A DNA stretch of 64,000 nt, taken from Setaria digitata (taxonomy: Eukaryota; Nematoda; Chromadorea; Rhabditida; Setariidae). The notes beneath the pieces are model-generated. The model did no database searches. It worked only from the letters and a program-made list of their open reading frames with translations, and had not been told where the DNA came from. The number at the start of each line of letters is the position of its first letter. The first letter of the stretch is position 1. Shown piece by piece: positions 1-64,000 of this stretch. Made by a program: the position numbers and the translations under genes. The DNA lies in assembly GCA_003640385.1 (NCBI GenBank), contig RCAB01000001.1, forward strand, positions 434,001 through 498,000, in the 5' to 3' direction.

Positions 1-56
1 TCCCACAAAAACAATGACACTGATAATGCCACATCATTCATTGTAAAAAGGCTTAC

Positions 57-1256
57 CCCTCCCATTGTGATGCCGTCCATGATCGCAATATACGGTATTT
101 TTAAAACACCGATTAAATGATTCATCGCGTATTCTTCGCGAAAAAAATCTTTATATATCGTATTTGATGGATCATTAGCTCGAGCCGAACGTGACACGGC
201 TAAGAATCAAAATTAAAAGAAAGAGCAAAACAATTTATGATTCACAGAGTTTTAAGCAGAAATTACATCATTTAATTTTAATTAAAACAAAATCACAAGA
301 AAAAAGAAATGAAATGTCGTTGATTAAGAAAACTACGCTTACCAATAACGTCACCACCGGCACAAAAAGCCTTGCCACCTGCTCCTTTGATAAGTATGAA
401 CGGCACATTTGGGTTGTTATTGAACCTCTAAAAGAATACTGATAGTCACATCTTATCTACATAATTATAACATATTCCCCATATTTGCATTGCTTTAAAA
501 CTAATGGCCGTTATTCTTATAAGAAACAAATGTAACTACTTTTATGGCCCAAAGTGTACATAGTTATATACTTTGTAATTTCTGCACTGTAATTCTCAGC
601 TTAAATTTAGGCACCTTGACTCGGGAATACATAATATGATCCATGTGGGCGGCAGGTCCCAAAGGCGTTGAGGCAATGATGACCGTTCCAAACATGAAAA
701 ATAAGTCCCATAAAAGCATATGTATTTCAACCGAGAACCTGTAGATAAGACTTTGACAAACTACGAAGAATCAGAAAATCTTTTCCTTCGATAAAATTCG
801 CTAATCGATTCTGAGTCAGCCTCCTTCCTATATCCAATATGATGAAGTTGGTTCGCTTGCTAATTATTAAGTAGAATGCTACAACAAACCTTCAGCATTG
901 GATACAGCTTGCGCACCATGTTGAGATTTAACGCATTTAAAGCTCTTGGTCGATTTAAGGTCACAATTAGCTTGCCATTTATGTTGTCCGCTAATATTTC
1001 TTTGTCAACTCCAACTGACAACAACTGAAAAAAATGGAGTAACCACTGTGACATCTAGCTGAAAACCTTCAATACAGAAATTAAAGTCCGTTAGGAATGA
1101 TAACAAAAATATTGAAAAAGGATATATTATCTAGAAATGAGTGTAAAGTAGTATATTTATTCTATTATTTGGGGGGAGGGCAAATAAGGATAAGAATACA
1201 ACCTTTTTGATTGTATTAAATGGAAAACGTTGCTGTAACGAATTTTGGAGTACCAT
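57..1256 (-). CDS. HIBCH: 3-hydroxyisobutyryl-CoA hydrolase (5' part, cut by window edge)
   Basis: Mitochondrial crotonase-fold thioesterase of valine catabolism that releases 3-hydroxyisobutyrate from its CoA ester. Four exons are visible on the minus strand, all in consistent phase: 1203-1256, 890-1024, 343-427 and 57-199; the rest lies left of the window. The start ATG at 1256 gives an Arg/Lys-containing, acid-free leader of about 20 residues that fits a mitochondrial presequence. Family motifs follow: [15 protein letters not shown], the oxyanion-hole segment [15 protein letters not shown], then [14 protein letters not shown] and the second glycine-rich segment [14 protein letters not shown]. 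The FFREEY block and the GITMGG form separate HIBCH from enoyl-CoA hydratases. The last exon ends at a clean donor (GTAAGC), so nothing looks broken. It is divergently oriented to the ribosomal protein gene starting at 2019. The 463-bp intron 428-889 contains a possible nested ORF, described separately. Confidence 0.93.
564..719 (-). CDS. possible nested 51-residue membrane micro-ORF in an HIBCH intron
   Basis: An ATG at 719 opens a 51-codon minus-strand frame to a stop at 564-566, wholly inside the third visible HIBCH intron (428-889). A good acceptor (TTATCTACAG, AG at 739-740) lies 19 nt upstream of the ATG, the arrangement seen at other probable trans-spliced starts in this window. The predicted product begins with a hydrophobic stretch ([16 protein letters not shown]) followed by a basic C-terminal half, like a single-pass microprotein. 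I do not recognise a family. The acceptor could instead start a cryptic or alternative HIBCH exon, and a frame this short can arise by chance. Confidence 0.25.
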   Translation of the reverse strand: MLLWDLFFMFGTVIIASTPLGPAAHMDHIMYSRVKVPKFKLRITVQKLQSI

Positions 1257-2018
1257 TGTTCCATGAAGATATTTCGGAAGCTGAAGGATAAAATTAAAAT
1301 ATATTTGAAAGTTAAAGCCCGAGAAATAATAAACTTAAACTTTTGTTCAAATAGAGTCCAGAAATCTAAACAATTTCACTCAGAATAACTGGAAAACATT
1401 CTTTCCAACGTAAAGAGAGAAAGCTGAATATCTTTTAGTTATTCGAAAGTTTCTACATAGGTGACACAACCGGTTGTTCTCATACATCGAAATTATTAAA
1501 GATTTTGTAATAAAAAGTTGCTTTCTCGCAGTACCAGCTAATGAGTGGGATCATAGCTTAAGTCAGATTGTTTTTAGTCGATTGCGTTTCAAAGTTTTGT
1601 CAAACTGCCGAGAGGTTTTCAAAGCAATGTTTTTCGCCTTAATACAGCAGAGCACGTATTCTTCAAAATTTACTAAATTTGTTAAGAAGTGAAGCTGGCA
1701 GAGAAAAACAAACTTGGAAGACACAGAGCAACTTTCACACACCCGAAGCCTCAATGCCACACATTATTGATGTTCACATCTTATATGACAATTAAAAGAG
1801 ACAAATTTCAAAACGCAAGCTAAAAATCGCTGACGATTTTCGACCCTCGCTCAGTTTGAAACTTGAGATTGCATGCAGGGTAGAAACCGGGATATCATAG
1901 TGACCGAGATTGCAGACCTAAAATACGTTGCGTAGAGGAACTGATGAGGATTGGGTGTGTGGTGGTGGGGAGAAGGATCGGTTGAACTGTATCGAAGGCA
2001 ATTGCAGGTGTGTTGACG
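1257..2018. promoter_or_regulatory. divergent intergenic region between HIBCH and RPSA
   Basis: This 762-bp interval separates two divergently transcribed genes, so it must hold both promoters or share one. I see no convincing TATA element. The right end carries a splice acceptor (GCAATTGCAG, AG at 2006-2007) 11 nt before the RPSA start codon, suggesting trans-splicing of that mRNA. Short open frames on both strands here (72 and 65 codons) overlap each other and have no protein-like composition. Confidence 0.45.
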
Positions 2019-3653
2019 ATGTCGGCAGGATTGGAGTCGTTTGCCTTGAAGGAGGAAGATGCCATGAAGCTTCTGGCGTGTCAAACTCACATTGGCGCCG
2101 CTAACTGTGACTTCCAGATGGAGCAGTACGTGTGGAAAAGAAGAGCTGACGGTTTTTCTTTTCGTTTCTCTTCTTCGGATTCCACATCACCTGTAATGCT
2201 CGTTCCTAAAGTTTCATGTTGCCCACCAAATGTTTCCTATCGATGCACTATTTTGTTAGTGTAACACTCTTGGGTATTGCCTACAGTCACTGTAACTAAG
2301 CTAACTTGAAACTGCTGCCATCATGTATAGCTGGGTAAATTGTATAACTGACTTGTTAATTTTAGGTGTCCATATAATACATCTACGAAAGACATGGGAA
2401 AAATTGCTGCTTGCTGCTCGTGCCATTGCAGCCATTGATAATCCAGCTGACGTTTGTGTCGTGTCGGCACGCCCATATGCGCAACGTGCTTTGCTCAAAT
2501 TTGCAGCTCATACCGGTTCTACGCCAATTTTTGGACGTTTCACTCCTGGTTGTTTGACCAATCAGATTCAAAAGCAGTTTAAGGTTGAAAATTTATCACT
2601 ATTTATGGCTTTGTTTGGAATTCTTTATTGCAATTTCTTTTTCTTCTGGGAAAGTTGATATAGGAACGTCAGTGGTTAATTTACGCAAATTTACGATCTG
2701 TCGGGTTTATTTATTTATTTTTTTTAATTCCCTGGTTGTTCGATTTTAGGAACCACGTCTTTTAATTGTTTCGGACCCTCGTGTGGATCATCAAGCGGTT
2801 ACTGAAGCATCCTACGTTGGTGTACCAGTAATTAGTTTTTGTAATACGGATTCACCACTGAAATTCATCGATATTGCTATACCTTGCAATAACAAGGTAT
2901 TTAACACTTAATAGGTCTTTTTCTCTTTTTGTTTAATTTCATTTTATCATATAATATGTACAAAAGAGCAGTTAATTTCAAAAGATTTAAGTATTCTCAG
3001 GGTTGCCTTTGTAGGGTGCTCAATCAATAGGATTAATGTGGTGGTTGTTGGCTCGTGAAGTCCTGCTGATTAAAGGCAAGATGACACGGCAAACAGGATT
3101 TGTACTCGATGATAAGGAAATCATGCCTGATTTATATTTTTATCGTGATCCAGAAGAACAGGAGAAGGAAGAATTGGCAGAGCCTCGCGAAGTAAAGGAA
3201 CCGTGGCCTGGAGTTCCGCCTCCCGAAGTCGCAAAAATTGATGAGGTTGTAAGATCCATTGGAATGGTATTTATTTAGCTTAGTTCCTTTGCTTTGCTTA
3301 TTTTTTTAATTCAATGCAACTATTGCGATAAAAATAGCATTAGCTTAAAAAACTATTACTGAAATGCTTATTCCGCAATGCTCATGTTTCTCGTCTTTTT
3401 TTTTACGGCTGTTTTTCTTGCGAAGTCTCTGCACTTTTTTGTATACATTTTCAGTCAGCTGTCTTTTTATTTCGTGATTTTATTATATTAATTTCAGTAT
3501 CAAACGATTGGTGGCGTCGAACCAGCGAAAAAATTGGATTTCAGCATGGTGGAACCAGTGAGCGATTGGGCGCAAGAAACAGAACGGGCCGTTCAACTAG
3601 ATACTGCACAACAACAAGAATGGGGTGCTTCAACACAAAATTCCAACTGGTAA
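2019..3653 (+). CDS. RPSA: 40S ribosomal protein SA (uS2; laminin-receptor family)
   Basis: Structural protein of the small ribosomal subunit, needed for 40S maturation. Five exons join in phase: 2019-2151, 2366-2583, 2750-2896, 3015-3266 and 3498-3653, giving 301 residues. The start is the ATG at 2019, not the in-frame GTG nine bases upstream, because an acceptor AG lies at 2006-2007. Family segments are clear: [20 protein letters not shown], then [51 protein letters not shown] and the highly conserved [14 protein letters not shown]. The C-terminal tail is acidic and ends [11 protein letters not shown], matching the Trp-containing acidic repeats of metazoan RPSA. A polyadenylation signal AATAAA is at about 3778. 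Length is slightly above the roughly 275-295 residues usual in animals. Complete and intact. Confidence 0.97.
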
Positions 3654-5035
3654 TATCAGGAATGTATTGTTGCTGATTAAGACTGTTTCAAAATTGGTTA
3701 TCATGAGTTTTGTTAATATGAGTATGGTTTAATTCCATATTTATTTATGGAAGATTTTGTTATAAATTAATTCATTAATAAATGCACTTCTCGTGGCGCT
3801 CTTCTCAGGAAGCTGTAGACAAATTTTCACAACATATGTACTTAAGTACCACAAAGTCGTGCGGATGAAGTACAGTGTGTTTTAAGTTTGAATAAGTTGT
3901 GCAAATGAAGTGGAGCAATAAAGTTATAAGGAGAGGAGATTTACCTTAATTTGGTGGTAGTACGTCATCTACGAATTGACATAATTCATTGGTTTAAATA
4001 AGATCTGTGACTCTTTGATCAACTTGATCAGCGTATGACTTGTTCGCTGGTTAGCTTACTTAAATCAAATTTTACTAAGTGGAAGATTTTTCCAATGAAA
4101 TGGAAACCAAGCTTCACATCTGAAGTGACGGAAGTTAGTAAATGAATTTGACAAAACCAGCCAGTGGATTGCTCTGTGCGGTAGAAGTGTTAAACTGTGT
4201 TAGGTGACAGTGGAGCAAGTTGGTAGCTCTACTGCTTTTCAGAAATACCGCTAACAAACAGTGTTGTGGCCTGAACATAAACCTTCTGTGAATTATTTCT
4301 TTTATTTATACTTGCTGGATTATCCTACAGTTAATTGGTGCTTTCTGGCTCGTACGTTACGGTGCTCTTCATAAAGACCTATAATTGAGAAGAAATGGGA
4401 TTCGGGTGTAACAGTCGTGCCCATTGAAGCTGAGGTGCAGGTGTCGTCGTTGTGTTGTTGGGGAACTTCTTAGCTGATTTTCTGCACAAGTATTACGCTT
4501 ATTGTTTTCATCTCTGTGGTTCTATTCGAGCAAATATTGAGTATAGTGGACAGTCATTTGTATTTCCAGTGGCAATTGAGTTCTATCTCGCAGGTCGTTC
4601 CTTTTCATCAGAAATATGAATATTTGTAGCATATTATGAAAGTTTTTACTATTGTAGCGGACTCTATGCCGGCATAATAACTAAGTGGAAATTCTTAGAC
4701 AAATTCATATTGGATTAAATTGTTTTCTTTAGATTTCTTTTCTGGTTCCTCAATATTAGCAGTGGCAGGATTCTTATCTCTTATAATTTTATTATCCAAT
4801 GGAAAAAAAAAACAATGGTTTCCAGCGGATTGACCCACTCTTTCTCCTCACTGAGGTGAAAATTAAGGTAAAAATGCCGGAAAGTTAGCTGAAGCCTATA
4901 CAGCTTAGGGATTTTTTCTTTCTCTCAGTTGTTTAGTTCGGTCTTTTAGCCTAGGCTGTTGATTATTCTTACCCGATGCACTTCTTTCATGCCGTTCTTG
5001 TTGAAATGATTTCACCTCACATCATAGATCAATTT

Positions 5036-5089
5036 TTGCTTCAGATTACATACATTCATGAAGTGATATTAACTATCAGAAGAATGAAG
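5036..5089 (+). repeat. 54-bp direct repeat, copy 1
   Basis: TTGCTTCAGATTACATACAT begins a 54-bp stretch that recurs at 5744-5797 in the same orientation with two mismatches. The spacing is about 700 bp and the flanks do not match, so it looks like a short dispersed repeat or the remains of a segmental duplication. Confidence 0.85.
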
Positions 5090-5743
5090 GTTTCTTGATT
5101 ATTACTTGCAGAGCAAACGTCGTCTCCCTGTAGGTTTTTCAATTTATATAGTTTAATTTACTGCACAAATTTGGTTTTTCACTTAAATCTCCTCTATTGA
5201 ACAAGAATTTGGTGTCTCTATAATTAGCTAATTACTGTTAGTGCCGAAATCACTCCTAAAAATACTCTTTCGCCCCATTTTTTGGAAAGAGGGGAATGCC
5301 TGATCAGTTAAAGTCATTAACCGATACCGATGTTGTAATTTTCTGTCAGTTTTGATGTTTGTGATTAAATAAGAATTGCTCAATTTAAAAAGTATATAGG
5401 CATGTCCGAAAATTGTACATTTTAAAACTGTGGAAATCGCAATTGTGTACCTAGCACCATTAATTTCATTTTTTATTTTATTGTGTGCAGGCCATCTTTA
5501 GAGTACTTTTCTTTGATTATCTGCGATCATTTTTGATTATTTCTTTTTATTTCTATCTGATTATTACTTCTAAAATAACCATGCAAAGAATTTAAGAAAC
5601 TTATAATAAATCTCTGTTACCCCTGCGTAATAGGTCCATACTTTTCAAATCCCTAAACCAACTGATTACTTATCAGCAGTTGTTGAAAATCATCTGACTA
5701 AATATTTTTATTTCTACTTGACTGTTAGCATGAGGGAAAGAAG

Positions 5744-5797
5744 TTGCTTCAGATTACATACATTCTTGAAGTGATATTAACTATTAGAAGAATGAAG
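5744..5797 (+). repeat. 54-bp direct repeat, copy 2
   Basis: Second copy of the element at 5036-5089, differing at two positions (A/T after CATTC; C/T in AACTAT). The copy falls inside a 60-codon open frame starting at 5744, which is therefore not a good gene candidate. Confidence 0.85.
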
Positions 5798-8700
5798 TAT
5801 ACTAGTTACGTTATCAACCTGACCAATTCTTCGAAAGTAGTGATGCTTAACACGTGCAGTCATTTCTTTTTGCGATTCAATGTTTTTCACTTTTTCTCCT
5901 CGAAATTGCTGACTGTTAAAAGATGATGAATGTTGACAAATTCTGAAGCCTGTATGTTTTAGGTATTCTCGTGATCTGCCATTCAAGTTCGACTTCGGTT
6001 TTATCTTAGTATTCCACTTGGACTTATTAGCATCCTATATTTATTAAAATAAACGAACTAATGAAGTGCATCCATAACACCTGAAGTAGACGACTTCAAA
6101 AGTGCATTAAAAGTTTGGCGATGTTCGCATACTCTTTTACCGTGAGAAAATCTGAGGAAATATGATCCACACAAGTGTTTCTTCAGTGATAATTTGCAGC
6201 CAATTTTTGCTGCAGTCTTCAGTTTTCTCAGAACTAACTTTTTGGTGCATCTATCTCGATTCATTCAGAGCAGTAATCTCGCATTACATTAATCAATTCA
6301 TCCGGATTAGGTAATATATACGTGAACCTTTTAATTTGCATTTAAATGGTTCAGCTGAGGCTTCTAATGTTTATCACAGGTGTTATTATAATAATTGTGA
6401 AGACCTTCTACATGAAAAATACTAATTTTCGAATGCGATAAAATGACTTGTTCACCTTGAGGACAAAATGACTCTAGATTCATTAATTAAACAGTAATAA
6501 GTTGCTATTTGTGCGGGTCATTTTCCGCCAGAATTGAAATTCCATACTTCACTTTGATGCCAAAAAATACTACTTGAGGAAGTTTACCGCTTGCTGGTCA
6601 ATGATTTTCTATTAATAGCTTTCCGATGAAACTACCGTTGATTATACTTCTTTAAGAAGATTCAACTGAAAAGATTCAGTATACTGCTCATCATCATCAT
6701 GTATATTCTTCATTCGCTCTTTTTCTGCTAATTTTCTGCACTTCAGCTTACTACACATGGTAATAGCAGTTTTTCTTAATCTTTGAGATGATCCCACTGC
6801 AGATCCATGACTTAAAATATTGCATCGCGTTCGATAAACTACAAAGGTGTTAAATTCAAAACTAAATATTATGAAACCTTGTTAAACTTATTTCGATCAT
6901 TTTGATAAATTCCTAACAGTCTTCTTTAAATTGTATATCAAGATTATCACTGCTATTAATTTGAATTAATGACTGGAGAGTGATTACTTAAAATATTCCT
7001 TTAGAAATCCATCTTGTGTGACATCTTCTGAGAATGAAGCAACCAATTCCCATCGAGCAAATTTGAAATAAACTTAATAATGCCAGAATGTTGAAATGAA
7101 TTGTAAACCTTATCGGAAGTCCAAGTTAGAAGTTGAAAGCAGGGACGAAATCATGGAATCATCTTTCGGATCACTCTCTATCCCCTTATGAATCCTGGAA
7201 AGTTAGACCAACGGCCAATGGCCCTACTGTGTAAATACAATCACATGAGTCATTGTTAACTTGCTCATTTTCCCTTTCTATTGTTGTCGTACTCCACAGC
7301 TGTTGTCATCGGTGCTTCTTCCATTATTCCATTCGAATCCATTCCCGATGTCTCTTCCTTCGCCTACACTTCGCACTGCACAGGATCTGTCGGCAGATTC
7401 TGCATTCCCTCTGTCTCACTTTTCATGCTAATGATAGCTGATTAGTGATATTGATAGTACTGAAATTCAGACTTCCATTGAAACATCTGGAAGGTTAGTT
7501 AGGCATGTTATTTAACTATGAGTAATCTCCCAGTGAATGCTTGTAAATTCTTTAGTGAAAGTGCCACTTCGTTTCAAATTTCACTTATTGAATAAGCAGC
7601 AAACTCTACTCTTAGTGTTCCTTGAGGATTGGAAAAAGTTACTTAAAGGCAAGACGTTTAAAATATACATTTTGAGTAATTCTGTTCTTCAATAGTGCAT
7701 GACTATAATGATAGTGCTTATGAATCCAAACACAACAGCTTATCTTTAATTCTTTGCTGCAGTGCGACTCATTTAGAATGGAACTTTTTCATACCCAAAT
7801 TCAAATGAAATGGTGCAATCTTTACTCGCAAACTTTACTCCTATCAAATCAAAGCAACTGTTTATAGGACTGAATCGGACATGAAATGCGACCGAATGAG
7901 TAATAAATTCCGATTTCGCACTTCCGTAGCACTATTGCATGCCGAAAGAATTCTCGATGCACAGAGGCAAAATTCTGACTCAATTTTAGGAGTGAGAGTC
8001 AGCGGTATGGAAATGTTTAATATTTATAAGGCCTTCCACGGACGTCTCAATACGTCATACTGGCGACGTGACGATGGTGAGAAGGTTTCATCGAGTTTGA
8101 ATTTGGAATCTTTCTTCACAATCCTCTTACCCGCTTAGTTTTACTTAATGTCACTCAGTTTCATTAGTTTTATTTCCTTCTGAATATTTTAAGTCTTAAT
8201 TAAATTTAACATTTCCTACCTTCCATTTTTACCAACAAACTTGCAAATTCTGTACTGTAAGCCGAATCATTCGTTTTGTCATGGCGACACGGATTCGAGC
8301 GAAAAAGAATGACAGTGGTGCTGAGAAGTGTCGGGATGAGTGTGCAAGGAACCACGTGATTCTCTTTCACGTCTCTTCAGTGTTCCAAGTTGTTGCTGCC
8401 TTTGAAGCTACCGTGAAGGACCAGTGGAAAGTGATGCTTAACGGGAATAACAAGGAGATTGTCGAATCCATAGTGACTTTAGCTGACTCTCTTTCAGCGA
8501 TCTCCCGCTCTGTCCATTTTACACTCTTTCAAAATCACGTTCTTCAAATTTTAACAACATTTTCTATCTGGCAAAGATCAAAAAGGTTACAGCCTGACGT
8601 GCGCTTTTTCACCTTCCCACGGCCTTCTGTCTTTCCATTTTCATGACCTGACTTGACCTGACATGATCTGGTGACCTTACCAGAATTGTAATATTATCCG

Positions 8701-10471
8701 TTCTCTATTAAGAGACCAATTAAAGACGGAAAAGGAAGCGAACAGGAAGGAGGAATTAATGGAGTCGAACTTAATTGTCTTTCTTGTTGTATCATTATAT
8801 ATCAACTTTTTAGTTGTTTTAGATTTGAAGTTTTTCAGAATACAATTGCGCTCCTTTCAGGACTGAAAAGTTTTCTTTCGTTTAAAATATTTACCAGTAG
8901 CAACACCATTTATCAAGTTGACAAGCCATGTATGTAATTGTCGTCATTTAAGGTTTTTTTTCTTAAAATAAGATATATCATTCTTCCCCCACAAACATTT
9001 GTTGGAATTGTGGAACTTCCCAGCAATATCGTAGATGTTGTTCTTGTTCTTCAACAATTTGTGAAAGAAGTGATAAGCCAAATGTAATAGCTTAAAATAA
9101 AGAGCCTAGTTCATCATTCGCTCACTGAGAATAGCATGGTGCTAGTTTTCGGGAGTTCGCATATATTAAATATTAGCTTTTCGAAATACTTTTGCAGTAG
9201 TTTCTAACCTTATTTGTTTATTTTGAATTTATTAATAAAAACTGCCAACTTGATCCTTAATTCATCATTTTCAAAATTTTACTGGATTAAACACATGTGT
9301 AGCACTTTACATTTTGGTAAATATATTATTCTAATTACTTAATCATTACCAATCATCATTAGACTAATTAGTGAAGCTAATGGAATGAGAAGTGGTTGAA
9401 AGATCAATTTATACGGTGAGAAGATTGGTGTTTACTAGATCTGTGAAGTCATTAGCAATGGCCAATTTCCTACAGCGCGAATCAGTGGAAAAGCGGTTTT
9501 ACATCCCTTCATTAATCATTAATTAATTTATCCATAATAAGCATTTGACCGATTTCTTACCTGTTTATTCCCTCGTATATGCCAATAAATGTCTGTTCTC
9601 TTGGGAAAGAGTGCAGTCAACTGTTTTTTACAACAATTAAAATGTAAGAGTACCGTCTGTGTTGAAACGAGCTATCATTTGAATTGATTTATTTTCGCCC
9701 TGTATTTTGAGCAGTTTGGAAGGAGGTTAGATCAGTGTTAGCGAACTGATAATAAATGTTAAAATTATTTTCCAATGGATTTTTAATATAGTCTTGACTA
9801 TATATTCATTCATTAGTACTAATCCTCCATTTCTCACCCTTTCATCAGACTGTGCAACATAACCCAATAATATTATCGTTACTCCTTCTTCTATTCGAAT
9901 TTGTGTCATCGTAAAGAAAGAAAAACCTTGCAAACAGAGAAAAAAATATGTTATTTTTGAAACAAATTGATCAGTTCTGTGCTTCTTTCTTTGATGGAAG
10001 AGGACGGCGCTTTCATAGATAATTTCCGAAATCGTTTCCGAAAATGTAAATAAGAACGAAAGGCTACTACTCATACCCCAGAGGGTGCTTTTCTACTGCA
10101 AAACTACTCCCGCTTGCTTTTTTTTTTGAATCTTATTCCATCAGTTTAGTTTTTGTTACATCGTTTTTAACAGTTTTCCTTTTTCTTTAACACATCCAAA
10201 ATTTCTACTCTTTTGTAACTCGTTCCACATCTTTTTAATGAAAATTTACCACTGATTCGAAAAACAAAAGGATTAAAGTGGGCGTACTTAAATAAATTTC
10301 TCTCCAAGCATTTTTTTGGCATCTAAAGGAAGCAGCGAACTATCGTTAATGTTAACTAAAGTCTTTCCTTTCTATTTTAATTCTTTATAGACGCCAATTA
10401 ATAAAATCAATTATAACTTAATTTTGGGAAATTTGTAAAAGATACATTATGTTGTAGTTTGCTTTGACGCA

Positions 10472-11367
10472 ATGGATTTGTTGGATCAGATAGCAATATT
10501 TCGTGGTTGCGAGCCGTCAGTCATCATTAGTTATATTGCGGTTGTCAGGGAAGTGTACTTGCATGCGTGTACCAATCTCAAGAAAGAACATATCACTCCA
10601 CAAGAAAGGTTATTTTAACTTAATCTCTTTAATTTAAGATTTAGGGACATTTTCGAAAACTTTGTAATGAATTATATTTTCGACGTCTTGTAATGTTGTA
10701 CTTTACCACAGTTAAATTCCTCCGTATTTTTTTCAGTTCTTTAATTTGTTATTACTCGTTTAGAGAAAAAGTATTCCCTTCATGCAAAACCGAAAAACGT
10801 TGCTTCCTGGATGAATGTAAAGTCTTTTAACGCCCAAAATATCGGCTGGATTGTTTTCTTTCGTAAAATATTTTCAGTGTCGAAAGCAGGCTAAGTTAAA
10901 TGAAGGGAAATTTTTTCATTGTGATTTAATGATTTACAAATAAATTATTGTTTTTAAATCCTTTAACGCTTATAGAATAGTTTTGATCCGTGCCTCTGCT
11001 TGGTACCACAAACGCCAAAACTCATTTCAGGAAAGCAAGAATGTTGGAGCAATGGAAACAAATTGAAAATCATTTTGCCAAGATCAAGTACGCGATGGTG
11101 GATTGTTGGCCACAGGGTAATGAATCTGATCTTATGGCTATCTATGTTTCAATTGCTTTATTATATTCATTGTACAAAGAAGTGTGCGATGAGGTAATCG
11201 TCTTTACTTTTTCTTACTTAATTTAAGCCTAACAATTTACGACGTTGTCATTTGGATTCTTTCAAACAACTAATTGTATATAATTTTCTTACCTTTTTCC
11301 GCAAATGTTATAACAGATCAAGAGGATGTTTATGGACTTGAACTGCTCCAGCTATCAGTTCAACTGA
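10472..11367 (+). CDS. small three-exon protein, tentatively Mediator subunit 30
   Basis: Three exons join in phase: 10472-10608, 11031-11193 and 11317-11367, with good donors (GTTATT, GTAATC) and acceptors (CATTTCAG, ATAACAG). The product is 116 residues, mostly helical and without signal peptide. I read it as MED30-like because the order of features fits: an N-terminal helix ending REVYLHACTNLKK, a charged turn, then MLEQWKQIENHFAKIKYAMV ending at a Cys where MED30 has KLRLVYDKC, and a short C-terminal helix EIKRMFMDLN where MED30 has LRNLIWDIN. That is pattern similarity recalled by eye, not an alignment, and identity is low. It is shorter than human MED30 (178 residues). If correct it is a head/middle-module subunit of the RNA polymerase II Mediator. 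Otherwise it is an uncharacterised small helical protein; the gene structure itself is better supported than the name. Confidence 0.45.
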
Positions 11368-11385
11368 GATGAGTCAGAAGATTCT

Positions 11386-11472
11386 AGTAACAGATTTTAG
11401 ATAATGAACGAATGATTGCAAAGATTTATTTTTGAAGTAATTTTATCCTTTCATTATCTAAAATCTGTTACT
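11386..11472. repeat. perfect 23-bp inverted repeat (hairpin with 41-nt loop)
   Basis: AGTAACAGATTTTAGATAAT starts a 23-bp left arm at 11386-11408; the right arm at 11450-11472 is its exact reverse complement. It begins 18 bp after the stop codon of the gene at 10472-11367, so it would lie in that mRNA's 3' UTR and form a stable stem. It may also be a small MITE-like relic, although no target-site duplication is obvious. Confidence 0.9.
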
Positions 11473-12291
11473 GGAAGAGATATTACAGGAAAATTTTGAT
11501 AAATGATTGCCATGAAATCATAGGAATAGAAATTTCACAGATGACATTCGCTATGAATTACACAAGAATAATGACTTTTGGACAACAGAAAATAAAAAGC
11601 GCTAAGGTACGACGAAATATTTTGATATGAATAACCTTGCAACTATCCGAGACTTTAATTAAAACAAATCTTTGAACATTATCTTAACGTATTTCATGAT
11701 AAGCTTGGCGATATAGTGATATGCTTCTTGCTAACAAGTAAGTCCATTTTAAACACTAAATAAACATTGGTCTATATAACAGTTAAAAACAATTTTATGA
11801 AAAGATTTTCACTCACATATATAAGTCATGTTACCTTAGTACAACAGAAAGGATCTACCTTAACAAATATGTGACGAAAAATTTACTGGGAATCATTACA
11901 CGGAAGATCTAACATAGAAATTTGTCAACTTCAATAAAAGGCAGTTTCGTCCGATCTTAAGTTCGAATTTTACAATTTAAATCAAAACGAAACTTCGCTT
12001 TTCTTTGATGAAGTTGTTCCTCTCTGAATTTTAATTTTAACCGATAAGCAGAAAACAGGTTTTTAATTCTTTTAAATTTAGTGCCATTAACTTTTCGTTG
12101 TGACAAAGCGGTCTGCCCGATCATTCTATTTCTTCATTAACTTTCACAAAATCAAAATAGTTCCACTGTTGGATTTTCCCTCTCTTTTAATGCNTTAAGT
12201 TCCACTGTTGGATTTTCCCTCTCTTTTAATGCTAATTGGCAAAGACAAAAGGCAATGTTGACAAAGTGTATTCTAATTATATTACAATTAG
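11473..12291. other. intergenic, with a sequence duplication around an N
   Basis: Nothing coding is apparent. The interval contains the 35-bp duplication flanking an undetermined base at 12194, annotated separately. Missing 5' exons of the downstream gene may lie here, because the frame is already open at 12292. Confidence 0.5.
12159..12232 (+). repeat. 35-bp direct duplication flanking a single N (assembly join)
   Basis: The 35 bases at 12159-12193 (AGTTCCACTGTTGGATTTTC and on) are repeated exactly at 12198-12232, separated by TGC-N-TTA context with the window's only N at 12194. Two identical ends meeting at one N is what a contig join with unmerged overlap looks like; a true tandem duplication is less likely. 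Confidence 0.85.
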
Positions 12292-15200
12292 AGTATTGAA
12301 TTAAGAAAAGACCGATTCCAGAGAATCATACGACAGTGTTACGAGGCGGCAGAGCGTGCGCGAAGGTGCGGTCGTGGCAGTCTGAGTGAAAGCCAGTTTA
12401 GTGAGGTGCAGCAGTACTGCGACATGATCGAAAACATCTTTTTCTTGCGATGTCAACGATCAGCGATGAACAGGAGTGCAAACAGTGCTACTGCCAACAG
12501 CAGTGGAAACTGTAGCAGTGTCGAGAGCGGTCGTTGTCTGAGCAATCTATTGAGCTGTCGAGGACAGACTGATCACGAGCCTAGTACTAGTTCACTTAAC
12601 TTATACTCCGATACTCCTTTGAAGTCTCACTCCGGACTGCGACTGGAACGTGTGAAGGATGGCCCTGCACTCTTGGCTGAATATGGGCAACTGTCTACAG
12701 TCGGGAAAATTCCTAATTCTGAAAAAATATGTCAGGAGCGTTTGTATCCCATTGATTTTCAAATTAAAAATGCTCAGAAAAGATTAAAGTATCAAAAAGC
12801 CGCAGATTCTGTATTATCTGAATTCGAAGCTGTTCTGCTAGCTCGAAATATGGTTGGTAACAGAGATTTTGAATTCCCACGACCAAGTAATTTAAAATTG
12901 AGTCGAAATTTGGAGATTTTAATGTCAGCGATGAGCACTCGATGTCCTGAATTAAAACCTAAGTTATCCGATATTTATTCCGACACCGAGGATTCGGGCA
13001 GTATAATACTGTGCTCTGAAAATTTAAATCTGAATGTTTCTGATTCCCTTCATACTGATTCTGGATTGCCTTTTATTGAATCTCGGTTTTCCACAAACCA
13101 ACAAGACGAATTAGGATTAATAACAAATATTTCTAATTGTAAGAGTGTGCTAGAAACTGTTGATGCTCCCTGTTTCTCCTCTGTTCAAGATGAGGTTTCT
13201 GCGATGGAATCCAAAGAGATAGAAGGAATGATTAAACAAAGTAAAACGAATATAGTCTGGCCAAAACTAGAATCTTACGCAAATGAACTTGTTGCGAAGA
13301 TTATTCACTCAGTAATAGAAGTGGAGGAAGATTGGAAGAAATGTTCACACCGGAACGTTGAAACCATAGGAATAAGAGACGCAGTAACATCAACAGTCCT
13401 CACTTCCAACAATTATCCAGTGCTGAAAAGAGGATCTGTTGTGATGCTCAGTGACGAAAATGGAAAAGTTCAGGATGGAATCGACAGAAACATATCAGTT
13501 CGTACCAGAAGGATTCTGACGCAAAATGTTGATCATCAGATTGAAAATGTTGTAGAACCTCTGCCAAAGACAACTACAGGCATTAGAACTGTTCTAGATT
13601 TTGGTGATGTTTCAAGACAGGACAAGTACAGGACCAAAAAGGTGAATAATTTATCAAAGATTGATAGGCTTTGCTAGTCCGTAACTCATTCCCGAAGAAT
13701 CATAATGTCTCATTCATTTCTTTTTCGAAAACTCTTCAGTTCAAAACTTGATAAGTTGTACAGAATTAATTGATCAAGTTTGGTAATAGCAGTAATGTGA
13801 TTGCTAATGTGGAAAGAAGAAATTAGCAAATTTTTTTTCAAATTCTTTTTATATAGATGCTAAAATTATTGCTTACTGCTTTCAATTAATATTTAAAGAG
13901 TAAGCAAAATTTATGTCGAATACACAGCTGACACCATCTACTCGTAAAAACTCGGGCAACTACCACCTTTTCCCATTTACTAGCGAGCAGTAGGAAGTGT
14001 GAATGATATCCTCTTCTAAACAGTGATTTACGGGGAATCAAATTAAGGGGTGAAAGGTCACCTATCGCGAGGAGACAGGCGACGTGGCATCTTTGCAAGA
14101 TCAGTTAATTTGCTGCATCATTAATGCGTCGATTTTTATTTTAGATTATTATCGAAGATTACGCGGAGATGGAATTGAGTCATAATCATATGACAGAAGA
14201 CCTCTACGACTTACAGCGAATACCTGGAGGCAGTGTCAGTTCTGACCTATCTTTAATGGCATTTCAAGCTATCCTGAGGACATCGATTTCAGTGACGCCA
14301 CAATCTGTTTCAACCACTGTCCTCCCAACTTCGGTTTATTCAGGTAGTAAATTCGCAAAAGATGGGGAGAAAACTGGAACTGATTCAGTCAACGTAGAAG
14401 ATGAATTAAGTAGGAAGATAAAATTGCAGAAGTTATTTGACGGTAAAAGTAAAATCAAAAAGTACTCCATAATGGGCCACCTCGATCAGGAAGACAGAGT
14501 AATTCGTAGTGAAGAAAAGTTTGCTGAAATACCAAAAGTGCTTCAGAAACCAAAGTCGAGCAAAGAGTGGTATTTATCATCCAACACGGAAATGAAACCT
14601 ATTGTTGCTGGTACGAAATTTGTGCGGAAACAGACAAAGCGTGAAACAAGTGAGGATTCTACTTTCCAGACGAGATGCACTATCATTGGCAGTAAGTTGC
14701 TTAACAGCAGTGCAAGCAACTCGAGAATTGTAAACTTAGTTGGAAAAAGTATAACCAACGAAATCACAGCAGGAAGTAATCAGACTACGAATCATGCTTT
14801 AACTGAACAAAATGAAACAACTGCATTAACGAGTACTAATCCCGAAAATTCATTGGATGATGTATCGATGGAAAAATTGCACTACACTCCTGGAATATGC
14901 TTAATGGAAATCAATCAAGATTTATCTGAAAATTTAATTCAAACAGTGAAAAAGTTCGACATGAGCGGGACAAAGTCCAAAAGCGAGTCGTTGAGTAATG
15001 GATCACTGTTCGAAAAATACACAAATTTTGAACCACCATCATGTAAGTTGCAAAGAGTTCCGGAATTTGATGCAGTACCTTTGTCTCCGGAACAACTGCA
15101 ATCAAAATGCAACTTAATACGCCAACCTGTTCCGAATGAAGAATTGATTCCAAAGAAACAGTGGCGTCGTGATCAGATGTTTGGTACAGATAATCACAAA

Positions 15201-16372
15201 GAAGTTCCGAGAGATCTGATGCTTTCTAGTTTTGAACAAACAAAATTAGAAGCCGCTGGGTCAATCAGTCCTAGCACAATTCAGATGAAGGCCATTGCAG
15301 AACTAGCTTCTAAAGAGCAAGATCAATTTTTATTAGCATCCGTCTTTCTACCCTCAGTATCTTCAGGATCACATACCACTGTAGTCATCCACAGAGCAAC
15401 TGCACCGAAACCACAGATGGAAGCGGAAGAACAGGGTGGACCGAAATCGAAATCAACCGTGAAGAAAACTTGCGCTGAGGTATTACCTTCGCTTAGCAAA
15501 GATGGCAGTGAATACTGCCAGCAACAGGTGCAGCTGGAAACATTCCCTGGTGCTGCAGACCCACAGTTGTGCTTGAGTGCTCTGCAGAAGGCTGCAACTA
15601 GTGCGCCGTGTAGAGGAGGATTGGATGAGGGAATCCTTGTTTCTTCTAGACCATCCTTGCCACCTAGACCCAGGCAGATAGGAGAGGAGCCTGCTGTGAT
15701 CAAAATGTTGCAGTCACAATTTCAGTACGGCGCTTGTGAAGGCAGAATTGGACCTTCAGATTGCAACAAGACCCCTTCTGAGTCAGAGGTTTGTCAGATT
15801 ACCGAACCAACCGATCCATTTCCTCTTCTGTTAGAGAAGACACCACAAGCTGAACAGCCACCGGAAAGTAAACTTCGAGATGACGCAGTTGACATCAACG
15901 TAGATGAGGAACAGCGAGACAGAAGTAAAAATTCTTCTAGGACCATCTTTCAACCGGAAAATAAGTAAGTTTATATCACTCGTTCATTCCTGAAATGAGG
16001 GATAAAGTAATAGGAAATTATTGCGATTAGTTATGCAAGTTTAATAATTATAATTTGTTTTTTCCTTCCAGGTTACTTCCTGGTACAAAGGAAAGTAGTG
16101 AATGGGTAAATGATAATCAGACGTCAAGAAAATCTCCTACACCGTCCGAACTCATCCAAATTCCACATTTTGATGCAAGAGCGGAATTCGATAGGCGACT
16201 TTTGGCCAAGAAGAATCGTCGTGGGGAAGTGCCGGTTATCGTAAAAAGTGCAACCTCAAGATCTGATAAAAAGTTATCAGGACGTTTAACTGAAGACCCA
16301 CTAATTTCCTCTACATTACGGCTGAGCGCTAGTGAGAAACCCGATTTCAATTTCATCATCAAAAGGAAGTGA
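12292..16372 (+). CDS. large nematode protein of unknown function
   Basis: Three exons join without phase conflict: about 12292-13641, 14145-15964 and 16072-16372, giving about 1,150 visible residues. The frame is open from an acceptor-like TTACAATTAG at 12291, so the true start may be in an upstream exon; the first in-frame ATG is at 12424. The first segment (RFQRIIRQCYEAAERARRCG, then CDMIENIFFLRCQ) looks helical and folded. The remainder is Ser/Thr/Glu/Lys-rich, low in hydrophobics and probably disordered, with a proline-containing patch (RPSLPPRPRQIGEE) late in exon 2. The C-terminus is basic (DFNFIIKRK). No transmembrane segment, signal peptide or known domain is visible. The long exons contrast with the small exons of neighbours, and the donor GTAAGT at 15965 is perfect. 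I do not recognise the family. A polyadenylation signal AATAAA is near 16440. Confidence 0.8.
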
Positions 16373-17923
16373 GGATTATGAAGATGTAAATAATTTTAGA
16401 GAAGAAACAACACGTTGTCGGTATTGTTAATATTATTTCTAATAAATGTAACTTAATTTCCTACGTTACAAATCTTGCAAGCATAATAACGCACTGTACT
16501 GATTTTAATGTGAATTTTTAGTTTTTTCCACTTAATGCCTTAAGAACAGCTACAACGCCAGAATTTTATTTAATTTTTCATTTCTATCCAGTTATTCAGC
16601 ACCAAAACATGTAATAGTGCGTATTTTGGTTTGATCAAAATGAATTCATTAAATTCTTGCTTTCCACAGACTGCGTTACAAATTTAAATTATGCCTATAA
16701 TTTGGTGATAATGAAGCATTTGATGATAATGAATTTTTAAAAGAATTCAAATGACTTTTGTAAAGAGTAAGAAAAAACTTCTACATGAAACTGCGTGTTG
16801 CGAAAATCTAACGGACAAATGGGAAATTCACTGGCAGCGTCTTCCGAATATTTATTTTGCTTTCATGGGAAGTCACACTGAGGACAAAAGTAGTAGCTAT
16901 TTCTCAATGTTCGAAAGTTTTGTCATCTGTTACTAATAAATACTAAAAGAAACTAAATACAAGTTGTTAGATAGCTTATAACATTTGGTAACGGACTTTT
17001 AGTAAGGAGTAAGGAAAAAGGCTTAAAACGGAACATGAGGATATACGAATGCTATCGTTTGCTATGCAGTCACTTGAGAATGGAACCAGGAACAAATGGT
17101 GCGGAGAGTGGCAGTACTTTCAATTGCGAGGACGGAATTCACAAAACCGTTTAGGACTCCTCATTACCCGAAAAGTACTGCTTTCTCAGGTAAGACGGCA
17201 CCCTTCTCATATCTCACTAGGAACTATCTTTATACTTATTGCTTTTCACCAATGAATAAAATGTCAGTTACTGAAGCAGACGTATGAAAAGGGATTCTCC
17301 TTTGTTAGTTCTGCCTAATACCTAGAATGACATGCCATCGATATCCCGGGTTTAACAATCAAGATGTGGTATAGAGGAGCATATCTCAGTTAATTAGTTG
17401 CTTATTAATTAATAGTGGTAAAGTGTAGAATGGAAGTTAATATTTCAGCTGAGCTCCTTGGAACACCTTATCAATTCGTGCAAGTCCCATTAAGAGCATT
17501 GCATGGATGAGTTCCGGGAAAGATATTCCAGAAATGCCATAATGCTGAGGGACGTTATTCCTCAGAGAATCCGCGGTAGACACAGGGCTTGGTGCTGCAG
17601 CTGGTAAATTTCCTTTCCAACTCGTACTTCAGTCAGTCGTTGCCTCTTCCCCTTTCGCTTGATAGTTGATAAGCCTCCCAGTGACAACAGCACCCAGAAA
17701 CACTTGCAATCAGTTTTATTAGTACCACAGAATCAAAGTTTTCATAATGGCCCAGCGTGGGACAAGAGCTGTACTGGTGATGCGACCGCAGGTCGATTCT
17801 CAAGTTTTCTTACGGTCGATGGATTTGTTGACTGGTTTCCGCTGTTTATCTCCCTGTACGTAGTCGCTGTACTTGTTCATGTGTTACATTTGATGGATAT
17901 GGATTTCAGGACGTCGAGTCAGA
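16373..17923. other. intergenic, no supported gene
   Basis: Contains the 3' UTR of the upstream gene and the promoter side of DARS1. Four open frames of 61-93 codons (for example 17659-17940) show no coherent protein character. The last of them runs across the DARS1 acceptor at 17908-17909 and is best seen as outron sequence. Confidence 0.55.
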
Positions 17924-19887
17924 ATGACAAGTGGAGATGACGTGTGCGTGGATGGAGCTGAGGCTGAGAAGAAGATGTCAAAAAAAGAACTGAACAAATT
18001 GGCAAGGCAACAGAAGAAACTAGAAAAAAAGGCTGAGGTTAATTCAGTTTTCCAGACTTCTATTTGCCTGCTGCTGGGAGTTTGTATTTTGCATTCTGTG
18101 ATGGAGTTTTTGAGTACTCCAAAAGATGTCGGTAAGGATTACTGCTTTCTTTTTTCTATTAAGGAATGTTAAAAACAACTTTTTCAGTAATGTATACATT
18201 TTAGCATGCAGCCGAACAAGTAGAGGAGAATGAAGAGGAAGTGGAAGATGTATCTAAAGGCCTTTATGGAACATATGGAATTATACAGTCTGTTGAGCGA
18301 AAGAAATTAGATTTCGTCGATGTTAAAGACATTTTGATGGATTTGGAAGGGCAGGAGGTATGTATGATATAGATTATTTGTGTGTGGATTCAAAAAACAA
18401 GTGATATGAGAATATATGTTTCAAAACTTGACGAAGCACAGTGCAATTAGCATAGACGAAAGCATGGTCTATATAAGAATATGAGGATGAAAATTGAAGG
18501 TTAGGAATTTATGTGTCATTGTCTCCGAATAGAATAGATTTGTGATGTGCAAAATTGGAAGGTTTGGACTGAATGTAAAAGTGCTTATAAAGTGCTTATA
18601 AAAGTCATAATTAAAATACTTGAATCTGAGCTGCATTTTGAATGTAGCAGTTTTTTTTCGCTCTGAAAACGGAAATAATTTGCAAATCAAATGCTTTGAT
18701 TATTTGGAAACTTTTCAGATTTGGATTCGAGGTCGTTTGCACACGTCAAGAGTTAAGGGAAAAACTTGCTTCATTATCATTCGTCAGCGAATGTATTCTA
18801 TACAGGGGATGTTGTTTGTAGGCCCGACAACTAGTAAAAAAATGCTGAAATTTGTTGGGAACATTTCAAAGGTAAGGTGCACTGTAGTGAATGCCTTTTT
18901 AATGATATCTCATATGAAAAGTTTTTCAGTTTTCTTCATTTAGGAATCAATCATTGATATTCGGGGTGTTGTAAGAAAGGTAGAGCAAGAAATCACCAGC
19001 TGTACACAGAAGGAGGTCGAATTACACATAACACAGTTATTTATTGTAAGCGCAGCAGAACCACGTCTGCCACTGCAGATAGAAGATGCTGCTCGAATTA
19101 AAGAGGAAGGCAAAAATGGAGATGATGCATCTTTATCCGTTGTGAATCTTGACACACGTCTGGATAATAGGTGATTTTCAGTTTAAGCTGATACTGTGAA
19201 CTTTCATTTGTAATGAAAAAGTTATTGCAACTTAACTATTTGAATTGATCCATTACATCTTTTCTGTGGTTGATTAGATATCTTCTTTTCGATGCGAAAG
19301 AGACCCTATTTAATGGAAGTTTTTGGTAGGAATAATTCATAAATTTGCTTTGAAAAACTAACTTTAAGAATACTGGATCTTCGTACGCAGACAAGTCATG
19401 CTATTTTCTCAATACAAGACGGCGTTTGTGAGTTGTTCCGAAATACTCTTAAAAAACGTGGTTTCACGGAAATACATACTCCAAAAATCATTTCTGCAGC
19501 TAGTGAAGGAGGGGCAAATGTCTTTGAGGTCAGTTATCTCTCTGATCCTTTCAACAGATTCACAATTTTGGTCGAATCAACAACTTTTTATTTCCAGGTA
19601 TCGTATTTTAAAGGCTCCGCTTACCTTGCTCAGTCACCGCAGCTATATAAACAAATGGCAGTCGCTGCAGACTTTGATAAAGTAAGTGATTTTCTGAGTT
19701 AATCCATATTTCTCGTAATGATAATTCGTCTCATACTCTGTGATAAATGTCTGTTTTACAGGTTTTCACGATTGGGGCTGTTTTCCGTGCTGAAGACAGC
19801 AATACTCATCGACATTTAACAGAATTTGTTGGGCTTGATATTGAAATGGCGTTCAAATTCCACTATCATGAGGTTTTACCTTATGAA

Positions 19888-19935
<48 letters not shown>

Positions 19936-21378
19936 GTTAGATGAAGATTAGAGGTGTATACTTTTTCCATCAGTATGTTTTTCAAGATGAAGTTTTAGGT
20001 TCTTGAAACAATTGGTGCTGTTTTGATTGATATATTCAAAGGTTTGCAAGCCAAGTTCCAACACGAAATCGAGGCGGTTGGTAGACAGTATCCCTGTGAG
20101 CCGTTCAAATTCATTGAGCCCGCCCTCATACTCAAGTTTGTTTTTGTCGTAGTAAAGCATAAGTCCACGTTATTAGTTCTCTTTTCCACAGGTTTTTTAC
20201 TCTTACTCATAAATTGTTCCATTTATTCACTCTTTTTTATTGAGACTTTACTGTGTTGCGATTTTGATATGAAGCTTGGATATGTATTTGTTAATGGTCG
20301 TTCTGTTCCATCACGCTTCCTAACCCAAAGATTAGGTTCTTTTTGTTTCCCTTAATTATGTGGCATGACATTAAAGTATTTTCTATCTCTTTATTAAAGA
20401 GAAATGGATAATTGACACATGCATTGCTGGAAAATTGAATTCCCTGCATGTTTCAGATATCCAGATGCAATCGGACTTTTGCGAGAGAATGGTGTCGAAA
20501 TAGGAGATGAAGATGATTTAAGCACACCAGTAGAAAAATTTTTGGGCAGGTTGGTAAAGGAAAAATATCAGACTGATTTCTACATACTTGACAGATACCC
20601 ACTCGCAGTTCGTCCCTTTTACACAATGCCAGATGCAAAAGATCCGAAGTATTCTAACAGTTATGATATGTTCATGCGAGGTAAAGTCTGTCTTAATTAT
20701 TCGATGTCTGCTATGAGTAGTGTAACTTTTGGTTTTTGCCCTAATCTGTGCTCGTGATATCTAATTACACTTTCAGTAATAATGTAGTAGTAATTTTGTT
20801 AACTGCTGTTCGGTTTTAATTATGTTAACTGGGTTCGGTTCCATCACTTTTGATAGCGCGATAATAGGGCTATTTTTGCTTCCTCTGATTATGCAACATT
20901 AAAGTCTAGTAAAAAAAAAAAAAAGTAAAATAATTTTATTGCTTGAATAAGGTATAACTTTTTTTGGTTGTACAACAGTTCATTTGTGATGAGGCACTTG
21001 CAAGAGTTTAGTCGGGATGTTGGAAAATGTTTGCCAGTTTTACAAATTATTAAACTGTTTCATAAAGCTGCTCCAATTCCAGGCGAGGAAATACTATCTG
21101 GTGCTCAGCGAATACATGATGCTGCTCTATTAACTAAAAGAGCTCAACATCATCAAATCGATCTGGAAAAGATCCGAGCTTATATCGACTCATTCAAGTA
21201 TGGTTGTCCACCACATGCTGGAGGCGGAATTGGTATGTACTTTTTATTTTCAGATTTGTTTTCGAATATTGAGAAAATTTTTTCAGGACTAGAACGTGTG
21301 ACAATGCTGTTTCTTGGACTTGGAAATGTACGCTTGGCATCCCTTTTTCCTCGCGATCCGAAAAGAATAACGCCGTAG
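17924..21378 (+). CDS. DARS1: cytoplasmic aspartyl-tRNA synthetase
   Basis: Class IIb synthetase that charges tRNA-Asp in the cytosol. Eleven exons, all phase-consistent: 17924-18037, 18205-18357, 18719-18871, 18944-19170, 19369-19528, 19598-19681, 19762-19872, 19999-20135, 20457-20680, 21083-21232 and 21287-21378; 534 residues, a little longer than human (501) because of the N-terminal extension. Order of domains: Lys-rich amphipathic N-terminus ([18 protein letters not shown]) typical of eukaryotic AspRS; OB-fold anticodon-binding domain ([10 protein letters not shown] onward); hinge; catalytic domain with [15 protein letters not shown], motif 2 in [15 protein letters not shown] and motif 3 in [16 protein letters not shown]; terminus [10 protein letters not shown], as in the eukaryotic family. 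An acceptor (GGATTTCAG, AG at 17908-17909) 14 nt upstream of the ATG indicates trans-splicing. A 42-bp TA repeat occupies intron 7. Intact and complete. Confidence 0.97.
19892..19933 (+). repeat. (TA)21 microsatellite in a DARS1 intron
   Basis: Uninterrupted TA dinucleotides starting 19 bp after the donor of DARS1 intron 7. It should be highly length-variable between individuals. Confidence 0.95.
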
Positions 21379-22114
21379 AAATTTGTTTTACATGGACGCT
21401 AAATTATAATTGTGTGTTGGGATTATATTATTTGCTATGTCCTTTCTTCCCAGTTGGCCCAGTGTTTTGTCATTGCAAGTGAATTTATTTTGGTTCACAA
21501 GATAATTCATTATCGCTTTCCATATAATTAACATTTTTGTTCTGGTAAAAGATATATCGTTTTATACAGTTATTACGAAACATTCATTTTATTTAAATCA
21601 ATAGGGAGAGGAGGAAAGGAATGACTAATGCTCCATCTGTATTGGCAGTTCGCTGGGATCTTATAAGGCTCTCCTTTCCATTTTTCGACGCCTTATTTTG
21701 TCTTTCAGTTATACAGGTTTTCCTACCATTATAATGCTAACTTATTTTTGAGTAGTTAAAAAAAAAAATGGTCGAGTAGTACGTAGCTTACAGAATATTT
21801 ACTAAGACTAATGTAACATCATGTTCGTTGAGGCTGCACCCCTTTTTCACTTCCTTCCCGGCTTTTTGCTATTACTATGTCATGCACAATACAGCGTCGC
21901 CATAGTCAATATAAATAATCATATTCCATACAGGACTGCTTTTTCGTTCAGAACTAGAAATTTTTTCCAAATACTGGTAAATGTCATTTTTTAGCTAAAT
22001 TGCTTTTTTAAACAAATTTTCGCACAGTTGGGCAAGCATTTTTTTTTAATTCTTTGCATAATCAAGTCACGAAGAATTAGTTCACAAAATTTCAATACAG
22101 CGCAGTTGTACATT
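21379..22114. other. convergent 3' intergenic region
   Basis: DARS1 (plus) and the P2X7-domain gene (minus) converge here, so it holds both 3' UTRs. No coding signal is seen. Confidence 0.6.
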
Positions 22115-23603
22115 TCACTGCGAATGCTCCAAATCGATGTAGTTCCACATATCATCACCTTCTTCATATTCTTCGAAGAAACAGGATCCAAACAATGCAA
22201 ACAGTCCTGGATAAGCTGTGGAGACTTTCTCATCTAATGGATACCTCTGTAAATTCCAACTGATTAAACCCAAACTGGAATATTTTGAGAATCTGAAACT
22301 AAAAATTTGTGTAGCGAAATTGTTACAATACAAAGAAATTTTAAATAAGGACAAACCTCCACTATTTTGCTGAGAACACAGAGTGGCGGATCCATTCGGT
22401 TCCCTTTTGCCTCTCTGCCATGAATCCAATAGCTGAAAGAGCGATAAGCCAAATAACGATATTCACGATTGGTAAATGTAAGTATATTTCCAAGCCAATT
22501 CGGACACACTCCTGTATGTTCTGCTAATATGTTTAACACCTGGAATACTGTTGCATAAAGATATCCTCAAAAGTTCCGACAAGGAACTGAATGGATAAAA
22601 AACAAATGAATGTTCTCAACATATAAGTCTAAGCATTCTGCTGGGTGGAAGTGCACTAGGAAAACTTGTAAATATACTAGAACGATCCTAGTGAGGCGGC
22701 TACTACAGTTTATAAGTAATCATATGAACTATGCATTGTTGCTGTTCGTTGCAGTATAGGTAATGTTATTTATCACCAACAAATCTTATTTCTCCCACTG
22801 CATTAATTAAAACTGTCTAAAAAATGTGGTACCATGAAACCTACCTCCTTATCCAAGCAGACGCTAGCAAACGACCCATGCTCCGTAATGCATTCTAAAT
22901 TAACCATCTTCTGGGTCAATCTTTCCGCATGGGCACAATTTCCATTTAAGACACTTTCGGCTTCACAACAGCAATATGCATAGCTAGCCATATCAATCAT
23001 CATTTCAGTATAATATAAAAAACCAACAGTTATCTATTAAAAAGAAGGAAAAATGAAGGAAGGAAAAATGCAATGTACTATATACGGTACATGGAAGCAG
23101 CTTTAAAAAGAAAAAGAGTAAGCTAAGCTTTTACTTACAAGATTTTAAAAAAAATTTTTAAATTATGAATATGACTTCCAACACCTGCTCAATAATATAA
23201 TAGCTTGAATAAAACTTACCAAACAGGAATGTGGGGAACCGGTTTACAGTGACCACATGTACAAAAATCACTCACATTTCTAATGCGTCCTTCTCGCAAA
23301 TGACATGACAGAATGTAATTTTTCCTAAAAAGGGTCACTGATATTAGTGATATATATTCTGAATGCTTAGTCCTTAACCAGTGTAAGAAATCAAGTGCGT
23401 TGAAACGATGTAAAGAAGCAATAAGTTCCAACAACCCAAATTATATCTTTCTTCATTTACCGTTCACTAACTCGTCGTTCAACATCTCCGAATGCCATTC
23501 GATAGAAGAAATCGGTGTTACTCGCAGTCATAGGTACAGATGTTCGTCGGAGTTGATACCGTGCCCTTCTTCTTGCAATTCTCGCTTCATCCATCCGTGA
23601 CAT
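22115..23603 (-). CDS. stand-alone P2X7-type cytoplasmic (ballast) domain protein
   Basis: Five exons in consistent phase: 23461-23603, 23220-23324, 22845-22983, 22357-22539 and 22115-22246; 233 residues. The protein carries the Cys-rich cytoplasmic domain known from the C-terminus of vertebrate P2X7 receptors (P2RX7_C), where it binds zinc and guanine nucleotide. Residue positions: C69-T-C71-G-H73-C74-KPVP; the C87-C88-C89 cluster; C114-ITEH followed by SFASVC125LDKE; then REYRYLAYRSFSYWIHGREA (about 154-173), the most recognisable block; C183-VLSKIVE; and a C-terminal RYPLDEKVSTAYPGLF like the R-x-x-FP...Y-x-GF end of the family. The first 47 residues are Arg-rich (EARIARRRARYQLRR) and there is no signal peptide or transmembrane segment, so the ion-channel part of P2X is absent. 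Acceptor choice for exon 5 (ATTTACAG) follows from frame. Function outside P2X7 is unknown. Confidence 0.82.
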
Positions 23604-25228
23604 CCTCTTTTGCCTTCTTTTTTATAAACACTGCAATAAGTTGACTAAATAAACATAAGATTGGCTGGAACGATACGTTCTCGACGACCGGTGTAACTTA
23701 TCCCTCAGACGGATAACTACTGAGTTCTACTTGCGAGATGAAGACAAGACCGGAAAAGAATAATGCTGAAAATAGTCCAGAAAACAGCACAACTGATACG
23801 AAAAGTAAAAAGGGTATATAATCCACTTCTTCCTTAAACAAGAGAAGCAACACAACTGACAAATGAAAATCCACTCGACAGCTAAGAAATTTACAAAGAA
23901 AGGCAACTGATCGGTCGCACAGAACACACAAAGAGATCCTATCTCCCTTCTAAGCTGCTCCTGACACACCCTCAAAGCCGACTCAGAAGCCAACTCCTGT
24001 CCAGCTCGAGACAAGAACTGTCAACCTAGAGCATAAGAAGAAATCTAGTAGTAAGAAGACTAACCCTACTCTTAAATACCTCCTGCTAAGATCACATATG
24101 CAAATTAACACCACGTACGTCCCTTCGCCCTCCTTGCCAATTCTTATTCCCAAAGAACACTTTGGAATTGTTGCAGAAGTGATCGGCTTGTTCTTTCAGA
24201 GCGCAAAGAAGACAGCCCATCACATATCTCGCGTTGTCTACGTGAATCCGATCATCAGGGACGTGTGAGTCGGTTAGTGCCCTGCGTAACGTGATGTGTA
24301 GTTTTGGCAGACCATATGGTTCGAGAAGTAACGTTATCCTATCCTAGGATCACGGGAAACATTACTTAGGTCTTAATGAGTTAGGGTCAAGTGAGAGCCA
24401 AAGTGATACCCCGCAAGCAAACCATGAAACTAATCGTTCCATTATCCATCATCCCATTCATCGTTTCCTCTTTGAGTTGTTCTCCAAGCTAATCAACCAG
24501 TAACACAGTTGTCCACAGCATACTGTATTATTAATTCTCTTAGGCCAATAAAAGTGAGCCTAAGCCTTGTCTCTTACCTCCATGAAGTGGACAACTGCGT
24601 TCATGAATGAGACCTTTAAGGACGTTCAGTTATTACGTCATCGCAAATTGAATCTTCTTCAGTAGTTGTAATAGTCGTCTCTGCTGATATGAATTTCCTG
24701 ATGTATAAGTGGGGACTGTCGGGGCTGAGCTGTTTTTCTGGCTCACGTCATGACTACCAGCAGTTTATAATAGAAATGACATCGGACGTGGCAGCTGATA
24801 CGCAGGTACGTAGCATGCGTGACTTGACATTTTGTGCTGAATTTTCTGTTTAATTGCTAAAGACTACTGTCACAACATGGTGTTGTTATAGACATTAAAA
24901 ATGCGAAATGCGGAAAATTATGAACTTTTTCAGATATTACTGTAGATGATCCACTTTTAAGTAAGCTTTGATACGGGAGTATTATTTCCTGGATTCTTTA
25001 CGTGTCTCCGGCAAGCTCCAATATTCTTAGTTATGAGGAATACAAAGGTAACATACTGCTGAGCGTCTCTTATCCTCTTACAGTTAGCATGATATACTGA
25101 TCAGGAACGCAAATATTTTTATTCAATATGTCTGTGTCTCGCACGAATCAATCTTGTGATATGATTGCCAGAAGTGAATTTTTTGTCAAGAAAATGACTG
25201 ATTATTAGGGTGAAATTTGTACAACTCA
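23604..25228. other. intergenic with exon-like plus-strand fragments
   Basis: No gene I can name. Plus-strand pieces look like exons. ATG at 23737 opens a Lys-rich frame that can splice near 23814 to an acceptor at about 23957 (TTCTAAG) and continue about 100 codons to a strong donor (GTGAGT, about 24265). Separately, a frame from an acceptor at about 24660 runs about 48 codons to CAG|GTACGT near 24806. The two do not share a phase as read. The minus strand also carries an overlapping 95-codon frame at 23727-24014. Confidence 0.35.
23737..24264 (+). CDS. possible two-exon fragment of an unknown lysine-rich protein
   Basis: Exon 1, about 23737-23813, encodes MKTRPEKNNAENSPENSTTD and ends at a GTATAT donor. 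Exon 2, about 23957-24264, starts after TTCTAAG and joins in phase to read KKAAPDTPSKPTQKPTPVQL and onward for about 100 codons. The composition (Lys, Pro, Thr-rich, later hydrophobic) is protein-like and the splice is phase-consistent, but both signals are only moderate and no family is recognised. The end at a donor implies missing 3' exons. It may be a pseudogene or chance. Confidence 0.25.
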
Positions 25229-26577
25229 TTACTTAAAGTGATCTGTGTAATATTGAGCAGCACCATAGATGCTTTGACGGGTGCTAGTTCGTTGTTGTTG
25301 TTGAGGTTCTTCTCTTTTCGCGATATCATCCTTACTTGATATCTGATTTTGTTGCCTAGATCGAGATGGAACTGAAATAGCTGATAAAAACAGAAAGATT
25401 CCAGTGATTTTTAACTCAGAAAGCATGATTTTTTTCAGTAGAAAAGCATTCGGAATTAACTTACTGTTGGTGATGCTCTCCCCAGAATAGTCTGATACGT
25501 TAAATTTCGGATAATCTGTATTCCCCTACAAGGTGAATATAATACAGTTTGGCCAATACTGTGCAACAATTCTAAATTGCAATGAAAATAGAGCTGATCG
25601 ATTTTTTGGTTTACTTACTGATCCTGACAAAGAAACCTATAAGAATCTTAAAGTGATTACATGAAGTGGCTTGATTTTATGTTTATAAAATAAATTTTAA
25701 ATTAAAAGTAGTACTGTTTATGGAATGAATACACACATGAAGTAAATCAGTTAACGCAGCAATGTAATTAATTGCAGCGCGTAGAATTTTTAGTTTCGAC
25801 ACTCGTTTGGCATTGGATCTTATTGCCGGTAGATGATATTTCAATGCAACAAATGCCTGTAATAAAAGACTAGCTAACTGCTTGAATTCGAAAATACAAA
25901 TTCATCACTGATCATTTCTATTTCCCTTTCTATCGAAGTCATCATGTAATTGCTTGACTCTGAAAACACAGAAAGAACTACTCCAACTAGTATAGTCTAC
26001 ATTTTCACAACATGCATTTATTTTGTAGGTATGTAAATTAAATCTCTACATATATACTTTTTTTCTTTTGCAGCACACTATTGAAATTCCGTGCTAATTG
26101 AGACTTGTTAATTAGTGATGTTTTGAAAATGCCAGATTTTATTGAACTAACTAGCTTTGCAAATCACTACTAACACTACTGTGTGAGATATGTTTTAATC
26201 CGCCTAGAATGAGTAGATCAAAGATCATTCAGCTATAATCAAATCTATACAGTGACTCTTGCAGGTAAGAAGTAGTAGGTTGATTTGGCTCGTGTAATCG
26301 TCCTCCAAGGTTGTTTTTCTCAAGAATAGGTTTCAAATGGGGTTTTATAGAAAAGTGTGAGTAAAATGAATGACCCTCAGAAATGTTGGCCGAATACTTC
26401 AAAATACAAGGCCGGGACCAGGTTGAGTACCATTACAAGTAGTACCTGATTAACGGCGTGAACGCGTGTTCGTTCTCGAGCATTCCTTTTCGCTACCATG
26501 AATGGTGGACGTTCCCACGTACGCTTCAATACCTTTCGTGATCCCTTGTCAAATTGCAGTGTAGTTGCAATATGCAT
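25229..26577 (-). CDS. basic helix-loop-helix transcription factor
   Basis: DNA-binding class A (proneural/ASCL-like) bHLH protein, 160 residues, five exons: 26446-26577, 25737-25856, 25619-25636 (18 nt), 25465-25525 and 25229-25380, all phase-consistent. The basic region KRNARERTRVHAVN (about residues 30-43) has the E-R DNA contact pair; helix 1 is AFVALKYHLPAI; the loop is short (RSNAK); helix 2 is RVSKLKILRAAINYIAALTD, followed by LLH. The bHLH is split by an intron just after VNQ. The C-terminal tail is Ser/Gln-rich (EEPQQQQRTSTRQ) without a recognisable domain. The start is set at the ATG at 26577 because an acceptor (GCCACTTCAG) lies about 13 nt upstream; the longer open frame above it has no ATG. 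The RVHAVN basic region resembles achaete-scute and other nematode hlh proteins, but exact orthology is not assigned. Confidence 0.88.
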
Positions 26578-27529
26578 TGAACACAGTAGCTGAAGTGGCA
26601 AGGTACGAAGCAAGGGATTATCATCAAGCCAAGTTTGTGTTACTTCCAGCACAGTATAAGTTTAACTTTCCTAGAATCTTCTTATGACAGTATGTAAGTT
26701 CCACCTACTCCAGTAAATTCATTTCAATTTCGAATGTAACCTTTGACAACCTGTGATGCATTTATTTACAGATTATAAGTGTAAAGTACGTCGGTTGATT
26801 AAAAGAAAGTATGTTTTCTGACAACAGACTATTCCATAAGTATGTAGGTAGTGGTTTTCATAAAAGCATCTTACCTTTACTGATTAAGGAGGTATGTTAA
26901 TAGGATTTTTAATGACTCGCATTTAAATAATTAATGAATCTCAGCATTTCTTCTTGTATCGATTTCCCTCAGCAGCTGAAATTTGGCAAACACCAAAAGG
27001 GGAATGGTTTTTAAAAATCATTTCTTGATCATATGAAAGGATGAATTGATTTAGGGAAAAACATATAAGACCAAAGAGAAATATCAATGATTCCTGGACA
27101 CTGTTCATTGATAAACAAGCACTAAGCTTAAAAACTCGAATATCACTGGGCTGTCTAGAAGTTTCCGAAAACTATTATTGCTATAAACTGGGAAATTATG
27201 GACGCCGAATGATCAGCGTTGTTTTAAAGCGAATGTATTTGTACTATTTTTGATGAACTTTTAAAATTTTTTTGAAGAAGTGAGGGACAGAAGTTAGAGG
27301 TTGACACTTCATGCTTTACCTCTCTGTATTCATCAGATATGATCAGGTAAAATTACTAGTGCAATTAAAATCCTTTGATGAAGTATCGATTAGCACTTAC
27401 GGGTTGCGGGAGAAGAAAATTAAATCTACTAAAACTGCGTAAGAATTCGTTTAGAATAAAACTTTTGTCATTCTGGATTGAATACGTTTCAGAAATCTGA
27501 TATACTTTAAGAAGCTTTACAACAGAAAA
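26578..27529. other. divergent intergenic region, bHLH gene / ankyrin-SAM gene
   Basis: The bHLH gene (minus) and the ankyrin-SAM gene (plus) are divergent, so promoter elements for both lie here. No open frame of interest is seen. An acceptor (GCTTTACAACAG) lies four bases before the ATG at 27530. Confidence 0.5.
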
Positions 27530-30500
27530 ATGAACGTAATAGCGATAGAGGGATCAGATGAACTAGGGAAAGTCGAAGCATTCTTGGATGCAGCATACAA
27601 GGCCGATTATGGAACGATCAGTAACAATTTAGCTTATGGCTTATCAGCAGATGTTGTAGATGATGATCATACTACAGCGTTACAGATTGCTTCTGCACAA
27701 GGAAATTTATCTGTTGTAAGTTTCTTAGAATTGGCTGAATGATAAAGCTTGATTACCTAATTTACGCTTTATATGGTGTTTTATTTTTTGCCTTTACTGT
27801 TTTTATATTTCTTTTTAGACAATTCACGTGTACTGGAAAAAAATTATATTCTGCACAATGCTCCTTAATTATATTCCTTTAATTAATATGGAATTTCTAG
27901 AATTTCTATTTATAAATCTTTGTTTTTGGCTTATATGAATTTAGGTTAAATTAAACTTGATACAGATGGAATTTTCGCTTCCGCAGTGTTAACCGTTATA
28001 CTTACCAAATTAATTTTGGCACCAGTTTTTTCTTTTATTATTCATATCTGCTTGGAAGAATTTCTTTACATTACCACTTGCACTAAGCTACGAACTTACA
28101 AATAAATTAATTATAGTCAGCAACTGTTGTAGTTTTCTATCTTCTTCAATTTACAGATGCAAATTTTATTAAATAACGGGGCCTCAGTTGAGAAATGCAA
28201 TCACTGTGGATTCACTCCTTTGCTTCATGCTGCTCGAAACGGAAAAGCGCAAGCAATCGAACTGTTAATTCAATATGATGCCGATCCGTTCAGGACAACG
28301 TATAACAGTCATTCCTGTCGTCTCTTGCAATCTCTAATAAACATATTTTAATTGTTTAGACAAGAGTAGTTTCGGATGAGGCATCAGTCATCAGTAGGAC
28401 ATAAGAAAAATCTGATTCCTGATAAAGTCCTAGATTCGGGATGAAGCATTTCTTGACCTTTCAGATTCTACGGAACGACAGCATTGTCACTTGCATCAGC
28501 AGGGGGTCATGCTAGGGCAATGGCAGTGCTGCGTAAATATGAAAGTCAAACAAGACGATGTGCTCCAACTCCTCTGATTTCAGCAATTGCTAGAAAGCAG
28601 TACCAGACAGTTATTTATCTTGAGTTTGAAGGGTTCATGTTATAATATTTCTGACGAAAGATCTCTGGCTGAATTAAATTATTACAAGAAAGTTTTACTT
28701 GGCTCATTATTTGCATTTTTCTTTTCTCATGCGCTGTTCCATCTGAAAATTGTAACTTTTTGATTTTTTTAATTAAATTTCGGAAAAAATTTGGAATTTT
28801 CTTCTTGCAGTGTCATACAACATCCATGTCGCGATAAATTCTATGAGCTTGATATTTTTCAAATAACTCAACAACTGATGGATTTCAAGATGACAGCACT
28901 TTTACGCGATCTCGGATTACGGCCGCTGAATCAAGCAAGACTAAATTGTTTTGATTCGAGAATGTTTGCTGATCAAGATCCAAGTAGACATTTAATGTTT
29001 ACGTATAGCGTTTGCAAAATTGCATTTCTTACATTGAAGTTAAACTTTAGCAAATTGAAAATTAATCGAAGACTACATATTTGGTAGAGAGTAGACAATT
29101 TCTCGGGTCATCTCCTATTGAAAAAGCATCTTCAGGGATCGAGATATCACGAAAGAGAACAGATATTCGATGCCTGATACGTGATCATCAGGTAGCTCTT
29201 GTAGATCGGGTTCTAGATACAAATGACTACAGTGGTTTGCCAGCCGGTGTCACTCCACTGATGTACGCTGCCGTTGCGGGTAATGTTCCAATGGTAAGTA
29301 AAGACAAGTTTCTTACATTTTGCAACCTACCCTGAGAAGTTGGCAAGAGCAAGAAGACCGAATGTACAAAATCAACTTGGGGAAAGATAAGCTATCACAA
29401 TAAATAATAAAGTTTAGGTACAAACACTACTACGACATAACTGCGACATAAATGCAGCTTATCACCATTTTACTTCACTTATGATTGCTATCGTGTGCGG
29501 GTATGTCCATGCTCTCTTCTCATCGAAACTTTTCTAAGTTTCTATACAATTTAAGCAGTATGAAAATTTGCAGCAACGATGCAGTGGTACAATTTCTGAT
29601 CAGGAAGGGTGCCAATCGAAGCACAAACGGTTATCAGTTTTCGTTGTTCGAATTGGCATCCAACTCTGGTAAGACTTCCAAAAGTTCTGAATGTAATATG
29701 AAAACACGAAACTTGGTTCATTTTGACTGAAACCTATGTCCAAATGTTTAGTAAATTTCAATTCTTCCTTACTCAAAAGGTAACTACTACAAACACTCCC
29801 TAGTAATATTTTCTTTACATGTTAAGCTTAAGGATTTGCTTCAACTTTATGCAATACTTCTAATCATATCACCGTATCATAACGCATTTTTATCACAGTG
29901 AACGGAAAGCCATATCTTTTTTCGTTTAATCCAATTAATATTAATGATCAATTAGCACTTCAGATGGAATTTCACCAGCTACCACACAACTGATATTAAC
30001 GGAATCAGTGCGTAAAATGTGCCTTGTTAATAGACTGTCAGGAGTGCTGGAAAAGATCTGCAAAGGATGTAAAATGAGCGAAGTATAGATGTTCATTTAT
30101 CTCATTTTAGTGCTCTTTTCAGTGATCTGAAGATCGCTGATCTCCAGTATGTTAATGATATCAATTTAATAAAATACAAAGCATATCAAAGGGCGTTTCA
30201 GATGAGGGGCCACCAGCCTATCAAATTAGACAGAAATGCTCGTCACATAAGTTTTCTACAGAGAGTTGTTCAAAATATGGGCGCAAAATCAAACTGGGTA
30301 CCTGAGGAATTATTCGATGTGCTTGCCTGGCCAGATTCTCCCTCCACTTATGCCAAAATTAGCAACATGCCAAATGAAGCCGAAGTATGGAATTTTCTTT
30401 AATGTGCTTGAGACGGCTGAAAATTCCAACTTTTTTTTTGCCTTCTGTGCATGCTGGAATTTATAGGCTTGAAGGGATCCGAAATTTCAAATGAAATAAA

Positions 30501-31978
30501 ACTGAAGCTGAATAAAGTGAATGTTTGAGAGATGAGTAAAAGGTAAAGGCATTATTAAGTGTGAACGTATTAGACAGAGAAGCTGTGCACTTTTCTTCTG
30601 AAATCTTTAGGAAAGTCCGTCCTCTTCCTTATGGTTGTAACATTTGCAGGATGAAAGAATCATGGTCAATATTGATGAACAAAAGCAGTTTCGATATTTA
30701 CTGAGTAAAGATTTAGCTAAAAGAACTGCTGAAGTAAACATATACATTTCTTTGCTTTTGCACTATCTGATGTTTTCGAAGAAACTTTTTTATTATATTT
30801 TTATCATTTGAGGAAGATTCTCCTACTCGAGCTCCAAGTTTTGAAACGGTGGCATCACTGACTAGTAGTAATAATTTACAAATGAGGCCACAGCAGTGCA
30901 GCAACATCTCGAAACTTCAATCCGTTCTATTCAATTTTAATTCTGGCTCACCCAAAAAGTAAAGGATAATTTAGAACTTACAAGAAATCCATGAATTTTG
31001 ACAGCTTTTATTCTTGCTGCTTATAACTTTTATAGTATTAATTCAACAACATCTTCACCACACGACGCAAATCTATCAACAATGTTCGAAGCCGATACCT
31101 GGCACAAAAATGAAATCCCAGTGCTCGAAGATATCAACGAAATGTGTTTAGCTTACGAATACGAGAGTTAGTGATTCACCTGTATAGTAAATAATTTGCT
31201 AAATCTAAGCCACATAATTCGAATCCATTACTCGATGACCTCACTGACATGGGAAGAAACAGAAAGTCCAGAAAGTTGACTTGAAATTCGCAGGAATTCA
31301 TTGAAGTTCACTGAAATTCTTGGAAACTATTGTGTTATTTTAACATCTCTTTAGCATGCATTTAAAATTTTTGAAAGGTACTCACTGAATGCTTATTCTC
31401 GAGGATTTCCTAATAAGGTATCGGTAACAGCTGTTATTTTCAACTTGTAAATGTGATTAAAGTTCACACTTAATATTGATTTGAAGCTACAAATTTTGCT
31501 AGATTCAGCAATTACAGGAAAGTTATTCATTTGAAAAACTATGTGGCTTCTGATCGAAGGTTCTTTAAAATAATGCTAAACTGTGGTAAAGTTACCGGTG
31601 GAATTAAACTAAGTCGAGATTCTCTGTTTAATTTGAATTGAAGAAATGGAGATTTGACATTACATCAACACACAACTTAACTAGCTATTTTTCAGCACGA
31701 GTTTGTTTTCAAAACTAGCTAATTATTGAAAGGCGACCGTTTTAATTATTCCATTCTTTCAACAGTTTCATTTTTCAGAGGAATACTGGAATCTTTTGAA
31801 CAGAAGATGCTCCCCAGATGTGTGCCAGAAGCTAGAAGAGCAAGAAGTAGACTGCGAAACTTTTTTGATGCTCACCAAAAAAGAATTCATCTCATTCGGT
31901 ATCAATCGTTCCGACGCAGGTGTTCTTATTAGTATTCAAAAGATACTGAAAGAGGAGCAAAAGCTTGTTATGACATAA
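27530..31978 (+). CDS. ankyrin-repeat and SAM-domain protein, ANKS3-like
   Basis: Protein-interaction scaffold. Exons read: 27530-27715, 28157-28299, 28465 to about 28637, 28811-29009, 29090-29293, 29418-29500, 29574-29668, 29964 to about 30068-30082, about 30148-30384, 30650-30733, 30813-30958, 31036-31166 and 31779-31978. Ankyrin units are clear: TALQIASAQGNLSV, then MQILLNNGASVEKCN, GFTPLLHAARNGKAQAIELL, GTTALSLASAGGHARAMAVL, GVTPLMYAAVAGNVPM, VQTLLRHNCDINAAYHHFTS and VVQFLIRKGANRS. A long Ser-rich linker follows, and a C-terminal SAM domain contains LEEQEVDCETFLMLTKKEF and FGINRSDAGVLISIQKIL, ending at 31978. In ANKS3 the order is likewise N-terminal ankyrins then SAM, and the SAM reads similarly (FEEQDVDL, FLTLTE). 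Two joins are unresolved: the end of exon 3 and the exon 8-9 junction. Orthology to ANKS3 rather than another ANKS protein is inferred. Confidence 0.85.
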
Positions 31979-34900
31979 TTCTTAATTTCATCAGTTACGG
32001 AGAAACTTCACTTACAATTTCCTTGCGTTGTAGTCTTCCTAAATTACACTCGAATAATCAAATTTCTAAAGTTGCTTTGGTGAATACAACAAATTTTTTT
32101 TTTTTTTTATAAATGTTAATATAACAATCTGTTATTCGATTCATTGAATAATGGATGAAAGTCTTCTGAAAGCTTGCTGTTTTCTTCAATAATTAAAACA
32201 TTATCGTTCTCTGAATAAAATTTGTCTTGAAAATATGAAATGAGAGGAATGTGAGATATTTAAGATTCTGTCTAATGAAGAACAAATATGTCACACCGAT
32301 GAGGGCTCAAAGGACTTAATTATAAGGACGAAAAATTGGCTTTGAGAACTGATTAAGTACTGTCCGATTAACCAACATGAACTATACGATTCCTTAATTA
32401 GCAGCAGTTCCCATAAATTATTCATTTGTTAAATAGCATGGCTCTCTTCACTAGCAGAATAAGTTTGGCTGAATACATTATTCTGCTTAATTTCTGGATA
32501 AAATTTGTCTTCTTGATGAAGTATTCTTTACTCGAATTGCTTCCGAATATTTGTCGTGTCTATAAAACTTTTCTGTATTAATTAAACATTCCACTTGTAC
32601 TTTGAGGAATTGTGCATGATGTGATAGAAAAGGGTAAATTTTGATGAAGTATCAAAAAGCAATTTCTCCATCAAATATGGTGGTATAGTAAAAAGAGTTA
32701 AGAATCGTTATCACTTTGAATCCTTGCATCACTGTTTCTATTCTTTAATCTGGAGAACAGTTAGTCTAATCTCTCTTATGCCTGATACAGGTGATAGAAG
32801 CAAGTAATAGTCTTTTATTAGTTGGTGCGTTTCAAAAGGAGCCATGCTGGAGATGAAGAGAAATCGAATTACAACTTGATATAGACCTGACTAGCATTTT
32901 GATTCTTGCTTACTATTATCTTAGATTCTGATGCTGATAGCAATGAAAGTTTTTCGCATTGTTTCCACTGAACGAGTATCTGTTCTTTTTTTCTTCACTA
33001 TTGTTTTTGACGAAATAGTGCTGTTAAGAGGCTAAAAAACAGATAAGGAAGATTATTAATAGATGAGGGCTGCAAAACTTGCTGATATTTGCTGACTGTT
33101 TGATCGTCCGTACTTGGTTGATTTACAGTCGCTGTTATAGATGTCAGATTAAAAGTAGTAGACATCGTTGTGATCTAGACAAAACATACAAATCTGGGTG
33201 TAGATTTTTCCGGTTTTTCTATTGAATGCAATAATTTCATGCGTTAGTGTCAAGTAGTTGTCAGTAGCGGTTCTAAAGTTGCGGAATTTGTAATGAAAGG
33301 AAACTGGTGCTGCATCATCGTTCAATATCGAACTATCCTGATCGAATAGCTTTATGAAATCCAGTTTCATCAGGAACTATTTGAATATGACCCTGAATAC
33401 CTTATGATCTATCACAAATAAAACTATTGTTTATCACTAAGTGCAGAACAAAAGAGTTTCACCTAAAGATTAGTGGAGGACCAGCGATTAAATTTTGACA
33501 AAATTACTAGGTAACTATAAATATAGGCTTGTTAGCAATGATAAAATCTAAATAAACAGCAACAGTATCTTTGTTCTGCAAACAATATCACAATCATAAC
33601 AATGACAAATAATGATGAGCCAAATAATACTGTTACCGTCATATTGGATGAACAGAATGCTTTTTGCGCGAAGTTTTAAAATACTTCTTGAAATATTATG
33701 AAGAGTGAAGAATTACCGTTTTTTTCAAAGATGACACCAACTGACTGAACAAAAATAGAACTGCCAAGCAAACAACACAATTATTTTTGTTGCTGAAGCT
33801 TTTTATGATGAACTGTTTCAAACACAAAATCCTGATGTCTTTGCTTCTGATTTCCGTTCTATTCACACACACTTTTGTCAAAAGTTGTGAAATAAAAATA
33901 AATTGAAGATGATCTCAAAGGAACATTGTCTGCTTCGAAAAACGAAACCGGTCTTCCGGAAATTATCACTCATCTAGCTTCAAAAAGATGTTTAGATTTG
34001 ACTGAAAGAGACGTGGTGCTATTTGCTGCCTCGGTGGAGTGTTGTAAGGAACTGATTCTTCATTATTGATCATATCGAGCTGTTCAACTGGTTCCGTCCA
34101 TGAAAAAGATCAAAGAATCCAGCAAGAGAAATTAGACGTGATATTAGTTCTGAAGCGCTAATTGCTACGCGTGATAAGGAAGCGACTAGACAGACTTGTC
34201 CGAAACAAAGTCCTTCAGACTGGACACTATCACAGGTATGGAGCATACCTTTGCTAGGATGGTGCAGCTTACAGTTATTTTAGTTATTCCGTTTGCATTC
34301 ATTTTTAAAATAATTTAAATTGATTTATTTGACAAGGTGAGCACACTGTCACACTTGAAGTATGAGTAATATTACTGCGAAGGAAAAGGTAAAAAGCGAA
34401 ACGCCGAAACAGATCGAACATGTAAACATAATCCATTTTCCTATCTTTGTTGGTACCGTTTTCATCTTTTGCTTTTTTTGCTTTCCTGTCAAAATGCGAA
34501 GGCTTTTCAGTGGAATAATAATTATGCGAAGTTAATAGTTAATCTGACCAACTGTGTTTGAAAAGGATTACAAATAATATGCAAAATTATTGGAATTGAT
34601 TCAGCATAAAATGGTCGTACCTTTTTTTGAGCCGAATAATGAAACCGTTCCGAAATCACTTCCTTTACCGTTCCCCTTTAAAGTTACAATATTATTCATC
34701 CCAATCAAGTTCCTCAATATGAACATTTACGCCAATTTATAGCTATCAAATTCTAATATTTACATCAATTTTTTGCTCGCTAATTGAAGTAAACTGTCAA
34801 AATCTTTTATCATTATTGGCATGTCGAGAACACTCCAGTAAGGTGAGAAATAAACGTCGAGAACGGACTCACTTTTCTCGGCACTGAAATATTCATTTGT

Positions 34901-36019
34901 TCGGTCTTCCTGCTTTACGGTTTTTCAACAACAAACTAAACTTTCTCTAATTTAGTAGCACAACAATACCTTTTTTTCATTTAATCCAAATTTACCCAAA
35001 ATAAAGCTAAAAGTTCTCTTAACAGACAAAATTTGAAGAGCACTAATTTTCCAAAATATGCTACTTGTTGAAGAAATGTGGAATGTAATCAAAAATTAAC
35101 TCCTGTAAAACTTTTTTGATTCACAATTTAGCTTCCTAATTTAACAGATATTTAGCTTAAAAGTTGGAATTGAATTCATGTACGAAATGTTTAAAATTTT
35201 GCATAACTTTTTTAAGCAGTCCTATTACAAGCATCGTTTATCACCTTCCTAATTAATACCTTTTGAACTCGGTGAGATTATTGGAGGTGGAGGAGAAGGT
35301 GAGGGTGGTGACGGAAGCGGAAACGGCGATGGAGGAGCAGGCGGAGGTGGCGGTGAAAGGGGAAACGGGGGAGGAGGAGGTAGTGGAGGTGGTGGCGGAA
35401 ACGACGGAGGCGGAAAAATCGGTGGCTGTGGTCCAACCAATTGATATTCATCTCCCATCTCTTCCCGCTGGAATTTGTCTCTGCAAAGCTTTGTATTAAA
35501 ATTCTCTCCGTGCTACCGAAATGAAAATTACTGCTAAAATGATTTTGAAGTAATTCTGAATAACTTCTAAAATGCATGAAAGTAATAGATTTTCTCCACT
35601 AGTGCTGAAATCTGAGAGCCATAAACCAAGCTGTACGAGTGATTATTTTGCAAGACGAAGTTCAAACTTCACGAAAGCCGAGAATTCGTAATGCGCAAAA
35701 CTGTTACACAAACAATTACAGAAGCAGATGGATTTCCATTTATATTATTACGTTAGTCAACATATCCTAATTTTTTGAATATGAAAATTTTCTTTAAATA
35801 TATACATCTTCTGACGTTATGCGATATGATTGCAATTTACACTGAAGTGTTTCATTTTAAAAAATTGAATATCTAAATTAAAGAGAATGCATGGAAAGAT
35901 GTGGCATTTTTAAAATATCTGTTAGTGACGAAATGAAAAAAAATTTTTCATTTTTTCATGAATTGAAATGATTTTAAAAATTTTTACATAACACTTTCAT
36001 ATTTGAAGTTTGTTTCTAG
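31979..36019. other. gene-poor interval with weak coding signals
   Basis: Holds the 3' UTR of the ankyrin-SAM gene, then mostly AT-rich DNA. Items noted: a 73-codon ATG frame at 33149-33370 (-); a plus-strand open segment around 33900-34043 reading GLPEIITHLASKRCLDL that ends at a GTAAGG donor; a second open segment about 34115-34239 ending at CAG|GTATGG; an ATG at 34362 (MSNITAKEK then donor GTAAAA); and a polypurine/proline-rich tract at 35249-35458. None can be assembled into a gene. Confidence 0.45.
35249..35458 (-). CDS. possible proline-rich ORF / polypurine tract
   Basis: ATG at 35458 opens 69 codons, of which most are Pro (MGDEYQLVGPQPPIFPPPSF then long PPPPP runs) with Ser and Phe/Leu. 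An acceptor-like ATTCCAG lies about 10 nt upstream and the frame can leave by a donor (AAAAG|GTATTA) just before its stop, so it could be a first exon. On the plus strand the same DNA is a nearly pure purine run (GGAGGTGG-type repeats), so it may simply be a simple-sequence tract whose translation is proline-rich by default. Confidence 0.3.
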   Translation of the reverse strand: MGDEYQLVGPQPPIFPPPSFPPPPPLPPPPPFPLSPPPPPAPPSPFPLPSPPSPSPPPPIISPSSKGIN

Positions 36020-36244
36020 GAACAACTATCTGAAATGGTTGATGTGGACGACTACTGTAAAAAATATGATCAAATGTCCGAGGAGATGTTACCAAAATGC
36101 TCATTATTGCCCGGTGCACTGAAACTTTTACGGCATCTGAAAGCACACAGTATACCTATGGCTATATGCACTGATTCCACCAAAATGGAATTTGAACTGA
36201 AAACTCGGAATCATAAAGAGCTGCTTGATTTAGTATCTTTGAGG
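36020..36244 (+). pseudogene. isolated exon of a HAD pseudouridine-5'-phosphatase-like gene
   Basis: A 225-bp, 75-codon exon with perfect borders (TTTCTAG acceptor, AGG|GTAAGC donor), phase 0 at both ends. It encodes the cap and motif II region of a PUDP/HDHD1-type haloacid-dehalogenase phosphatase: LPKCSLLPGALKLLRHLKAH, then SIPMAICTDST (motif II Ser/Thr), then FELKTRNHKELLDLVS, matching the KTSRHKEFFSLFS segment of the human enzyme. The exon carrying the catalytic D-x-D-G motif and the exons for motifs III/IV were not found within about 2 kb upstream or 1.2 kb downstream on this strand. Possible explanations: a decayed gene, a duplicated stray exon, or a gene with very long introns. The frame itself is intact, so decay, if any, is recent. 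The family call is firm; the pseudogene call is not. Confidence 0.6.
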
Positions 36245-37505
36245 GTAAGCCTTCTTTTATCAGCAGTACATTTAAAAAAGGAAATGTATTCTGAATGGGA
36301 ATTGGTCTTCTAATTTTCCATTAATTTGCTGATGAGAAAGGTGCACTGCTCTTCCTGTTATAAATTGCCTGACGGAGAATTAATTTACAACTCGTTCTAA
36401 CACTACTAGTTCTGATGATCAACTTGTTTAATAATTTGATCGAGAAATCAAACATGTAAGACGGTCATATTACTACTTCAAAACTTTCCTTTTTTTAAAT
36501 ATGGCTCTTAAGTTCAGAAATTTCAGTATTGTTAATCTTTATGAAACACAGCCAATTTAAAACTTATTTCTTTAAACCTAGAAATTAACACAACTGACAT
36601 AATTTTATGTTTTAATTATCAGTTTCAACACTTCCATTTTTCATGAAATTATATTTATCATTTACAATATAGATGCATTCACAAGTGAATATCAACTTTT
36701 GTACCTTTGATATGTTTCTGGTTCTCTTTTTTCATTTTAAGAAAAGGTATTGAATGATTTTTACTGATGGTATATTTTGATGTACTGCCCAGGTACATAA
36801 TGTTTTAATTTGCAATGCCAACATTCCTTACATTTGGTAAAATTTTTTTTTGTTGGCACAGTAAAAAACAAATTTTTATATGCTGTTAAATATTTTAAAT
36901 AAAATTTTTACAGGTTTATGAATTCGATGAATGTCTTCCTAGTACTTTCAGCATAATGCTAACATTCGTTGAAATCACTGCAATCATGACATGGTTATTA
37001 TAATTTCAAATGTTACTGGTAATTGGGGTCCAAAAATAAAATTTCAATTTTATCAATGGGTTTAACTAAATCTGAAAACCACACTATTCATTTCAGATAT
37101 GCACATGTGTTACCTTTCACTATTTTTTGCTGATATTTCTGTTTATAATAAGATAATCTTAAAACCACTTATTTTAAAATATGTCATAGTCAATTTAATC
37201 GCTTTGCAGTAGTTCTTGGAATTTTTCAAGTTTTGCTTATAGTAATAATTAACTGGTAAATTATAGCAAATAAACCTTTGGAGTTTTCAAAAACGGTCTG
37301 GATTCGAGGAAGTCGAATTTCTCAACTTTTAGTTTAAAGGATCCCTCCAAGCAAACTTGGATTTTAACTTTCATACGTTTTTCTAAGTGCAGCTTGACCC
37401 AACAAGAATTGCTGCTCAGCCAACTAACATTCTAAACTTATTGCTTTCACTTTTTCGTAAATTCGAGAAAAGGTCACTGCAGTTCACTAAGTTTGACATT
37501 AGCAA
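36245..37505. other. intergenic, no supported gene
   Basis: Very AT-rich. I looked here for the missing downstream exons of the HAD-family exon (GKPxPD-type motif) and found none. A CAG-preceded frame near 36915 runs about 30 codons (VYEFDECLPSTFSIM) but resembles no family. Confidence 0.5.
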
Positions 37506-40402
37506 ATGGTAACTTCAGTGAACTTGATGTTTTTCAAATGTAGTTTCTACGTACTTGGTGTCATCTGTATTATACAATATTTTTATGCAAAAAGCAAAAA
37601 TGCTGGAATCGAAAATGCTACGTTTCATCGGCTTCAGCACTATTATCTTCTTGTATACCTTCTTGCTGTAGGTATGCTCTTAAATTTTAGATTGGGCCAA
37701 CTAAAAAGTTTTCATCTTGGAAAATTTTATTCAAATTTCAGCAGGCGACTGGCTTCAGGGGTCTCACGTCTATGTCCTTTACGATTCTTACGGTATGACC
37801 AAGCATGAAATTGAATTGCTATTCGTGGCTGGTTTTGGTTCCAGTCTTCTGTTCGGCACATTCATTGCTTCCATTGCCGACAAGTAGTAAGCAAAAAGAG
37901 TTTGCAAACTGAAATATATTCAGTTCGAAGGATCGGATGAAGTTTGAAATAAAGGCAAACTGAGTAACGAAAGTGTCCATAAAATTTCCTTTTATAAGCA
38001 AATGAAGACAAGTCGCTGAAATTTAACAACTAATTCTTCTGAATCAGTATTTGACCATAGTAAAGCTAAACAGTTGTCAAACTCTTTCATTGTTTGAGAT
38101 ATTCTGAGATTAAAAAAGAAACTCACAAATAATTCCAATTATGAAAAACATAAAAAACGAATTTTCATCAAAAGCTGAAATTCTAAAATATAACCGTCAA
38201 GATTGTTCATAATTAATAAAGACTAAGATGATGTTGCAGTGGACGACGATCTGGTTGCTTACTGTATGCTGTATTATATGCTTCAGCGTGTTTCACAAAA
38301 CATTTTGCAAACTTTTGGATTTTAATAATTGGACGAATATTTGGGGGCATCTCGACGTCCATTCTATACAGTGCATTCGAATCGTGGCTGGTTTCTGAAC
38401 ACAGTAAGGTTTGTCCTCAAATTTTCTGAATCAGAATCCTTTTTCGTAAACTTGATACAATTAAATGTTGTGTTGTTTGAATTTTATTTTTATGAAAATT
38501 CCATCTTCAAAGGATTTTTTTCAGCTATTTACAACTAGGTTTTCATGTTTACATCGAAAAAAAGATGGTACTGTTGTGTCCTGAAATCGATTAATAACAC
38601 TATGAAATATTTTCAGATGGGTTTCAGTCCAGATTTGTTAAAGGCCACTTTTTCTCACGCAGCTTTGGGCAACTCAATTGTGGCTATTATTTGTGGACTG
38701 GTGTCACAGTATGCTGCTGATGCTTTCGGATATGTGTTCGTTTACTATTTTGTTGACTTAAATTTTATCAGTTCAAATTAAACAACTGATTATAATTGTT
38801 GTACAACTTGAAATACCACTTTTACTTACAGCGTCAACGTATCCTCTTCCGCCTTCTAATTTGTACTGATGAATTTTAGTAGTTTCAAATTATTACATCT
38901 GACAAGTTGAAAGTTTACTTTTTTTTACAGAACTCCCTTCGACATATCACTTGCAATGCTCGTTATCATGGCAATATGTGCAGCTATCTTTTGGACAGAG
39001 AATTATGGCTCTAAGAAGACAGATCTAAATCGTCAATTTATGGATGCTTATAGTGCGGTGAAAAATGGCCAGTTCTTAAAATTATTGAAATTTAATTCTT
39101 CATTTAAAACAATTTTCTTCATTTAAAACAATTTTCGGAGAATTTCCGTGCCCTTTAGTGAACAATTTTGAAGCGTTTAGAAATTGCAAATGACACCTAT
39201 ATGATTTTATACTGCTTTGCAATACGAAAGTTACTTCAGACAACAGAGTATTATGCTTGGGATTAATTCAAAGTTTATTCGAAGGAACAGTGTACATGTT
39301 TGTCTTAGAATGGACTCCAGCACTGTCAAATAGTAGTAGTTCCAAGATCCCTCATGGATATATCTTTGCTTCATTTATGGTTGCCATTATGATTGGGTCA
39401 ACAATTTTCAAACTATTTAGCAAATACCAACAACCAGAGTCATTTATGAGGTATGTGTTTTGTTGATCTTAATTAAGGCCTGTCTTAGAAACCAATTACT
39501 AACAGTTTTTCTGGACTTCTTCACAATATACCTCTTAAGTTTATAGTTTTATTATTTCAAATACTTTCTTTAGGTTCATTTTAGTATTGATTTAATCGTT
39601 ATTCCTTTTCCTCGAATATTTCCACCCAATGTTGAAGAGAAAGATGAAGTCGTTATTGTCTAAATTGACTTGATTCAAAAAACTTTGTGCTTGTGAATTC
39701 TTATACTTAGGTATTTATTCCATATGTATTTCTAGCATTCAGTTTTAATCGCTTGTAATATTTCATTTCATTTTCAATCTTCTCAACTTCAGGTTTGTGT
39801 TAGCAGTATCAATCTCTTGTTTAACAGTACCAGTTATATGGCCAAACCAGAGGAATGCTATGTTTATCACTTTTGTGTTGTTTGAGATCTGCGTTGGGAT
39901 CTTCTGGCCAGCGATGGGTTTCATGCGTGGAATTTATATTCCTGAAGCAACTCGAGCAACGGTTATGAATTTTTGCCGGGTTCCACTAAACGGCATCGTT
40001 ATTATTATTTTGTTACAGAACTTGACACATCAAACCATTTTCCAGTGCTGTGTTGTGTTTCTCACGTTTGCTACTGCGGCTCAACAATATTTGTACAGGT
40101 ATAGTTACGAACTACAGTCATTCAGACATTCCTGATAAATGAAGTAACAATTTAGCACTAACCTGGTGTAATATCTCAAGCCACAATAAACAGCATCACT
40201 TTGAAGCTCTTTGATAGCATCACGTATATCTGATAGGATAGAAGCAATAGTTGTTGGTTTAAGGATCAGGATAGACGAAGGAAAACTAGAAGCGCAGTTG
40301 GCAATGACGGATATAACAATTATGGCACAAAGGAACCCTATTTCGCCAGCATCTGCTAATCAACCAAGTGATTCCTATTATCCTCCACAATCAGTACAGT
40401 AG
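37506..40402 (+). CDS. major facilitator, MFSD5-type (molybdate-transporter-like)
   Basis: Multi-pass membrane transporter of the MFSD5 family; plant and algal relatives transport molybdate, while animal substrates are not well established. Exons: 37506-37671, 37742-37883, 38240-38408, 38617-38735, 38931 to about 39070, about 39240-39450, 39793-40098 and 40270-40402, about 425 residues. Family blocks: AGDWLQGSHVYVLYDSYGM; FVAGFGSSLLFGTFIAS; GRRSGCLLYAVLYASACFTK; IGRIFGGISTSILYSAFESW then LVSEH; MGFSPDLLKATFSHAALGNS; LGLIQSLFEGTVYMFVLEWT; GIFWPAMGFMRGIYIPEATR then NFCRVPLNG. Hydrophobic helices alternate with short loops throughout, as in 12-helix facilitators. The last exon adds a hydrophilic tail ending SYYPPQSVQ, found by in-phase splicing at 40269/40270. 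The exon 5-6 join is ambiguous: a GC-AG intron giving VKNDNRVL, or a weak GT donor giving VKNGQVL. Confidence 0.9.
39098..39135 (+). repeat. 19-bp tandem repeat, two perfect copies
   Basis: CTTCATTTAAAACAATTTT occurs twice in a row in the MFSD5 intron that follows exon 5, about 30 bp from the ambiguous donor. Probably a replication-slippage duplication. Confidence 0.9.
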
Positions 40403-42399
40403 CAGTTGTTGGCTCATACAAAACCTCACGACACCATTTCCATCCAGTTCATATGTGCATGTATAATGATATTAAATTCAAATCTCGGACTGATATTTAT
40501 GGTACTATATATTGACTGATCAGATGCAATGATGGAGGTGAAATGACCAAAGATTGTTCAGACTTTTCCCATGGTGCTGCAACTGTGTGAACTTGCAGTT
40601 CATGCCAATCAAAGTAAAAGAAAACTAATACTATGGTTAGTGCTACTATATATGAAACGCCAAAATACAATTTAGAAACAGCAACATCCGACTTTTCTCA
40701 TCTAGTCTCATATTACTTTCACCAAAGAAAAATTTCAGAATTTGCATTTATTGATAAGAGATGATATACATGAAAAAGGCTAATTTTAGTAAACACAAAC
40801 GTAAAACATACTACTACAACTTTACACACACAAAAATTTCATAGCGAATTTGAAAAACATGCAAAATCTGCTAGTTACAAAAGATAGAAGATGAAGAAAC
40901 AACGAAAAACGATTGCGGCAGAAAAGTAAACGAATATAAAACAGTGTATGGTAAAAATAAGAAACATATGACAAGGAAAAAATAAAGATAGACGAGAAAA
41001 CCAAAAAAAAAAAAGTAGAAAAAAGGCAGACCAATCATCGTACCGCACAGTTTCCTATCTTTTAAAACCAATAAAAATATAAAAAAAAAAAAAACCCAAG
41101 CATAAAAATAAGAAATTGTAAACAGATTCGCACAGTAATTATTATGATAATTCAACCAGGAATGAGCTAAATACAATTCAGCTGGAGATGGAAAATTACA
41201 GCGGCTAACACAATGATTGAACTGAAAGACCCGTACTATTTCTGTACTCAATAATACAAAGTTTCAGAAAACCAATACCGCTCAAGATTTACCAACCTGC
41301 ACAATAGAGCGCAATCCTCCCCTTTCGGCTGGAAATGTGTTTCGAAGTTTCAAAACCTGAAGAACAAAGCAGTCCTGAAATGAAGATTTCTATAGGAATT
41401 CACAATTAAGGAAAAATCTTTCTTCAGCTAACAGCTATCCATGGGAAATAAACAAGAATAAATAAAAACTTTGCCGATGCGGCACAGCCCTATATATACG
41501 CAAATTATCCACTAACTACAGAAACACAATAAATGCAATACAGGGAAAATACATACACACAACGAAAACATTTTTAAATAGGCAAGAAGATAGCATTTCT
41601 TTTTAAACTTACTGCAGCAAGCATCCAAAATTAGCATATCTGAACGCAATTTTACATTGAAATAGAAGTTACTTTCAAAAAGTTGAACCTTTTTTGGATT
41701 TTAATCCTAAGAAGATAAGGATAAAAATTACAAACGTGGCATACAAAAGGAACATTTTATTTTGAAGTAAATGTGGAGATCTTTTTCACTGAACATTCTG
41801 TATAGTTTGCGGGCTGCTGCGTGCTGGTAATTGCGATGCATGTGGTGCATTTGCATTTATGTGGCGTGCATTTGAACCCATGCAAGAATTTGCCACACTT
41901 TGGAAAAGCCTGAAATAATAGTCCGAATCGTGACTTGGAAGCCTGAAACAAAAGTCTAGGTCGTGGCCTTGAAAGTGAGGGAAGCATAAGCAGAATTCAG
42001 ACCAGAGTATCGATCAAAACTCCGCCTCAAACCCTTGCATGCCTTCGGACAATAATAATTAATGTTACCAACTAGAGCATAAACTTTGCACTTTTCTTGC
42101 CCGTTAATGTGAATGCAACAAAGAGACAAAATTTTCAGTTCTGGAGCGTACACTACGGCATTGACGAATGAAATTATTCCTAGTACATTCTAGCACCTAA
42201 AACGGTATCGAATTTTAGAAAATGACAACTAGTACCATTTATCGAATTGCAGGAACTCTTTCTGCCATAAATTAAAACAGTGCTTGACAATTGAACAATA
42301 GCAAAAAATAAAAAGGGAAAAGAATCAGCGTACAAATAAAATAAACACGTATTTAGATGATTTCTTCTTTCCTAGTACTTCCATTCTTCATTTTCACCG
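40403..42399. other. convergent intergenic region with Cys-rich minus-strand ORFs
   Basis: MFSD5 (plus) and CNOT1 (minus) converge. Most of it is plain A-rich sequence. Two adjacent minus-strand frames at 41757-41987 and 41956-42153 are unusually rich in Cys and are listed separately. CNOT1 has no evident AATAAA on its strand before about 41760, so its 3' UTR may extend across them. Confidence 0.5.
41757..42153 (-). CDS. possible small cysteine-rich protein downstream of CNOT1
   Basis: The upstream frame (to 42153) contains LCCIHINGQEKCKVYAL then NYYCPKACKG. The downstream frame ends at 41757 and contains FPKCGKFLHGFKCTPHKCKC then TTCIA and TECSV. A TTTTGTTTCAG acceptor sits between them at about 41944, and an AATAAA signal overlaps the stop. 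Together they could make a secreted Cys-rich peptide, but I find no initiating ATG with a signal peptide and no phase-matched donor. Alternatively this is the CNOT1 3' UTR. Confidence 0.25.
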
Positions 42400-45300
42400 T
42401 CATGTTCTAAATGTAATAAATAAGAACCTTTCAATTTCTGGAGCACATCGCACAAAATCATGCTTCCAAAAACCATAACATGGATTTTTAATCAGTTCAA
42501 TAAATGTTATCAATAAGCCCCATGGATGTGGGCGCAAAGCAACCAAGCGCTCGAAGAGAATTCTGAAAAGGGAAAATATGAAGTCTGATCCTCAGGATTA
42601 AAAGCAACATTTATCAGGTACGATATAACTCCATGATATGGAAAACATAAGATGACAGAGAGATAACATAAGATAACCTTATGCACTGAAAGTTCATTTT
42701 CATTAACAGACATTAATAAGCATTTTTTCCTGAAGAATGTTTACCGTGTGATTTGTTCTTGTATTATTTCAGTATTCGCTTCCAAAAATAGGTATAATAG
42801 TGTGCAACTAAAATAATGTGTGTGGCTGTTTGGATATCGCAGCTGATTTGCTATCGCGTTAAACAACAAATAACGCCCTGAAATAAAAAACACCCCAATT
42901 CCTTATTCTTATTTCTGAATTGGTAAACTCGCAATCATCTTCTTTATTTTTATTTAAAAAATTTCCCTGCAAAATTCTCAAGTAATGAACAAAAAAAAAA
43001 AAAAAAAAAAAAAAATGAAATGAAAATGAACCTTCAGTGCATAAGCTCACTGCCAAATTCTGAAAAATATCCATGTATGCTGTGTGCGCGATAGTTGTCA
43101 TTGTAATGCACTGCTGTTTTTCATGAATTGCTTGGATTGCACGCATCCCAACATATATAACGACGGCATTCATTACAGTGGTATTGTACTTCGAACCAGC
43201 GATGTTACTGATCTAAATTTTAATTCGTTCATCAAACAGTGGAAAGGAAAAAACGCTACCTTAACCCAGATCGTTAAAAAATTTCAAATTCTGACTACCT
43301 GCAGCAAGCTTGGCAAGTTCGCATGAAAATCAACAGAGGAGCGGGTATTCAGGTAATCATCTAATTGCGTCCTCAAATCAGGCGGAATAATTGCAGCCAT
43401 GTTGATATTCATTTTTGGTTCTTGAGTCATTTCTAGTAGACTATCAACCTACAAAAAAAATGAATGTCAGCTTCATGCTTATAACTAAGAACATGCAAAA
43501 TTTCTTTAAAAAGATATGCGCGAGAAAGATACCTTCAAATTTGAACCAAAAGGATCTGGAAGTCGCATATTTTTTGGGTAGGCACTAAGTACAAGGTTCC
43601 GTAACTGAACACAATTCGGTGGTATAGTATCACAGATAACAATGTGATACTCGCAAAGTAATTCTGGGAAATCATGTAGAATCACCAGTAAAACACGAAG
43701 GGTACCCTGAACATTAAATTGTAAAAGTAAGAATCTTTAAATGAAAATAATTAGGAAATAAAATTCATTTTCGAAAAATAACAGCCATTCTCAAGTTGAT
43801 CGCTAAACCAATTTAAATCTTTGGTAAATAAGTATATTAAGTATAAGAATGATTCAATAAATTGTACAAGTACAAGCATACCCAAATTGACTCAACAAAT
43901 CTGAATCAAGTAACAGCAGATCGACATGGAAATGCTTGAACATATATATATATTATATAGATTTTATATTAAGAACCATACCTTATACATCATTGCAATC
44001 GATTTTGGAAGCTGAATGTTACGCAGGAATGGAGCCAAGAATTTCAGATGACAAATGATCAACTGGGTATACATAGCGGCTGTCTTCATTGGTTCTGCGC
44101 TTTCTTTCAATAGTCTTCCAATGAAATTTCTGTGCCCGATTATGTCTAGCCAAGCATAAGCAAAACCCGGAACACGTCGCGGCTGTAGGATGAATAAAGC
44201 CTGTCTATAATATCAAAAAAAATTTAATCTGATAGAAGAAGGTTCAATGAAATAACGAAAATGAGTGATAAATTCCTAAAACATTACCCAAAAGCCTCCA
44301 AAATATGCCATGAAATCACATCCAGAGTCGGATCTGGTGCGGTAAGCTCATTGAACATGATGATCAGAATGCGCTGGTAAGGCATTGCATGAAAATCGCT
44401 ACCGCGGACCTAAATTTTGAATTTTGATCAAATATTAATTATACGGCAAAAATTGAAACCATGAACTTTTACAACTTGGAACAGTGAATAAGAGGAACTT
44501 CAAATACAGTGCAAGATTTTCAACCTACATTTCCTTTTGAATCCTAAACTGCACAGTCCTATTCCTTGCGACAGATTTTGTATGAAAGCATAAATTACAA
44601 CTACGAAGAGACCTTACGGATCTTTAATTACCATTTTTCTATTGAATATTTTTGTTTTTGAAAAAGCTTATGAATAATAAAACAACCTCATGATCCAAAT
44701 GCAATACATTGGTGATGATATTCAACACCTTCTTCAACAAATTAATTTTCGTCTGATATTGACTTCCATCGCTGTGTTTGATCATCAAACTGTAAAAAAA
44801 TTATGAAGTGATTCATGATCCCCAACAACGGCACAAGAAATACAAAAAGTCCAAAGTCTTTTAATTTCTGCAAATAATTTCTAACCAAGTGAGCTTGACG
44901 AAGGCATCAAGTGTATAATAGCATCGTTGCCGTACAACAGTCGTTGGATGTCCGCTTACATCGTTCTTTATCAAGCGATACGACACATCAACACACATTT
45001 CTGTGCACAGACGGAAGAATCGTGTGATCATTTCATCCGTTGATATAACACCTTGTTCATGCATCTAGAAACATACAGCAGTACTAATTAATTAATGTGG
45101 AAAATAAACGTAATTTCAGAAATAGCGTGAGGTAAATGTGCACTTCGATTATTATCAATATTAAAAGAATAGAAATTTAAAAAGAACAATCTACATTATT
45201 TTTTCAGAATAAGTGTTTCTGCGCTATCATTATCAGCCAACCATAGTAATTTCTAACTTAAAAACACTGAAAATACAAAAAATCGCCGTACCACATGAAC

Positions 45301-48300
45301 AATTTGAGCAAGGGCTTGTTGCGGTTCTTTCTGCGCCTGTGGTGTGTAACAAAGTTGTATCCATTCTCGCAATATCATTTCTACCTTACTTTGTAACTCG
45401 GCACCATCTTCCATATTATCACCTCGTAAATGTGTAGCGGCCCCAATTGGACCAGAAGGTGGCACCGAAGCAGCAAGTGCAGCTGGCAAACTATTGTGCA
45501 CACGATCAGCAATGGTTGAAGGTGGTGGAAGAGATGTAACGCTTCGTGAACCGATAAGTGCCACATCGTTACCTAGTGCTACTGCTGCCGTAGTAAAGCT
45601 GAAACTTCACATCATTTTCAAGAATTTCAATCTTTTTTTTTGTCTGACTCATAATACCACAGAAAACCAGTGCGCAGCACCAGTACAAAAAAAAGTCTCA
45701 ACGAACCTTTCAGGTGTTGGTCTGTTCTGTCCAAACTGTTGTGCTTTAGCTAATTGCTCCATCGTTAAGGGCATCGATTCAGAAACTGCTTGTCTCGAAT
45801 GTGTGGGATTATTTATTGTTAATAACTTTAAAAACCGCTGAGCAAATATTAAGGCCTGAAATTCAAAAATATTAATCTCAAAGCATGACGAAAACGACCT
45901 CACATCAATCCATTTAGCCCTCTCGCAGCCCGTACACTTAAAAACTTCATAAGTTTTAATGGGTTTTAACTAAAAATGTACGACTTTGGAGTGCATTTCT
46001 ATTTTCTGGAAAATAGAAACTACCAGTAGTCCATTTTCAAAATTACTACTGTATGTTGAAAAAAAAACTTCGAAATTGCTGCCACTATCGATTAGCATCG
46101 CCAAATTTTGATCATAAACATTCATTTGGATAAGCATGTGTTTTGCAAGCAAATCCATGGCATCAACATTGAATCGATAATCCAATCGGCAATCAACAAT
46201 TACTCGAGTCATACGGCGAGCCAAGTCACCCAGAGGAATCTGTGTCAGTAGAATACGACAAACTTGAAGGAAAACATCCTTCAATCTACGATTCCAATCT
46301 ACTTCCGGAGGTGCTGAAATAATAAAACTGCTTCTAAAAACAAATGTAGACTGTTCTAGGTACTGGCTAAGGTACAATTCTTTTTTTTTAATATAAATTT
46401 TTTTTCATGAAAATCAAAAATGGTCGAAAAAACTACACTACAATTAAAAAACTATATATAAATTATAGACTCCTACGAACAAATCACATGCAGCATCAAT
46501 TTATAATTTATATCACGGGTCTCGATCATTTCGACTTAACCAGTCAAAATTAAGTAGGGAGGTTTTCAAGCAATGCTTTCCAAAAACAAATATTCTAAAG
46601 CTTTAACGGAGTTCATAATTCGAAGGAAATTTCTTCGAATTTAATTTCGATAGGGTAGCCGTTATCCAAAATTACAAGGTTCATTTTCATAAATTAAGAC
46701 AAACATTCAGTAAAGACATTAACAAGTATAAAAGTAAATAGCCGGACAACATACAGAGCTGGTGTTGCTGAAGTTCCGAATTTCTGTATGCACACAGTAC
46801 TTGCTCAACTATACGCTGTATACAATTATGCATTTGGATTGGTTCACGTGGATTTGATGCCAACTGTGATATTGCGTCACGAATATTAGCAATTGCGGCG
46901 CTTGCTCGATAGTTTGGTACACCGTACGCGGATAATATCGAATCGATATCGTGCACAAGTACTTGCAAAGCCGTCACAAACTGCTCCACTTCTTTGTCCA
47001 TACCAGGCTACAAAAACAGCTAATATGTGGCACTGGACTAATTAGAAGTTGAGAAAATGAATATTTCCCTGCTAAATGCTAAAAGTAGGCTAGTACATTT
47101 CTACAGATTTAGAACTCTAAACAATACTATTAGGGATTATTTTGTAATATAAAATTTTAAATAATATACCTGCTGAATCATTGGCTGCATCGCAGTCGGA
47201 GTGGACGATTTCATGACACTGAAATCGACTATCATATCCTCAGCTGTTGTTGGTTTGAAACCACAAATCCGGCTGGAAAATGACTGGTTTCGCAATATGC
47301 TTGAGAAATTACTTACTACTCACCCTCCATGTGATCCCTGAGAAATTTGTATACCTGGAAAACTCATCATAAACAACCATCTGCTGATTTGTAACGGATC
47401 CAACACGAAGTCGTATTTTTTCTGGCATCTGCTGAGCACGCGCAAGGGCAACAGGATCACCATACTGTCGACCTTCAAGACGATACTGTTTTCTAGTAGC
47501 AAATTCCGATTCAAGACGTTTATCCATTTCAGGAGTAGCTTTTTCACATGCTGTCTTGACTATAAAATTTGTAGCCAGTTCCACGTTATCCTCCGCAATT
47601 GTTGTTGCAGCTTCATCGATTAATTTTTGCTTAAAAAAAAAACGAAAGTAAAAACATTCAATCGATTCAAAAACGTTGAACACATTTTATTCATACTAAA
47701 AAAAAAAACTACCTACCTGCTCCGGTGTGATACTGCATCGCAGAGAATTGGTGAACGCTGTTTTGAGGAATCCTAAAATAGTTGACGACAGCGGCTCCCT
47801 GCAAGTTATGGAAGCCATTCCCGCTGTCATTGCTCGAATCATATGCTGTGAAGCACGACGCATTTTCTGTCCATCTGGTTCTAGTGCAAAATCCTAAAAT
47901 CCTTGCCTATAACAGTCAATAAAAGCACATTCAAAATAATGATGAGAAAATGGAAAAGCAGTAAAGCAACATAAAATACCTTTTTACAGATATGTTCTGT
48001 AACATGCATAGCAATCCGGATCGCCCGTTCAGTAACTGGCCCTATCAGCTCCTTAATCGCATGGCTAATTGCTGGACGAACAACATGCTTTAGTTGTGGA
48101 TTCAGCTAAAACTTTGAAGCAGATAAATTTGGTTACAATTTCTCGAAAAAAAAGACCGTAGCAAAATAAATGATAAAATCCCCAAGACTTGTAACATTAA
48201 CGAAGAAAAAAAGTAGAAAGCCAAATTAACCTGAAACAACGGTAGTGAAGCTGAAAGTTTAAGGTGCGGTGTAAGGCCATCAAAAGAAACGATATTTATA

Positions 48301-48406
48301 TCGTGATAGTGAAAATGAGCTGGTGCTTGCACTTGCGCACCACTTGGTGATTGATTACCTATAATCAGATTGTACCTGGAGACATACACAGCATAAAATT
48401 AACACC

Positions 48407-48437
<31 letters not shown>

Positions 48438-51400
48438 AAAAAGTTCAAAACCATCATGATAAAAGAAACGCGTTCAGTATCGCGAAATTTTAGAGAACAG
48501 CTCTGAACTTGGCAAAACAGTCTGTGGAGAAAAAGATTCATACTGTGATATTTTTTTTATATTAGAAAGCAGCGACCTCTAACGAAGAACTTCTATATTT
48601 TTTAGTAGAAATATTCCACCAGCAAGAACTCAATGGTCTAAGCAGGGAGAAAAAATTGAAGAAATAGAATGTTTTTCTTTATAACAATGAAACAAAAAAA
48701 AAAGACAATTTTCCCCTTCATACCACTTACAGATGTAATAAAATCAGTTTCAGATAGTGAAATATTGCAATTCTAATTTAGGGATTATTGAATTTTAGCA
48801 AAAATATTTGCCTAATTCGAACCAGAACCGATTCCAGAGTTTATGTTGGAAGTTTTAATAGGTTTGGTAGTGCCAAACAAATGATGAATATTAACATTTG
48901 CTACTTGCATTATACCTGCTACGACAATTTCTGCAGAAGTTTCTGAACTGGCGCGTACTGCTGGAACAGGTGAAGCTGCCATCTGAAAGTAGAAGACAGT
49001 AAGGCTTGCCAGAAATATAACGTGTTGGGTCAACAATCCACTAAACTGACTTAGTTTATTAAATATTACACAATTTATACGTCTACGTCCGTAAAATTTT
49101 AAACAAGTGAGATTTTCATCAGAAAAACGAACCTGTAGCTCAGGTGGCTTCAGCATTTTCAGGTCGCCCAATTGTTGTGGAAGCTTTATCAAGCGCTCGG
49201 TATCTTTCAGCACGTCTTCTATGGTTAGTTTGCTAAGGTCAACACCCAGCTCTTTACAGAGTACTTCTATTTCGAACTTCAAATTTAATTTCAAATCCGG
49301 TTGATTATGGAGCTCTGCCAAAATTTTGAAAATCGCTTTGATCCATGCACAGTTTGGACCAAAAATCTGCAAACAATCATTATTTTAAAAAGCAAAGACA
49401 GCTTAAAAAGTTTTTGGACGATTTCGAGAGCCATTAAAAACGACACACCTGACTTTTGCTACAAGAAACAAGAATTTTCGCGATGAAAGGTACGACAAAT
49501 AGAAGCTCCTGCTGTCCCTTGTAATAAGCTTCCATAAGAAGAGATTTCATATCCAAATCCTTAAATTAGGAAAAATAGTAACATATGCATGGGAAGCATT
49601 TCGAAGTAGAAAATATCACAGGTCGGAAGAAAAAATACCGATGTAACAATAGGATGGTCGCGCGCGATTGTAATCGCACCTAACCATAAGCCAAGATTTT
49701 TTAGTAATTGTCTATCGCCAAAGTTCGTCGCTGCTTGTCGCTTATCGCTGCGTAAGAGAATCTTAAAAAATAAAACATCCGCAATGCAGTAGATGAAAAA
49801 ATAAATCTTCGTTTAAACAGATTACAGTTTTTTTTAATAGAATGATCACTGAGTGCATTAAGCACTTTTATAAAAAAGCTTTTATAAAAGTGTTTGAGAG
49901 TTTGACACATAATATCATAGAATACTTACTTGATATGAAATGTGACCCAAACAATACACGAGTAATACTTTTAAATCATAAAACTGTGGCAAGTCCTCGG
50001 TCAAGTGACTGTTATCAAACAACAAGTACTTTTGGCATAAATGCTTTTTAATTTAACGGCTTGGGGTTTTCCATAAAGGTACCCCTAGAATGTACTTACA
50101 CAAAATCAAATTGATTCTATGTGAATGGAAAGCCGTCACTAAATCTAGTACATGTCGATCAGGAAAATCGTATATGCTGTTTTTTATCATTTCTCATTAC
50201 GCTTTAAAAACAGTACCTTTATGTTCCTAAAGGTCTCCAATTTCACATATTCTTCCAACTTCCTATTTTCGATTGCCAAAAGGAAGAGATTGTACAGGGG
50301 TTGGAAATTCTGCTCAATACTAACACGTTTCATTACTAAATATTGTGCTAACCAACGAATGAAGTCATCATCCAGTTCTTCGATCATAACCTTTATTTCT
50401 TCAACCTAAAGCAATTACAAAAAATGATACCTAAGAAAATTTGTAAATTAAATTAAGTCGATTTTGAAAAATGATAACTACTCAAACGAAATATTTGATA
50501 AACGCAAGTAGATAGATAAAAACCAAACTATTAAAGAGTACCTTTTTCGGAAGATTAATTTGACTTAAATTATTGAATAAAAACGCGACTTTTTCCATTA
50601 CAGTTTCAGATGGCTGCTTTATTTGACTACCTTCTTTCTCAGTTGCATTCACTAGCGTGTCAACACTGGTAACAGAGAGAACCGATGAGCCCTGTAAATT
50701 TAGAGATTTAGGTGAATTTTCAGTTTAATAATCCAAGTAGTGAGAAGTGGGAAATACATACTGAACGCGCTGCTAAAGCTCGATTCATATCAGTTGCTGC
50801 TCGCTGCTGTGGTTGCCAGTTCGGTGTTTCGCGACCAGGAACATGCGGTTGCTGCCCCTGTATACCACTGGTAACGTAATCCTAGGAATAAAATACATAA
50901 TCAGTCTGCAATAACATTAATCACCAGGATATACTAACTTCTTTTTAAATGTATTAATAATCATAATTTATAGCCTTAAGCTTAAATATAGCAGCACATA
51001 GTTGCAAAAAAAAAAGTAGCAAAGGAAAACAGAAGATACGGTACCTGGAATGAAGCCCTAGAAATCAATCGTTTCTCAAATTTCTGGATAAAAACTTAAC
51101 ATTGTTACATATTCAGTAGTACTTACTAGCCGTCTGATTACATTTCCTTCCAATTTTTTAAAATTCTTTGTAAGGCCAAATTCTTTGTAACGAAAATCTT
51201 AAAAATCTTTTGATTATCTCATGAAATATTTAGCACAATATACCTTTAAATTCTGGGGAAAATGTTGAAAATTTCGCTGATTGGCAATCATGACACAGAC
51301 TTTGGGATACAAACTCAATTTCGTTCGACATGCATTCAGTGCTACTATTCCAAATGTCCACAGCATACTAGCTGGCTCTGCTTGCAATGATTCTATTACC

Positions 51401-54400
51401 TTCCTCACTGCAGTTGCAAATTGCAAGTTCCTGCAACAAAATTTTGTAATACAGTTAGAAAATATTGTTAACTGACAACTATAATAAACATGCTGCATAA
51501 GTTATCAGTTTCGCGAGTGACAGTAAAATGACTATTTTACAGCCTTTAAATGTTTACTTCACTCAGATCTTCTGCTACCAAAGCGCAGTTTTGTTTGATA
51601 TGCATTCACTGCTACAATTTTAAATAAGATATATCCTAATCAGCAGCATAAAGCAGTAAATAACAGCTAGTGACAAACGAATCAGAAAAAACATACGAGA
51701 TAACACCTTCACGAATAATGCTACCGTAAACTTCTGCAGTTGTCCTCAATTCTCGTTCGGGATATTCATGGAAAAATCTATACTCTTCAAACAGATTTTT
51801 GACTACACAAGCCAAAATATCCTAAAAACAAAAAAAAAAAAACATTCGAGTTCGAAGGGTGGCGGCTCTACTTGTGTAAAAAGCATAAATACGTCAAAGC
51901 AAAATTAATATAAAAGAACCTTATCCCTTTGTACATTTGATGCCTTGAATTGTTTCAAGCGTTCAACAAAATCTGCGACCGGCATTTGCATATGTTGAGA
52001 ATATATCTGGAAAGTAAAAACGTTCTACAGCCCTAAAATCCCAATTTCAAAACCCATTTTATATTAGCAGCAATTCTCCCCATATGTCAGCCATATTCAG
52101 TTCACTGTTCACCATTAATTTTTCCCGGAAAAGTTCTGATAGGAAGCACCGAAATCTTTTAGCTGCATTAATATAAAAGAACCGTACCTCTTTTTTTCAG
52201 CTGCGATATTTCATATTCAAATTTTAAGTAAGAACAATAAAAACGAGGAAGAGTCTAATTTTCGTGACTTTTAAAAAAGTTATTCCTATAGTTCTCCAAG
52301 GTGCTAAGTTACATTGGAAAAGTAATAAGCTTCGACAGTGAATGAGTTGTCTCAAAAAAGAAAAAATCTATGTATAAAAATATTTTTACCTGTTGAAAAT
52401 ACATGTTCGCTTCATTCTGAATTTCTTCACTGAACTGCACTGATGTGAGATCGTCCATAGGTGCTGGTGGCACAGTAATACGACCTGGAGATCCACCACC
52501 TGATGGCTGTTGCTGCCCAGCAGTATTATGCACAAATGAATTGTTTCCATTCAACACACCTCCTGAAAATAAAATATTAGAGCTTGTAAACTTACTGGAA
52601 TCCCATCGATATCTGTTATTTAAAGTCGTGAGGAAATTAGGCTAGCCATTTCTACTTGGAAATTTACTGTTCCACTGTTCCGTTTAACACAGACACCCAA
52701 CATCAAGAGAGTGACTACAATATCGTATCTAGTCTACAGTCTGCTGAGAATATTTCAATTTACTTTAACTGGCACATCGCAAGTCTCTCGACCCAACTGA
52801 AATTATCGCAGATGTTTTGGAATAAGCATTTACATTTATATACTAGAAGGGGTCAATAGAAAAAGAAAAACTGGGTACCTACAGGAATACACTGACCAAC
52901 CTGCTGAGCCAGGAGCACCAGGTGGTACGCGGAAATCAAGACTTGATGATGGACCATTACCAGATCCTGGTGTTGTTCGGACACTACCGGTACCTACATT
53001 TAAACACATAGACGAATGCATACAGTGAAAGGATAATCATAGTAATTTAAAATAGTAAATAAATCCGAATTTTTATAATCGTCCATAGAGAGATAAGATG
53101 CTAAATGAATAATTCATTAAGGTTAGAGTGGAAAGAAAACAAGTGAAAGAAGAAACTGATTTAGGTAACCAAAGAATCCAAAATTATGTGTTAACTAACA
53201 ATCCGTTACTCAATGCAGTACGCTGATGGTGACAACATGTACCTCATCCTTTACTTTACAAGCTCCGTAACTTAGGAATAGTCTTAGTACGCTTGGAGTT
53301 TCCAAACTATTATATGAGGTATGATAGTAACAGTAGGTTTGAACCGATTAGAGGGCATTCTCATGATCTAGATCATTTCAGCTTTAAACTGAAATGGATC
53401 CAAGAAAACAGCTGCTCAAAAATAAATTGATACATGTAAAAAGTTAGAGTAAAATTCTGACCTGGTATACCAACTGGCATACTCCAACCAGGTCCTCCAC
53501 CTCCCGGTCCAGGTCGTGCTTGCGTTGTTGATATTCCACTACCCATAAAACCTGTTCTCATCATCTGTCCAGATGGTGACATGGATAGAGTATGACTTCC
53601 ACCAAAATTTGGTTGCAAAACATTAGCTGCATTCGTTGCCTAGAAATATGAGACGTTTAGAAAAAAGAAACACAGTATCAATTAATTTAAATAACTGTAT
53701 ATGGTAAATACACTTACTTTAATTAATTCATTTGTTTGGGGAAACGGCCCAGTGGCAGAGCCTGGTACACAAAGATTTGTCCCTGCATTGCTCCCAAAAA
53801 TTTGAACTGAACCAGGCAAGTTCCCTTGTTGCTGCTGTCGACCTTGCATTTGCTGTGCAGCTGCTTAAAATAAACTTGCTCTGCACTACATTTTAGTTAA
53901 AGAAGGAATGCATTAATAGAGTATGAATTTCTAGAAATTTTACCAAGCATGTCTCTGTTTGATGCCCCAAATCCACTTGTTCCAAACGGGAAATTACCGA
54001 AACTGCCTGACGGCTGTTGCACCGGCACCGATGCTGCTCCTAGGCCACTACCGAACACATTCGATGTTGACGAATGTGCAGTCCCTGTCACATTCAGTTG
54101 TGTTCGGGAAGCTGATACGGCTGATAAACGTCCCTCACCGTTTTTCAGCTGTTCAAATAGTATGAAATTAGTTCTCATAAAACTCTACCAGTATGAACAA
54201 TTTTGTCGGCAAATTTGTTATCCAGGACAAGTAGTAATGCTTTTCATTCTCAATTTTAATGATTAACAAACACGAAACAAATAAAACGACAAAAATTAAA
54301 TTTAGCCTTTCCCATGTCTCGAAAGATGAACAGCTCATTTCAATGAAGAAATTGGATATTTTCCTACCAAAAACTAACGAATCGTTCCAATAATACAATG

Positions 54401-57400
54401 TTCATTTTCTCATGTAGATTTTTTCAGATAATTTCGAAAGTGTAAACGAACTCCCGGTATTTGACAGCAAAGTGAGGATAAGTCATTGATTGATGCACTG
54501 GACATGCAAGTCGTCCGTGAAAGTGCGTTTAACAGCACTCTCATCGTCTCTTGTGGCAAAACATTACTGTTCACCATTCCCGCCGGTAACCGGCGGCGTA
54601 TGTAACATATAATCTGTGAAGCAAATGCATCCTGCAATCAAGCAAATGAAATCTGCGACTGCCTATATTATCCTCTATTCTATAAAATGAGTCTTAACCA
54701 AAATTAAGCTTAATAAAATGAAAATTTTACTCCATAAACGGCTAATTTATCATCGATCCATTTGTCCAACTTCAAGAAATCTCTTCTCGAAGCCAAACAA
54801 GCTAAGTCAATCGTGAAGGGAAATTGTGGTACATTGAACAATTCAGCTAGGCCCTGAAAAACAAATCAGTAAATGAATTTAGTTACATCATAAGATACAA
54901 AATTGAGAAATCAGAGATTCTTTAGCTTCATACTTTCAGCAGTGATGGAAAGAAACATAAATGTTGAGCAACGAAGAGAAAAGATACTGCTAGATCAGTC
55001 CCGAAAGGATTTGTAAGGCGCAAATGCATACTCCTTAAATTGAGCACAGTAGACATTTCCCGAATATGGAAAGCAGGAAATTACTTCCGATTATGAAATG
55101 CAAAAGGTCATAATAGTAAAAACAAAAACATAAATTGATTAAATTAAAATACCCACGTCCGGTTTAAGTTCATGAGCTACTTCTAAGATCCGCGACAGTT
55201 TCGCCTGATCATCTGGGTTTTTCATGTAATAACTGCAAAGTGCAGTTAAAATTGTTGGCCGCAGTTGTACTTTGTCCTCGCAGTTCCAAACTACATTCAG
55301 TACCGGGACAGCGTTCGGATGATTTCCAATCAACGTCGGGATCAGCATTTGCATTAGGTGAATACGTAAATTTGAAGCAGGTAGCTGAAAATTTAGCTAT
55401 TTATCTCGTGCTACTCTATGGTTATGCATTAAAGACTGAAACCATTAAACATTACAATCTTCTAAAGAAATCTAGCCAAATCAAGCACATGGAAAATAAC
55501 ATACTTGCATCTGCAATAAAGCTAGCAACAAAACATCTGGACAGGTACTAGTTGGTTTATGCAAAATATTCATTACACCATTCACCAGCTTTCTCACTTC
55601 ACCTAATCGTATTAATGTATCTACCAAATCCAAACAACGCCTGTAAATAAAAAAAGTTGCAAAATAATCAGTGAAACTGTTCATCAGGAAAGTCACAAAC
55701 TTGCAACACTTACCAATTACTCAATTCTCGTGTTTCCTCCGGTTGTACTTTCAGTGGAGTCAAATTCACTGCCTTATGAGGGTAATCAGAAAAGCAGAAT
55801 ACATCTGGATTTTGAAGTATTTGCTCAATCCACGATAACTGCAAAAAAAAAGAACTTTTTTATACAACAATCTTGAGCATGACTTTGAGAAACGTATCAA
55901 AAATGGATTCATATTTCCCAACAGTTCATCAATACCAAGAATAGCAAGATCAACTCAAATGCTAGAGATCGATTCCATTCTCATCCTTAAGTTATTTTAT
56001 CGCATGACACTTTCTAATCTGATCTTCCTTTATGACATCATGACACCAAAAGCCTCTGGGATCTATATGAAAACAATATTATGCAAAAATAATATGTTAC
56101 CTGGCCGCATTTGTGAAAATTCCATTCACGATATAACAGACCTATCGGAAAAGGATTAGAACCAAGGCCTTCTAACAATATTGTTGTTAATAACTGCAGT
56201 TGAGCTTTTGTTCGTAAAATAAAATTTGTTTGGTCAAGGTGCATTACTACTTCAGACCAATTCAAATTCGGTGCCTACAAAGCAAATTGAATTTGAAAAC
56301 GAATGAGAACTATATGAAAACACTCTATATAAAACAAAATCCGAGATTTCTCACCAGTTCACGAACCGCATTGGCAAAATTTTTAGCATTCCAAGCAATT
56401 TGTTGCATAGACTGTGATGTCGAGCTCATGGTTGCACTCGTAGAATTTTCAGACAAACCACTCGTAGTTGTTGATAAACTTTCTGCTGATGAGCTTGTTC
56501 CAATTGCTGAAATATTCATCTTCAACAGTTTTCTACCGCAAAATAATCGGGTGCTTTCTTGAGGAAGAATACATAAAAAAACTTTGAGAAAGACGATTAC
56601 CTGGAACGCTTCCAGCACGATGGTCCCATAAAGCACTTGGCTGCATTGATTGCTGCACACCAGAGCCGGAACATGTATTTATCATCATTACAATAACTCG
56701 AGAAAGATTAACAGCATTTAAACTTGCTCCATCTCCGGAATTCAGTGAGATCAGATGCTGCCGACATGATTTCACACTTGATGTGAATGCAGTACCAATT
56801 TCCTGACAAACAAATGCTGCTTTGAACAAGAAAATCAAAGACGTCCATTGGTACTAAATAAAACTGATAATACAAGCAAATAGCAATTACTTTATGAAAT
56901 GTGACTATATACCTGAATTTGTTGGGCAAGTAAATTAGGATTCTGGTAGGCCAAGCTATCCATTATCTCATCGAGATCTTTGTCTTCCAAATCAGTGTAA
57001 TCAAAAGGTGATAGATGATCACTTCCAGCTAAGGGTAATGGTACTTTAGATCCACCTTCAGATATAGTTGTCAGAATAAGCTGCAGCGGCGAGAGAGCTT
57101 TTATTAAAGTAACACCGCGTAACGTAAGCTCTGCAATACATTTAATCAATTTTATCGAAATGAATTACTTTACACGGCACCTTTAAAAACAGTTCCTTGT
57201 TATAAACATCAGGCTGATTCAAGCAACAAACCCTTTTCGAAAATTTTCAGAAAAGAGATAATAGATTGTCGATCAACCGCGACAAATTCAATAACCTGCG
57301 TTGAAACAAGGGACGTGAAAAGCTGATGAATGAATTCGGTTGATAATGAGCAATCAAAGACTGTTGAATTATCTGAAACAAAAACAAGTGACTCCAGCAA

Positions 57401-59048
57401 TACCTGGTGGAACTTGAAGAGAATGCCATGAAAATTTTAGAAACCGCAATACTACAGTTTCCTCGCTCTAAAAATTACCTTTTCTGGTAGTCTCAAATAT
57501 CGCCGTAAAGACGGTATGAAGATATTGGCCAACTCCTTTTACAACTTGCGGTACAAGTGAGGAAGAGAAAAGAATAAGGCCAACAAGTACTTGAATTGAA
57601 AGATCAACGGACAGCAACGAAATAAGAAGAGTTTCAAGAAAACGTCCGAGTAGGTTATACCGAATTTCCACAAGTCTTTCTTCTAACACTTCAACAAAGC
57701 GATAAAAGAGTCGAATGGAGATTGAAGTTGGATCCGTAACACAATTTTTCAGCTGCTAAAACAAAATATGTGGTAAACAAGGACATTGTAAATGAAAATG
57801 ATATGGTGCACACATAAGTATTCAGATAAAATCGAAAAATGCAAAACATGCACTGAGAAAATCCTATGTTGCATAGTGTCACAAATCAACATGCGCGGAT
57901 CATAAATTTGGCCTTGACAGCAATAATATATAATGCCGAAATAAGATAAGATAAACTCCCCGAGATCAAAAAGTCATGAAGACATAAATCAAGAAAAACC
58001 GAACTGCGATTTAATTAACGAGTAGCTTATCTCATACTCTTAAGGTCAACATGAATAAAATTTAAGCTAAATAGCCGTTCAGCCTGATACAAGGCCTTGT
58101 ATTCACAACTCAGTACCTAAAACCAAATTAATTTAATAAAACTAAAACACTAAAAATTAAAGATTATATGATTATTTCCACTACTACTAAATAGAAATCC
58201 AACATAAAAATAAAACACACAAAGCTAACTTTACGCCAAGACTACCATTAATGAGATTAAAATATTGATGACCTTCTGTTCATATACACGAACTGACCCG
58301 CGCACCGGTTTCACAACACAACACCAACCTGGCGAATTACGTACGCGCAGAAATCGCCTTTTAAATGCAGATCGTACTTCCGAGCTGAGTAAGATACTGA
58401 TTGTTGCTGTGAAGATGACTGCTGTTTTTGAAATGTACCAGAGTTAATTGGTGCAGGTCCAGCTGCTGCGCTTCCTGAGTTTGAAACAGGAAGACAACCA
58501 GAAAGAAATGTATCAGATGTTATAAGATTATCAAGTAACACACGAAAAATATGCTGATCAACAATGCCAATTTCAGTCGAACAAGGTGCCACAAGTATAC
58601 GATTCAAAAATCCCTAAAAATTCCAAACAGTCATGGCATTAATAAATATATCGACAAAAAAATATGCTGATGCCATGAAATATGGAGTATCGGGAATTTA
58701 AAAAGAAGTCTCAAAAGATAATATGAAACTTCTGTTGTAATTTAGAACACTTTCACAGTTCTAGCTCGACATTATCACCACTACATTAAGGTTGCATAAC
58801 CGATTCCCAACACAGTATCGAAATATTTCATATTAAGCATCATAATTGAAGCTATTGACATTTCGCAGTTTTCCTTTCTTAAGCTATAAAAATACTCTAC
58901 AAAACCTAACACAAGTCAGAAAAAGAACAAGAACCACCTCGTCAAATGAAGAGTTTGGGTTACTGGAATCAAACTTTTCTGCCGCAAAAACCAGTAAACG
59001 ATCAATTGAGGCGAGTGCTATCGAAGTTGGCGTCACACTTATAGACAT
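42400..59048 (-). CDS. CNOT1: CCR4-NOT complex scaffold subunit 1
   Basis: Scaffold of the CCR4-NOT deadenylase that carries the nucleases and NOT2/NOT3, controlling mRNA decay and translation. About 46 small exons. The 5' end reads 58938-59048, 58329-58613, 57479-57755, 57232 to about 57390, 56913-57130, 56601-56853, 56355-56506, 56101-56274, 55714-55838, 55505-55640, 55157-55384, 54731-54853; the last exon is 42562-42400. Regions in order: N-terminal HEAT ([53 protein letters not shown]); a Gly/Gln/Ser-rich linker (52.3-54.1 kb); MIF4G/CAF1-binding domain ([60 protein letters not shown]); CN9BD, which binds CAF40/CNOT9 ([32 protein letters not shown]); NOT module ([74 protein letters not shown]). 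A trans-splice-type acceptor (AG at 59063-59064) lies 14 nt before the ATG. The exon 3-4 phase near 57.4 kb is unresolved. It appears intact. Confidence 0.96.
42991..43015 (+). repeat. poly(A) run of 25 in a CNOT1 intron
   Basis: Homopolymer A on the plus strand, a poly(T) tract in the transcribed intron. Likely polymorphic in length and prone to sequencing error. Confidence 0.95.
48407..48433 (+). repeat. poly(A) run of 27 in a CNOT1 intron
   Basis: Plus-strand homopolymer A, hence poly(T) in the CNOT1 pre-mRNA, upstream of the exon at about 48230-48375. No retroelement body is seen next to it. Confidence 0.95.
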
Positions 59049-60379
59049 CAGTAGCCGGAATACTGAAATATATATCTAATACTTGCTTCTTCATTGTATC
59101 TTTGAAATGCAAAAATTCTGCAAATATGAAATTCGTGCATTATTAGCAAGACTATTTTGTCGATAATATACTTGCACTGATTCACTCAACCATTTTAATC
59201 AAAATTAATTGAAAAACCATAAATTATCCGGCATACCAATTAGTGCTAAAAAAGTTTTTTCAGAACGTTTTCACACAATGCTATTACTAACACATAAAAC
59301 AATAAGAAAAATCGAGCAAAACTCACCATGGGCGGGAGCCGACTACCGACATGCAGAAAAGCACTCCGAATCGGATGATTAGTATTTCCTTAGTCCAAGC
59401 GAAATAAACAGGAACTAAAATTCTAAAACGAATTCTTCCAGAGCTACACTATTCCCTAACGAAAAGTACTCTACTTTTAAGTATAGTACTTTTCATCGTC
59501 ACTGTAAAAACCAGAACGTACGTGCATGATGTCTTCATATTTGACACACTCCATCGAATAAAACACTAAGCATTACCCTAATTTAAAAAGTAATTGCCAA
59601 AATCGTAAATGTATATACTTCTTATGGTTCTCACCGTTAGTTTCACCAACATACACATTAAGTTGGTCTTTATTTTAAAAAATCAAATATTTCAAGTAAC
59701 GCCAATTTAAAAACATTAATTTCGATACATCATAACATTATGAAGCATCTCATACGCTAGGATTCACAAATTATAGGCGAAACAATAAGTAAATGAAAAA
59801 CAACAGATGTTCAAGAGGTCATAAATGATTCCACTGCATACACATAGACATGAATGCACGCACACATGTACATGTATAAAAGCACTATGCAACAGAACAC
59901 AAATACAATGTATTCCACAAATTTCCAATGATAAACATCTACACTATCTCATCAAAATGGTGTCGAAGCGCAGGCAAATTGTGAATAAAATATGTTTATT
60001 TCGAAGCTGCATGATTACTTTGAAGCCTTTAGATAACACAGCAGATGCGAATAATAAAACATCTAATACTTCATTAGACATTGAACTAAACTCAATACCG
60101 AGAGCAGCAGAAACAACAAAAAACCCAGAAAGAAATCATAAAATTCAAATGAGACCACTAGAATACATAAAGTAAGTTCCATATCACAAATTTTGAACAT
60201 ATACAAGACTTAATATTACTTTTGCCCTGTTTAATACTTTTAATTCACATTCTGCCCTTTTCTCGAGACGAAGGCATACGATCCCGAACTATACAATTTA
60301 AAAATTACATCGAAATCATGCTTTAATGGGAACTCTTCCCAAAGATATCTTCAAGGGATCGTAATATAAAATAGCATCA
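59049..60379. other. intergenic between PSMD11 and CNOT1, with one exon-like plus frame
   Basis: About 1.3 kb separates the PSMD11 stop from the CNOT1 start, both on the minus strand, which is too far for a typical nematode operon spacing. It should hold the PSMD11 3' UTR and the CNOT1 promoter. A 116-codon plus-strand frame at 59825-60175 is described separately. Confidence 0.5.
59825..60173 (+). CDS. possible first exon of an unknown plus-strand gene
   Basis: ATG at 59825 opens a frame that stays open about 116 codons to a consensus donor (AA|GTAAGT at about 60174). A second in-frame ATG begins MVSKRRQIVNKICLFRSC, after which the product is Asn/Thr-rich and hydrophilic (ADANNKTSNTSLDIELNS). 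A coding exon here would need 3' exons inside or beyond PSMD11 on the opposite strand, and I find none. About one chance frame of this length is expected in the window, so the donor is the main support. Confidence 0.25.
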
Positions 60380-63077
60380 TCATCTCAATTTTTTCACCCG
60401 CTGATATAATGCATCCACTACCTGCAAAGAGTTCTGAGGTGGAATCAAAATTATTTACCCAATACTTTACTCCGAACTAATATTTACAACTGCAATGTTA
60501 GATTTGTTAAATTGAAGTGATAATTCAAAACTTGATTAAAACATATCTGAGATTATCTTACCTCACTCATCGCATGAATAGCTTCCACTGCTGCTTCGTA
60601 TGTTTTATCCACAGGAGCAAGATCATAGACAATGAGCATTCCCTCGCCTTGGTGCAAGCTTCCTATTAAATAGCTCTATTATTAACTAAGACATTAATTA
60701 CATCTATGTGAGCAAAAAAGCTTGGTCGGTTCACGAAATATGCCTTCATTATTACCTGAGAACTTCCTGTCTAATATCATCTGTGACAGCTTCTTCTCTA
60801 CTTTGTCCCTAGTGAGTCCAATTTTAGAAGCGATGTGTTCAAGTTGCACATATGAGTAAGGCTCAATTATTCTACACAAATCTTTTTCCAGCATACTATC
60901 ACTCAAAGAATTAAAGTGTTTTTTTACAACAGCATCACACTGCAGCTCATCTCGAAAACTTCCAAATGCCTGAAATAAAATCTGATTTAAGAAATGTTGA
61001 GGCTGAACTGATGAAAATGACTATCAAAAATCAAACATACAGCATTGAAGTCAGCCAGTGATCGCTTCTTCGCAGCTTCAGCAACTGCACGCATGGCATC
61101 CAAATCTAACCCACTATATTTTAGCGCTAGCTTTGCAGATAAAATTGTTGAGACTTCCTCCGGTGAATCAAGCATTATCTAATCAATAAAAGAGCATGCT
61201 CAATTAAACACGATAAAAATAGATGTGAAGAAACAGAAAAGTATATAGTAATACAATTATTTATACTTAAAATTTAAGACCAAATTATATAAAATGGAAC
61301 CTTGCTCAAAAGCATATATTTAAGGGCACGTATAGCATCTTGGTTATCGTTAACAGCATCATATCCTTCAAAGGCTTCATAAAAATAAGAAAAAGCTGTT
61401 TTAAAATCGCGTTCACTAGCAGCATGCAGAATTCCAGACTGCATATCGAGAGCAGCTTGCATGCGAGGAGGCATATAAATTGAATTAGCTGTTGTTCTTG
61501 CTGATGTGAGAGCAGCTCTAGCCTGGAAGAAATGCATAAAAGACGAAAATTAATGCCTTTGCAAATGACTTTACATCCCATACGATCAAAGATTTTTCAA
61601 AAATTTTAAAATTCCACAGAATGAAACAAATGACTATAAATGTGAAAGGGGCACTGCTCTATTTGTTTTTTATGGCTCCTCCTTACATATGTCACATATC
61701 AACATAAGCCATACGATACAAATATAGCAATGCTGTTCAGAATTATGGCTACTTTCCTCCTTACTGCTTAAGCCACCCTCTCCCCCCCCCCCCTCCTATT
61801 TAGGAAAATGGCGACACAGAGCATAACATGGACGTCGTTGAAATTGTTAACATTAGTAGAATATCATAACAAAATATAAAGCAACCTTTGACAGATTTCC
61901 TAAATGATAGCAAGCTTTGCTTTCTTCTAGTTGCACTTCAACAATCACATCTTTGTCATCAACTTTCTTTAGTTCGCGAACCAGCTGATTTGCTAAAAAT
62001 ATGTTATTACTAATTAGAGAGTCGAAGTGAAAAAATTTACAAAATAAGTCAAAAATTGCATATGTACCTAACTGCTGCGCTTGCGTGAATCTGCGAAGAT
62101 CGTTATAAAGACGAACAAGGCGAGCTTGCAGTGTCTGTCGTAAGAAAGTCCGATTTTGTTCTGTGGCCCACTGTATGCATTCCTTGCACAGATCAACCTT
62201 GAAAATGTATAAGTAGTCATAATATTGAAAACTGAAGAACTAAATGTAAAAGAAAGTACAGAATAAAAGATGGAAATTATTTGTTAAAATCAAGAAAGGG
62301 CTCATTTGTTTCCAATGATGACTTTTCTAAATATCCTATATGTTGCTCCAAGCGTACGAAAAATTTCCGCCTATACCATGTTTATGGATCATGGAAGGAT
62401 AGCACCAGAAGCTAATGAAAGAAATGGTAAACAGTTCTAAAAATTGTATGATTACTTTGATATCTCCATCCTGATTATCAATCATGAGACACAAATCAAC
62501 CAGATTTCGCACAAGTTTGGCCGCCTTTGCCTTACCCAGTGATACTAGAAATGGGCGAGTATTTTCGATCATTTTGCGCAATTCTTGAGTGCGTTTATTC
62601 TTGGCCAACATGTTACCCAACTCCATAATCGATTCTTCCTTCTTTTTAATATCTGCTTCATCACTCACTGGTGATTTCACTGCAAAACTGGTAAATAAAA
62701 GAATATATATATTATGCTGTGGAGAATACACCATGAATATACAGTGTATGATTTTTGTAATTTAAGATAGCACAACTGAGGTCCGCCAAAACACAGAAAC
62801 TTATAGTTCGCCGCTTGCGAACCCACAGAATAGGAGTGAATTCTGAATGAATCCACGTAGCTTTTTGTTTCAGAAAATATCTGAAATACTTGCACATCAA
62901 TTCCGAATAATTCTGACAGCTCCACATGATTTAATGCAACCAGTGCAGCCTAGTAAATTAGAGAAACAAACATCTCAAGAAGGAAATATTACCGAAGCTG
63001 GTGAGATAGCGTATAGCATTATCTTCATTCATGTGTGGTGCAGACGACATCGTATCCATGGCAGTGCCGCCAGACAT
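60380..63077 (-). CDS. PSMD11: 26S proteasome non-ATPase regulatory subunit 11 (Rpn6)
   Basis: PCI-domain subunit of the proteasome lid that clamps the 19S lid to the 20S core. Nine exons, fully phase-consistent: 62993-63077, 62456-62679, 62068-62197, 61886-61992, 61301-61522, 61041-61178, 60756-60969, 60562-60662 and 60380-60421; 420 residues, against 422 in human. N-terminal helical (TPR-like) repeats: [90 protein letters not shown] domain: [20 protein letters not shown] then [17 protein letters not shown]; the C-terminal helix is [13 protein letters not shown]. The start ATG at 63077 is preceded by an acceptor (GAACTGCTACAG) five bases upstream, consistent with trans-splicing. Exon 1 joins exon 2 directly ([12 protein letters not shown]); an open frame of 82 codons at 62677-62925 is intronic read-through. 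Confidence 0.97.
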
Positions 63078-64000
63078 TTCTCCTGTAGCAGTTCTAAATT
63101 TTTTGTTTCGTACGATGCTTCTGAAATTTAGAAAAATATACATCTTTAACTTGAATCTCCCCTGAAAACAAGGAGCTGATAAAACTGTTGAAAACTTGTT
63201 CCACCAAGAACATGCTGCTCTGATTGCTCCTTTCAGGCATACCTAGAACAGAAGATGTTCCTGAAACAGTAGTATAACAATCACCGGTATTTCTGTCCAA
63301 ATAACTGTCCCAATTAATCAGTTTTTATACTGAAGCACTCACATGACTTTACCGCAATTAACGTGGCGAAACTGTTATCGGCACAAAAAGTTCCATGGCC
63401 ATGCACTACCAACAAGAACTTTTCTAACACAACAATGCAGTAGAGAGCAAAAACATCAGAGGAGGGGCGGGAAATCTGAGGACGATACGAAAATCTCAAG
63501 ACGAAGTTAATTATCAAGGACTAGATCTCGAAGGTTTAAGGAAGCACAGTGTCTTTCCTCTAGAAATATATCATTCTCAGAGCTCTGTTCAACTCCATTC
63601 TTATCAGTACAGCAGTTTCCTCCGCAACAGGAGTACGGAAAGTCACAAAATCGATGAAGAATTACTGGAGATATGGTATAATCTCTTATGCTCATACCAT
63701 TATCGTTCGTCTTCAGATTCCGCTCATCATTTGCTCTTTGTGCCGGGTAACTATTTTCCCTGCCCAAACCCAACGAACTCACCGCCGCATCAGCAATCTA
63801 CCGTAAGCAATAACACCCTACCATTCGTTACAGAAGACTTCAACATCTCGAGACCTCTTCAACTTATTGCAGCTTGCCGCACCAAGTCTACGACTTTTAC
63901 GAAAGCGAGGCTCTTTGGAGTCAGAGGTTCGGATTCCAAGTGTCATCCTCCCGCAGTTCTCGAGATCCTTCTTGTTTGAAATACGAAGGAGAGGAACCTT
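63078..64000. other. right edge: PSMD11 upstream region and unassigned minus-strand frames
   Basis: Contains the PSMD11 promoter or outron. Beyond 63.5 kb the base composition is less AT-rich and the minus strand has two open stretches: one from the window end down to about 63815 (about 60 codons, GRMTLGIRTSDSKEPRF) ending near a GTAGGG donor, and one ending at 63507 (VILHRFCDFPYSCCGGNCC then TDKNGVEQ). They could be the 3' exons of a gene entering from the right, but the apparent intron between them is only about 24 nt, and the plus strand has a competing 82-codon frame at 63731-63979. Confidence 0.35.

Follow-up and report, generated by a model that had tools for sequence, protein, structure and literature searches.

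A single-copy gene for a free-standing P2RX7_C (ballast/ZCD) protein in the filarial nematode Setaria digitata

The 64,000-nucleotide stretch of Setaria digitata DNA analyzed here (the window) contains, on the minus strand at positions 22115..23603, a gene for a free-standing protein of 233 residues that almost certainly belongs to the P2RX7_C, or ballast/ZCD, family. We consider it highly probable that it is a host gene of long standing, present in a single copy and passed on by vertical descent. Earlier work had described free-standing copies of the ballast domain in nematodes and other animals, and the Setaria gene is a well-conserved member of this set rather than a stripped-down receptor. 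It provides a natural example of a ballast domain outside a channel, in which the zinc core is kept and the nucleotide pocket is eroded, thereby separating two features that, according to PMC9859053, have unknown functions in P2X7. It also cautions that a nematode protein labeled “P2X purinoceptor 7-like” in databases is no evidence of a P2X receptor in the worm.

The product is encoded in five exons, and all four introns have GT-AG boundaries. Exon 1 (23461..23603) starts with the ATG at 23603, covers residues 1-47, the Arg-rich N-terminus, plus two bases of codon 48, and ends at a GTAAAT donor. Its stop-to-stop frame starts at 23621, and an in-frame TAA lies directly upstream of the ATG, leaving little room for an upstream extension. 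Exon 2 (23220..23324, 105 nt), delimited by a TTTTTAG acceptor and a GTAAGT donor, carries the first cysteine cluster, C69-T-C71-G-H-C74. The C87-C88 pair and the C114-I-T-E-H motif follow in exon 3 (22845..22983; weak GCTAG acceptor, GTAGGT donor), and exon 4 (22357..22539; TTCCAG acceptor, GTTTGT donor) encodes the core NREYRYLAYRSFSYW and PPLC183VLSKIVE. Exon 5 (22115..22246; TTTACAG acceptor) contains the end of the ballast domain (RYPLDEKVSTAYPG), the acidic C-terminal tail found in filariae, and the TGA stop. The initial annotation had proposed a five-exon product of this length with these motifs, and the spliced product is identical to the public protein UniRef A0A915PIJ5 (“P2X purinoceptor 7-like”, Setaria digitata; 100% identity over 100% of its length); the same gene model is therefore already in public annotation.

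To establish the identity of the domain, we combined profile searches, profile alignment and a shuffling control. The P2RX7_C profile (PF20478) matched residues 63-196 over profile positions 76-185 of 192, with an E-value of 2.8e-5 and a score of 24.6 bits, barely above the cut-off of 23.5. The profile match that the initial annotation had called for was thus significant, but its description of the domain as present “end to end” was slightly strong, as the first 75 profile positions lie outside the match and the protein runs on for 37 residues beyond it. The same profile matched all nine members of alignment A2 at E <= 1 (best 2.6e-7), and precomputed Pfam annotations assign P2RX7_C to 8 of the 14 proteins found. 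Alignment by hhalign with a 115-residue fragment of the P2X7 ballast gave a probability of 95.7, an E-value of 1e-8 and 29% identity. The BLOSUM62 local score against the P2X7 ballast was 95, compared with a maximum of 57 among shuffled sequences. None of 2000 shuffles reached the observed score, and all four nematode proteins examined gave this result. The resemblance in sequence between the nematode protein and the P2X7 ballast is not a product of chance.

Solved P2X7 chains were found only weakly by sequence, with an E-value of 0.26 for the single Setaria sequence and 0.014 for a profile of seven nematode proteins. AlphaFold2 models reached a pLDDT of 42.7 with the Setaria protein placed first and 39.4 with the Toxocara protein first, values too poor for judging the fold. 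P2RX7_C was the only Pfam domain in the Setaria protein, the P2X channel domain being absent. The maximum mean hydropathy over 19 residues was 0.93, and no strongly hydrophobic segment was found, in line with the initial reading of the domain as free-standing.

We next compared the cysteines of the Setaria protein with those of P2X7. In the hhalign alignment, C69, C71, C74, C114 and C183 are placed opposite P2X7 C477, C479, C482, C506 and C572. C87 and C88 correspond to C498 and C499 by motif order only, since an alignment gap leaves this pair unmatched. The spacing differs here: 26 residues separate C88 from C114 in the nematode protein, compared with 7 between C499 and C506 in P2X7, such that pairing the two CC motifs requires approximately 19 additional residues before CIT. 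The expectation that the zinc-ligand cysteines would align therefore held directly for five of the seven and, for the CC pair, through motif order. By sequence, the protein carries the seven cysteines in three clusters (C69, 71, 74, 87, 88, 114, 183) by which the ballast-ZCD family is recognized. The CC pair, C114 and C183 are present in 9/9 aligned proteins, and the first cluster in 8/9, the exception being a Cercopithifilaria model that lacks exon 2. This cluster is also missing from the Ascaris P0010 model, which lies outside alignment A2. Overall, the Setaria protein shares with the P2X7 ballast (PDB 6u9v and others) the cysteine clusters, an AYRS(F/Y)xxW segment and a C...KI...(Y/F)P end, and differs from P2X7 in having no channel, a longer CC-CIT spacing and few of the listed GDP contacts.

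Protein searches yielded 14 distinct proteins in all. The named sources were the filariae Setaria, Brugia, Litomosoides, Elaeophora and Cercopithifilaria, as well as Gnathostoma and the ascarids Ascaris, Parascaris and Toxocara. Local identity to the Setaria protein among P0001 to P0009 ranged from 85% (Brugia) down to 42% (Ascaris P0007). Five of the 14 (P0010 to P0014) are fragments or mis-spliced models, which we left out of A2 and used for intron positions only; two of these, P0013 (E 0.024) and P0014 (E 0.49), passed only a loose limit. No protein from clade V nematodes, from cnidarians or from vertebrates was among the 14, and by themselves the searches thus leave the group unconnected to the wider family. 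Brugia malayi BM1537 and its homologues in Litomosoides, Elaeophora, Cercopithifilaria, Gnathostoma, Ascaris, Parascaris and Toxocara apparently represent the same gene, with exon joints as in Setaria wherever these could be tested. Literature searches under Bm1537 returned a single match, the locus name Bm1_53760, by formatting; those under P2RX7_C returned no nematode study by title, and the matches for P2X in nematodes or Brugia malayi concerned an ivermectin-gated channel.

Intron positions in the relatives were read from the points at which predicted proteins break from homology, rather than from the genomic DNA of those species. In Ascaris P0010, for example, homology breaks off opposite codon 48, where intron 1 lies, and is regained at Y84, which marks the end of intron 2; P0010 then ends at codon 190, the position of intron 4. 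P0014 likewise leaves at intron 1, facing codon 48, P0005 resumes at Y84 as P0010 does, and P0012 leaves at codon 190. Intron 3 is supported by the ascarid-like P0011, which departs one residue past exon 3, as expected for a GT donor read as Val. P0013 was not counted, since its local alignment overruns the expected joint by eight low-similarity residues. Judging from these breaks, the relatives apparently share the same four introns with the Setaria gene.

Exon 2 varies among the annotated models. Precisely this exon is lacking from the Cercopithifilaria model P0005, in which residue 48 is joined to residue 84, and Ascaris P0010 has a different sequence in its place. The absence in P0005 could be an annotation error or real alternative splicing. 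The two ends of exon 2 have matching phases, such that skipping its 105 nt keeps the frame and deletes the CTCGHC cluster.

Exon 4 was the most conserved exon in five of six pairwise comparisons (34 to 55 of 61 residues identical); in Parascaris, exon 3 scored higher. In the three comparisons outside filariae, exon 1 ranked lowest, with identities to the Setaria N-terminus of 12/42 in Gnathostoma, 9/43 in Ascaris and 11/47 in Parascaris. An earlier suggestion that the Arg-rich N-terminus binds nucleic acid or membrane consequently has a poor basis, as this region is poorly conserved outside filariae. The acidic tail FFEEYEEGDDMWNYID is present in the five filarial proteins of alignment A1, and both the N-terminus and the C-terminal tail of the ascarid homologues diverge from those of Setaria.

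Two further observations concern the ascarid proteins. Ascaris lumbricoides has two different members of the family, P0007 and P0010, the latter close to Parascaris P0008, which suggests a duplication in ascarids. UniRef names some members “F-box protein” (Toxocara P0009) or “MH2 domain-containing protein” (Ascaris P0010). The former name looks wrong, as P0009 matched P2RX7_C and no F-box match was found among A2 members at E <= 1.

The published history of the domain places the Setaria gene in context. According to PMC7016195 (Rump et al. 2020), free-standing ballast/ZCD proteins occur across animals, from sponges on; the nematodes that carry them include Haemonchus contortus and Ancylostoma caninum, and none was detected there in C. 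elegans. The free-standing domain is therefore not the novelty that the initial annotation took it for, as nematode cases were reported in 2020 and the protein itself is already named P2X7-like in UniRef. By the description in that paper, the invertebrate free-standing ZCD proteins (PTHR36981, e.g., Haemonchus VDO68347) resemble the Setaria protein in being typically short, in lacking a membrane span, in the C-terminal position of the domain, in their zinc cysteines and in their occurrence in nematodes. Compared with the Haemonchus type so described, the Setaria group has also lost R578, and in filariae an acidic tail follows the domain. The literature also places KolX and Nanor in the ballast/ZCD family: in PMC9587614 (2022, Mobile DNA), the KolX proteins encoded by Kol0 Kolobok transposons are reported to be similar to the ballast domain, with seven conserved cysteines, and KolX is proposed as the ancestor of P2X7 and Nanor. 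The initial annotation had pictured a nematode “keeping only” the module of a receptor. The history given in PMC7016195 and PMC9587614 runs in reverse, with vertebrate P2X7 arising, in the account of the former, through capture of an older free-standing domain.

We then examined the guanine-nucleotide site. PMC7016195 lists R546, H547, R574, R578 and K583 as GDP contacts of rat P2X7; our comparison covered these five, a list that may be incomplete, as PMC9859053 names A567 and L569 as well. Only one of the five is kept: R546, which is R157 in all nine aligned proteins. H547 is replaced by Y, R574 by L, and K583 by L, F, V or M, while R578 is V (six proteins), I (two) or A (one). Since R546 and R578 are described in PMC7016195 as conserved beyond deuterostomes, the loss of R578 represents a departure within the nematode group. 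Guanine-nucleotide binding by the Setaria protein is thus unlikely on the evidence of these replacements, contrary to the initial annotation, which had described the module as binding guanine nucleotides. That annotation also led to the suggestion of a channel-independent, intracellular guanine-nucleotide sensor. The invariance of R157 and the strong conservation of the surrounding YRYLAYR segment speak for such a sensor, but with four of the five listed contacts replaced in 9/9 proteins, R578 among them, we hold it to be improbable.

Instead, we tentatively propose that the Setaria protein would be soluble and intracellular, a module whose fold is built on a cysteine cluster with two zinc ions. 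It may act as a zinc-stabilized binding scaffold, in which the conserved YRYLAYRSFSYW segment would contact partner proteins or nucleic acid. Such a protein would gate no channel and would no longer use the nucleotide pocket; guanine nucleotides are probably not sensed, given that the basic side chains of the pocket are mostly gone. This scaffold mechanism is a possibility to which we attach considerably less confidence than to the identity and inheritance of the gene.

A more specific scenario is that spirurid and ascarid parasites have independently maintained a domesticated KolX that lost its guanine-nucleotide site, kept its zinc core and acts in the nucleus or germline as a regulator, for instance of mobile DNA; some transcripts would skip exon 2 and thereby lose one zinc cluster. 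We regard this combination as decidedly improbable. The Setaria and ascarid genes may be domesticated KolX, or the transposon may have taken its KolX from such genes.

It is highly improbable that the locus is a Kolobok (Kol0) transposon, live or recent, with its KolX accessory gene. The resemblance between KolX proteins and the ballast domain (PMC9587614) speaks for it, and the Setaria protein is indeed like KolX and Nanor, as described there, in being a free-standing ballast-type protein with conserved cysteines. Against it, the gene and its near flanks are single copy: in the 75.6-Mb assembly, all five protein matches are the gene's own five exons, and a search with the 3.3 kb of locus DNA recovers nothing but that locus. 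The inverted repeats within 20000-26000 are short and imperfect (the longest being 29 nt with 76% complementarity), and none makes a convincing terminal inverted repeat. The gene has four introns at positions that recur in ascarid-type proteins. The window has 70 ORFs of 90 codons or more; none of the 10 that were scanned matched a transposase at E <= 0.01. Single copy number, shared introns and the lack of convincing terminal inverted repeats led us to reject a live transposon; unlike the KolX carriers, the Setaria gene is single-copy and intron-rich, and transposon hallmarks were not found. The Kol0 lineage is reported in PMC9587614 from vertebrates, annelids, cnidarians and sponges, a list that does not name nematodes. 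Searches with THAP and Mutator models, which bear on Kolobok transposases, gave no matches in the genome and none in the control genomes either, a null that is uninformative for these transposases. A viral-contig scan found 22 stretches that fit its patterns, none of which encodes a relative.

The least credible alternative, with next to no probability in our estimation, is that an ancestral nematode P2X7-like receptor lost its channel exons and left the ballast behind. In its favor, the ballast domain is present and the search of the genome recovered no P2X channel: the profile search of the assembly with PF00864 gave no matches even at E <= 10, and the positive controls gave 27 (ASC) and 92 (Neur_chan_LBD) matches at E <= 0.001. 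This null has limited power, since the same search with PF20478 also gave no matches despite the presence of the gene, its exons presumably having been scored separately; among 14 control genomes, only Methanosarcina acetivorans matched in the P2X search, below the cut-off. A P2X channel is likely absent from the Setaria assembly, in agreement with the initial expectation, and nematode P2X genes were apparently lost according to PMC7016195. The remnant reading was nevertheless rejected, as the reading frame is closed by a stop upstream of the ATG and, in the account of PMC7016195, the domain occurs from sponges on and outside vertebrates is not tied to P2X architecture. The reading that we retain is that of an old host gene of the ballast/ZCD family.

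The surroundings of the gene include a class II aminoacyl-tRNA synthetase (D, K, N type), whose 3' part lies on the plus strand at 19343..21378, with PF00152 matched on three ORFs (E 1.7e-20, 2e-7 and 8.8e-15). Its last ORF ends at 21378, making it the 3' neighbor of the ballast gene in a tail-to-tail arrangement; it is not part of the system. Rfam gave no matches in the window at gathering thresholds. Two long open frames on the plus strand, at 12292-13674 (461 codons) and 14145-15965 (607 codons), had no Pfam match at E <= 0.01. On the minus strand, the ORF at 48815-49384 matches the CNOT1 CAF1-binding domain (CCR4-NOT; E 7.4e-17), and a tandem repeat of a 42-bp G-rich unit in 2.7 copies occupies 35288-35400.
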